A stretch of DNA of 64,000 nucleotides from Loxodes magnus (taxonomy: Eukaryota > Ciliophora > Karyorelictea > Loxodida > Loxodidae), in the NCBI GenBank assembly GCA_946699065.1, contig CAMPDV010001232.1, positions 1-64,000 on the forward strand, read 5' to 3'. This document shows, piece after piece, positions 1-64,000 of this stretch; position 1 is the first letter of the stretch, and the number at the start of each line of letters is the position of its first letter. Both the position numbers and the translations under genes were made by a program. The notes below the pieces were generated by a model. It had not been told where the DNA came from. It saw only the letters and a list, made by a program, of their open reading frames with translations, and did no database searches.

Positions 1-2252
1 TTTTTATTAATAAAATATAATTTATAGAAAAATGCCCAATTTTCAAAGTCTTATCAATATGTAATTAAGCGATGTTTTCAAGTTTATTAAATACAAAGTT
101 CTCTCATTGCTAACGAATTAATCTTATGTTTATTAGTTAAAATTCATTTAGTTTCTGTTTCAGATTAAGAATTTTACTATTTTAAGAAAAAATATCCTTT
201 GAATTTTACTGAGAACTTGAATTTTTAAAGCTGTTTAATGAAGATCAATAACTTATCAATTAAATCTTCCATATATGTGAGTTTCTTTGTACACTGAACA
301 TTTTGCCTCAATATAATTCTTTGCTTAATATATTTTAAGTTTATTATTCTTAGAAGCTACTTATTTAGAATATGCACAAAATGTAAAAGAAAAGCTTAAA
401 CATTTCGAAAGAATTACTTACTTTAACTTTTTGTTAGTTTAAATACATTAGAAAGCATAATGAAATATATTAGATTAAATCATAATGCATTTAAATATAC
501 TTTCAAGTCAAATTTTTATTTTTCGCAACTTAAAAATAGGAAAATTAAGACTTAATGTAAAAATAAAGGTAAAAATCTAAAAATATCAAAGCTCATTAAA
601 AAATGTTTAGTTACTAATGATTCAAAGATAAAAAAGAAGAAATTGCATAATTAAGTAAACAAATCATTATGTAATAAAATATTTCGTTCAAATTTTTTAT
701 CAAATATAATAACTTAAAAAATTGTTTTTGTTCCTTTAAGAATTAGAAACTGATGAAGAGTTATAAATATTTAATTTACGATTCGAAAAAAATGAAGAAT
801 TTTTATAATCTGAATAGGAAAATAAAAAATATCTAACTGATTTATTATAAGCTAAACTAAAATCATAGTAGAGAAAAATTTAGAATTTCATTCCTTAGCT
901 ATAAAAGTCTTGATAATTTTAATCCTTAACCTTTACTTTATTTAACATTTTAAAAGGAACATAAGTATTTTATAAATTAGTATTTAAGAAATTTTAGGAG
1001 ATATTACAAAAAATAATTTTATTATTTCGTTTCTGAGTTCGAAATTTAAATAAAAATGAAAAAAGTTATTTAGAGTAAAATGTTTAATATTCGTTTTATA
1101 TAATACTATCGTCTTATTTTTTAGATTTTTACACTTAAAAGATTTTCTAATTTTTAAGCTTTTAATGTGGATTATAACTTTAAACAGATAAAATTTAATT
1201 AAATTATATTTCAAACTAAAGTGTTTTGTACAAAATTTAGATATTAAAGGTAATAAGTATTAAGCAGTTGAATTAAGATTAAATATTTAATTTTATTTGT
1301 TGATGCTTATAAACATCTTTCTATACAAGATTCTTAGAAGATATATTTTTACATTTTACCATATTTTAATAGTTTTGATTATCGTTTTTATTTGCTTAAT
1401 TTTATGCAATTTAATCTTATTTAACCTAAAATAGTTTTAAATTTATTTAAATTTCTAATAGTAATTTTATGAATTATATCACACATAAATACTTTCTTTA
1501 ATATTTTAATAATGCAATTTCAAAAACTATGCATCTCCTATTTATTTTTAAAAGATTTAGAAAAAAATATATTTTAGGAGAGTTTATGACGAACAGTAAG
1601 AAGTTATTATATGCCTCATATTTCTCAATAATTTTGATAATTACTGTAAGTTGTTAAAAGAAACTAATAACTACCTTTTTAGATAATTAATTTCATTTAA
1701 AGAATTAAATCATTTTTTAATTTCCTTTATAGATATTTTTAAAGAAATTATGATATCATATTTAGTAATTTAAAACCAATATTTATTATTATTTAAATTC
1801 GAGATTACTGAAAACTAGTTAAATCACCTAAATTTTTTATATTCAACTTTAATTGCAAAACCTATTTTGATGAACTTGTTTCGGACTATTTTCATTTCTT
1901 AAAAATAACTATATTTGCTATTAGAAATTTAAAAAAACTGAACAAATCTCTGCAAATTGAAATTTACGATTTAGTAAATTTTTACATAAAGAAGTCATAA
2001 ACTTATTATTCAAAATCGAGAAGTAAATTAAGACTGTATAACTAAATTAAGCAAATATTTCAATATAACCTTGAAAATTGGAAAATTAATTGGAAGCACT
2101 TGTGCATAACTAAATTAAGTTAATAGTTAAAAAAAGCAGATTCAAATCTAACCAAATTATTCAAAGTCCCATATATATCGTTTCAACTTTTTACTCTTCC
2201 ACAAGTTCTGAGTTAATAATTTTAAATCAATTTAACGCAAAAAAAGAAGGAA
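1..2252. other. AT-rich stretch, no gene recognised
   Basis: Very AT-rich sequence with scattered A and T runs. I found no conserved protein motif on either strand under the ciliate code. The standard-code frame at 984-1214 (minus) is a low-complexity K/F/I/N chance frame. Some short Gln-rich frames can be read, but nothing stands out from composition. Confidence 0.5.
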
Positions 2253-3040
2253 ATGTCGGATTTCCGAAAGGGATTCTTTCATACTCCTAAGAAGTAGGAA
2301 TCTGCACATGTCAATAGTACGAGGAGTAAACAGCTCAAGAAAGTAACTCATGCACTAACACCAACATCGTAAGAGAAGCCTAGTAAACAAGTAAAGTTCT
2401 TATTGCATCAAGAAGTCTCAGAATTTAACCCTTCTGGTCAGATAAACTTGGAAAAGCTCATTAAAATAGGGTTAAATTTCCAGGAAGAGATTAGGAAACA
2501 ACGGAGGGATAATTCGAATCCGTCGGAACAGATTCAACATGGACACCAAGATACCTTAGACATAAATGGGTAATTAGGAGAAGGAACTCAATACATTTGG
2601 AAATATTAGAAAGAACTATTTTACTCCATATAAAATAATTTATGAGAAAAAAAAATAGAATTGAATCACCTGTAGATTAAGTTGAGCCTCAAAAGTTAAA
2701 AAAGCTAATTTACTCAACAAAACATAAACATATTATGGAAATTAATAAGACAGAAAATTTAGATTTTTGGAAAAAAAGAAAAAAACATATTCTACAACAG
2801 CAAAAGACACCTGTATACAAACTGCCTGAAATTCCAAAACTTTAAAAGATAATATTGAATCTAAGGAAAAAGAAGAGAGAAAAACTTTATTGTAACAAGA
2901 ATGAGTAGTTTTACAATACGAAATATATTTACGATTACAAGATTCAAAGAGAAGACATCAAGAAGTTTTAAACTTTCGAACTTATTTTAAACAACAGCGA
3001 CGTACTGCTATTAAGCAGTTTCAAATAAGCATATAAATAA
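2253..3040 (+). CDS. ORF1-like coiled-coil protein of a LINE-type element, frameshifted
   Basis: An ATG at 2253 opens a frame of 130 codons up to a TGA at 2643-2645, with TAA/TAG read as Gln. The product is polar and basic (starts MSDFRKGFFHTPKKQ) and far less AT-rich than its surroundings. After a run of A at about 2646-2655, a different frame continues with heptad-like Leu/Ile/Lys/Gln sequence (IELNHLQIKLSLK) and then QVVLQYEIYLRLQDSKRRH up to about 3040. That looks like one coiled-coil protein broken by an A-run indel. The position about 2 kb upstream of a LINE reverse-transcriptase remnant and the Q/K-rich coiled-coil style suggest ORF1 of the same element. I could not align it to the ORF1 of LINE copies A or C, so it may be a separate gene. 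Confidence 0.45.
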
Positions 3041-4009
3041 ATAGTTTTTAAATTTCAATTTAAATCAAAAAATTTAAATAATTTTAACTCGAAAAAGAAT
3101 AAAAAATTTATAAACTTTATCGTAGTAAAAATTGAAGAATAATAAGTTCTAAGTATAAAATTAAAACACTCAAATTAGATATTATCAAAAATATTAAAAG
3201 TTATGATAAAAATTAATTTAGACTTTATTATCAATTTTATATTAAAAGAGTTCATGCTTAAAAAATTTTACAAAGTAGAAGTTTTTTATAGAATCGACAT
3301 AACTTAAAAGAAATTCATTAAATAATGTTTAGATCTCATTTTCAATAAGTCTGAATAAAAAATATCATATAACTTTTTGAATTTCTTTTTATAATTCTAC
3401 ATTTAAAAATAAAACATTTTTTCGTTAGTTTTAATTTTCAGAATATAATAAATTATTTCCAAGCAAAATATTAACTAAGAAATGAAAAAATTGCTTAAAT
3501 TTTCTCAATATATTTAATTATCTAAAATATTGGTTTTTGGTTCTTTTATTTTTCTTAAATTAAACAGAAAAATATTTAATAATATGATGTGTTTTATAAA
3601 AATTTTAGTTACTGTTCATCATAAATTATCCTAAACTAAATTTGTACTAAATTTTTTTAATTTAAAATAAAATATTTTTCTACATTAAGATTGATTCCTA
3701 TATTTATGTATTTTGCTCATTATGAATCTTAAAATAAATGATAACTAAACACTTTATTTTTTATATTTAGATATTATTTAGATTGTTTTAGTAAAATTTT
3801 CCATCATACTTTAATTTTTCTATTTTTAATTTGCAAAAAAATTTTCTAATTAACTTAAAAATATAAATTTAAACATTATGCATAATTAAATTTATTAGTT
3901 ATATTTTTTTATTTTTTATAAGTAAAAAAGAAATTAAAGAAAGCAAAAGCTTAAATTGTTATAATATATAAGATATTATTATTAAATTGATATTTCCATT
4001 ATTAGTTTA
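3041..4009. other. AT-rich spacer; one long open frame without TGA
   Basis: About 85% A+T. The plus-strand frame directly after the TGA at 2643 contains no further TGA until about 3690, roughly 345 codons. That is longer than chance predicts for this composition. Its translation from 3050 on is low-complexity K/N/F/I, however, and no domain was recognised. It is left unassigned. Confidence 0.35.
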
Positions 4010-4279
4010 TCACTGGTAAGGTTATAAGTATATTATAAGATTATTTCGTTCGATCATAGGATCATTAGAGTCTTCTTCAAAGCTCACTTATTCTATTGAG
4101 TATCGGCTTGTGCAAATTTAACCTTCTTGACCACAATAATCTTGCTCCAATCTCATTTTGGCATAAACTTTTATTTGTTTCTTCTTTTTGAGCTTTTACT
4201 ATATCTAATAGTAATTATTCTCCACCATAAACCTTTTCTTATAAAGTCTTCCTTCTGGATTACAGTATAACCTAGTCAT
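4010..4279 (-). CDS. Small ORF, 89 aa, unknown function
   Basis: A complete minus-strand frame runs from an ATG at 4279 to a TGA at 4010-4012 with no internal TGA. It uses several TAA/TAG codons as Gln. The product starts MTRLYCNPEGRLYKKRF, has a lysine-rich middle and an acidic stretch (FEEDSNDPMIERNN) near the C-terminus. Local G+C is clearly higher than in the flanks, which argues for selection or recent arrival. The codon just upstream region contains TGA, consistent with a true start. No domain was recognised. It could be a small gene or one exon of a larger, interrupted gene. It lies antisense between the ORF1-like and RT-like pieces of a LINE remnant. Confidence 0.5.
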
Positions 4280-4867
4280 GTTATTTCATAACTTTATAAT
4301 AAAAAGTAAAGAAATATAGATTTTTTATTTTATAAGTACTGCTTTTTATTTTGAATAACAGCTTAACCTTTATAAATGCTAATTTATTAAATCATACAAT
4401 CATTTTTCTTTTATCTTCCTTACATTATCCAATATTTCTTAAATTATAAGTAAAATATTTTAAATTCTATTGATTATCTGAATTACGATGAAAAATATCT
4501 AAAATTATAAGATTTAAATTTTTTCTTGTTTGATAAATAAATAATTTAATTAATTAAACTAAAGAGAATTTCTTTAACCTTTGTAAACTTAACTAATTTT
4601 TGTATATAAATGATTTAAATTTTAAATCATAAGTTATAAGATGTTTCTAAACTTTTATTTTTTAAATATTGAAGTTACAAAATTAAAATAAATAGATTTA
4701 TTGCTAAATTTTAAAATTTTAGATTCTATTTCTAAAGTAATAGAAGTAACAAATTGGGAAAGTTATCATTCGTATTCTTAAAATTCTTAATTTCATCTAA
4801 TTCTATTTATTGTGTTTTTAGTTAAAGATATTCACATTATTTTATTAATTATTTAATATTTTAAATA

Positions 4868-5487
4868 GGGAGGAACAATCCTCTAACTGAGATTAACTTA
4901 TCTCAAGTAACAAGAAGTACTTTAAGACTACCAACTGAGCAAGAATTTTGGCAGAAGAAACTTCCAAGGAGAAATTTTTATTTATTCATAAATATTTAAA
5001 ATTTAAGCATCAATAACACATTTTCTTAGCTTACTATTTCTGCTAAATAAATTTTGGTTAATTGATAGATTCTGAAAAATCGATGCAGACTTTAATAAAT
5101 GAAACAAAAAAAGTATTCGAATTAACTTAATTGAATATTAATACTTCAAAATGCGAAGCTATTTAATTCTTAAAAAAGAATCAAAAAGAAGAGAAGTTAA
5201 ACTTAAAAATAAAAGATAACCCAATTATTTAGAAGTAATAAGTAACATATTTAGGAGTAATTCTTCATCAAAAAAAGGATATAATTAATCACTGCAAATC
5301 GGTTTCAATTAATTATCTGCCTGCTATGAAGAAAGCAGTATATACATTATCAAGAAATAAAAATGTGACAACTTGACATTTTAAGATTTGGTTCTGAATG
5401 TTCACGCTTCCTAAAGTAGAATATGGAGGTAATGAGACAATATGGAAAATCTTGAGATGAGGTATAGCATACATACCCAAACACTAA
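4868..5487 (+). pseudogene. LINE reverse transcriptase, C-terminal remnant (copy D)
   Basis: The readable frame from about 5070 gives the segment that follows the catalytic YADD/FGDD motif in non-LTR reverse transcriptases. It contains SEKSMQTLINETKKVFE, then LNINTSKCEAIQFLKK, then the conserved VTYLGVILHQKK, then LPKVEYGGNETIW. The same blocks occur in LINE copy B (NINIAQCEVIGFLKK and FPKVEYGSDIT), so this is the same family. The catalytic motif just upstream (about 5025-5060) is degenerate or out of frame, and no fingers domain is visible. TGA codons in the frame sit where copy B or composition allows Trp. The block at 4868-4975 (NNPLTEINLSQVTRS) is coding-like and may be another fragment of the element. 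The copy is 5'-truncated and inactive. Confidence 0.65.
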
Positions 5488-5488
5488 A

Positions 5489-5686
5489 ATGCTAGCAGGT
5501 AGTAGTGATGTGTGCTTAGATTTAAAGGATATAGACGAAGCAAAGAGGATATGCGAAGTATTAGACCTGAACGGAAACAAAATGAGAATACAGCACCCAG
5601 TAAATTTTATCTGCTTTTTATGCAAATTGAAAGGGCACATAGATCAACAATGCAGAAGGGTGGAAGGAGCAAAAAGGAAAAATTAA
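5489..5686 (+). CDS. CCHC zinc-knuckle (Gag-like) fragment
   Basis: This frame gives about 65 aa ending in a zinc knuckle of the form C-x2-C-x4-H-x4-C (CFLCKLKGHIDQQC), the RNA-binding motif of retroelement Gag and LINE ORF1/ORF2 proteins. The part before it (VCLDLKDIDEAKRICEVLDLNGNK) is a compact, natural-looking protein sequence. The frame differs from the reverse-transcriptase remnant immediately upstream, so a frameshift or a junction lies at about 5480. Gln is written as CAA/CAG here rather than TAA/TAG, and local G+C is high compared with the neighbourhood. It is probably the nucleic-acid-binding tail of the same LINE remnant, or a fragment of another retroelement. It has no convincing start of its own. 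Confidence 0.5.
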   Translation: MLAGSSDVCLDLKDIDEAKRICEVLDLNGNKMRIQHPVNFICFLCKLKGHIDQQCRRVEGAKRKN

Positions 5687-6039
5687 ATACAAGATAGTTA
5701 GAAATGCTTAAAGGAGAAATGAAATTAACAATAAACAAACCTGAATAAAATTAAATCAAGCAAATAAGAGGATAATTAAAGAAGGAGAGTATATGATTAT
5801 AGAGGAAGCAAGGGAAGAAGAGAAGGAAATAAAACTAAGGAGAATAGGAAAATAATTAAAACAACTAAACAATTATATAATAAAAATACTTTTATGCAAA
5901 ACGAATAAATAAGAATTATTTTTCATTAAAATTGAATTGGAAGTATGTAAGGCAGAGGAATAGAGATATCTTCATAGGACTAAATTAAATTAAATTAAAT
6001 AAAATAGAAAACAAAAAAATTATATAAATAATAATAAAT
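5687..6039. other. LINE remnant tail and AT-rich simple repeats
   Basis: Purine-rich sequence (GGAGAA, AGGAAG) that could be the end of the retroelement reading frame, grading into short simple repeats. TAAAT units occur near 5982-6006 and AAAT units at about 6027-6052. The AAAT run directly abuts the left repeat arm of the WD40 cassette. Confidence 0.45.
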
Positions 6040-6392
6040 AAATAAATAAATACATTTGATCATAGAGCGCGTAGCATTCTCATTGGTGCGCAGCTCTTTA
6101 AAAAAAAATGTTTCATACTGACAAGAATGTTTGTTGCTGATAAAATTATCAGACACTGGTAGACCTTGTTCAATACTGGTATAATTATTCAGTACTGATA
6201 AAAATGTTCAATACTGATATAATTTTGGAATACTCGTAATCTTTAATACTTGCTGGAGGTCCAAGGACATGGAGGATTGTGTCTCATTGCATCACCAAAG
6301 CAGAGGACGACATGTGTCAATTATGGGTACTTAACTTCCCCAACCTCTGATGAAAATGACCTTGTTGCTCACCTTCGAACAACTATATTAAT
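6040..6392 (-). repeat. Left arm of inverted repeat (module copy 1)
   Basis: Near-identical to the reverse complement of 7728-8222, apart from a duplicated block in the right arm. Read inward from the outer end it has a GAGCGCG hairpin, a series of TACTGATA-type short repeats at 6115-6235, then GGAGGTCCAAGGACATGG and the inner motif GGGTACTTAACTTCCCC at about 6324-6340. Confidence 0.8.
6080..6240. repeat. Degenerate TACTGATA/TACTGGTA short repeats in the arm
   Basis: Within both arms a 10-14 bp unit recurs at irregular spacing: atactgacaag, gttgctgataaaa, acactggtag, atactggtata, gtactgataaa, atactgatata. The unit reads ACTGRTA. It is kept in both arms, so it predates their duplication. It could be a binding-site cluster such as subterminal transposase sites, which is inference only. 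Confidence 0.5.
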
Positions 6393-7313
6393 AAATAAAA
6401 AAATATATATAATAAGATATAATATAAAACAAATCAAAGAAAAAAAAAGGATAGAATAATTGATGGTAAAAACGCTCTACTCTAATGGATCCTTATGCCC
6501 TTACAAAGTCTATATACACTCACCCTTATCAAAGTTTCAAATCTTGATTGTTCTGTCACCAGAACCAGAAAATATAACACTTGAATCAACACTTAGCTGA
6601 ATACTACATAAAGCATATGCATGACCTTAAAGAGTACGAATACACTAAACAGAAGAGAAGTCCCATATCTTAATAATCCTGTCATCCGAACCCGATTCTA
6701 TATACCTATTATCCTTAAACACTATCACCGATCTAACTCAGTCTGAATGCCCAATAAGAGTTCGCACAAGCTGACCAGCCTAGAAATCCCAGATTTTTAC
6801 AGTTGTATCAGAAGATCCCGATATAATATATCTAGAGTCATAGGAGATTACTACCAATCTAACTATATCAGTATGTCCCGCTATAGTTCTTTGGAGATCG
6901 CCATTGTGGAAATTTCAGATCTTTATGGTTTTGTCATAAGATCCCGATACAATATAGTTAGAGTCCGGGGAGATTACTACCGAGGTAACATATGAAGTAT
7001 GCCCCGTTAAAGTTCTTATGAGAGCACCATTATGGAAATTTCAGATCTTTATAATTGTGTCATCAGATTCTGATACGATATAGCTAGAGTCTGAGGATAT
7101 TACTACTGATGAAGCATTTGAAGTATGCCCCGTTATAGTTCTTAAAAGAGTACCTGTCTGGAAATTCCAGATCTTTATCGAATATTTAGGCCATCCAGAA
7201 CCTGATATAATTCAATTCAAGTCACTTGATATGGCTACCGATAACACAGGTGAAGTGTGACCAGTGAAGACTTAGTCTAAAAAATATTAAAGAAATACCT
7301 TTACTTTGGTCAT
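6369..7313 (-). CDS. WD40-repeat protein
   Basis: One uninterrupted minus-strand frame, with TAA/TAG as Gln and TGA as Trp, encodes about six or seven WD40 blades of the GHTSxVxSVxISxDSxYIVSGSxDxTIKIW type. The protein is expected to be a beta-propeller scaffold. The ATG at 7313 is the suggested start, but the frame stays open upstream to at least 7440 and reads like an earlier blade (STSFQVWNS). In-frame TGAs lie at 7212, 7041, 6915, 6738 and 6537, with another at 7359 upstream. Those at 7041, 6915 and 6537 are exactly the blade Trp (KI-W-NF), and that at 6738 gives GHSDWV. Three sister blades use TGG at the same position. The first TGA not at such a site is 6369-6371, in the repeat arm, and is taken as the stop. 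No frameshift occurs over about 950 bp, so the gene looks functional. Confidence 0.75.
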
Positions 7314-7727
7314 AACTGATTTTATTTATTAACTTTTAGGAACATAAGTTGCAGAATTTCATACTTGAAATGAAGTAGAGATATTTTCCCTAGAATGTGG
7401 TTTCTCGCTCTTAGGAGTTTTCTTAAAAAAACACTTTTAGTAAATTGCTTTTCTTTTTTCTCCATTTTAACTTTTATAACTTACTTTTATAACTATTTAA
7501 TACAAATAACTCAATAAATTTTACTGATTTAATTTCAATACAATTAAACAATTAAATAATTTATTAAGCATAATTATAAATATCTTATTTCTAAAACATT
7601 GATTTTTCTATTTTTGTCTTAAAACAAGATAAGATATAAAACTAATAGTGTACAAACTTTTACAATTTTAATTATTTTATATCTTTTTACTTTTAAATAA
7701 AAAATTATTATATTTTCTTTAAAACCG

Positions 7728-8235
7728 CCATAGTTGTTCGAAGGTGAACAACAAGGTCGTCTTCATCAGAGGTTGGGGAAGTTAAGTACCCATAATCGAC
7801 TTTATGTCTTCCTCTGCTTTGGTTTGGCCTCGAGACATAAGATTCTTAGACCTTCGACGGTGGCTTGACTTTGTTTCGTTTATTTTTAATACTGGAACGA
7901 AAAAGAAATAATATTGCGAACTTCATCAGAGGTTGGGGAAGTTAAGTACCCACAATTGACACATGTCGTCCTCTGCTTTGGTGATGCAATGAGACACAAT
8001 CCTCCATGTCCTTGGACCTCCAGCAAATATTAAAGATTACGAGTATTCTTAAATTATATCAGTATTGAACATTTTTATCAGTACTAAATAATTATACCAG
8101 TATTGAACAAGGTTTATCAGTATCTGATAATTTTATCAGTAACAAACATTCTTGTCAGTATGAAACATTTTTTTTTAAAGAGCTGCTCACCAACGAGAGT
8201 GCTACGCGCTCTATAATCAAATTTATTTATTTATA
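7728..8235 (+). repeat. Right arm of inverted repeat (module copy 2) with internal duplication
   Basis: Inverted counterpart of 6040-6392. It carries an extra block: the segment containing GGTTGGGGAAGTTAAGTACCC occurs at about 7770 and again at about 7929. Between the two lies about 110 bp of unrelated, higher-G+C sequence (GGCCTCGAGACATAAG...TTCGACGGTGGC). The outer end reads AGTGCTACGCGCTC followed by a TTTA tract. Confidence 0.8.
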
Positions 8236-11200
8236 TCAAAAGTTTATATTGAAGAATTATATCCTTATTATAATAACTTTAATATGAATTTATTAATTAC
8301 TACTTATTTGTGTTTTAAATCAAAACTCTTAATAAGAAAACTTTATTTCTTCGTAGACCCTTTTAATTGATAAATAAAATATTACAATTTTTTTTAAATA
8401 TTGTTATTAATTATTGTTTTTCACTTACATTTAATCCAAAAAATTATTTGTTAAAGCTTTTTACTAAAAAAATGAAATAAAATAAGTTTCTTATTAATTA
8501 GTTTGAATAAATATTAAGAAGCATAAATTATTTAAAGCAAAGCATTTTAGAATTTATAAGATAAACTCTTTTAATTGCACATTTTCTTACTACTACTTCA
8601 TTAAAACTTTTTACTTATAAAGGTCTCTCTTATAATAATAAACTAATATAATTTATTACTTATAATGTTGATTATAAGCAAAATAGATTATATAAATGTA
8701 ATAAATAGAAGTAGTAGAAAGTAAATATTTAAACTAACTAAAAATGGTTGATCTCTAATTTTATCTTACAATTATTAAATAGTAGTATTTAATTTTATTA
8801 TTAAAATAAGTTTTAATATGTTTAATTATGTCTATTAAATACTTAAAATTTATCCTTTTAGCTTTATTAGTTATTAATTAAATTAATTTTCTCTTTAATT
8901 TATAAAGATATTAGGTTAGTTGTAATTAATACATTTAGATAACTTTCTCTTTTTATAGCTAACTAATATTATATTTATTATTTATGTTATTTTTGGAATT
9001 ATCATTTCAAATTAATAATACCTAAATTATTCTACTTTATATTACACTTACTTCTTTTCTATTATTCTATAAAAATCTATATTATATAGTTACCACTATT
9101 AATACTCTCTTTATTAAAATGGGTTTTTTGCTATTAAGAAAATTTATAAGCTTTTAAGATAGAAAAATATTTTTAATATCTTCTATTATTATTTTCTGAA
9201 TAATTAGAAAGAGTAAACATAATATAATATATTTCTTTGTATAAGTAAGAGATAATATAAGTATTAGATTAGCTAGTATAAGTTATTTAAAACTAATCTA
9301 ACAGATTATTAATTACTCTTAATACATTTTATTAGTCTACTATTATTTTATATCTTTCTGTTCCTAATAAACAATTCTTCATGTTTTGCTTTATAGCACA
9401 TCCTCATTTATTAATCTTATACATTACAAAAGATTAAAATATTAAAAAAATATAGATAGTTATAGAATTATTTGAAACTTAGACATTAAAATAGGTTTGA
9501 ATTTTAGATTATTTATAATTTTCCTAAATTTAAATTATATTTATATTCCTTTTTTTAACTATCTTTTGTAATTAACTTTTGTTTGGAAAACTGATAAAAA
9601 GGTACATTTTGTAAAATATTTAGTCTTAATTTATCTAAGTTTATTTTAGTGAGTATAAGAATATATTAAATTTAAAGTATTAATGATACTAGTTCTATAA
9701 AGCATTTAGATAATTATATAAAATAAATAGTTAAGAGAAAACATTATTCTTTTATATAATTAAATAAAGAAAAGCTAATTTAAATCTTCTATAGAGTCAA
9801 TTATTCATATATCTAAAGTCCTCTATTTATCTTAAAATCAAGTGCTTAATATATTATAGCCTCCTTTACTCATTTAGTAATATTAATTCATAAAAACTTA
9901 AAAGAAAATTCCTTTTTACTTTAGCTTTACTTGCAAATATTCTAAGTAATTTAACTAGTTAAAGATAGGTTTAATTAGAGACTAATAAGAAATTTTCTTA
10001 TCCTCTAGATAAAATATTTAATAAAGCTGTGATTGCGTTTCTAATTAATGAAGAATAATATTTTAAATTAAAATAAGGAAAATTAATATTTTTCTTTTTA
10101 TTTAATGAAAATTTAAAATAATTTATATAAAATCTCTTAATATTTTATAAAAAACCAAAGTAAATGTAAAAACATTAATTAAATATAATTTAAAAATATT
10201 AAGAAATTTATAATTCTAAATGATATTATAAATTAATATTTTAATAATGTTTAGATAAAACATATAATAAATTATGTAATCTCTATTTTAACCTTAGAAA
10301 TGTAGTAAAATATTCTTAAAAGTTAAATGAAAAATTATAAGGAAAACTTAAGAAATTAAATTTTTCTATAAAAAATGAATATAAAATTTACTAATTATTT
10401 AATTGACACTATCAACTTCTATTAAACTATTTAAAATTATTGTTAAAGAAAAATAAAGTATAAATAGATTAATTTAAAAATTAAAAAAATTATAATTTAA
10501 AATATTATATTTATACTTTATTTGTGTCTAAGATTAATATTAAAAATAAAAATTTTATAAATCTAGCATCGATTGACTTTTTAAATAAAGTAATTCAACA
10601 AAAAAATATAAAAAATTAAAAATGTTAAAAATGCTAAAAAATTATCTAACTCTCAGATTTTTATAATCAGCCTATTTGAAGATAGTTTATTTTTACTATT
10701 TTTCATCAATTATGGATGCATTTATGGTAAAATACATATTATTTTACTAATCTCAAATTTTAACTTCAGCTTAAATGAAAACTTTTAAATATTTGAATAA
10801 ATAAGTAAACAAATTATTTAGTTTTTTATTTTCTAAACTTAATATGAAATCCAGTAAAATGTTTTGAAAAATAATTTAATCCATATCAATATTAAGATTC
10901 TAACTTTAAATATTAAGTAAAGTAGCAAAATAAATTAAAATTTTGAATTAAAAACATATTTATTTATTAATTTTATTGATTAAAATATACCTATAAATTA
11001 AAAAAATATGAAACTAGGAGCATTTTCTATTAAAAGAAGATTTAAAGTTTATTTAAGAACAATAGAAATACAAATAAAATAAGATTAAATTTGTTGATAA
11101 ATTTCTAATTAAAAAAATAAAATATAAATGATAGTAAATTTGAATATCATTCCTGATTATTTAAAATTTAATATTATTTAAATATTTTGAATCTAAAACT

Positions 11201-13439
11201 AAATTTTTTTGTTATTAAATTTTATAAAACTTACTCATTTATAATTACAAATTATAAGCTAAAATAATATTATTATAATAATAGTATTTATAATTTATTT
11301 AGGTATCTTATATTTATTATTTTTATAAATTTAATTTCATAGAAAAATAATTAATAATAATTAGTATTTAATAATTAATGCAATTGTTTCTAATTTAAAA
11401 TTAAAATTAAAGTTGTCTAATTATAGGTTTAAGAGATAGGAAAATGTTAATTGTTTTTGATTAAAATAGGAAATTAAAATAAGATAAATTATTTATTTAT
11501 AAAATAAATTATATCAATAGAGTATAAATCCCTTCTTATTTTTAGTTTCAAATATCCCTTTCTATTAAAAATCATTTTTAAACATTTTCGACGAAACTAA
11601 TTGCAAAAGTATCTTTTGTAATCAATTAAAAACTCTATCAAGTTGATAAGTAGTATTTATACTTTTATCGAAGATAATTTTTTTCTAAATATATTATAGC
11701 AAGTGGTTATCATACTTTCAAATATATATAAAAATTAAAATATAAATTACTAGCATTTAAAGCCTTTGTATTATAAAAAAATGTATTTTATAGAAATTAA
11801 TTTAAACAAGAAATTATAAAGTAAATAAATAATATAATAAATACTTTTACATCATGGATGGATTCTTTTTATCTATTATAAAAATATTTAATTTCTTATT
11901 ATATATTAAAATAATATATTTTTATATTTTACAAAATAGTTTTAATTAATTTTTCATTAAACTTTAGCAAAATCTTTATAAATTAAAAAATATTTAGATA
12001 TAAAATTTAAAATATTTAATTTGTAAAATGATTAAAAATGTAATAAAACTATAATATTATTTTAAGCTATAATTAGAAATTAAAGAAAGTATAAAATTTA
12101 TGTATCCTATTTAAAATGATAGTTACTTCTTACTTAATTTTAAACTAGAATTTACAATAACTGCTAATTTTTTATTATTATAATTATCTATATTATAAAA
12201 TAAATATAAATTATATTAGCTTAATTATATTAATAAAAATACAAAAAAATGACTGAGGAAATAAAGTAAATCTTAGTATTAAAAAAGAAGATATTAATAA
12301 GATTTAAATTATTATATTTAATTAATTTTAATTTTATATTACTTTATTATAGTATAAATATATAAAATTAATTCTTTTTACCATCAAAGATAATTAACTT
12401 TAATTTTTAACTATATGCAATATATCACAAATATTATATATATATACACTTTATATTCATAAACAAAAATAATTTATTTAAAAATTATAGTTTATAAATA
12501 TTATAATACTTTATCACTTTTAATTATATTATATTTAAAATACAATGTTTCATAGATTAAATGGAATGTAAATTTGATAATCATTAGTATAATTTGCCTT
12601 TTTATTTAAAAGTAAAAGTTTATTTGTTAGTTTAATTATTTACCCTCCTAACTGTTTTGCCTGTCTTATAGTTAATCTTGCAACTTATTTCTTTCTACAG
12701 ATTTATTTAAAGATTAATGAAAGAAAAAATAAATATGCTAGTATATAAAACTTATTCTACATTATTTGATTATTATGCTAAAACATAGATACTTAACCTA
12801 GAAATAATATATTGCTTTATATTATATGATAATTAAATTCTAGTCAGATTTAATTAATTTTACATTTAAAAAACTTAACACTTTCTTAATTTAGACTCAT
12901 AAATTAAAAATCTTTATAACTTTATAATATTAGCAATTTGGTATAAAGTTGTAATGTATTTATATAAAATGTAGATTTTAGTTAAAAATTTATAAATTAA
13001 AATAAAAGATAAAAGACTAATTCTGATTAATTAGTTATCTATCTTGTTATTAATTAAACTACTAATAAAACATATTAATAGAGCTAGTAACTTTCTTCTA
13101 AATTATTAATATTTTTATAATAATTCTATAATTTTTAAACCGCAATTTATAATATCTTTCGAACAAATATAGTAATTAAATATTATATTATAAATGATTT
13201 AAATATAATATCAAACCATAAAATATTTTTATAAATATTAAAAGTAAATATTAATATTTTTCAGTTTTTAATTATTTTAAATGCTCACTAGCTTTATTTT
13301 ATTATTTTCTTTATTTATTCTATCATCTTGTTAAAAGGCTTAAGTTATCTTTTTTTATATTTTAATTAATTATCTCTACTTTTTAAGATAAGAGAACTTT
13401 GAGTGATTTATCTTAACTAAATATATTTATTAAAATTAA
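8236..13439. other. 5.2 kb AT-rich spacer, no gene recognised
   Basis: Over 80% A+T. Two textures alternate: plain A/T runs, and stretches rich in CTAATA/TTAGTA words (about 8.6-10.0 and 12.6-13.3 kb). No conserved motif, tRNA-like cloverleaf or long TGA-free frame with natural composition was seen on either strand. Confidence 0.5.
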
Positions 13440-14940
13440 GTAAAATATAATTTAATTTTTTTGATCTTGCAAAAATGAATTTAATCCTTTCCTCTTCTAA
13501 TTACTTATTTGCTCAATTTAACCTGTATTTTCGACTAGGATTAATATTTCATTTTTGAGATTATAGGGAGATTTGACTGACAATTCGCTTATTTAAAGTT
13601 TTTTATTATTTTTTATATAAAAAATCTTACAATTTTTGTTCAATTAAGTCAAAAATTTTAAATTTATATCCTAGAGACAGATATAACATTAATTTCACTT
13701 TCTTATCCTCAAAATTATTGTGATTTAATTTATCTTTCTTATCCATCTCTGATAACAATCTAATTTACCGAATTTATTTATTTACATCAAAATTGATCTT
13801 CATTCAAGCTTTGCTTAATTCTAAAAAAGACAATTTCTATAAGAACTGAGATGTTTAATCTTATTATGATCTAAGCAATCATTACCCTCAAGAACTTCCT
13901 TAATTTACTATTTTAAATGTTTTTCTAATTTCATTAAGCCAATTTGATTTTTAATTTGAGCTTAGTATACTACTCAAGAAATATGAATAATAAAGCATAA
14001 AAATATCTGTAAGCTGCTTCAAAACTTACACAGTCTTTTCTGCTTATAAAATATTTCGATTATGGAAAGAATTAGTATTATGATGTATTAGTGACTATAG
14101 CAATTTATTATTAAATAACAAAAAAATTTGATTCATTTTGCCTTATAATAGCATCTGTATTGAAAAACAAAGGTTTTTTTTCAAATCCATGAGATCAACT
14201 TATCTTATTTAAAATGTAAGGTTAAATCTCTAGAAATTGACCTCAAAAGGAAAAATTTGTCTAACTTATTTCTACCTTTCTTCAAATTGAAAATGCAAGA
14301 AATAAACTTTAGGCAGGAAATCTAATAGAACGGCATGCTATTTTGCATTAAATCGGTTTTAATGCAATTAAGTGCCTATTTAGGTAAAAAACTCTATGAT
14401 ATCTTATCAGACTAATAATCTAAAAAATGTAATTAAAACTTAGAATGGGTTAATTAGAGCAGCTTCAAAATTAGACTCACTTTTCATTAAAGGTTGGTAA
14501 ATCTGTAAAATTAATTGGCTAAAGCTGCTAAAAGGTACCGATAAAAGCTGCAATCACAAGAAAATTCGTTTCTTTACTTAAAAAACTTTTCTTGTAATAA
14601 AATAGGAAATCTAAAGCAAGAGTAAATGATGAGGTTTTAAAGACTATGACATACGAATATGAGAGAAAGAGGTATATTATGAGATGTAAGTACTTAAAGA
14701 CAAGGCTCAAATTTAGAAAGGAAAAATTATCTGATTTTTACTGCCATTTTATCTTAATTATTTTAAAAGAGAAATAAAATCAATGCGCAAGATGTGTTGC
14801 TCAATTAAACTATATAATATATTAATAAACTCTATATCTAATTTTAATAAAGCTTTCAAAAAGCCATAAAATATTAAAGCTATGTAAATAAATAAACTTA
14901 AGCTTAATATAATCCTACCTAAATTAGTTCCTATCATCAT
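13440..14940 (-). CDS. Membrane-protein-like gene, unknown function, in two or three frames
   Basis: Three minus-strand segments read as natural protein. The N-terminal part from an ATG at 14940 is strongly hydrophobic (SLSLFIYIALIFYGFL), a likely membrane segment. From about 14745 to 13960 a second frame runs open for about 260 codons with blocks such as NEKWVQFWSCSNQ, FSFWGQFLEIQPY and ISWSHGFEKKPLFF. Trp is written TGA at 14477, 14465, 14282, 14243 and 14195. A third frame continues from about 13960 to 13440 (KEVLEGNDCLDHNKIKHLSS, CYQRWIRKIN), with TGA-Trp at 13800 and 13695. Frame changes at about 14750 and 13960 could be introns or indels. A hydrophobic anchor near the N-terminus followed by a large soluble domain recalls many ciliate 'transmembrane protein' genes. 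I could not name a family. Confidence 0.5.
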
Positions 14941-16125
14941 GATTTAATAGTTTTTAAATTTAAAATAATATTATTAACTAAACTAAGCTTTTTTAACTAT
15001 TTTTCCATCCTTTTATATCTACTTTAACACTTAAATGTCAAGTTTCTGATTTTTTTAAAAATTAAAAGGATTTTTTTGCTAAATGAAAATTCTTAGACAA
15101 TTTTAAGGAATAGATTCTTAAATCTTTTTTATCCCAATTCTCTATTTATTCAATCTGATTATTCATTACAATTAAGTAGCAATTATTTACTTTAATATGT
15201 TAGTATGTTTAGTGAAAAGATATAAAGTGAATAATATAGAATAGGGATTAGAGAGTTATATATAGTTGTGATACAGATGATAAGTGTATGCTAACCTTTT
15301 ATTAATAGTTAAAAGGTATGAAAATGGATATTGAGTTGTGTAAAAGAAAATTACTATATTACTTTAAAACATTCTTTATCATACTAACATTTTCATATAA
15401 TTTTTGCCCTTTAACTTAAGCTCATCTAATTATATAATAATTATTCTAACAAAAGTGGAAATAAACCTATTTTTGGCTGTAATGGTTGCCTAATAAAAGA
15501 AAGTTTAAAATAATATTGTAACTTAAGTTTTAGTTAATAGATATATAGAGATAATTAATTACTTTTTATTAATTCTATTATATAGCATTATAATTCTAAA
15601 CATCATTACTTATATTCATTACTTTCATTATTTATCAACTTACCATTTTATCTATTATTACTATCATCTACTAAGATATTTTCCTTCTATCTCATTCAGC
15701 TTCTAAGTTTCTATATATTAAACTCTAAGTTATTCTAAAGTAAATAAAAACTAATTTAATCTACCTAATAAGCACTAATTCTTATAGCTTATGAACTAGT
15801 ACATTATTAAATTTAATATATCTACTACCAATCATCTACAATCCTACTTCTTTCAATCTATTTATCATTTCTTTATTATCAACGTTTTAACTATACCCTT
15901 TAATAATAAATTTATTAATTATCATATTTAAGCTTTCAATCAGCATTCTCTTATATTAATTTAATATAAATAAAATTATTTTTAAGCATTGTTATAAAGA
16001 TGCTATAAACATTCTTATTAATCATTCTTATTTTCTCTTACATTTTAAAATTCCTTTCTCTTTTAATTTACATTACCTAAGTTAGTCCAATACTCTTTTT
16101 ACTTTATATTAACTCTAGTTTTAAA
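14941..16125. other. Intergenic AT-rich stretch
   Basis: Lies between the divergent genes at 14.9 kb (minus) and 16.1 kb (plus), so it may hold both promoters. It contains a hairpin at about 15294-15318 (ACCTTTTA...TTAAAAGGT) and a T/C-rich stretch rich in CTA words at 15.5-16.1 kb. No protein motif was seen. Confidence 0.4.
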
Positions 16126-19100
16126 ATGTAAGAGGCTCCTATTATCAAATTAGGAGTTAATATTTGTAATTATATCCTATTAATCATTGAGACTAGAACT
16201 CACTTCCTAGCAGCATTCGAGAAATTTTCTTAGAGAGTAATTAGATTAAACTCTGCTCTACTAAGATTCCTTAAAATCTTGAGGTGCTTTAACTCAGAAT
16301 AACAAGTTAACTTTTATTCTTCTAATAAGTTTGATTTTAGACTCACTTATTAGGTTGTAAATGAACTTAATCTGATTTATTTATTTAGACAAAGCCCATG
16401 AGTTTTGAAAGTTTTAAGAGCCATATCTCGGCTATAATTTAAAGTGATAACTAGATAGACCAGCTCAAAAACTTTAGTCAGAGGAAGTTATTTAATGAAT
16501 TGCAATTGTTTAAGTAGTAGAGAGCATACCCTAATTATTACCAAGACTAGATAGTTTAGAGATTTTAATATAAATTGGAATTAACTGTCTTAGCTTAAAC
16601 TGCCTAAGGCTTTAAGTTTTAAAATTTTGATCAAACAATGTGAGCCATCTGGAGTTTTAGTAAAAGGCTATAGATCTTACTGTCCAATCTGAGAAGGAGA
16701 ACTGCTTGAAGAAGATGAACTGAATAGGAAATATCACAAACCTAGTAAGTAAAAACTTAATAGAAGATTAATATAATAGATAGATAATACCTGATCATTA
16801 TTTTAGTAGAAGCAAAGGTAAAGCTATCGCATATCTGAATATATGAGATAGATATCTAATAATGCTATTTTCTAACTTTGCAGAATCTCAACTTAAATCA
16901 AAATCACATCTAAGATTTCCCATTATCAACTCCAAGAAGCTGATAAAACTGATAGTTAGACAAAACTAAATCTTTAAAGTTTTTTGAAATGCTGATTTCT
17001 TAAAGTTGTCAGAAATTTAATTTTCCTTAAACTAATTAAAAGGCTGAAAAATTTGGATAGTTATACTTAGTTGTAGTGCTTGAGGTTTCATATTATAAAA
17101 GTGAATCTTAAGAGAAAGAGCTCATTAAGATGTAAAGTTTGATTTTCCTTGAAAAGATATACTTATGATAAAATCGATTTGATTGTAAGTATTGCCAATT
17201 TTAAAGTAGATGCTAAAACTCTTAAAATAGAAAGTCAGCTAAGAGACAGTAAAATTAGAAAGCATGAGTAACAAAATAAAAATTAGAGCTTTAATCAATC
17301 TAGTTTAAGAACAAGTTAGAGTAACTAAATTATAATATAGTATGAAAGGATTAAAACCTTAGATTAGGATTAAATAGATGAAAAGAAAAACAAGAACTTA
17401 AATATATGGCTGGAAATCTTGCTGATCTACTAAGGGAGAAGATTAAAATCTGCAAGCTATTAAGAAAATTCTTAGTAAAAGTTAAATAACTTAAAGTATG
17501 CTAATTAGTAGCTTTCAAAAGGCTAATATCACCTATAGCTGAAAATTAGACTAATTCCAAGAGATGGGTAAGATTATTTTAAATCCTTTCAGAAAGCTAA
17601 GATCCGTTTCACCTATGGAGATCTTCATTTCATCCATACTTATTAAGAAATTAAAAAGACTAAGGATTTTTAAAGCTTCATGGTTATCAAAATTTAGCAC
17701 TATCATAATTGAAAGCATAACTGAACAGACTTAAGATTGGAATGAAATAGTAGCTCTAAAATATAAAGAAGAACTCAATGAAATAAAGCTAAATTACATT
17801 AGATATTTGTTTAAAAGCATCAAAGAGACATATACAGAAAAATCTAAGTCTTATTTTCAACAAGCAAGTTAGAATACTATTGGCATGTAATGTGATGCAG
17901 CTTGATCATCAAATATATAAACTGAAGATTTACAACTTAAGTTTATCACTAGGAAGATTTTCTGGAATTTTTTGAACAGAGCAATTTGGAAATAAATAAG
18001 GTTTAACCAATCTTCAAAGATAAAATTAAACTAATGAGTAGATATAGAAAAAGTAAGTGAGGTAAAGCAGCTAGATATAGACAAATTAAGCTCTGCTATC
18101 CCGGAAGAACTAAGTAAAAGAAAATTTAAAAAATTTATAAAATTTACGAGTTTCAAAATAATTAAACTAAAAAGAGTAATAATAGAGAAGTAGTCAACGT
18201 TTGTAATTAGAAGCATTATGAGGATAATACAGAATATTTTTAAATTTTTCTTTACTATCTCCAGATCTACTTGGAGATATTAATTAAAGTAAAGTAATAA
18301 ATTTAGAAAAAAATAATGATAATCAAAATATAAGCGACAGGTTGAATAGTAAAAGAAGCTATGATAAAAAATAATAAAATTTAAAGAATCAAAAAGTAAG
18401 ATTGGTTCAAGAGTTTTTCAGTAATAAGTTCTCAGATTCAGTTAAATTTAGAAAGCCATTTAAATTCTTATTTACAAAACAGATATACTAGTATAAAAAA
18501 CTCCTTAAGTTTTATAAAGCCTATAACAATATTAGAGAGAAAAGGGATTCAATTTATGCTATATGATTAAATTGTTCAGAAAAAATCTGTCTATTCTATT
18601 AACTTAAGCTAAACATCCAAGAAATTAGGGATATATAGAAAGTTAACGAATGCTAAGATAAAAGAAATGGTAATAAGAAAGAGGTAAAGAAGCATACTTT
18701 GGCTTAAGGATATAATATCAATAAGAATGTCTTGTATGAAAAGTTCCTCGTCTACCTTGTTCAAATAGAACCTTGAAAAAAAAGCTAAAAAGTAATAGCA
18801 TATGACTTTAAAAGAAACTTCAGTATCTAGAAAAAATATAAAGTATATTGGTTGAATTAAAAAAGAAAGATTTATGCATAAAATACTAAGAAAATCTAAA
18901 ATTATCAAAGTAAAATATTAAATAGCTGTTTATTAAAGAAAGAAAATCGAGATATCTACTAAGGAAAAAAGGAAATAAAAGGAAAAAGAGCTTTCTAGAT
19001 TGTAGAGATATATGTAGTAGAGTTTAAATTCACAGATCATTAGATTATTGATTTAGCACTTCAAGATGTTCTAAACTGTTTGAAATAAAAATAGATTGAT

Positions 19101-19550
19101 GAGTACTAAAAGTTAATTTGTTTAGATAAAAAGAGCCTAAAAAGTTTTTAAATTCAGAGAAAGTCTTGAATAAAGATGCTAGTTGTTAATTAAAAAAATG
19201 AAGTGATAGTCATCAAACACGATCAAATGGTAGATTTACTCGTCTAATTAAAAGAACTAAAGTAGACATATTTTTTGAATCAAAATATGTTTATATTACA
19301 AGGTAAATTTCTACCTTTAAAGATTTAGAAGTGAAGCAATATAATTTAAACTATCGATAAATCACAAGCAAAGACTTTATACATATTCTCTTTCAATAAT
19401 TTTTTCAATCGAGCTGTTAAAGCTTCCTGAGAATTAACATCATTTTGGTATGCATGGTAAATTTTTTATATATAGGATTAAGAAATTATAAGAACTTTTA
19501 TTTCTTTATCAACGATATCACCAAGAAGGTTTTAAATATGAGTAATTTAA
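16126..19550 (+). CDS. Large unidentified protein, at least two exons
   Basis: The ATG at 16126 opens a frame of 206 codons (MQEAPIIKLGVNICNYILL; later CEPSGVLVKGYRSYCPIW). It then meets a canonical GTAAGT donor at 16745. Splicing to a TTTGCAG acceptor at 16883 restores the same reading and the frame stays open to about 18.25 kb, about 670 codons in all. In-frame TGAs (16399, 16690, 16985, 17423, 17540, 17903, 18035) give Trp in plausible surroundings such as CPIWEGE, YGWKSCWSTKG, DAAWSS and NQWVDIEKV. From about 18.4 to 19.54 kb another frame continues with natural sequence (KKYKVYWLNQKRKIY, FTDHQIIDLALQDVLN). A second intron or an indel therefore lies at 18.25-18.4 kb. No family was recognised. 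The length and Cys/Trp clusters could fit a transposase or an organism-specific protein, but that is not shown. Confidence 0.5.
16745..16883 (+). other. Probable spliceosomal intron (139 nt)
   Basis: Starts GTAAGT and ends TTTTCTAACTTTGCAG, a textbook pyrimidine-rich acceptor with a possible CTAAC branch site. Removing it joins codon phase 1 on both sides and keeps one open frame over more than 600 codons. The internal sequence is more AT-rich than the exons. Confidence 0.55.
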
Positions 19551-19662
19551 TATTTTATTGTATAGGTAAAATAGCAAAGAATTGAATGATACTCAGTCTT
19601 TAAAGTATTTAATTATAAAAAAAAGCTTAGCAGGGTAATAAAAGATTACACCTATAAATTAT

Positions 19663-20405
19663 ATGAACTAATTAACATAAACGCTAACTGAATTTCTTCT
19701 GTTTACGAAAATTTCAGAATATTTGAGCAAATAATAAACTCTTAATATGGATTCAACGTTTCACGGAAGTCCCTTGAGCTACGATAGCTTTAAGCAATTT
19801 AAGGAAGCAAGTATAGCAGAAAGACATAAACCTAAACTAATTTTCTTTGGCAAAGGAATAGTAAATTCTTTCATTGAATATTTACTAGATAATCTTGCCT
19901 GGGAACATGAGAAAATGAACTACTAAGCTTCAATAATTGTAAAGAGAAGAAATATATAAACTTCATTGAGAAAAACTTTCTTCCAGGCGTCTAAATCTAT
20001 TTTCTTTCCAACAAAGAGAGTTAACTCAGTTTTCTATTCTTAAATCTGATTAGCATGGCAAGCTCTAAACAAATGGACATTCTTCTTATATATCAGCTTA
20101 AGCACTTTCTATAATACTCTTCTTTTTAATGGGTTTAAAATAATTAAATTATCTTCATATGTTTATAATTTACTTGTCAAATAAGGTTCTGACTTGTCCT
20201 CAGTCGCTTTCTTAGGATAAAGATAAATTAAAAGGAAAAAATTTTAATTTTTAAGGGATTGCCAGTTACTCAAGTAAAGGTTAATCAAGATCAACAACCT
20301 TGAAGTGAAAATGTTTTTAAGTTCTAGACTAGTGCATAGGCCTTTTTACTAAAGTAAAGCATTCTCTTAGTTTATTGAACTAGAATTATGAGACAATTAG
20401 TAGTG
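19663..20405 (+). CDS. Unidentified coding block, probably the 3' part of the 16.1 kb gene
   Basis: A single frame of about 245 codons with natural composition. Blocks include MDSTFHGSPLSYDSFKQF, KPKLIFFGKGIVNSFIEYLL, IWLAWQALNKWTFF and DCQLLKQRLIKINNL. Two Trp are written TGA (about 20048 and near 20388) and others TGG. The possible ATG at 19663 has no strong upstream stop. The same strand and a gap of only about 110 bp suggest it is the C-terminal portion of the preceding gene after a further intron. The frame ends around the TAA-TGA at about 20440. No domain was recognised. Confidence 0.5.
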
Positions 20406-20449
20406 CTTGAATAACTTGTATTTTTGGAGTATCAATTAATGATTAAATT

Positions 20450-21980
20450 TCTTCTTTTTAATTACTTAATATAATACAGCTTTATCATAGTTAAGACACC
20501 CTAGGTTTAAGTATAGATACTAGCTATCTAATTACTATTGAATATTAAAATAGGAAGTAATAAAAATTGCTGATTATTAGTATCCTACTAATAATTGTAA
20601 TATAACTGAAATAAGCTTTATACTAGTAATTGATAAGCTAATAATTAGCATCTACTTTGAACATCTAGCTTTAAATATTGATAAGCTTACTTAAATAATG
20701 TACATTTAGATTTTAAATTAAACAAATAAAGGCATAAGTTATTAGTGTCCTAGTTATTACTTATATTTATATAATATCTTTTAGATAATTTTTCAATCTA
20801 TTATTTCAAAGTATCCTTAGCTAATTAATGTAAGAATTTTAGACTTATAAAAGCTAATTAAATTCCATAAGAGAAGCATACAAAGATACTAAACTATTAC
20901 ATTCAAGCTTTCAAAATGGAATAATATTTCTCTTGGTGTTTTGCTTAAATGAATTAGAACATTAGAAGGATTAATAATTTACTCATTCACTATTCTTAAA
21001 ATATTCCTTTAGTTATTTACTAACATTTAATAACTAACCCATCAAGCACTGCCAACATTATAAACAAGTTTCAGTAAGCAACGTTTCTATTAAGCATAAC
21101 TATCTTTTAAAAGGATTATATTATGGGAGATCTTAAGATACAAATAATAAAGGAGATTGAGAATATAAAATAGATTTTTTAGAGCTTGAGATTAAATAAC
21201 TAAATGCTAATATTAGTATTACTTGATTAGCTATAAGAACAATCTTTAAATTGTAGTCCTAACACTATTAATATTAACCTTACTTGCTATAAAGCTATTT
21301 AATCCTAATAATACTTCTATTGCTTATTAATATTTTACCTCTAATATCATTCTTTTATATTTAACATTAAATATATACCAGTCTAAGTTTTTACTCTCAT
21401 TTCAATAGTAATCAATCAAGCTTCTAACAAACTTACACAAAAAGGCTAAACTCTAATCTAAATTTTTACCTGCTTTTGAAGACTATTACAAAGAAAATAA
21501 ATCTTAATAGAAAAGTAGAGTGTCTAAGATAATTGCTGAAACTAAATTAACTAATGCTATTTAAATAAAGCTTCAAAACATTATTAAGAGACAACTAGAT
21601 TTATTATTAAGCTAATTTCCTTAAGACATCGCTTGAGAATAGAAGGAGCATTATATTGGTAAAAATAAAAAACTTTATTTTAAGACTAGAGATCTTAGAT
21701 TAAATTCAGTCCCTCTATGATACATAAAATGTATAATAAGTAGAATAAATACATTAAAAAGGATTAAATAGAAGTTAATAGAAAGTTGAAGTTTTGTAGT
21801 GTAAAGTAGATTCAATTAGATAACTGCTAGAGAGTCAAAAGATGGGAGTGATTAAGATTATAAATAAATCTAAAACCTTAGTATTAAACTGTAGTTAAAT
21901 AAGAGATTTATTTTTGGAGAGCAGAGGGTCTTAAAAGGTATATATTTATCAAATAAGGTAATATGACTAAATTATACTCC
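20450..21980. other. AT-rich intergenic stretch with a perfect hairpin
   Basis: Rich in TAGCTAATAATTAG-type words. A perfect 10-bp stem with a 3-nt loop lies at 20573-20595 (ATTATTAGTA, TCC, TACTAATAAT). Being between the convergent ends of the plus-strand gene and the minus-strand Pmp-like gene, it could act as a shared 3' region. No protein motif was seen. Confidence 0.4.
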
Positions 21981-21989
21981 TATAAACAG

Positions 21990-24360
21990 TATTTTAGGAC
22001 TAGTATATTGAACTGCCTTACTCTACTCCTGTATTTTTAGTAAATATGCAATGATAAAAGACGAGAACTCCATCGCTCATTTTAGCAATAGTATCTCCAA
22101 ACTGAGCCTTATTGCTATAGAACGTAGAGTTGTGGATTTCAGTGTAATTGATTTGGTATAATATAATAGCACCACCATATTAAGTGGTACTTGTACCTTT
22201 ACTACCAAGTACGAGTTCTTTACTATAAAGCTAACTTATTTGTTCTTAGTTTGTATGCAAGCTGCACTAATCGCGCTGTTATCTGAACAATATAGGTTTT
22301 CTATTAGAATAGTGTTGAGAGAGTCTAAATAGATCCCAGCAGATATTTAATTTACTTTATTGCTTTAAATTGTGGTATTACCAAAGATAATATTTGAGGG
22401 TTAATCACTAAAAACGCAACAAAAGTACAAGCATTTCCAGAGTAAATTTAAGTTCGTCCTCTATCAAATTGATTGAATCTGTTTCCAGAAACCACCTCCC
22501 CTATTGTTAAGGATTTAGCAGCGATATAAAGAGATTATGGGAGTAACTTTTCTTTGACTAAATTAAATATCCATTGCATATACGATACTTCCTAAATCCT
22601 GAGAAGAGACTATAATATTATTCTAAAATTCGCTGTTCATCAAGTATAAGAAAGTGAAACTCTGCATTCCTTCTACATTTATCAGATAAACTCTTTACTG
22701 AAACTATTTTTTATTACCTTTAAAGGTTACTTTATCAAAGATCAGAACACCTTTATGAGACAGATTGAGTAAATACTAAATATAGTTAATATAGCTAATT
22801 ATCGTATTTTTAAGGATCACCTTTGAAATTTAATTAGCTATTTCCTTAGATTTGGTCGATTTACTATCTGAAGTCGTTTAATTGTAATCCGTTATAATAT
22901 GTTAGTCAACTTCAAGAAACTGCTATAAGAGTCATTGAAGATGCAGCTATTTATTACCAGGTAAGTCAACTAGATATTGTTATCCATGCTAGATAAGAAG
23001 ATTAACCTTCCTTTAATTAACCAGTTCAAGTTGAAAAAAGAATTGACCATTTAAATATTTTTATTAGTTTGAGGTTAATTTAGAGTCAGTAAAGAGAGAA
23101 TGCCAGCTTCTGATGCTTAATATTTAACTAGGGTTGGCAATGATATAGAAGGTATCTATAAGTACATTGTCATTAGTTGCAAATATTATAGCTTAATATT
23201 CATCTGTATTACTAGAAAAAATAGAATTGAAAATACTGAGAGAAATGCCAAAGTCTAGTTAAATAATTGATGGACCTTAGCCAATGCTTGAATGTCAGAG
23301 AATATCGTAATTTATATGATGACACTTTTAAAATATTGGAGATATAGTAATGAAGCATTATTCTGATAGCCATTTATATAATTTTTGGAGAATTAGCTTT
23401 CCTTTATATATAGTAGTATGCTAGGAGTTGATTATCAAAAGGAGAACACATTTTGGGAATTTTATTATTATTAAGGCTATCTATTATCAAAGTATCAAAG
23501 CCTTGGGAGGTAAAGACCTGCAATCATATAACTCCTAAGAAAATCTTGTTATCGCCTTAGAGAGAAGTTCAGTTACAAGTCTATTTCCACCGCTAGATTC
23601 TAGATATCTCTGATTTAAAAAGAAGAAAGCTCGTTTTCTGAGAGATGGTATAGGAAATATTAATTACCATCTGGCTAGTAGTTTAATGAGACTCCAAAAT
23701 ACTTTGCAAAATTTTAAGTTTCGAAGTAAGAATTACCCTTGGATTTTACCTGAAGTAGAGATATTTACAAGTAGTTTTCAATGCTGATAACTGTGGAGCA
23801 TAAGTTGGAAATAAAGTTAGCAATCTGAATGAGTAACTTTTTATTTAAGTTAAATTTAAATCAGGAATCATCTTTCCACTTACCTCCTTATTGATTATTT
23901 TACTATTATGAAAATCCGAACAGAAGAATATAACTAATGTTTTGGATTTAATTCGTTTACTACATGAAGCAAGTGTTTTCCTTGAAGGTCGAATTCTTTG
24001 CATTAGCATTTGGAATAATAGAGTATGAACTAGTTTATAAGGAAATAATGTATCTTGATCTCTGATCTTTGTATCCACCGAAATTATTAGTAAATGAACA
24101 ATTCTCGACATTTACAGTCAGATCTAAAATTTGCTTTGTAAGAACATACTAATAAATATAATTTCCCCGTTCCATGCCAAGTTACTACTAAAGATACAAT
24201 CCTTGAAAAATATTCTAGTTACATAATATAAATAAATAAAAGCTTTATCACTACAACATTAATCATTTTAGAAGCAATTTACGATCTTATTTTTATCAAA
24301 AGTTACTTAGGAGATAGTAATATCATTAGCAAAATAAGTGAAAAGAAAGCCATTTTAAGA
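21990..24360 (-). CDS. Pmp-like beta-helix surface protein, frameshifted
   Basis: Minus-strand translation shows the paired motifs of polymorphic-outer-membrane-protein-like beta-helix repeats, GGAI and FxxN. Near 22030-22200 one reads YGGAIILYQIN, then HNSTFYSNKAQFGDTIAKM, then CIFTKNTGVE. Near 22250-22380 it reads TTIQSNKVNQISAGIYL and ENLYCSDNSAISAACIQ. Further upstream come SGNRFNQFDRGRTQI (about 22450), KESQFSKNYINGYQNN (about 23370) and SSIFSSNTDEYQA (about 23200). Ciliates have large families of such extracellular, often membrane-anchored proteins. The pieces lie in different frames, so several indels or short introns are present. I could not fix a start, a signal peptide or a membrane anchor. 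The boundaries are approximate. Confidence 0.5.
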
Positions 24361-24707
24361 TAGTAGAAGGCTCTAATTCTTTTAGGTATTAAGGTTGATC
24401 TTATGATTTGCGAAATAAATCATGAAAAAAGTTAAGATCAGTTACTGTTCCTTAGTATCATTAAAAGGTTTATACTTTATTACTTCTTAATATAGTTTGC
24501 AGTTAAAAGCACATTTTATTTTTTTATTTTTTTTAATTAAATTTCATATTTTATTAAATTAAATTTTTAAAATATATTTATTTAATATAATTCTATAAAA
24601 ATAATTATATTATAATATTTTATTCATCTTTTATTTTATTATTATTATTATTTAAAGTATATATACGTGGATTTTGTTTAAAAGGAAAAGTTTTTTTAAA
24701 AATTATA

Positions 24708-25925
24708 ATGTAATCTGAAATGTCCTAGACCGCTAAATGTCTTTAGTGTCAAGGAAGTTTCGATGGGTAGATTAAAATCCCAATGTTGCTACCATGTAAG
24801 CATAACATTTGCGCAATTTGTACTTATGATTAGTTTTAGAAAAGTTAGGCAATCACATGTGTTTTCTAAAATTGCTAAAAAGTTCATAAGGTTCATCCTA
24901 TAAAACTTCAGGAAGACACTTAGTTACTCAAGCGTCTTGAACAAAAGAACCTCATGGGAAATATAACGATGTTGTAGAATCAATCGTCAAGCTTACGCAA
25001 AGCTTAGACTTTATTGGCTAACGTCTAAATTAATTTCATCTAGTAGTTGATAAAGCACGTGAGTACTTATTTGTTTAAGGAGAACATCATCTTACAAAGA
25101 CAGTTGGTTTAGCAGGATAAGTAAATCTAATAATAGTTGAGGTTTTATAAAATCTAGAAATAGATGATGGACAAAAAAGGGAGTAGCTAGTAGTAGATCA
25201 TTTGTTAAGAATTTCCATAGAGTGAGCAATAAGTTTCCAAATTGATAGCTGATGTTTAAAGAATCATCTAGAAGAGCAATCAGGTATCGGTTAAAGTTTT
25301 TGAGGAGCTAGACTCTTGCAAGTTTAATCTAACTTAAGTGACATAGGAAAATAATTACTTGAAGAATGAGATATAAAAGTTGAGTACTTAAATCTAAAAT
25401 ATGTAATAGCAGTTATCATCTATGCAAGTTAAGTAAATCGAATAGTAACAAGTAAAGCCTTAAGTGATGTAGTTTTAATAGATTCAATAACCTCAAAATA
25501 TCCCTTAACAGGCTAAGCTTTAGGACATCTAGATAACTATTGTATCGCCAAACAATAAAACGGTATCGTTATCAGTAAAACAAGAGACTACTATCGGTTA
25601 GATAAAGCAATAGATCTAAGCTTAAACTTATTTATTACCTGCTGGTTTGAGTATCGTTAAGAATAAGGTTATATTGGATGACGGTTAAACAGTAGCGAGT
25701 TAGAATTTGTTGAATGGTGAGAGGTTGCAAATGGAATTTAGTAAGTTCAAATTTAATTTTCTTAAAAAATAATATAGACTGTAAATAGTTTTTATAACTT
25801 TAATAAAGAGCAAGGTGAGTTTAAGATTTACTTTATTTAAAAGGATGTAAGTCTTAAATAATATCAATAATAGGGAGTAAGGATTAATTATAATATTTAG
25901 GTGGTAAGTAATCTTTTAATAATGA
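24708..25925 (+). CDS. RING finger - coiled coil - ubiquitin-like protein
   Basis: The ATG at 24708 starts a 405-codon frame with no TGA until 25923; many TAA/TAG codons are read as Gln. A C3HC4 RING lies at residues 11-56 (CLQC, LPCKHNICAIC, then C51 and C56), the signature of an E3 ubiquitin ligase. A long Gln-rich coiled coil follows (about 65-265). A ubiquitin-like fold at about 272-344 includes DIQITIVSPNNKTVSLSV, TIGQIKQQIQAQ, VILDDGQTVAS and LLNGERLQMEF. After residue 344 the frame turns low-complexity exactly where a GTAAGT sits (25741). The real protein may therefore end soon after the Ubl domain, or an intron may begin there. It would be expected to attach or read ubiquitin through a self-scaffolding coiled coil. 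All metal ligands are present and it appears intact. Confidence 0.8.
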
Positions 25926-26004
25926 TTTAGCATGTAAGTTTCATTTCAAATGTTTCGCGATAAGATTGTAAGTATCTGTTTTACTAAATTTACGATTAAA
26001 GGGA

Positions 26005-26176
26005 GTAAGTTTCATTTTAATAATTATCACTTAATTTAGGTAAGTTTCATTTTAATAATTAACATTTAAGAAAGTAAGTTTCATTTTAATAATTATAACT
26101 AAATTTAGGTAAGTTTCATTTTAATAATTAACACTTAAGATCGTAAGTTTCATTTTAATAATTAACACTTAAGAAT
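26005..26176 (+). repeat. Tandem repeat type A, five units of 34-35 bp
   Basis: Unit GTAAGTTTCATTTTAATAAT followed by TAACACTTAAG or TATCACTTAATTTAG. Starts are 26005, 26040, 26074, 26109 and 26143, so the spacing alternates 35, 34, 35, 34. The alternate units end in TTTAG and in TTAAGAAA/TTAAGATC. Confidence 0.85.
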
Positions 26177-26496
26177 GTAAGTTAAAGTTTAAGGTGAAAA
26201 TGAAGGGAGTAAGTTAAAGTTTAAGGTGAAAATGAAGAATGTAAGTTTAAGTTTAAGGTGAAAATGAAGATTGTAAGTTAAAGTTTAAGGTGAAAATGAA
26301 GATGGTAAGTTAAAGTTTAAGGTGAAAATGAAGATTGTAAGTTAAAGTTTAAGGTGAAAATGAAGATGGTAAGTTAAAGTTTAAGGTGAAAATGAAGTGA
26401 GTAAGTTAAAGTTTAAGGTGAAAATGAAGATGGTAAGTTAAAGTTTAAGGCGAAAATTAAGAAAGTAAGTTAAAGTTTAAGGTTACATTTAGAACG
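26177..26496 (+). repeat. Tandem repeat type B, ten units of exactly 32 bp
   Basis: Unit GTAAGTTAAAGTTTAAGG then TGAAAATGAAG plus three variable bases (GGA, AAT, ATT, ATG, TGA). Starts are 26177, 26209, 26241, 26273, 26305, 26337, 26369, 26401, 26433 and 26465. Units are nearly identical, implying recent expansion or homogenisation. The last unit diverges into GTTACATTTAGAAC. Confidence 0.9.
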
Positions 26497-27616
26497 TAAT
26501 GTTCTATTTTAGTATGTAAGTATTTTTTTTAATAGGTTATTTTTCAGATTGTAATGGGTTTAATATTGATTTAGATGGTAAGTGTAATTTAATTGTTAAT
26601 ATAGAATGTAAGTTATTTTAACATTATAAGGGGGTAATGAGGTTTTTAAACAAATTTTTAGGATGTAAGGGAATAATGCAATGTTATGTAGTGATGAAAT
26701 GAGAGTGAAGGAGTTACGAACAAATTAAAACTTTACTTAATTAAGAATTAAAAAATATATTTATAATTATTATTTTTCAATATAGGTTTAAAGGTTAAGT
26801 AGTAAGTATACTTTAGTATACTTTAGTATATTTAGAGTATGTATTAATAAGTTTACTCTATAAGTATGTGTTTTTTAAGATATAATAATTTATATAATAT
26901 TACAATTATTAGATAGTTTCTAAGTATTTGGATATTATGTTATTATATATTAGTTTAAAATCCAGAAGTAGGTTTAATCTTAATGAGGTTGTTAAAGAGT
27001 AGTTTAGAGAGTTAAAGTAATAAATAAATTTTGTTAAAATGACTGTGTTGTGGGTGAGTATAAGTGGATAAAGTTTCTATTTGAATATTATTAAAAGTGT
27101 ATAATTTAGTTTTTAAAATTTAATTTATTTCTTAGGTTTTAGTTGTAAGTATACAATATGTAAATTTTTTTAAGCTAGAATTATTTTTGATATTTTAGAA
27201 TGTGAATATAAAGAAAAATTATGTTTATAAGTTTTTAGAATTGTAGTTTAAAATTTTAGGGATTATTAGGCATATAAAAAATTTGCATTTTAAAATTTTT
27301 TAAGGTATGATATTTGTTCATTTTTATTTAGTTTATTAAAATTTTTTTTTTTTTATGATTTAATTCTGAAATTTTTTAAAGTTATTTCGAATTTTTTCGA
27401 AATTTTTTTAATTTTTAGATTTAGAAAGTTTTTTTTTAGATTTTGTTCTATTAGAAAGTTTTTTTTAATCAAAGCAGCATGTTAAAAGTAAAAAGGAAAT
27501 TTTTTAAAGTGTCTGAGTATATTTTTTTTAGTATTATGTTAATTTTTTGGTATTCTGTTATTTTTTTTATTTTTATTTTTATTTTTTGAATTTGTATTTT
27601 AAGTATCCAAAATTTC

Positions 27617-27674
27617 AAAAATTTTATTTTTGTTTTTTTGCTCAGCGTTTTACACTACAAGAGATTTTTTGGGA
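27617..27674 (+). repeat. Dispersed direct repeat, copy 1 (about 57 bp)
   Basis: Shares T-rich sequence followed by TTGCTCAGCGTTTTACACT and ACAAGAGATTTT with the copy at 28041-28097. There are only a few mismatches over about 57 bp, 424 bp apart. The GC-bearing core makes chance similarity unlikely. Confidence 0.75.
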
Positions 27675-28040
27675 CGAAACAAACTTGCGAGAATCGGGAT
27701 AATTTTTTTGAAAGGGATTAAGGGCAATGTAAAAAGCAAAAAGGTATTTTTATTGATATTTTTTAATAAGAACTGAATAATGTGTAAATTATTTTTTTTA
27801 TTTAAATAGTTTTTCAAAAGGAAAAACGGAATAAAGTAATTTTAGGACAAAATTTGTAGAAAAAAGTTTTAATAAGCAGCTCAAAATTTAAAAAAGTCCA
27901 ATTTTTTTAATTAAAAAATGTTTTTTTTTTTGGATTCAGTCTATTTTTTTCAATACAAAGCTATTTTTTTCGGATTTATATAAAAAGCAATGCTTAATTT
28001 TTTTGACATAAATTCAAAAAGGATATAAGTTAAAAAAAGC

Positions 28041-28097
28041 AAAAATTTTATTTTTGTTTTTTTGCTCAGCTTTTTACACTGCAAGAGATTTTCGGGA
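28041..28097 (+). repeat. Dispersed direct repeat, copy 2 (about 57 bp)
   Basis: Partner of 27617-27674; the core reads TTGCTCAGCTTTTTACACT then GCAAGAGATTTTCGGGA. Confidence 0.75.
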
Positions 28098-31000
28098 AGG
28101 AATAAATCTTTTTCAAAAATTTTTATGTCTATAAATATTCTTATCTAAGAAAATGATTTAAAATTTAAATTTTTTTTAGAAAAGATGAAAAATAAAGATT
28201 TTTTTTTATCGTTTGAAATTTCTTACTTGTTTTTTTTTTACAAACAACTTAAAAGATAAAAAAATATTTAGAAGGTTGATTAATATTAACAAAAAATGCA
28301 ATTTTTAGCATAATCATCTTAAAAAACATCTAGAATAATGTTCAATGAGTTTTAAATTTACATAAAATATATTTTGCTTACCTAATTTAAAAAAAAATTC
28401 GAATGAGAAATAATAATATTCTTAGATTTTTTATTTATTTTTTTTAAATAAATTAAGATCTAGTTTAAAAAAAATACGTACTCTGTTTTTGAAAATAAAA
28501 ATAAAAATTTATAAATTTTAAAAGATTTAATAATTAAGTAAATAGAAAAAACTGTATCTGAAAAAGAAGTTAAAAACTAAAGCATAAAAAATCTGAATCT
28601 ATCTAAAATAAAAATATTGCTCTTACTTAATTTAAATTGAAAACATTCAGAACTAAATAAAAAAGAACTTTATATCAAAAATAAAAAATAAAACAAAATT
28701 AGAATCTTAGTTGAAGTAAAAATAAAGACATTAGTTGTTATATATATAGCTATTTAAAAATAAGATTTTGTTAATCTTTAAAAACGCTTAGAACATTTTA
28801 GATATAGTTACCTTAAAAAAATAGTTTTTTAAATTCGTCATAAAAAAATTAACATTTAACTATAAACCACTAAGTTAAAGGTAAAAAATCTAAACGCCCT
28901 GAATTTAATTGAAATTTTTCATTAAAATATAATGTATCTTAATTAAATCTATTATATCTAATATATTATAAAGCATCTCTAAAGATTTAAATTTGCTTAA
29001 TTCTCAAAACAATTAAATTACTTAATAAAATGTTCTAAATTTCTTATAATGGACTTAGATGAGAGTAACATATTAAAAATCCTAAATGTAATAGAAATTA
29101 TTGATTTAATCATAGCTTAAGCATAAAATTATTTTAATTTAATCTTTCATAAAAAATAATATATCTATTTTTGATAAAAGTAGATTAATAGAAGAAAATT
29201 AGTTCACAGTTAAATTCTCTAAGGTAAATATTTAATAATCTTTTTATCTTTTAATCAAGATTCTTATGTACTAAATTTTTACAATTTAAATATTTGACTG
29301 AAATATAAATTCCAATTTATTTATAAAAGTCTTACTCTACTAGTGCAATGTTTTAAAACTTAATAGAGACATATAATTAAAAAAATTAACAAATAAAATC
29401 TTTAAATTCATTATAAAACTTTAGACTATAATTAAAAAAGAGGCAAGCAATGAATATTCATAGGAAATTTTATTAACATTTAATTAATCAGAAGTACATT
29501 TTTTATAATAATCATTTATGTATTCTTTTTATCGAATAGCATTACAGAAATATTAATAATGAAAACATAACCTCGAAAAGTATTTTCTCATATTAATTTT
29601 ATAAATTTATTTAAAATAGCTATAAATAAATATTATTAAATCATAAATAAAACATTTAATTAATACTATCTAAAATATTATTAAACTCTATTTAAATAAA
29701 TTTAATAATAGTAATAACAAATAATATAAAAGCGGTCTCTAAATAAATAGTATATTAAAAATAATTTTCGAACCAAATTCATCAAAATTAAATGAAATTA
29801 TAAAAAAAGAGTATTTAACAAATTTTGATAAATTATTAAAAAATAAATTATATCTTGATCAGAATTTATAGAATTAATTTTAAGTAAAACTAAGATCAAT
29901 TTTTATTTAAATCTATAACTTAAAATCTTAATCTAATTTAAAACTTCGTTTTAATATATAAACTAATTTAATAAAAAAGCAAATAATAAGAATTAAATTA
30001 TCCTAATTATTTAATAAACTGATGGTCGAAAATAATTTTCTTTATCTTAGATAAGAAAAATAAATTTCGAAAAAAAATTAGTATCTAAAATTTGTTGAAG
30101 AAGATAAAAAAAAGTAAATGAAAAAAAAATAATTAGCAAAAAAAATTACATAAATTTAATAAAATTTTACTTTGCGTATGTACTTTTTTTTAATTATAAT
30201 AAAATACTGCTATTTTTTCTAAATAAATTATTTTTGACATGCTCGTACCTTTTAAATTTTATAAATATTATTAAAAAATTTTAATAATTTTTAACTCTTT
30301 TCTACATAGGTAAATTTTAGACGTTCTGACCTCTTTCACTTTTTAGATATTTGTAAAAATGTTTACAGATTAAAATAAACATTTTTGTTCTGCTTTCTAT
30401 TTATACAGTTTAACTAAAGATCAATTTAAAATTAAAAAAATTATTACATCATAATTTTTCTTCTGAAATTAGTCTATAAATAATCAATCTTAATTAATAA
30501 AGAAAATATCGACATCACGTATATTTTTTTTAAATAATATCGAAAAGGAGCAATAAAAATTATTTGTATAGCATTTGTTACAGAAAAGGAAAACAAAATA
30601 GGTTAAGAATTAAAAAACTGTAAAAGCATACAAAATTATAAAATGTATATTTTTTTTATTGTAAAAAATTTAATAAAAAAATTTTCAAATTCTTGAGAAA
30701 GTAAGAATAGTTTGCTTTTAAGTTTATTTTTAAGTTTTAGTCCTAAAGATAGCAAAATACTATTTTAGGGACATTTATTTATAAAATATTTTGTTTGAGC
30801 CTTATTAGCTCATATTATTTATTCAAACTAGCAAATTTTTCTTGCGAAGAAAACAATAATATAAATGTTTTCAAAGATATTCTAATTATCAGAGATATTA
30901 AATTTATTTAAGAAATTACATTTGAAGTAAACGCGGTTTTTTTTTTTCCTGGGCCGAAGCACTCAGTTTTTAAAGCACGCTACAAATGATATAAATGATT

Positions 31001-33570
31001 TAAGAATGAAACATTTATTAAAATGTATATCTGTTAAACTTAAAATGAAGTCATAAAAGTAATTATTTGAATAATTCACTTAGTAAATCTAACTTAGTTG
31101 AATTAGATAAATAGTAAAAGTTAAACTTTGATTTGAGTACGGCAGCATAAAAAAATGCCTCAGCTTTTCTCATAAAAGAAAATCTTTTTAGTTAAAAAAA
31201 AAAGCTTAAGCAATCAATAGAAATTTAAAAAATTTTATCTTTTTATTGTAACTTTAAATTATTTAAAAAATTAAATGTATTTATAATAAATATTTTAATA
31301 TCATTTAAGATTCTTATTTACACTTTATTTAAACTTAAAATGAGAAAAAGCATTTTTATCTTTGATAGTAACAAAAATTCTAATAGGTAATTCTTAATCT
31401 CTTTTTCATCTTGAGAAATTAATAATTACAAATTTAGAAAAAAACTATTTTAAAAAATAAATGCTTCCTAATTTTTATTTGATATAAATTATTTTTATAA
31501 AATTTCTTGTATTTTGATAAATTATTTCTTTAATTATCGAACTTTTAAATTAAAAAATACAGTAAATAAAATTAATGAATTATTTTTATTTAAATCCAAT
31601 TAAAAGAGATTTTAAATAACTTAAATTCAAAGAATAAAAATTTAATTTTTTTAAACAAATAAATACATTATTTTCACAATATTTTTATGTAATAAAAAAC
31701 ATATTTATAAATAATAAGAAAAGTATTTTTTAAACAAACAATTACAAATGTTTAGCAAAATCTTAAATATGGAATAACAAAAAAGTTTATCTTAGTTTAA
31801 TTATTTATAAATCTTTTTCCAATTTTTATAAAATTTGAAAAACATATTTAAAATGAGAAATTTTTTAAATTTAAAGAAAAATAATCATCATTTTAATTTT
31901 TATTAAATTATTTTTAATGGTTAAAGAAATCTTATTAAGCAATAATTATAAAAAATAAATTATAATTTATCACTAAGATAGAAAAATACTATTCAAAAAA
32001 GCATTTAAAAAGATTAAAAAAACATAAAAAATTTATAGATAAAAATGTAAGAAAATATTGAAGGATGAATATTTTAACCTGAATATTCTTTAGTTATTTT
32101 TATAAAATTTATAAGCAAAAGATATTTCATAAAATAATTATGAAGCTAGCGTAATTTTCCAATTTAAATGCCATTAATTATACAATTGATTCTCAAAATT
32201 TAAAATATCTAATCTCTTATATGTTTATTATTATAACTTATTTTTTTAATTTTTAAACCTTGAATAGGAGTATAAAAATATTAATTTTAAAAAATTAAAA
32301 TAATTTATTTTAATAATTGCTATTTATTTTGTTATTTTTAATTTAAATATATGTATTTTCTTATAAATGTGTATATATAAGTAATAAAAGAGATTGAAAA
32401 AAACATTGACTTTTAGTATTTATAATATTAAAGAATAGTTTTAGTTAAAATATGTTTTTAAATAAAAGAAATAAAGTAATTTAATTATAGTGAAATATTT
32501 TATGTAAGTATAATTTTCTTATTATTACAAATTATTAATAAAGGTTTAGTTAAATATCTTTAACTGGCAATGATAAAATAATTCATTTTACATAATTATA
32601 ATTATAATAAGTTTAATTAAATTTTTATATTTAAATTAATAATTTATACTCAACTTTAAAATATATTATAAGTAAGTTAAGATTATTATTATAATTGCTT
32701 ATATTATTTGGAACTAAAAGTTATACATTAATTAAATTTATAATTATTTATAATTCTTTATTAGATTTATTTTATACAGTTTTTTCTGAAGATATGTTTC
32801 ACTATATTTACTTTTTATTTCACGAAATTATTGTTTTAATTATTGTAGTCATTAATTATCAAATGTTAACCTTTTTATTTTTATAATATAGTAATCAAAT
32901 GCTTATTGTTAACCAATTATTAAAAATTCATATCAAAATTATGAAAAGCTTCCTTTTTATTAATTTTTAATTGATAAAAAGATATTTAATACTAGCTAAA
33001 CATATAATTATTATATAATTTTATATTTTTGATATAGTATTTTTAATATTAATATCTTACTATTATAAAGTATTATTTTAACTATATTTTGCTATCATTT
33101 AGAATTTTATATTATTAAAGCCATAAAGCTAATGTTTCGTTTGCTTTACTTAGTACTAAAATTTCTTTAAGGTATTTCTTCCTTTATATTCTTCGTGTTT
33201 TATTAATTAAAGTTAAATAAAGAGTTATTTAAATGAATTCGTTAGCAATTTAAATAGTTTTTAGAACTTAAATTTTAATATTTATTTATAAAAATAAAGG
33301 GTATAAATTAAAGCTATTTAGTAATAATATTTCACTTTAATAAAATAGTTATTGTAAGAAACTGTTTATTTATTTATTTTTAAATTTAAATTTAAAAATA
33401 AAAAACATCTATAACTGTAAGAATTGCTTCCTTCAATGAGACTCTAATAAATGTTTTTAATGTTTTTTAATAATAATCTTGATCTCATCAATTTTCAATT
33501 TTTCTTGTTTCAGTCTTTCTTTTAAGTCTTACTTTTATACTTTTTCCATTTCATATAAATCTAAACTTTT

Positions 33571-33700
33571 TGACAAGTGAAAACAATTTTTAAGGGTAAA
33601 AGGAGGTTTATAAGTTTTTGTAGGAGTTGTATGTGGAATTTCTGATCGGAAAAGGCAGAAATGGGAGGAGTAGGCAATGACAAGTGAAAACAATTTTTAG
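33571..33700 (+). repeat. Short direct repeats flanking an 83-bp G-rich segment
   Basis: TGACAAGTGAAAACAATTTT plus TAAG at 33571-33594 recurs as the same 20-mer plus TAG at 33678-33700. The enclosed 83 bp is unusually G-rich for this window (AAAAGGAGG, GATCGGAAAAGGC, GGGAGGAGTAGG). The arrangement resembles a small insertion with a target-site duplication, or a local duplication. Confidence 0.7.
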
Positions 33701-34549
33701 TTTTAAAATATTTCATCAAAATTAAGGTTTTTTTATTTAAGTATGTTTCTTTTTTTCACGCCTTTTAATTTTTTAATTTTAGAATTTTTTCAATTACATA
33801 TTCAGATTTTTTTAATTTTTTTTTTCTTATAATACTGTCTCATATCTCTTGCAGCTTACTTTCAACATATTATTTTAGCCCTTTATTTTTTTTAGCCCTT
33901 TATTTTTTTTTATTGGCTTTGTTTTCTGATTAGTTTTTTCATAAATTTTTCCGATTTAAAAATTTTTAAGACATATAGCTTTTTTTGATTTTAAATTTTT
34001 TTCTCTTTGTGTTTTTAAGCGCTAATGAGTAAGTACTTCTTTTCTTTAAAGTAATTAATTTATTTATTTGAGTACTAACTTTTTTTTTTAATTTAAATCG
34101 ATTTCTCTCTTCCTTCGTGACTACTGAAATAACTTTTATTTAAATACATTTTAGGGTTTTACTTCTATTTCTTCTTCGTTTTTTTTATCTTTCTCTGTTC
34201 ATTTAAGTGTTTATCTTTTTTATTAAATCCTTTATCGCAGAAACTTTTTTCTCTTTTTTTTCTCAGTTGCCTTTTTTTCCTCCTTATTCTTATGTTATTT
34301 TTCTTTTTCTTTTGTACTTATTTGATCATAGAATTTTTTGCAGTTTCTTCACTCAGATTTCTTTCGAATCGCGAAAGTATCATTTCTTCACATTTTTTTT
34401 GTTTTATCTTCTTTTTCTTTTACTTATTTTTTTTATAGAATGTTACTTTCTGCGCTTGTCTAGATTCTTTTTAGTTTTTCCAGTCTATTTTTTTGATCTT
34501 TTTGTTTTTTAGCTAGTTGTTTTTTTGCGAATTTTTTATTATGTTTTTT

Positions 34550-37330
34550 AATTTTTTTTCATAATAGTCTTAGTTCTCTTTCTCAAGTCATAAGATCGAT
34601 TCTATTTCTTCCGCTAGGCTGAGTTTTACCATTCGCTTCTCACTATCCTTTCTCAGTTTCCTAACCTCTGCTTGGTGGTTTATCACTATTTAATCAGCCA
34701 CTCCAAGCTCATCTGGCTAGAATTTATAATTTCGGACACACATATACCCGATAGATTCAAAGACGTAAATTAGTAATCCATCCAATTCAATATCGTTATA
34801 TTATTAGTTGCCACTATTTATAAAGAAACATTAGTACTGGATATTCTCACTATCTCCAATAGATTTTATTACACACTTGAATTATTATTTGCAGAATTTT
34901 AATTATAAATCTCTCTCACAAACTATAGTATCTCCAGATTGTCCACTATCAAAAATTTATTTATATTGTGAACCTCTATTGCTTATGCCTTAACGGATGA
35001 AACTAAATCTATAATATTCTTTGCCACATAATAATCTCTTACCGACGCATGAATAAACTCAAACCTCTTTTTATTATTCTATTCTTTGTCTATATCAGAC
35101 ACCCTATATGGTTTTAGTCGTCCGTAAACTACTCTATCCACTTTTGATTCACTTCATCAAAGCTTGATATCTCCACCGAACCCTGTAACATCTCCCATGC
35201 CGCATTCTTTTAGATACTTTCAAACAACTTTATTTACTAGTTGAGCACCTTACTTTTTAAACCCTGATTTTACAATTTTTCTTAGGTTCTTTTGTTTCAC
35301 TAAACTATGAAAAACTCATATATTCTGGACTTTTAAACTACTTAACCACTTTTTAAATAATCTAATATCTCTTCCTCACTCAAACAAATATATAGCAGAA
35401 AGGGATTACTGATAATTTCTTTCAGACCAGGTATTCTCTATATTAATGCCATCATCTCTTATATTTAAGATGCTTCCACTTGACTTGCACTTTATTATTA
35501 CTGGTTCTTCTTAACTAGGACTTTTTCTATATATTTTTCTATCTAAACGATATCGAATGGCTTTATATACAGTTCCTATAACTCTTATAATTAGACTCTT
35601 TCGCTACTGTATGGTGAAAAATAATGTTGGTAATTTTTTTCTTTTAATGCTTAATTTACTCTACATGTTATTATATATTTTGCCTGAGGATACTTTTGCT
35701 TTAATTTATTACTACTGATAATAGCCTTGCATTCTCCCAACTCATCATACACGTCAAATAAGAACAGAATCTTTCTAAATTTCAATGTCTCATTTCTTTC
35801 TATTTAATAATTATCTAAAGCAGATTCTATTAATTTGTCTTCGAATGCTTTTATAGTTGGGAGATACACATATATGGATAAGTATTCATGTTTCTAGTCT
35901 AGATATTTTAAGGCTAAAATCTTCAGGAACAGAACCGGAATCTCCCAGAAGTAATAATCCTGTCTTAGTATCGTTTTCTAAAAATTTCAAGGTCAAGATC
36001 ATCTTCAGCTTATGAATTAGGATTAGAAGCGCAAAGTAAGCTTACGTAATATTCTTGCTTCTCCGAAACCTCTTCTTTTAAAGTCCTTATCATATTTTAA
36101 TATATACTACTGCTAATACCCTTAAGTGCCAACCAATTCTCTTCTATTGTTTAAGTAAATAAAACAAAATGCTCTGGATCCATTAATAATTCTAGAATTA
36201 TCGACGCTCTTTTATATTCTTGCTTAAGTTCTCTTTTTTTAACTTAAATATTCTTTCCTTATAAGTGCAAGCTATTTGGTTCTTTTCTAAAGTCATTTCC
36301 AAAAATGTCTTCATTGCATAGTACCTTATCTACCAATCCTTGTCGTCACATAGTTTTTCTAAAAGCTTACATGAGTCTTCTACCAATTCTTTATTTGCTT
36401 AAAAGTTTATTATCATGTGCTTCAAAAGAAGACACGCTCTAAATCTTAAGTCTATTTTTCTTTAAGAACAATATCTCAAAATTGGTAAAAATTTTATTTT
36501 GAGTATTATCTAAATAAATCACATGCAAGAGCATCTAAGACTCGTAATCTAATAATCTTTTTATAGTTGAGCTTCTAATTTACCCAACCTTTTCCTCATA
36601 AGAAAAACTTCTTTATAATAGAGATCGCTTCTGACCCTATAACTCCAACTCCAAACGTCAAGGCAATTATTCATTAAGCAACTTTTAAAATCTTACATAG
36701 AATTCCAAAATATTCGGTTTCTTTGCTATCTGGAATATTCTCCAGAATCATCAAACTAAATCTTAAGTAAAAATATAGTTCTGGACCTCCAATCCTATTT
36801 TTATTTTTATTTACTAACTTTAACCTATCATTTATTTTTAAAATGAGCTCTTCTTTTGTTTTTTCATTTATAAAGAAGTTTTACTCGTTCTTCTAAAGCA
36901 ACATAGCCAATAACTCAGGAAGATTTCGTACAAGCTACTCTTTCAAAAGCAAAGACCATCCTTCAGCATACTTATGGGAAATAATTTCAATGAATTGATT
37001 TATAAGAACTAATGGATCATTGATATTGGCAAACTTATTCTTTTGAATTGCTTGAATCCTTGTAGAACTTTATCCATCTTTTATTCATTCAAACCTTCTT
37101 TTAAGAGCTACAATCCTTCTTGATAAATCTTTTGTTCCTTATTACCAAAAATTTGTTCATTTTCTTGATATTTCTAACTTTTATCATTGCTTAACCCTTA
37201 TTTTAATACTGGCTAATTACTCTACTTATCTTTATTTTTTTAATCTTTAAACTTTTATCCTGAGAACCACAACAATCTCTCCTTTTAGCTTCATTCTTTT
37301 CTAAATATTAAGCATATCTCTCTTATTAGA
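34550..37330 (-). pseudogene. NACHT NTPase with HEAT-like repeats, frameshifted and lacking the P-loop lysine
   Basis: Minus-strand blocks in order: an N-terminal helical region (NEQIFGNKEQKIYQEGLQLL); HEAT-like helices (WSLLLKEQLVRNLPELLAML, LYFYLRFSLMILENIP, LCDDKDWQIRYYAMKTFLEM); a Walker A region at 35924-35950 (TGLLLLGDSGS); KILALKYLDQKHEYLSIYV; Walker B at about 35738-35775 (KILFLFDVYDELGE); the sensor-like AKYIITCR; ISNPFLLYICL; and FEFIHASVRDYYVAK near 35020-35065. The tail (ELDGLLIYVFESIGY) reaches about 34560. This is the STAND/NLR architecture used for ligand-triggered assembly. At least five frame changes split it. One falls inside the P-loop, where about ten bases, including the GKS/T codons, appear to be missing, so ATP binding should be lost. 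Several blocks are open only if TGA is Trp. Confidence 0.7.
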
Positions 37331-37379
37331 AATAAGCTTAATTTTTTAATATATAAGATTCATTTAATTATTCTAGCAC

Positions 37380-37810
37380 TTTGTAATTGCAAGCCTTTTT
37401 GAATCAGCAAAATAAGAAATGTTTTGAAGTAAGTTATAATATTCAAATTGTTGAGATTACTATAAAGAGATCTTTATCTAATTATTTGGAACTTGTTCAT
37501 CTTATGAATCTAGGAAAGTTTAACTCTCTTTATGATTCTTGTATTCATATACATTCATTTAATTACTTGTAGTTTAGCGATCATCCCTTACTAGTATCTT
37601 TTGATTGCTATTAATAGTTTTCATAAAGAAATGAGAATCAAATCGGATTAAAAGAACATGTGACTTTAAGAATTCATTTGTCTAGCTTTATTACTGAAAA
37701 CCTTGATAGTTTCTCAGAACTTAACTGAAAAGATAGCAATTCGAATAGCAAATTCCAGTCACATTTTATTATCTTAAAGACTAAATTCTCTTAAATACCT
37801 TAAATTATAT
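37380..37810 (+). CDS. Coding fragment, possibly the C-terminal end of an endonuclease/exonuclease-type domain
   Basis: A plus-strand frame of about 140 codons, divergent from the NACHT gene. It reads QAFLNQQNKKCFEVSYNIQI, NLGKFNSLYDSCIHIHSF and SDHPLLVSFDCYQQF. The G-x2-S-x2-D and SDHPLL-x-SFD spacing is like the last two motifs of LINE/EEP endonucleases. The N-terminal motifs (QEx, GDFN) are not visible, so the assignment is weak. One TGA (SELN-W-KDSN) is read as Trp. It could also be an unrelated gene whose 5' part overlaps the shared upstream region with the NACHT gene. Confidence 0.35.
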
Positions 37811-39050
37811 AAAACATTAAATAAAATCAATTAATATTAGCTTTATCATCTATAACTGTAAAAGCTAATTGTCTAAATAATTAATAAATAAATCATTTTA
37901 TACTCTAACTCTATAAACCTAAAACTAATTAAAATCAGCTAGCTTTAAATTAAGTCTATTAAATAGATTTAATTCTTAAATATAGAAAAAAGAAAAAGAA
38001 TCTAATGAATCACAATTAAAAAGCTAACAAGTAGATAAATAGCAAAGTATCAAATTGAAAAACAGCTAATTTATACATGGTAAGCATTAGATTTATTAAT
38101 TTTAATAGGTTTTGCTGATTTCATCTTACTTGGCATCCGAATAAGCTTATAAAATAGCCAGATATTTGCTTATTTTTTACATAGCTTAAAATAAATCTAA
38201 TAATTAAGTCTAAAATCTTTTATTTTCTATTTTACTGAGAGTATTTTAAGTTCCTAACTGAATAATATAATTAAGATACTAATTGTAATACTAATTGAAG
38301 AGATTCTACATAATTAAAAATAAATTATTAGTTTCATAACAAATTCTTCCCTAAAAAAGAAAAATCTGAAGAAGACAGTCTTTTATTAAGCTCAAAAAAT
38401 AGATTTAAACTAAAAAAGCTTTTTATTAGTTAAATAAGGAAAATGATTACTATTTAATATATTATTTTCACTAAAATTTCTTAATCATAAAAATAAAATA
38501 AATAAGCAAAAGAAGGTTATTATTGTAATAAAATAAGGTTTAAAGGTTTTAATAATAGTAGAATCATATATCTAATATAATAAAATATAATAATTTCTAT
38601 AATTAAGGTAATAATAATTAAGATTATATATATTATATTTAATAAAAAGTAAAGCATAAGATAAAAGAAAAACTTATTTTAACTAGTTAACTTTATTTAA
38701 ATTATATTAGATGTATTATCTAATTTCTACTATTCAGATACTCACTAAATTTAGCAATTATAATAAAATGTCTTAATGAACTAAAGAAAAATTAAGTTTC
38801 TAATTATTTTAATAAATCTATTTGAAACTAAAATTAAGACAAGCTCTAATAACTATAAAGAAGCTAGCTTATATAATAAGAATAAAATAAAGCTAAACAT
38901 TTATTAATCAAAAATGTTATAATTTATCTTAATTAATTATAAGCCTTTAGCTTTACTTAGTTACATGTCTTTAGGATTTTAAGACTAAGAATTATCTTTA
39001 TTTATAAGGTATTTTAGTAGATAAAATTAAGGCTATTTTTTAATAATGCT
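37811..39050. other. AT-rich stretch, no clear gene
   Basis: Frames with some natural-looking segments (about 37980-38200) but no sustained block and no motif. From 38.3 to 39.0 kb the sequence is low-complexity AATAATAAG-type DNA. Confidence 0.4.
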
Positions 39051-39054
39051 AGAC

Positions 39055-39700
39055 GTTGCTGTTAGAAAATAAAATTGAAGCTAGTTAAAATTATTCAAGA
39101 TAAGCTAGCAGGAATAATATGATTAAAAACTAGATGATAATCTTAAATCCTAAAAGCTAATAAAATGAGGAATTCATTAAATAGACCAAAATAATTATAC
39201 CTAGAAAATTCAAGCAAAGTAAAAATATTTAAGTTAAAGCTGAAATTTGAGAAGACAGTTCTGAAGAAATTGCCTTCAAAAGCTGAGAAGTTATATGAAG
39301 AAACTAATTAATAATTAAATTTTAGGAAAGATAAATAGCATAGAATTAAAAGATTACATGAGAGGGACAACAATAATGAAAATAATAATTTAGAGATAAT
39401 TAAGTTGCTACAAAATTAAAAGAATACATAAATCTATTGAAAAGTTATTCTGAGTAATTTTCAGCTAGATACCAGCGCTAAAAGAATAAAGAAATTTTAA
39501 ATGCTGAATATTAACATGACTATGAATAGAAAACTAGAAAAAAAGGCTGAAAAACTTCAAAATCAAGTAATAAAAGTTTAAAATGAGTAGAATAAGCATT
39601 TATTATATTGCTGTAGAAATTCGCAGAAAATAAATTAGCACAGGAATTAGCTCTATTTGGGACTTCTAAAGAAGTTATGATAATTTTGAGTGTGTTTCTT
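39055..39700 (+). CDS. Unidentified coding block, coiled-coil-like
   Basis: A plus-strand frame reads naturally with TGA as Trp: KAEIWEDSSEEIAFKSWEVI, ITWEGQQQWKQQFRDNQVA, LKEYINLLKSYSEQFSARYQ. It is charged, Gln/Lys-rich and probably helical. It belongs to a run of plus-strand coding blocks from 37.4 to 45.3 kb that may be parts of one retroelement or of several genes. Boundaries are uncertain and no family was recognised. Confidence 0.35.
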
Positions 39701-41420
39701 TGGTTTATTTAAGCCTTTAGCGTTTTTCAAACCTAAATTTTAATTTAATTTTTCCTTTTTTTATCAAAAAGCTAATTATGCATTTCTTTAATTCTTAAGT
39801 GATTTCCTTTCCAATTTGTACATTCTCATAGTTCTTCTATTTCTTAACATTGTAAGTTTTACATTAAAAAATCCCAACAGCTGAAGAAATATAATATCTA
39901 AGAATAACTCTTAAGATATTAATATTTGTGAGCCAATGAAGACTAAATTATATAAATAGGTTATTATCTTCCAGTACCTATAGATATTTATTTACTTACT
40001 TAAAATTTTGACAATTCAGTTTCCTCTGATTTATTATAAACTTTAATCATTTTATTAAAACTTTCTTAAATTGATGGATTCATTATTTTTACTATCTTAG
40101 TAATTAAGATTCTTATAGCTTTATGCTTCTAATTTTTCTAAATTAATAAATACTTACTCTTTTATTATTTGAAGAATCATGCTATATAGATTGTCTTTCG
40201 TCTTTTTTATACTTTTTATATTGTTCCATCTTTCATAAATTTTATTCTTCATTTTAACTTTAATAAGATATTTCAATAGGAATGTTTAATTGTATATGTA
40301 AATATTCAGGCTAAATTCTTTTTGGAAAATAAAGTCTTCAAATATCTATTTTCTGCTTACTTGAAAAGCTTAAATCACCCCATTAAATTTGTAATAAATT
40401 AAGATTTCACTGTAATGAAGGTTACTTATGAACTCTTTTCCTAAGCTCTATTTTAATAAATATACACTTACATTTTTTAAATTTTTAAATTAAATTTATT
40501 AAAAAAGAAAAAAAAGAAAAAGCTGAACCTTAACTTATAAAAGCATGGTAAATAATTATCTTCTTAATAAAACTTACTAAACGATCTTATTAGCTGTAGA
40601 GAATAAATGTTATTATAAGAGAGCTATAGAATCAGTTAAGTCTTCTATTTTTTGTGATATTATATTAAAAAGCAAGTTGTGACAGTTAGTATATAAGATT
40701 GAAAAAAGAGATTTAGTTCTTAATAGAATAATATAAACATTAGAAGTAACAAGTGAAGATTAAGATAAGAACACTTTAATACCCTTAATATGTGCCTTTA
40801 TAACCTAATTGAAAAGAAACTTAAAGGCATAAATTTCAAGCTCCTCTTAGGATTCTTTACATGGTATCATGCTGAAAATTGACCCTTAAAAATAACAGGA
40901 ATTAATTTGAAAGTTTTAAATTAAATTAAAGGATTTTATAATTGTGAAATCTAAATAGGCCGGAATATCAAGAACTCAAAAATTAAAAATAACTAAAAGG
41001 GAGTAGAAGTGGAAAAAGGAAAAGTTTAAGATAATAATATAGATATGAAATAATGTCTTAAGCTTACAAGTTAAATTTGATTTATCTAATAATTTTTTAA
41101 TTTATTGAATTATTTAGAATAAGATCATTAGCTTGCTTGATTATCTTTCAAACATTATTTAAATTTAAATCTTCTAACCATAAACATTAGATTCAAATAC
41201 TAGTATCATCTTAATATAAATAAGGGGTTTATTAAAATAATAATAATGAGACTAAAGTTTAGATAAAGAGAGTTAGTATAATTTAAGGATAAGGAAAATA
41301 ATAATTAATAGGTTATTAAACTAAAAGTACTTCTATTAATAATATATTAATATATCTTTCATTTAATATACATCTTAATTAAATTAAACAAAACTTCTTA
41401 TTTCACTTTAATTAAAAAAT
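39701..41420. other. Mostly AT-rich, weak coding signal
   Basis: A hydrophobic plus-strand frame is readable at 40.08-40.45 kb (YASNFSKLINTYSFIIQRI), and short Gln/Lys-rich frames occur elsewhere. No motif was found. 41.0-41.4 kb is repetitive CTAATA/TTAATA DNA. Confidence 0.35.
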
Positions 41421-42190
41421 AAAAGACTTAACAGGGAGCGATCAAAGTTTGAATGCCTTAGAAATTTTAATTAAAATCTTATCTTCCTCTAAAATAACTG
41501 AGAAACTATTCCAAAATTAGAATTGGCGACTTAGCTTATTAAATAAGAATGATTATGATAATTTACAAATAAGAAAGTTTAAATCATAAATCTAAAAGAA
41601 ATTAGCAGATATTACAAAATTAAAATCTTAAGGCTTTAAGGATTTACTGAAGTAATTGAAACTATTTTTATTTGAAAGAGAAAAAGATTAATTGAGCAGA
41701 ATAAGTATAAAGCACTAAGAATATTCGCTAAAAGCAAAATCAAGAAATATAAAATAAAAAAGAAGAAAATATTATAATCAGATTAAATTTCATTTAGAGA
41801 TTCAGAAAAATCTTCACAAAAAGAAAGAAATGCATCCTTAAATAATTACAAAAGTGACAAAAATAGATAAGAAAAATAATTTAAGACCATAAAAATGAGC
41901 TACAGCTTTCAATTCTATAAATGGAAAGAGAAAAATAGAATTAAGAGAGATATTTATTGTAATAAAAGATAAGAAATAAGACATAGATAAAGGCAACTAA
42001 TATGAAATCAATCTAGAGAGCCAATTTTAATTTTCTCTAGTAAAATTTTGTTAGTCTGTACTGATAGAAAGTGAAAGAGGGATTTTTAGCAATGATTTCA
42101 CAAAATTATTTAAGATATCTTAAGTTTAAATTAGGATTATAAAAGTTACCTTTGTATCTTGCAAAAACTGAAGAAATGTAAAAAAGATAA
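41421..42190 (+). CDS. Unidentified coding block, about 250 codons
   Basis: One plus-strand frame from KDLTGSDQSLNALEILIKIL through KITEKLFQNQNWRLSLLNK and GFKDLLKQLKLFLFEREKD to FNSINGKRKIELREIFIVIK, with little interruption. The first about 160 codons contain no TGA. Two later TGAs could be Trp. The product is basic, helical and nucleic-acid-binding in flavour. It lies 1.2 kb upstream of the DIRS-like block and may be an upstream ORF of the same element. No family was recognised. Confidence 0.4.
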
Positions 42191-43380
42191 ATGCCATAAT
42201 ATAAATTTTTAATTTAACTATATTTAATTATTATTCTTAGCAATCTTTAAAATATAAACTTTATAAATAATAGATAGAAACACTAAAATAATCTATAACT
42301 ACTAAATACATTTAATTATAAGGAAATGTCTATAACTAAAATAATAAAGTAATATAACTAAATAAAGGAAATTAATAATAAAATTAAAGTTAAAAATAAT
42401 AGCATTAGTAAGCTTATATATGTAATTTAACTAAAGCTTAATAACTAATACTAAGAGGCTTAGTAATTTAAAATTAACTAATAAATTAAATATTCCTTTC
42501 TTAAGTTAATCTTAATCAATAGATATCTTATATCACTATTATTACTATTTATTTTATTACCATATTATTTATTTTTACTTATTAAACCACAGTTTCATTA
42601 AAATAATTGAATGAACAACATTGCTGATAGTTATCTTAAAATATTATAAAGATACTAAAGATTTTAAAATAAAATATATGAAATACTGTGCTTGATACAC
42701 AGTTAGAATAATTAAATAAAAATAATTATAGATATAATCACTAATATAACAAATAATTATAAATTTATTACCTATAGTATTTAAATAGTGTCTTAAATTT
42801 GGATATAAGATTGATTAATAGAATCTACAGTTAAACCTTAATTATTTATGTGGTTGACTCATAAGAAAGAATTAAAATATAAATAAGAAATACTTATAAA
42901 TTTAGAATAACAACACAAAAATAAAACTTAGAATATTAAAACTAGATTGGTGGTTATTATTTCTATAGAGCTAAGATCTTCCTTTAATTTTAAGAATCTT
43001 TTTTATTTAAATATATTGATATATTTAAATAACTTTAATTATCTCTTAACTTTAATTCTACTCTAAAAATTTGTTTTAGATGTAATCTAGCTTAATAACT
43101 TTTTTAATTCTAGTTAATTTTAAAATTTGAAAATCAAATAAAATGGATAATATTCAAATTACAACATAGAAACACTAATCTATATCAAAAAATAAAAATT
43201 AGCAACCATTTAGAAAATAAAGAAGAGATGAAAGATTGATCTTTCTATTTAAAATAACTAAATTGATAGAAGATTCTTATTCTATAACCTATCTGATACT
43301 TTTACTCTGAAAAAATACTAGTAAAGTTTAATCTAAGTTAAAGAGCAAAGGCTAAAATAGAATTAGGAAATCTAGAGACG
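42191..43380. other. AT-rich stretch with no assigned gene
   Basis: Repeated TAATAATAAAG/CTAATA-like words with weak K/N/Q frames. From about 43.1 kb composition becomes coding-like as it enters the next block. Confidence 0.4.
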
Positions 43381-45270
43381 TCTTCAGTGTATCAGTTTCT
43401 AATTAATCAAAGATTAAGTTAGCTTTGATCTCCAAGAAAAAAAGCATCTCCTTAAAAGTATAATATTTATAGTATTAAAGATTAGGAAAGCAAATATATT
43501 GGAACTATCTTTCGATCAAAAAATACTTAAAGGCAAAGGGTGATAAGGCCTGAAAATTTTAATAGGAGTATAATTAAGTTAATGACTTTAAGACGAGTTA
43601 ATCTTAGCAAACATTGAAAGAGTCAAAGATTTTGTCAAACTTTGAGACATTTTAGAAGAGTCTGGATTTTCCATAGCAATTAAAATTCTGAAAAACACTA
43701 AGACTTTCTGTTGATACTAAATTAAACTGAATCTCATTAAGTTCATAAAAAGTAGAGTTTATGCATATCTTATAGCAAATAAAGAATACTGTAAGTATTA
43801 TTTATTTAGATGCTTCTTGAACTTGCTATGCTTTTTGATCTTAAAAGTTAAGGAGGCTTAGTTTTATAAAAGCTGAAAAATTAGCAGTTATAAAATCTAA
43901 TAAGCAATTAAGAGCTGAAAACGGATTCTAAGAGATAATTTATAGCTTAGAAGCAAAATTTAAATAAATTTAAAGAGAGATTAGAAAACCAATTCTTTTT
44001 TTTAACAAGCTAGATTTCAAGTGTTCTTAATTCTTCACAAGTAATTTTGGAATTTTTAAGATAATTTATAAAGTACAGATCTAATTAATAAAGTAGAGAA
44101 AGCCTAGTAAAGATAGAGATATTAAAGCTTGGCAGAAAAAATTATAAGTTTAAGCGAAACTTGTAAGTTTCTTTGTAAATTCTAAAGAATTAAGAAAAGC
44201 AGATTCATGGTGCTGAGTGCTAGGGATAGAATTGATAGGTTGTAATTACTTTAGAACATTTGCCGAATGTAAATAATCCCTTTATAAATAAGAAGAAGAA
44301 AACTCTGTTGTTTCTTTAATAAGCTTTAGAAAAATCTGGATTATGTATTTAGTATAAAAAATAAAATTTTCCTTGTAAAAATATGGAATAGTCGGTAACT
44401 TTAAATTATCCAAAGATTAAAGCAAACTAAATTGGAGATTTTAACATTCAAACTCAAACATGCGCTAATTTTATGTAATTTAATCCTAAGAAATTTTGAT
44501 TGTCAATCCTTAGAAATAAAAGTACAAAAAATGAAAGTAATTGATTAGACTCTAAATAATTTAGTAGAGCTTGAGAACTTATATATTAAAAGATATCCGA
44601 AGTTTTACTCAAAAATGGCATAAATAACTAAAAAATTTTACTAAGAGGAAAGTGTATGGTTTCTAGTATATCCTGCTAGAAAATCTAAACAAGCGCTCAT
44701 TTTACTATAAGAATATTCTGGCGTTATAAATGATGACAATTAGTACAAATTTAATAAAGGCTGTAGAAAAAACTACTTATCAAAAAATTTATAAACGACA
44801 AATTGAGAGATTTTTAAATGACTGCAACTAAAATAGAGACTTAATTACTAGGAGTGGAAAAAATTAGCCACTAACTTCATAAAAAATTTGAAGAGCTCAA
44901 GAAGATTAGTAGTAAATAAATCCAATCAAAAGTGTAAAAAATAAATCCTATGAAATAATAAAATCATATTATCCTGGCGCTTCGGTTTTTATAGGGAACT
45001 CAGGGATACTTTAGAAAAGTTTATCAAGAAATTAACGAAGCATAGTATTTAATAAAATAGACCTTATCAAATATTTTGATTATTTCAGTCTAGCTTAAAT
45101 TAAATCAAGGACTGAAAAATGCAAAATTAGTTTATCATTTTAATTGAATAAAGCAAAAGTTTACAAAAGAAATAATAATCATACCAAAATTCTTAAAAAT
45201 AATTTTTAAAGTAGCTTGAGAACTTCTCAAAAGAGTCATTGAAAGCAATTTTTGGCTTTTGCTAGCATTT
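43381..45270 (+). CDS. Possible DIRS/Ngaro-like reverse transcriptase C-terminus plus RNase H
   Basis: The frame from about 43440 to 44530 is open for over 350 codons with TGA as Trp. Its order suggests the palm-thumb part of a DIRS-type RT (FETFQKSLDFPQQLKF, LRLSVDTKLNWISLSSQKV) followed by an RNase H-like start (VSIIYLDASWTCYAFWSQ, then FIKAEKLAVIKSN). The block continues with KDRDIKAWQKKLQVQAKL and ADSWCWVLGIELIGCNY. Later frames (VWFLVYPARKSKQALILL at about 44650) keep natural composition to 45.27 kb. The catalytic YxDD motif expected upstream was not found, and no tyrosine recombinase was recognised. The family call therefore rests on spacing and local similarity remembered from the family. 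It could be another gene altogether. Confidence 0.35.
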
Positions 45271-47030
45271 AGAATCAATTCCTGGATAAATTAATACGAG
45301 TATATCAAAACATATAATAAAATCTTGATTAGCTATTAATGATAAATGAATAATTCTATCTTTGCTTATTATTTAAGCTAAAGTATTACATAATTTTAAA
45401 TTATAGACTGATTGAGTTATAATAGATGGGTTACATTTGGTAATTTGATTAGTTAAATATTACTTAATTGGTAGATTTAAAGTATTTCTATTAATGATTT
45501 GTGATAATAAAAATAAAGTTAATATTTAGTTAATTACTTCTAACTATGACTAAGATTGCTTATTAATGTATGTACTAAATTAGATTCTAAACATAGAAGT
45601 CTATAACTATTTTACTTACTGATTTAATTAAAGTTATTCATATAAATCTAAGATTTATTTGATATCAGTAGCTTTATCTTGGTATTTAAATAATTCCAGT
45701 CTAATATTAAAGATATAATTGGTATATTTGTAAGATAATTTCTAGTTAGTAAGATAAATTAACTTAAGATATTATAAAGCTACTTATTAAATATACCTTA
45801 AAAGAAATAACTATAATAATAACTAACTACTAAAATACTACAGTCATTCTTTTAAATTTATCTATTATCTTCCTAATACAAACATACCCTTTTTATACTC
45901 TATTTAAGCAGTTCATCAATTATATTTATAGATATTAGTATCTTTATAGCTTTAACTAGAATAAGCTTTTCTTAAGTTTGTATGTAAATTCTATATCATA
46001 AAACTAATAAAAAAGTAAATAATCTTTAGTATTATTTAATTTAGTTTATAAAAAATAATCCTAAAATCAGAAAATTATCGTCAAGCTTAGATTAAAAAAT
46101 CAATGATGCTAAAGCGAATAATTTGAACATTTATAAGCAAAAAAAGATGCGAATTAGTTACTAAAATAAATAGACTATAATGCAAAAGAAAGAATGATTC
46201 ACTAAAAATGGTTATAGTTTATTAGTCTTAAGTTCAATTCTACTTTGTGCTTAAAAATAGAAGCTAAATGGATATAAGAAATTTTAGAAATAGGGAATAA
46301 TAAATTTTAGCAAAAAGCAGTTGAATTAGATGAAGAGTAGATAGGAGAGTATTATTCTTTTGGAATTAATGAAAATTGATTAAGATTAAAGAATAAATAA
46401 AGAGGTGTATTATGATAAAGGTATATTTAGGTTTATTTATGGTAATAAATTAGAATATCTATCTATTGAATAATATCCTATCTTGTATAGCTTATAAACT
46501 GTTGATAAGAATTAAACATTAATCTGCTTATAAGATACAAATAAATGATGAATTAATCTTAAAGTCTACAGCTATTTGATTTAAGGGGAATTTTAGAAAG
46601 CACTACAATATAGTAGGTTTGTATTGATTAAAGATAATGAATAATAAAATAGTTGTTAATGATATTAGCTGTTTAACTATTTCCCCTTGATCTTTTGATT
46701 TTTGTTTAAGGTAATATTTAATTTAAATAACATGCTAATAGAAGATAATTTTTAACTTAAGTAACTTCTTTCTTGTTAATATTAATCCTTCATTATAGCT
46801 TTATTACTTCTTAACTTCTCCTCAAATTTCTAAGATTAAGATTTATTAATATAAGTGCTAAATTCTTTAGAATCATTCTTAATTTACTTCAAACAAATCT
46901 AGATAAACTTTTATTTGTTTCCAAGATATTACAAAGCATGCTTAATAGAAAAGAATTAATAATTATTAAGGGTGAAAATAATAAAATTGTCGATGGATAT
47001 AAAAGTTATAATAGGTAAAAAAAAAAGAAA
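45271..47030. other. AT-rich stretch upstream of LINE copy A
   Basis: Repetitive TTAGTA/CTAATA DNA with no motif on either strand. The last about 100 bp would be the 5' region of LINE copy A; no tandem promoter repeats like those before copy C are seen here. Confidence 0.45.
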
Positions 47031-48746
47031 ATGGATGATTTCTAAATATCGCAGGATTATAATCTTGACGACTCTTCTTTATCTAAAAATAAAGAAGCTG
47101 CCATCTTATGAAATGAGCATAGGCAGATGCTCGACTACTTTCTAAAAAGTTACCCTAATTCATTTCAATTCAAATCCGTAAAGAAGATAATTAACTTGCT
47201 AAGAGCTTTACTAAATATATGTAGTTAATCTCTAGTTAACAAGTTCCTTCGTATTCCGTTAAAATTACTTCGAAATTCCCTAAAAAGTGGAAATTAACTA
47301 TCAAGAATTCTAAAGATTGAGAAATATACTTATAGATAAAAAAATAGTTTGGTACCTCAGTCTCACCAATCGTATCAAAAATATCCTTTTTATAGTAAGA
47401 TACTTTGGATATTTATTATCTAACCAGTTTTAAGCAGGAAATAATAATATGGATATTTAAGATACTCTTTTAATTAAAAAATAAAATGAAACGCTTTTGA
47501 ATGAAGTAAAAAAGCTTCAGACATAAATAAAAAACTTAACAGATAATAACATATCTTTAGAAAAATAAAAAAATATTCTTGTACAAATTAATCAAAACAA
47601 TTAAGACATGATTAACTCTTATGAAGCAATCTATGAGCAGTACAAGATTTATATAAATAAAATTAATAAGAAAATTAAGGATATCAAATAATTTATATTA
47701 TATCATACTTAATAGTTACTTTAAGAAGTTTATAAATAAAGGAATAATACTAGAGAGATGGAAATTAAACAGACTTTTTAAACTAATAATTTGAATAAAC
47801 TTATTTTAATCAATAAATGACTTAAACTGAGTTAGTTGAAAATCATAAATCGATATAAACAAATTTGTAATTCAATGAAATATTTACTTATTAATAAATG
47901 AACTATCTGCAATGTTTAATTGAACTATATTAATATCAACAATAATAATCAGACCAAATATAATGAGAACTTTAATAAGTTTATTAGCTAAAGAATAAGA
48001 CTGAAGTCGAATTAAAAAATTAGTAATTTGAAAATCAATAATACAATAAACAGTGCTAGGAGTTATAAAATTAAATCTTATTTTTAGTTAAGAATTAGAG
48101 AATCAATAACAATATAATTCTGAACAGATCAGGATATTACAAGCACAGCAGTAATAAAAAGAATAAATCCTGTAAGGATTTTTAACATAAAAATAAAATG
48201 AAATTGAAAACATAACAAGCTTTTATACTAAGCAACTATAAAAATATTAAAAAATATATTTTGAAATGTAAACATAAACAGAAACAAATTAAATCAAAAT
48301 TAATTAAACTTAAACAGATGTTATAGGATAGGATAAGCAAATTTAAGTAAAAATCCAGTGTTTAGATATATCATCTAACACAATAAAAGTTGATCAGTTA
48401 GACCAATTTTGCCAAGTGAATTTGTAAGAAAAGAATTATATAAAACTCTAGTAATCCTATCATTAGTTAAATATAGATTTCATATGTAACAATTAAAAGT
48501 AAGAGGAAAATCTGAGAAAATAATAAGAAATTAATAAAATGTTAATGAATGGATTATTTAGCCTTAAAGCTAAAAATTAATCAAAAGATTAATAGAACTA
48601 GACAGATTTCAATAAAATTGAAAACTAAAAATGTTCTGTTGCTAAAAAATCAAACTCTCTTAAAAGAAAATAGGAAAAAGATTATATTTAAATTCCAGTA
48701 GCTAAACGTAGTATTAATATAGAGATCAAAAAGAAAGTGAAAAAAT
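47031..48746 (+). CDS. LINE copy A ORF1, coiled-coil protein, frameshifted
   Basis: Starts MDDFQISQDYNLDDSSL, matching copy C ORF1 (MDEIQNSLVFNSGSS); both then read KEAA. A TGA at 47109 (AIL-W-NEHRQ) is read as Trp. Shared later blocks are WEIYLQI versus SEINLQI, and YEAIYEQYKIYINKINKK versus SKIYYKTYINKIYQKY. The middle and C-terminal part is a long Gln/Asn/Lys coiled coil ending in a basic tail (KRKQEKDYIQIPVAKRS, then IKKKVKK) just before ORF2. Frame changes at about 47.23, 47.42 and 47.82-48.08 kb interrupt it. Its role would be RNA binding and RNP assembly. No CCHC or RRM motif was seen. Confidence 0.6.
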
Positions 48747-48825
48747 AATGCAATTTTTAAATTTTAAATCGCCTTTACTCAAGGAATTTATATTATAGGG
48801 TTCTTGAAGAAAAACACAGTATGAA

Positions 48826-51194
48826 ATGAGTAATATTTAAGGCAGGTATGTGACAATAAATTAAGAATTAGCATTTGGAACTATTGATAGTATTAAAAAA
48901 ACCAAAATATTTGTGGATCAAAAGCTGTTATAAAAATATAATAAATAAGAAATTTTTATAATTATCTAATTCTTTCATCAGCGTCCGGAATATGGTAAAA
49001 AATTTGTAAATGTTGATTATGATTAACAAGGGAATAAAAATATTTGTATTTACGAAAATGGACTTCCAGCTGGATCAAAAGAAAGTAATAAAGATAATAA
49101 TTAATATTAATATTAATATAGAACTCGAATCAAGATTGGACACGTTAACATTAATGGAATAGCAGGAAAACAGTTAATGATTGAAGAATTTATCAAAAGT
49201 AATGACATAGACATCTTCTCAATTAATGAAACATGATAAAAGTAAGATTTTCCTCCTATACTAATAAAAGGATATAGGATATACTTTAGAAATGCAGATA
49301 AAGAAGGAGGTGTAAGCTTGATTATTAGAGATGAAATCAATAGTACTGAATCTAGAGTAAATATAGAAACCTAAAATCGATTTGTTTCAGTCAAAATGGA
49401 AAATATATTAATCACATCTTGCTATATGCCTGACAATAATAAAAGTAGTCTTATTAAAGATTAAGCTTATGATTATATTAATACATATATTGCATAATTT
49501 CCAAATAATCCTCATATATTGATAGGAGATTTCAATGCTCTATTATAAAATTACGGAAATAATACTTAAAACGATTATGACAACACATCTAGATTTTAAG
49601 AATTCTTGCAATAAAACGATCTTCAAATAGTTAATAATACGATTAGTAATACATGCATACACAAAGGAACTGGAAAATTGTACTGTAATGACTATATTTT
49701 AATTAGTAGTCATTTAAATAATAATTAATTTGTAAATTTTTAGGTTCACAATGGCTGCTTAAACACTGATCACATTCCAATTACAGTTAACTTTTTGTTT
49801 AATACAAAATATTATGATGATGAAAAAATAATTTAGAGAAAATATAAAATTAATCGTTTGTAAGATCCAATTGATAGATAAAGATATTAGCAATCATTTA
49901 TACAAACTTGTAATGATTACCTTCAAATAGATAGAAATAATTTAGAGGAATAGTACATGTACATTAGCAGAAATATTCAAGAAAACGCAGATTCAGTACT
50001 AGGATCATTTATTCCTGATCCTAAATACAACAAACTTCCTCAAGATCTTGCAAGAAAGTATATAGATGCGAAAAGAGCTAACTAAGAGTATAAAGAAACG
50101 CAAATTTATTTTGGAAGAATTAATTAAAGAGTCCTTAATCTTCAGAAATCAGCTAATAAACTTTGAAATAAATATAAATATCATCTATGAAAATGGTTAA
50201 AAGATAAAGCAAAGAAGAAATTTCTAAATCTTAATGAAGAACCAAAAATTATGTTTTAACAAGCGAAAAAGATTCTGAACCAAAAAATAAGAAATAAAAT
50301 GAACTTTAATTAAGAGCTTAAAAACCAATTCGTTGATTCATGAGAGAATTTTGTTTTTAATAAACATTAAAATCTTACTTAATAGTAGCTTGACAATTGT
50401 AACAAAAGTTTTAATCTAGTTTATTGAAATATTAAAGAAATTTAAGAGTAAATACCTTCCTATTTACAAGAATTCCTACGAAATTGACTTTAATAGTTAG
50501 GAACATAATAGTAGCTTAACTACCTTTACGAAATATGTAAAGGACTAGATTCAACAAAAATTCTATAAAATAACTTAGTAAAGACTTAAATGTATGCCAA
50601 CTGCAAAGATTTTTATAGAATAATTTTGTAACTAACGATAATTCCCAGAAATTACCTATCCGAAACTAAATAAATAATATAGAAAAGAAATAATCAGTAT
50701 ATACAAACTTAGAACTTAAAGCTACAACTTTCGAAAATATCTTCAAGACAGACATTATCCTATCGAGAATCCTCATTACATCTGTGGAGATTGGACAAGT
50801 TCCAACATATTATGGATTGCAATTGTTACATAGATATAAGAGAATGGCTAAAAACAAAGATTGAATAAGGTGATATAGGAAGATTAATAACCTATGATTA
50901 AAATTATATCAACTAATTCCCAAAAACAAGATAGAATACGTAGATTTACAAATAAACATTTTCCACAGGATGCTGCTCAAAAGGAGATTGGAATTATTCG
51001 TAATGGAAGAAGAATGATTGGAAAGTCCTGAATCTAAGGAATAGGAAGTAAAAAATCAAGAAAATAGTGAAGAGAACGAGGAAGAAAAGGAATAATAAGA
51101 AGAGCTAAAAGAATAAGTGGAAGAATAGAAGGAAAAAATTGATAACTAAGATGATTAAGCTGAAGTATAAGATGAAGATGAAAGCGGGAGATGA
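48826..51194 (+). pseudogene. LINE copy A ORF2: endonuclease intact, reverse transcriptase deleted
   Basis: The ATG at 48826 (MSNIQGRYVTINQELAFGTI) matches copy B (MRNVQGRYITINKDLIQGT). The frame stays open to about 50580. It has RIKIGHVNINGIAGKQ, FSINETW, the GDFN motif at about 49519 (HILIGDFNALLQNYG), NDYILIS and the terminal TDHIPIT at about 49763, so all expected AP-endonuclease motifs are present. In-frame TGAs at 49234 (NET-W), 50164, 50188, 50341, 50425 and 50485 all read well as Trp. After about 50585 the sequence jumps to the C-terminal region seen in copy B (MPTAKIFIEQF, EITYPKLNKQYRKEI, HIMDC). It ends with an acidic tail and a TGA at 51192. The RT domain is absent and two frameshifts lie near 50.75-50.9 kb. 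Confidence 0.8.
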
Positions 51195-51489
51195 AAAACT
51201 TATTAATAATTCTAAAGCATTTTTAATTGAAGGAAGTAATTCTAACAATTAAAGATGTCACCAGACTATTTTAGTTTAGTTTAAGTTTTTATAATAATCA
51301 TAAGTAAATCATTTAAATCTAAATAAGACTAAAAGAATTAGATAAATAATCAACTAGTAAAAGGTATTTAAATTGAGAAAGATCAAATATAATAAAATAT
51401 TTATTACTTAATTAAAAATTACATTATTAGATTTATCTATTCAATTTAAATACTTGCTTTTGTCATTGTATAAAATATCTCAAGCGTAA

Positions 51490-52010
51490 TAATATAATTA
51501 ATAAGGAATTTAATTAAGAAAAGCAGGAAAGAGTATTGAACCTATCGAATATTTTGATATAGCTATTATAATAGACCCTAAAAAAGCAAATTTTCTTTTT
51601 AATAAGGAATTGTACTTTAAAAGTTTGAAAAATACAACAAATTCCCCTAGAGCTACAATATAGATCTCAACCAGGATCTAATAATGCAATTGATCATATA
51701 ATAAAGTAGTTGATCTGAAAAAATTAGGAAAAAAAATGAAACCAACGAAAGTTTTAACTAGGCTATAAAACTAAGCAATTTCAATCCAATATACTTAAAA
51801 ATAAAGGTTTTTCCCTCTAAAAATTAGGAAATTATCGTGAAGGAATGTAATTTTTCAATCAGCCAATTAACTTGATAATAAATACGCAGATGCTTATTAT
51901 GATAAAGGTCATTTTCTTCAAACCAAAAATAAGAATCAAGAAAAAATATATATTCCATAAAGGAAACTATCCAAGCACGAATCTTAAATTTCATCGAAAA
52001 GAGTCTTAGT
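51490..52010 (+). pseudogene. TPR-repeat protein remnant
   Basis: Tetratricopeptide repeats in shifting frames. RKAGKSIEPIEYFDIAIIID is followed by PKKANFLFNKE, then about 51800 NKGFSLQKLGNYREGMQFF and DNKYADAYYDKGHFLQ. The G/Y/A/P spacing of a 34-residue TPR is clear, and the style matches large ciliate TPR families. At least two frame changes split about four repeats, and no start or end could be placed. It lies directly downstream of the inactive LINE copy A. Confidence 0.65.
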
Positions 52011-52490
52011 AAAGTCCGCCAATAAAAAAAAGAAAAACAGAAAAAATGATAAAGAAGTTCTTACAGTAAAAAAATGGGAATTAAGAGGTTCGAAAATGGA
52101 CAATAGAAATTTGATTCTGATAAGAAATTCTAGAGAAATTGCAGAAAATAGCTTGTGACAGAAGGATTAATTTAAAAAAATAAATAATGTAGTATTTCTA
52201 GAATAATAACTGCGATAAAAGGATTAAATTTTTATAACAAATCTTAACAAGAAATGGATAAAGAATTATATAACTATTTATAAGTTTTTAGCAAATACTT
52301 AGATTTTAAAATTAAACTTAGTTTTTTTAGAAAGAAAACATAATCTCATAATTTAAACATTTTATAAAGTTTAAATAAGCCTTGTATCGAAGATAAAGCC
52401 AAAATTTAAACGAATTATTAAAATATAAGGACTTGAAAAAATATTTAAAGTATTAATGCTTGAATTATGTTAACTGAAAATTTAATTACT
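52011..52490. other. Degenerate stretch after the TPR remnant
   Basis: Weakly coding-like, Lys/Asn/Gln-rich frames on the plus strand (RNSREIAENS, then RFQKIN-type segments). No further TPR unit could be read with confidence. Confidence 0.35.
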
Positions 52491-54290
52491 AAATCTGGAT
52501 TAATAAATAGAGTCACAGGTTTCATATTTCTGATGGGATAAAGATTAGTTTTAGCATTAATTACCATTATGTCTATGAATTGAAAGGCACATCACTAAAA
52601 TAATTAACTAAATTTAAAAAAGAAAAAATTTAATAATTTGGTACACATATTTTCTGTAAAACATAGCTTTACACTCGATGACATTTAGGATTATAGAAAT
52701 TTCCTTTAATATTATGCATAAACTATTCATAAATTTTAAGGAACTACCATTGAAAAGTTTGATTGATATTGGAAATACAGTACAGGCTAAAAGCTTTTAA
52801 AGAATTTACGTTTAAAAGACTTTTAAACATAAAACGAAAAACTTTGATTAGAGAATTTAAATTAATTAAGAAATGAATATGTGAAATTAAAAAATAACTT
52901 TATAGAAATAATTCAATAATTAAAAATTTAAGAATATTAAAACTTTCAAAATTGTCATTTTTTCTATAATTATGGAATACATAATCTAATGATCATTTAG
53001 TAAAATAGGTAAGTTGATATGAAAAAACTACATTAACAAAATGAAGATGATTGCTTTTTAATCAAAAAAAGAGTTAAAAAATGAACTAATAAATTTAGAA
53101 GAATATTTAAAAAAAGAAATAAAAGAAGATCAAAAAGACTTTAACTAAAGCCAATAAAAATTAAGATAAAGTTTCTTAAAAAATAATAAAATTTATTAAA
53201 ATTTAGTGCATACCATTATAAAATAATAAACTCATAAAGAAAAGTTATAAATTTTGATTTATTTGCAGTTAAAACAACGATTATTAATTAAGTTGGATTT
53301 AAAAATTTATAAAAGATAAAGTTTTTATCTGAACAATTAAATTTTAAAAATTAATAAGAAATCTTTTCAATATAAAATATAGCAACAATATTATTTCCTT
53401 TTCCATAAGGATTAACCCGATTAGTTAAAATATATTAATTGATTATTTGGAGGCATTTAATCATTTGATTTCGAAATAATAAAAATACTATTAGGATTAA
53501 ATTAGCTACAATTATAGATTTTTGTAATTTGTTTTTAATTTTAAACATAACTGATCGAAAAACAATTGAGCTTATATGTTAAAACATAATAATGAAATTA
53601 AAATTTTGCATTGGAATAACTTAAGTAATTATTAAAATAAGATTTTCAAAAATATTCGAATGAAACTTATAAAAATAAAATTTTAGGAAGTAAAAATTTC
53701 TGAAAAGCGAAAAATATGGAACTATTGTAAAAGGAACTGCAACTTTATTGATTACATTGACATATGCTCAATGATGCATTTTGATTTGAAAATATTTTTA
53801 GTTTAAATAAAATTTAATAAGAATTACAAAAATAAAGATTTGAATTAAATAATCCGCATTTAGTAGTTATTTTGATATTTTAGTATAATTAATTTTAAAC
53901 ACCTTAATGGTTTGAAATAGATTGATTTAAATTTGAAGAATAGAATGCCAGAACATATTCATTTATTAATAAAAAACTGCTTAGATAGATTAAATATGTT
54001 ATTAAAGGAAAATTTGTTTAGAATAATTCGAAATGAATAAAAACATTTGAGTAAAGAAGAAAACGAACATATTAATGATTTAAAAGAATTAATAAATAAA
54101 AGGTGAATACCTAAATTAAAGCTATAAAAATTATATGATTTTTTATTTGAAGTACCAATTAAAACAAAAATCAGTAAAGTAGTAAAAAATAAATCCTTGT
54201 ATAGATCAATTTAATAAAGTTTAAAATAGAGATTAAGATTTATTTGATATTTTATAACTTGTGTAGAAACATAAATGCAATGATAAACGT
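52491..54290 (+). CDS. Unidentified coding blocks in several frames
   Basis: Consecutive plus-strand blocks read naturally. About 52520: SDGIKISFSINYHYVYELKG. About 52660-52860: FTLDDIQDYRNFLQYYAQTI, GTTIEKFDWYWKYSTGQKLL, NEKLWLENLN. From about 53040: KKELKNELINLEEYLKKEIK. About 53850-54010: PQWFEIDWFKFEEQNARTYS, overlapped in another frame by 53945 onward, MPEHIHLLIKNCLDRLNMLL. TGA reads as Trp in several of these. It is probably one decayed gene of about 600 codons or two overlapping remnants. No family was recognised. The boundaries are those of the coding-like composition. Confidence 0.35.
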
Positions 54291-54599
54291 TTATTAAGAA
54301 GAAAAATAAAAGAGTTCCATTCTAAAATAATAAAAAATCTGAATTTAAATAAATAAAAACAAAAAATTTAGTAGCAAATATAATATATATATTTTTTAGC
54401 AAAAAATAATTAAAAAATATATTACCTTTACTGTAATTTTGAAGAACAGATTGTTTAATTAATTTTATAAGAAAATAAATAAATAAATTAAAATATAATA
54501 GCTTCAATATTTAAGAATATTGAGACATAGTTGCAATAAATATAGTTTAGACTATAAATATTACAAATATGTTGAAAGATAAAAGTTTGTAAATGTCAA
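54291..54599. other. AT-rich stretch at the 3' side of LINE copy B
   Basis: No motif. It may hold the 3' untranslated part of LINE copy B, which is on the minus strand, and its A-rich end. A T-run or A-run tail could not be told apart from the background. Confidence 0.4.
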
Positions 54600-57500
54600 T
54601 CAAGCTTCTTCTTGTTCTTTCTCTATCATATATTTTTATTTATTGTCTTGATGAATATTGTCTTTTTTTCATTCTTTAAACTCTTCTAAAAGCTCATCTT
54701 GTAGTTCAAACATTTCAATACGCTTTTTTATTAAGTTAGAATGAAAATTTTTGATTAATTTGTCTATTTTAGGAATTTGATTTTTTGAAAAATGTTTGTT
54801 TATATAGTTTTAGTCATAAAGAATTAGTTTCTTCTTGTCTTTGTCTTTAAAAGCTTTATTGCTTTCAAGTTCCTCAAAAATGTCTGCATAGTATTAGCAA
54901 TCAAAAATATGATCTGTTTCATCAAAGTCTTGGCCACATAAGCAAATAATGCTATATCTAACGTTAATGTGGCGATTACTAAGTTCTTATTGAAAATTAT
55001 AAGAAAAAGTCCTCAGTTTATAGATAGAAATAGTCTCTCTAATATAGTGTTTATTATATTTGATATAAGTAATTTCAGGAAATACACTTTAATTATTTTC
55101 TATTTAGTCTATAATTCTTTTTGCTGTTGGCATAAGTGTATTCCTAGAGAGACATTCCATTAAGAATTTATGCTTTATTTTTTATTCTGTGAGTTTATAA
55201 AAATCCATCTTACTCTAAACATGTGACATGTCAAAATTATACAAATCGATACATTTCTTTATATGTTTCTAGTATGGTAAATTAAATTTAGTGCATCTTT
55301 CTAATAGAAAAGCAGTATCTGAGTTAGGATTTTCTTTGCTATATTACATTAATTTTTAATAAAAGTGCATTAAATTTTTAGTTGCTATATGTAAAAGGAA
55401 GCCAGTTTAGGTCAATAAAACATGACTTATTGAATGTGAATTCTTAAGATCTAAACGCCTATCTTGAGATAAGTCTTTACGACTTTGCTATCTTGTTTTT
55501 TATTCCTTTAATTCCAGAAATAGTAGCTCATGGAGTAATATCACTTCCATATTCAACTTTAGGAAAAATAAAAGTTCTACAAAGAGTTTTGAAGTTGAGA
55601 GGGGATATTAATCCATATTTAGAAAGTATTGCAGTAACTTTTTAAATAGTTACTATATATTTGGTAGCTACTGCTGTACAATGTAATTTATAATTTTATT
55701 TTATTCCTAACTAATATCCAAAATAGGTAACTTCATCTTTTTAAGCAATTGGAATCCCATTGAGCTTTAGAGTAATAGAAGGTTAGCTTTCTTTTCATTT
55801 ATTTTTTTCAAGAATCCTATTACTTCACATTAGGCTATATTAATTGTAAGTTTTACTTAATCAAAAACTGTAGATTTCGTATGTAATCATTTTTAGGTAT
55901 TTTTCTAGGAAGAGGACAATTGGATTAAGTCGTCACCAAAGATTCGTACTACGAAAGCTTTAGATAATATTTGAAATCCTAATTTCTTCTGATTATCTTC
56001 TAATTATCTTATAACAATATCATAGTATAAAATTGTAAATACAGGTGCATGGCATCTTCCTTATAATACTCCATTGTTATATTTAATTGTTCTTGTAAGA
56101 TATCCATCAATTATAAATTTAGCATCAACATTATCATAAAAAGATTCTAGTGCCAATATTAGGTCCAAAGGTAACCTAAGCTTTCTAAGATGGTCAAAAA
56201 GTAATTTTCTAGAAATGCTATCAAACATTTTTTCTACATCTATTAAAGTAGCAATTAATTACTTTTTATGAGATCATCTACGATGCAAGTCTATAATTTA
56301 CTAAATAGTTCAAATTTGCTATGTAGTGGAGCGTTTACGAATAAATCCAAATTAGTCTGGATGTAAAATGTTTTGTTCATAAATATAATTTTAAAGTCGT
56401 TATGTTAGTGCTTTATCATAAATTTTATGTAGACAGTTCAATAAAGCGATAGGTCGCCAATTACATCAATTAATTTTGTTTTCCTTTTTGAAAATCGGAA
56501 GAATGTTTATTTTTTTCATTGCATTAGGTATTTTAAATGTTCTAAGCATGTTATTAATGAAACTTGCAATAATTTGATGCAAATCTTAATCTCCATATTT
56601 AATAAGCTCAGTTTTAGACCATCATTACTTGAAGCTTTATTATTTGCAAGCTAAGAATAATTTTTTTAATTTCAAATCACGTAAAAAGAGGCATATTTTA
56701 TAAATGACTTAATTCCTAATTTAAGATAAAAGATTTATTTCTAAATATTTCATCTATTTTTCTATTTGTGAAGTCAAATTCTATCTTACTTATTTTCGAA
56801 TGTTTATCAAAAACGTTATTTTCCCAATTTTAAATAAATTGCTGTTGTTAGTTAAAGTTAAAATTCATCTAATTACACATTTTTGGGTTTATAAGGTTTT
56901 TAACTTGCTTAATCATTATCCCAGCATTTTTGTTAAGATCTTTATGTTTTTCCTTAGCTTTTTATTTTTTTCATTTCCAAAATTTGTGAAGATAATGCTT
57001 ATAAGATTAAATTTTAAGCTATTAAAGTTTGATAATTTCTTAATTATGACATCCATACAAAGCTAATGCGTTCTAATATGCAATATTATCCTTTTTTACT
57101 TGAACAAATAACGTAGTTAAGTAACTTGGCAATTGATAATAGTTTTTTCTTTAATTTAAAGATCCAAGCGCAATCTCAGATCACAGATGAATTGATACTA
57201 ATTTTCACATCATTTTAATCAAGATACTAGAATTGATAAAATTATCCCAAAAATAGATTTTAATAATAGTTTCTCGTGTTCAGATCTTATAATTTAGAAA
57301 TTTTAAAGAGTAATCGTTATTGTTAATCTTATTCACTTCTTTCCAAATTATAATTTAATGTAATACTTAGTGGAAAATTATCAGTATGCAAACCCGAATC
57401 TTGGATAACTTTATAGTCAACGAAATCATCGGAATTTAAATGTTAAGTTGCCAAGAAGTAGTCATTACAATAGCATTAATTATTCACTCTATGAATAAAT

Positions 57501-58291
57501 GTGTTGGACTCTTAATCACCTAAAATTATTAATTCATTTGCTTCTATAAAGTCTAGTAATCTTTAAGTATTATTATTGATTTGTTATGAATTATTACCGT
57601 AGTTAGGAATTAAGGCATTAAAGTCGCCACAAAAGATAGTAGGGTTTTGGTCACTATTATTTATGATATTATTAAGGTATTCATATGCAATGTCCTTATA
57701 AATATTTGACTTTTCATTTTTAGGCAAATAACATGATGCAATTATTAAGTTTCCAACTCTCACGCTTATAAATGTCGAGGAAGATTTGAGAAATCTAATT
57801 CGTTTTAACAAGAATCAAATTACTTTTTTACTAATAGACATACTCCACCTGCACGAGTATTTGCGTTTTAGTAATAGGTACGATATTGTTCTATAACAAT
57901 TGGGCAATATTTTTATTACGTTCATGTCTCATTTATTGAAAAAATGTCAAATTCATTATCAAGGATGAATTATTATAATGCCACCTGTTTACTAGCTATT
58001 GAGCTTATATTTGCATGTCCTATTTTTATTTTCTTAGATTCTTGCGCTTCACCAAGGAGTCCTCACTAATATATGCAAATATATTTAGTCCCTTATGAAT
58101 CTCTTTAAATATGTACCAGTTATTTTTTATACTCAGGGTGCTGGTGGAAATATTAGATCAAATTTAAATTACTTAAATCGAATAAGATTCTAGTAGTTAA
58201 TTTCTATTTTAATAACACTATAGGCACTATCTACAGTGCCTTGAATTAAATCTTTATTAATTGTTATATACCTTCCTTGAACATTTCTCAT
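54600..58291 (-). mobile_element. LINE copy B, ORF2 nearly complete (minus strand)
   Basis: Same family as copy A, in the opposite orientation, so the two copies face each other 3' end to 3' end across 52-54.5 kb. The ORF2 region, about 3.7 kb, carries endonuclease, reverse transcriptase and C-terminal zinc motif. ORF1 is absent: upstream of the ORF2 start there is only about 70 bp before the repeat module at 58.36-58.76 kb. The copy is therefore 5'-truncated, or was interrupted by that module. Confidence 0.8.
54600..58291 (-). pseudogene. LINE copy B ORF2: AP endonuclease - reverse transcriptase - zinc motif
   Basis: Starts at 58291 (MRNVQGRYITINKDLIQGT). Endonuclease blocks are KIKIGHANISSIASKQ, FDIFSINETW (TGA-Trp at 57922) and FCGDFNAL at about 57613. 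RT blocks are WRPIALLNCLHKIYDKAL at 56445, DQFGFIRKRSTTQQ, motif A with LIDVEKMFDS (about 56235), motif B NGVLQG, and the catalytic FGDD at 55929-55940. FPKVEYGSDITPWATI and EITYIKYNKHYIRETI follow. A zinc-type motif CLCG-x7-H-x3-C lies near 54900-54950. A TGA at 54669 or 54600 ends it. A +1-type frame change lies between the start and the endonuclease (about 58120), and others occur in the RT region. Most catalytic residues survive, so inactivation looks recent or the shifts are artefacts. Confidence 0.8.
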
Positions 58292-58359
58292 TTAATATTA
58301 GTTCCTCTTTCATGAGTCTTGTCTGATAAAGTTTTAGAGTTGAGGAGATTAAAAATTTT

Positions 58360-58760
58360 ATTATAAATAAATAAATAAATTGGATTATAGAGCGCGTAGC
58401 ACTCTCGTTGGTGCACAGCTCTTTAAATTAAATTAAATTAATTTTATTTAATATCGAAAAAAAAATTTATGTCTTTCTGTCCCTGTTTTCCCTTCCTGCA
58501 GTACGTCCCTGTAATTTTTCCTTCCGAAGCATAGGATACAATATGCAATTACGGGTATATTTCCCCGACCTATAATGAAGAAAGTTTCCTTTTGGCATTC
58601 AGAGTTCTTCAGCTTATTACATCGTCTTTCTCTTGTCATTGATTTCTCTTTCTCCGATTTATCCTCCGTCTGTACTTATTTTTTATTTGCCTTGCTGGGC
58701 CTCCAAGCAACATCCGAAGTAAAGGGCTTTCCACCCTATTTAAATTTTAATAGTTAATAA
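58360..58760 (-). repeat. Third, diverged copy of the WD40-cassette arm
   Basis: Near 58.37-58.43 kb it repeats the outer end (AAAT tract, then GGATTATAGAGCGCGTAGCA, then GGTGCACAGCTCTTTAAA). Near 58548-58580 it repeats the inner motif (CGGGTATATTTCCCCGACC). Orientation equals that of the left arm at 6.0 kb. The middle is not alignable by eye. The short standard-code frames here (58448-58639, 58575-58757) are taken as non-coding. No partner arm or WD40 cargo follows within the window. Confidence 0.65.
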
Positions 58761-59880
58761 TTCAATTTTATTTTATTTAGTAAGTTATTAATCTTTATAA
58801 ATTCTTAATGTAAGTTAAACATTACTTTAACTATCTGTTTATCTTTTTTTTCTTCAGTTGTAATTTCTTCGACTTCTCGTCACATTTGGTTATTTTTTAT
58901 ATTTTAAGCTTATTCTATAATATTAAAGTTTAATATTTAAGAAGCATTTCATGTTTTTTTTTCTAGTTCATTGGGAAGTTATTGCTAAGTTTAATAAGAA
59001 TATTATTTTTTTTAAAAGATGACGTGGTTATAAGTATAGTATTTTCATACTTATTCTTATAAATATGAGTTTTATAAAAGATGTTTTCGATTTTAGCCAA
59101 CGTTTTTTGTTTAATCTATATAATTTTTTTTTAATATTTTTCATCGAATACATATACAAATATTATTTTCATAGATTAATCGATTTATAATATGTTTTGT
59201 TGATAGCTAAAATTTTTTTTAATTTCCAAAATAATCTTTATTTAAAAAAAAGTGAATGTCGGCAATTGTCAGGTGAACCGTTGAACGTTTTACTTATGTG
59301 CCTACTGATGAATTTATAATTATTCTTATTCAAAATTTTATTTTTCAAAAAGACAAGTGCATTTAATTAAAAATACGAGACTCATCTTAAATAAGAATAT
59401 TTCCCATTTGGAGAAGGCGACATATATCATTGGATTTATAGAATTATAACAAGAAGCAAGTAAACATTATTCGTAATATAAAATATTAATTATAAAAGTG
59501 CTGCGCATAAAAGAAGTGCTAATAATTTTTATTTATTCAAATTTATTTTCTATCTCTTTGTATTAAAGTCATTAATTTTTTATAATTATGGTTTAAATTT
59601 TTGATTTTTTTATAGTATTTAAGATATTTTTTTTCTTAAATTAATTATTTTCTCAGTATTCTTATTTCATTTCTAGTTATAATATTTTATTATTTTCATT
59701 TACATTTTAGTTTTATTTATATAATTATTTTTATTATTAATTTTTTTTAATTCAAAATACTAAATTATTTGTATTAACATTTAATTCCATCTTAAATTTT
59801 TTTTAAAATAATATAAATATTTTATCAATCTTTATTTCAATATAATTAGTTTTTTTATACTAAATTTTTTTAATCTTTAC
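58761..59880. other. AT-rich intergenic stretch
   Basis: T-runs and A-runs with a slightly G+C-richer patch at about 59250-59290 (GTCGGCAATTGTCAGGTGAACC). No gene was recognised. It precedes the RING/WD40 gene and would hold its promoter. Confidence 0.45.
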
Positions 59881-59884
59881 AAAT

Positions 59885-61870
59885 TGATAATAATCAGAGT
59901 CCAAACTGTAAAAAGCAATTCAATTAAGACAAGCGAATATACAAATAATTACCATGTGGATGTAGTTCATGTTTGAAGTGCTTTTAAACAGTATTTCAAC
60001 TTACAAAAAAAATAGAATGTGCATAACACAACTAAGTTTACAACATAAACCCTGAAGAGTTGCAAGAATATCAAGTTTAAGTACAAGTTCATTAAGAAAT
60101 ACCGCTGCAATTTGAAACAATAATTAATCAAGTACAAATCAATGAGTAGTTCAAGTGGTTGAAAAGTTATTAAGTCCATAAGTAAAATTACTATAATACA
60201 TTAAGAGAAATAATTGAAGACAGTGCTTAGCTTATAAAGCATATCCAATCGTTATCAGTAAATGAAATCTTCAAAACTTTAATAGGTTAAGTTTCTCTCA
60301 GTAACAGTAAAATTTAAAATTTAATATAACGATTATCCGAACTTCAAGCAGCAAATCAGTTATAATAAGAATAAGCCTAAAGAATGGGTTAGTAGTAATA
60401 AAGTTAACAGTAAGATGGTGAAGCCTAAGAATAATTTATGTAAACATTGCGAGATAGATGAGTTAAAGAGAGAATAGAGTTAGCAATTAGATGTTTAAAT
60501 CTTAAGAATTAATATCTAATCATGCATGTTCAACGTCTTCATTTATCTAAGAGAAAATGCCAATGGTCAGTAATTAACATTAAGTTAAGCAGAGTAGTTA
60601 GTTTAACAGTTTTTCAGTCAATTTAAGTTTATAAGAGGACATATTTACCAATAAAACCATGTTGTTCAACAACAAAGATAGAAAAAGCCTAATATAACGA
60701 GTATTAAAGTAAATAAAAAATTTAAAATATCCTTCAAAATCATTAAGAACAAGCAATCGATTATTAATAAAGGTAAGACATTGTTCAGGCTAAAGAGTCA
60801 TCAGTTAATTTTGAAATATAGCAAAATCAAATAAAAATCATCGACGTCAGAACTTTAGTTGTTACAATGGAAAAAAAGTTAAGAAATCTTTAGAATGATT
60901 TCAATTTAGAAAACAGAGTAATTGAAGTTTGCTAATAATAAGCAAACTTAATCATGCCTCTAATTCCAAATCCCTCTAATTAATTACTTAATAACTAACT
61001 ATTTCTCAGCAATTAAAATTTCAAAAACATTGACCTATCTAACTCAGACATTTCGGATACCACCTTCACCAACTGTAACTTTGCCAATTCAAATCTCTCA
61101 TCAATCAACCTCCGCAACACCAAATTTATCAACTGTAACTTCTCTAATGCCAACCTCGCATCAATAATCACGGAACACCCACACATATACACTGGACATA
61201 CAAATTCAGTCACTTCTGTGGCCATCTCTTCATATGCTAACTTAATAGTATCTGGATCTTATGACAAAACTCTTAGAATCTACAACATAGCCACAGGTAC
61301 CTGTAAGACCATGAGTGGTCACACTAGTTCTGTATATGCTGTGGCTATATCCAGTGATTCAGAGTTCATCGTATCGGGAAGTTAAGATAAGACGGTGAGA
61401 CTATGGGACGTCAAGACAGGTACCTGTAAGACCATGAGTGGTCACACACATTAGGTATATGCTGTGGCTATATCCAGTAATTCCAACTTAATCATTTCTG
61501 GATCATATGACGAAACTATTCGTTTATGGAACTCAAGAAAATAATAATGTATAAGGATCTTATCGGGACACACCTCTTCTGTCTTCTCGGTAATATTCTC
61601 AAACAATAACAAATATATCTTATCTAGATCGCATGACAAGACCATAAGAATATGAAATATCAATAATGGATAGAGTATATGTGTACTTTTGGGTCATACA
61701 CACAGTTGGTAGTTTATCATTATCGAGGGACAATCAATGGTTGGTATCGAGTAACGGAGTTAAGTATTATTGATATTACGGTGATCTTAACTAATCAAAA
61801 GATTACAATTTCCGAAGGTGGAACATAGGAAGGATATTGAATGGAGAATAGTCTAATAACTAATAATAGG
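59885..61870 (+). CDS. RING-like - coiled coil - pentapeptide repeat - WD40 protein, frameshifted
   Basis: The plus-strand blocks run in this order. A Cys-rich RING-like start comes first (PNCKKQFNQDKRIYKQLPCG, CSSCLKCFQTV, IECAQH, about 59900-60030). A long Gln-rich coiled coil follows (SKIQNLIQRLSELQAANQ), with TGA-Trp at 60459 (LRDR-W-VKERIELA). About ten pentapeptide units come next at about 61015-61170 (IDLSNSDISDTTFTNCNF, LSSINLRNTKFINCNFSN). At least four WD40 blades follow from about 61190 (GHTNSVTSVAISSYANLI, SGSQDKTVRLWDVKTG, SGHTSSVFSVIFSNNN). One blade Trp is TGA at 61653 (IRI-W-NINNG). The plan is TRIM-like, with an E3-type head and recognition repeats. Frame changes at about 60.52, 60.74 and 61.70 kb may be introns or indels. 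The first RING Cys pair and the start codon are not securely placed. Confidence 0.65.
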
Positions 61871-62224
61871 TAAGTTTGAATTTACTAATAATTATTTAGA
61901 CTGACTGGAACAAGGTATACGCTGACTATGGTTTGCGATTTTAGAATTGCACTATGGCTAACGTAACAATGAGTGCAGAGGACAAATAGAGATACATCAA
62001 GTGATCTATTTGCAATTAAATTATTTAATTTTTATATTCTTTATTCTGATTGAGTATTTTCTTTTTCTTATAATCATTATTTTAAGCAAAGGTAAAAGTT
62101 TTTTTTTTAAGTTCAAAATTTTTTCTAAGTCTTTTTTTGAAGCTTAGTAAATTTTATTATTATTTTTTTTAATTTATATTAAACAAAATGTTAGAGAAAT
62201 ATAAATTTTTCTATTGATAGGAAT
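61871..62224. other. AT-rich stretch between the WD40 gene and LINE copy C
   Basis: Remnants of coding-like sequence to about 61.97 kb, then T-runs. No motif. Confidence 0.4.
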
Positions 62225-62370
62225 TTTTATGAAGTATGTACTAGAGCAAAAAAAGTTAGAAAAATTCCAGAGTTAGAAAAATTTTTGAAGTATCTAGTCA
62301 GAGTTAAAAGAATTTTAATTTACTAGTATTAGAAAATTTTTGAGTTACGTACTAGCGCAAAGTTCTTTAA
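62225..62370 (+). repeat. Imperfect tandem repeats just upstream of LINE copy C ORF1
   Basis: Three imperfect copies of a unit of about 45-60 bp read TTTTATGAAGTATGTACTAG, then TTTTTGAAGTATCTAGTCAGAGTT, then TTTTTGAGTTACGTACTAGCG. AGTTAGAAAAATT lies between them. They end about 60 bp before the ORF1 ATG, where a LINE 5' promoter would be. The boundaries are approximate. Confidence 0.6.
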
Positions 62371-62427
62371 TTTGTTATAATTTTTATTATTTTTAAGTTG
62401 CATAATGTAATTTTTTTTTCAATATTT

Positions 62428-64000
62428 ATGGACGAAATATAGAATTCACTAGTTTTTAATAGTGGCTCTTCTTTAATTAATTTCAAAGAAGCTGCAAATT
62501 CATAGGAAAAGCATATGCAGGTGCAATAAAATCTCCAAACGAAGATTTGGAGTAACTACAAATTAAATAAGTAAACCTAATAATGAATTTATTAAGGTAA
62601 CTACTTAAAAATTGTAGTCAAAAACCGGAAAACAAATTCATATGAGTCCCATTAAAACTACTTAGGAACTCTCTTCAACGTGGATATTAATTGTAGCGTA
62701 TTATGAAAGTGAAATCAACCTATAAATAGATGAACAGATTAATCGCCTAAAATAATACCGCGAAAGATACGAAACGATTACCTAAGAAATATTTCCAAAA
62801 ATAAGATATTATCTTAGATAGTTAGAATTCTAAAGATATACCTTCAAATCCTAATTAAAATTCAAATAAAGATATCTTTTTATGGTAGTCAAAAATAACA
62901 TAAACTTAAGATTAATTTTTGAATAATACTAATTAACAATTCTATTAAATTTCAAATAACGAAATTAGTCAGAAATAAAATAATATTACTAATCCTGATA
63001 ATTCAAATAATCATTATTTACCTGATCTTCAGAGCAAACAACCTTAAAATTAAACTGCTTATTTAAGAAATGTAATATAAAATCAAATAATTAATTAGTC
63101 TAATGAGAACTTATTTACCTTAGAAATAAAAGAACTTAAACATAATATATAAAGACTTATAGATAAAAACCAATAATTAAATGAAATGCTAATTAATATA
63201 AAAGCAAAATATGAACGAGATATTGAAACATTGATAAGTAACTAAGAAATATCCAAAATATATTATAAAACTTATATAAATAAAATTTATTAGAAATATA
63301 AACTATTATAGAACTATTTTTAATCAATCAAATCTGATATATAGCAATATCACAAAAAATGCTATCAAAATAACTAGTTCATAAAATTACTTAAACAAAC
63401 TTCTCCACTTATTACAGTAACTAAATAGTTTAAACAGATGAAATAATTAGTATAGTTCAAGAAATTTAGATATAATAGAAAAACTATGAGAATTAAATCA
63501 ATTCAATAGATGAAATATAGTATAATTAAGAGATTCAAATTGAAGCCAATGCTAATTAAAGCTTTACTTAAGCTTAAATGATAGGAGTAAATAATTCACT
63601 ATGCTAAAACTTTAATAAAATTAGAAATTTTACTTAAATTGAAATAGATAACTTTCTAAATAAAACTTAGCAAGGATATCAATAGACTATATTAGAACTA
63701 ATATTTACTTCAACAAATTACCTAATAAAAATAATAGCCTAAATTTAACTCCAAGAGTTATATTCTTAATATTAAAAATTATAAAACTAAAATAAGTAAT
63801 ATATAGATTAATAATAGAAAGCTTAAATGGAAATTTTAACTTTTAAAATCTAATTAGATAAGTAAAGATAATAAAACTATGAAATAAATATAGCTTTTCA
63901 GAATTAAATTCTATTAAAAATAAGGAAATTCAAATGTATAAAGAATTATTTTAGAATAAATCTAACATACAAAAGAATTTAGTAATTAATAGTAATTTTA
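62428..64000 (+). CDS. LINE copy C ORF1 (partial, runs off the window)
   Basis: The ATG at 62428 gives MDEIQNSLVFNSGSSLINF, homologous to copy A ORF1. Later blocks are HMSPIKTTQELSSTWILIV, SEINLQIDEQINRLKQYRE, LEIKELKHNIQRLIDKNQ and SKIYYKTYINKIYQKYKLL. A long Gln-rich coiled coil follows (QELYSQYQKLQNQNKQYI) to the window end. Frames shift at about 62.6, 62.85 and 63.4 kb. The order and spacing match copy A (47.0-48.7 kb), so ORF2 should follow just beyond 64 kb. As in copy A, the product should be the RNA-binding coiled-coil protein of the element. Confidence 0.65.

Follow-up and report, generated by a model that had tools for sequence, protein, structure and literature searches.

In-frame TGA codons at conserved tryptophan positions in a 64-kb stretch and in protein kinases of Loxodes magnus

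Results

The WD40 Gene and Its Surroundings

The window, by which we mean the whole 64,000-nucleotide stretch of Loxodes magnus DNA that was analysed, carries a WD40 gene on the minus strand. The initial annotation had described this gene as having one open frame, provided that TAA and TAG encode Gln and that TGA is a sense codon, and this is what is seen across the propeller (6495..7271, minus strand), whose 259 codons lie in a single frame and include five TGA, four TGG, two TAA, and three TAG. With TGA masked as X, the propeller matched WD40 structures in the PDB at E 3.5e-185. The six internal TGAs (7359, 7212, 7041, 6915, 6738, and 6537, low bases on the minus strand) were all verified at their positions, and the terminal TGA is located at 6369 (low base, minus strand). 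Inverted-repeat arms (6042-6386 and 7730-8234) flank the gene and span 6042..8234; they contain 19-base tandem repeats and differ by 16 mismatches in 345 aligned bases, with 160 extra bases in the right arm. A 32-base sequence present in both arms (6058-6089 and 8187-8218) also occurs just upstream of LINE B ORF2 (58383-58414), with 0-3 mismatches.

The six KI-W codons of the propeller are TGG, TGA, TGA, TGG, TGG, and TGA, so that sister blades do use TGG at this position, as had been noticed; TAG or TAA was found at none of the six. Of the four TGAs that had been assigned to Trp sites, the three at the blade Trp stood, while the one in GHSD-x-V was not borne out by alignment. The TGAs at 7041..7043 and 6915..6917 align with Trp in the best-matching homologue of known structure and also in the window's second WD40 gene, and the TGA at 6537..6539 was assigned to the blade Trp by repeat register. 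The GHSD-x-V position of WD40 blades is usually occupied by Trp; the TGA found there (6738..6740) aligns with Ser in both homologues, in the second WD40 gene beside a frameshift. At the position of the TGA at 7212..7214, other blades have Tyr in four of five cases and Val in one, and the second WD40 gene has Leu. The TGA at 7359..7361 lies upstream of the propeller and, judging by eye, may be inside a short intron, two possible ones (32 and 22 bases) being visible near the 5′ end of the gene.

Other Genes and Elements of the Window

The second WD40 gene (61053..61700, plus strand) begins with pentapeptide repeats, recognized by eye, followed by four blades. As annotated, it has a TGA at a blade Trp (61653); its frame is broken further downstream.

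LINE copies are also present. LINE A retains the endonuclease part of ORF2 (48985..50418, plus strand), with 478 codons without a frameshift and a match to PF14529 at 1.5e-11, and the RT part is missing downstream. LINE B ORF2 (54603..58137, minus strand) comprises the endonuclease, RT, and C-terminal parts and carries frameshifts, and LINE C is a fragment corresponding to the RT end (5068..5860, plus strand). The NET-TGA sequence that had been reported for both endonucleases is indeed there (49234 in LINE A, 57922 in LINE B), as are all six TGAs listed for LINE A (49234, 50164, 50188, 50341, 50425, and 50485). Since LINE A lacks the RT part, the last two, 50425 and 50485, are at or past the deletion junction. 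Positions 50188 and 50341 are TGA in LINE A and TGG in LINE B, while at 50194 a TGG in LINE A corresponds to a TGA in LINE B (first base 56973). The remaining LINE TGAs are opposite Asn, Ser, Tyr, Arg, Leu, Gln, Lys, or Ala, although some of these are beside frameshifts and three in the RT were judged by eye against human L1. Most TGAs of the decayed LINE copies fall in non-Trp columns, which was counted against the reading of TGA as Trp. Such TGAs would be expected of dead copies, and dead copies, the LINE B and LINE C examples included, do not by themselves speak for Trp. The LINE A protein had no relatives among the viral and genome contigs searched, a set from which the window's own genome was possibly left out, and a 26-base repeat pattern had no matches in viral contigs.

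A pseudogene at 34900..37600 (minus strand) was named NACHT-type NTPase-like by eye; it has an altered P-loop and frame changes, and no Pfam match. The region at 13.7-14.5 kb and a “16.1 kb gene”, both of which had been cited as further instances of TGA at Trp, yielded no Pfam family on either strand and no sure frame, and do not serve as evidence. TGA is present at 51192 and, on the minus strand, at 4010. Rfam and tRNA searches of the 64-kb window returned nothing, with no family, rRNA included, above the cut-off. At 25990-26547, repeat units of 34-35 and 32 bases that include GTAAGT stand in tandem, and G strongly exceeds C over 26-28 kb.

Decay Versus Sense in the Window

The case against decay had initially rested on the expectation that random mutation would seldom put TGA at Trp and would favor Leu, Gln, Arg, or Ser codons. 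This proved too strong. In simulations with assumed mutation and indel rates, AT-biased decay placed 12-29% of new TGAs at Trp, and 13-41% under a second set of decay settings. The argument is thus weaker than first put, because AT-biased decay does change TGG to TGA.

To acquire four or five TGAs, the simulated WD40 core would need ~0.4-0.8 substitutions per base, and under the assumed rates the joint probability of keeping the frame together with 90% of the Gly codons was 0.0005-0.001; the corresponding joint value for LINE A was 0.001-0.003. The actual blades retain 25 of the 26 guanines in their GH and SGS glycine codons, while three of their six Trp codons are TGA (Fisher test, 0.015, or 0.079 when one duplicate blade is left out). 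The kept frame and kept glycines of the gene favor TGA as a sense codon without proving it. In the intact frames of the window, six of ten TGAs are at Trp by alignment and repeat register, one of the ten being without an assigned residue. A Fisher test comparing 8/11 with 2/13 TGAs was set aside, since it was based on a hand tally in which two positions (6738 and a NACHT motif) were scored by motif and not by alignment.

Kinase Domains Across the Assembly

The choice between decay and sense is decided by conserved columns of protein kinases. The L. magnus assembly (705,730,643 bases in 7,843 contigs) was searched, and 110 kinase domains, the top by score among the best 136 of 5,592 candidates, were aligned with TGA as X and TAR as Gln, the latter favoring the outcome that TAA and TAG encode Gln. 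These 110 best-scoring domains contained 117 in-frame TGAs in 28,155 codons, spread over 70 domains, as well as 521 TAA and 245 TAG codons; 28 of 5,995 domain pairs were >90% identical. When the residues at in-frame stops were tabulated, 88 of the 117 TGAs were found in three columns in which Trp is the commonest sense residue. The other 29 were counted against the Trp reading. In the D-x-W-S column, the 110 rows contained 55 TGG, 40 TGA, eight Phe, and seven Tyr codons, and no TAA or TAG; the Asp two positions before and the Gly three positions after this column (D-x-W-S-x-G) were each present in 110 of 110 rows. The second column had 29 TGA and 16 TGG and was gapped in 55 of 110 rows. The third had 19 TGA, 36 TGG, 20 Phe, and four TAA, these last being counted against the reading. 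Where a residue other than the one expected was conserved in at least 60% of a column, only four TGAs were found (two at Ile, one at Leu, and one at Tyr). Such columns also contained 39 of the 766 TAA/TAG codons, and these 39 were counted against.

The column profile of TGA was closest to that of Trp (0.92), with Phe next at 0.04. For TAA and TAG, in the alignment in which TAR had been set to Gln, the closest profile was that of Gln (0.83 and 0.71), with Lys next at 0.28 and 0.24. The kinases thus support TGA as a Trp codon (88/117 TGAs, 110 domains), and their column profiles support Gln for TAA and TAG.

The ratio of TGA to TGG was also compared with the share of A at third codon positions. 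In the window, the two measures agreed for the first WD40 gene (5:4, with 50% A) and for LINE A (6:1, with 81% A), and LINE B RT stood at 4:1 (80%); numbers were too small for LINE B endonuclease (1:1, 81%), the second WD40 gene (1:2, 66%), and the NACHT-like pseudogene (1:2, 65%). In the kinases, TGA made up 44% of TGR codons, compared with 74% A in other A/G-ending codons, a lag that was counted against the reading. Tracking of third-base A was therefore dropped as support for Trp, and the two Trp codons are used less freely than other codon pairs.

As to WD40 repeats elsewhere in the assembly, TGA was the only stop codon reported inside the matches listed (the best 150 of 98,904 candidates), and long arrays of similar WD40 repeats were noted on contigs C1503, C119, C9, C620, and C272.

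tRNA-Trp Genes

A pattern search of the assembly for tRNA-Trp(CCA) gave 185 matches, compared with 58 for a reversed control. Among the 100 matches listed, one 30-base core recurs in tandem, with at least 48 copies on contig C67 (482-491 kb, spaced by ~187 bases) and at least 32 on contig C148 (155-165 kb, ~241 bases). ARAGORN was run on six loci and reported tRNA-Trp(cca) in both C67 loci, eight genes in L023 and 15 in L038, and in none of the other four; L023 and L038 overlap slightly, and the support that ARAGORN lends to the arrays concerns C67 only. The copies in the two loci are identical. The anticodon stem of the gene at L023:1470-1541 has an A.C mismatch at its top, below which four pairs are intact. 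The genes of Blastocrithidia and C. magnum are like that of Loxodes in having a CCA anticodon with the top of the anticodon stem unpaired, while the mismatch published for the tested pair, in the part of PMC13092985 covered here, is C.U.

A tRNA-Trp(UCA) pattern gave 372 matches versus 270 for the control, and none of the 100 listed appeared tRNA-like by eye. A Lys tRNA pattern, used as an amplification control, produced no tRNA-like match and is uninformative about arrays of other tRNAs.

Discussion

One alternative is that the window comes from the germline-limited DNA of a Tetrahymena-like ciliate, in which TAA and TAG encode Gln and TGA is a stop, and that the in-frame TGAs arose by G-to-A decay of pseudogenes. 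Much of the window has indeed decayed, as frame changes in LINE B, in the C/B and D comparisons, in the second WD40 gene, and in the NACHT-like gene show, and the simulations indicate that Trp codons do get hit by it. The inverted repeats with their 19-base tandem repeats also resemble features of Tlr elements. The first WD40 gene, however, has retained both its frame and nearly all of its glycine guanines, and the assembly-wide occurrence of TGA at conserved Trp of kinases, with TAA and TAG absent from the D-x-W-S column, speaks against pseudogene decay. Moreover, the host assembly is that of Loxodes. Matches in the window to the Tetrahymena breakage site were limited to those with three mismatches. 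We regard this explanation as very improbable. Still less credit is due to a Condylostoma-type code (table 28), in which all three codons are sense or stop by context: it assigns the same amino acids to the three codons, as given in the covered part of PMC4967479, but the DNA comes from a Loxodes assembly.

The window, the kinases, the column profiles, the tRNA-Trp(CCA) genes, and the rarity with which neutral decay reproduces the intact frames under the assumed rates (joint 0.0005-0.003) lead to the reading that the window is karyorelict macronuclear DNA translated by table 27, with TAA and TAG as Gln and TGA as Trp inside genes and presumably as a stop near their 3′ ends. We are nearly certain of this assignment. 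A code in which TGA is both Trp and stop is already known: it is NCBI table 27 and is in print for Loxodes, for which the covered sections of PMC11441545 state that TAA and TAG encode Gln while TGA is either Trp or stop. Section 9 of the same paper describes TGA as the sole stop in L. magnus, specified by its proximity to the poly-A tail, and the context-dependent TGA stop suggested in the initial annotation is this published karyorelict code.

Table 27 covers Parduczia and Loxodes, and its sense assignments are common to the kinases studied here; the additional role of TGA as stop follows PMC11441545, as far as covered. Against these likenesses we counted the level of use. UGA makes up 0.42% of codons in the 110 best-scoring Loxodes kinases, compared with 0.120% in Parduczia according to the part of PMC4967479 covered. 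The same part gives 0.042% for Condylostoma magnum, whose table 28 specifies the same amino acids but lets all three codons double as stops, and this difference in level was likewise counted against.

From the literature, a mechanism can be proposed in which a tRNA-Trp(CCA) with a 4-bp anticodon stem would decode UGA as a near-cognate codon, and closeness to the poly-A tail would make UGA a stop. The covered part of PMC13092985 reports that a tRNA of this kind reads UGA and that Loxodes has one. We tentatively suggest, while holding it to be rather doubtful, that Loxodes has gone further in using UGA as Trp than those code-27 and code-28 ciliates for which the literature covered gives a figure, and that tandem amplification of tRNA-Trp(CCA) supplies the near-cognate reading by dose. 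The figures behind this suggestion are those of the 110 kinases (TGA as 44% of TGR and 0.42% of all codons) and the at least 80 core copies in the two arrays. Both the code and the tRNA thought to read UGA are in print (PMC11441545, PMC4967479, and PMC13092985, in the parts covered). The kinase UGA rate and the tRNA-Trp arrays were not met in the literature covered, outside which the 2022 karyorelict paper falls, and are not claimed to be unpublished.

The analysis shows that a context-dependent code is recognizable from raw sequence alone, and the kinases provide a figure for the extent to which TGA is used as Trp in the L. magnus genome. The tRNA-Trp arrays may be relevant to the question of how a near-cognate tRNA can keep pace with termination.
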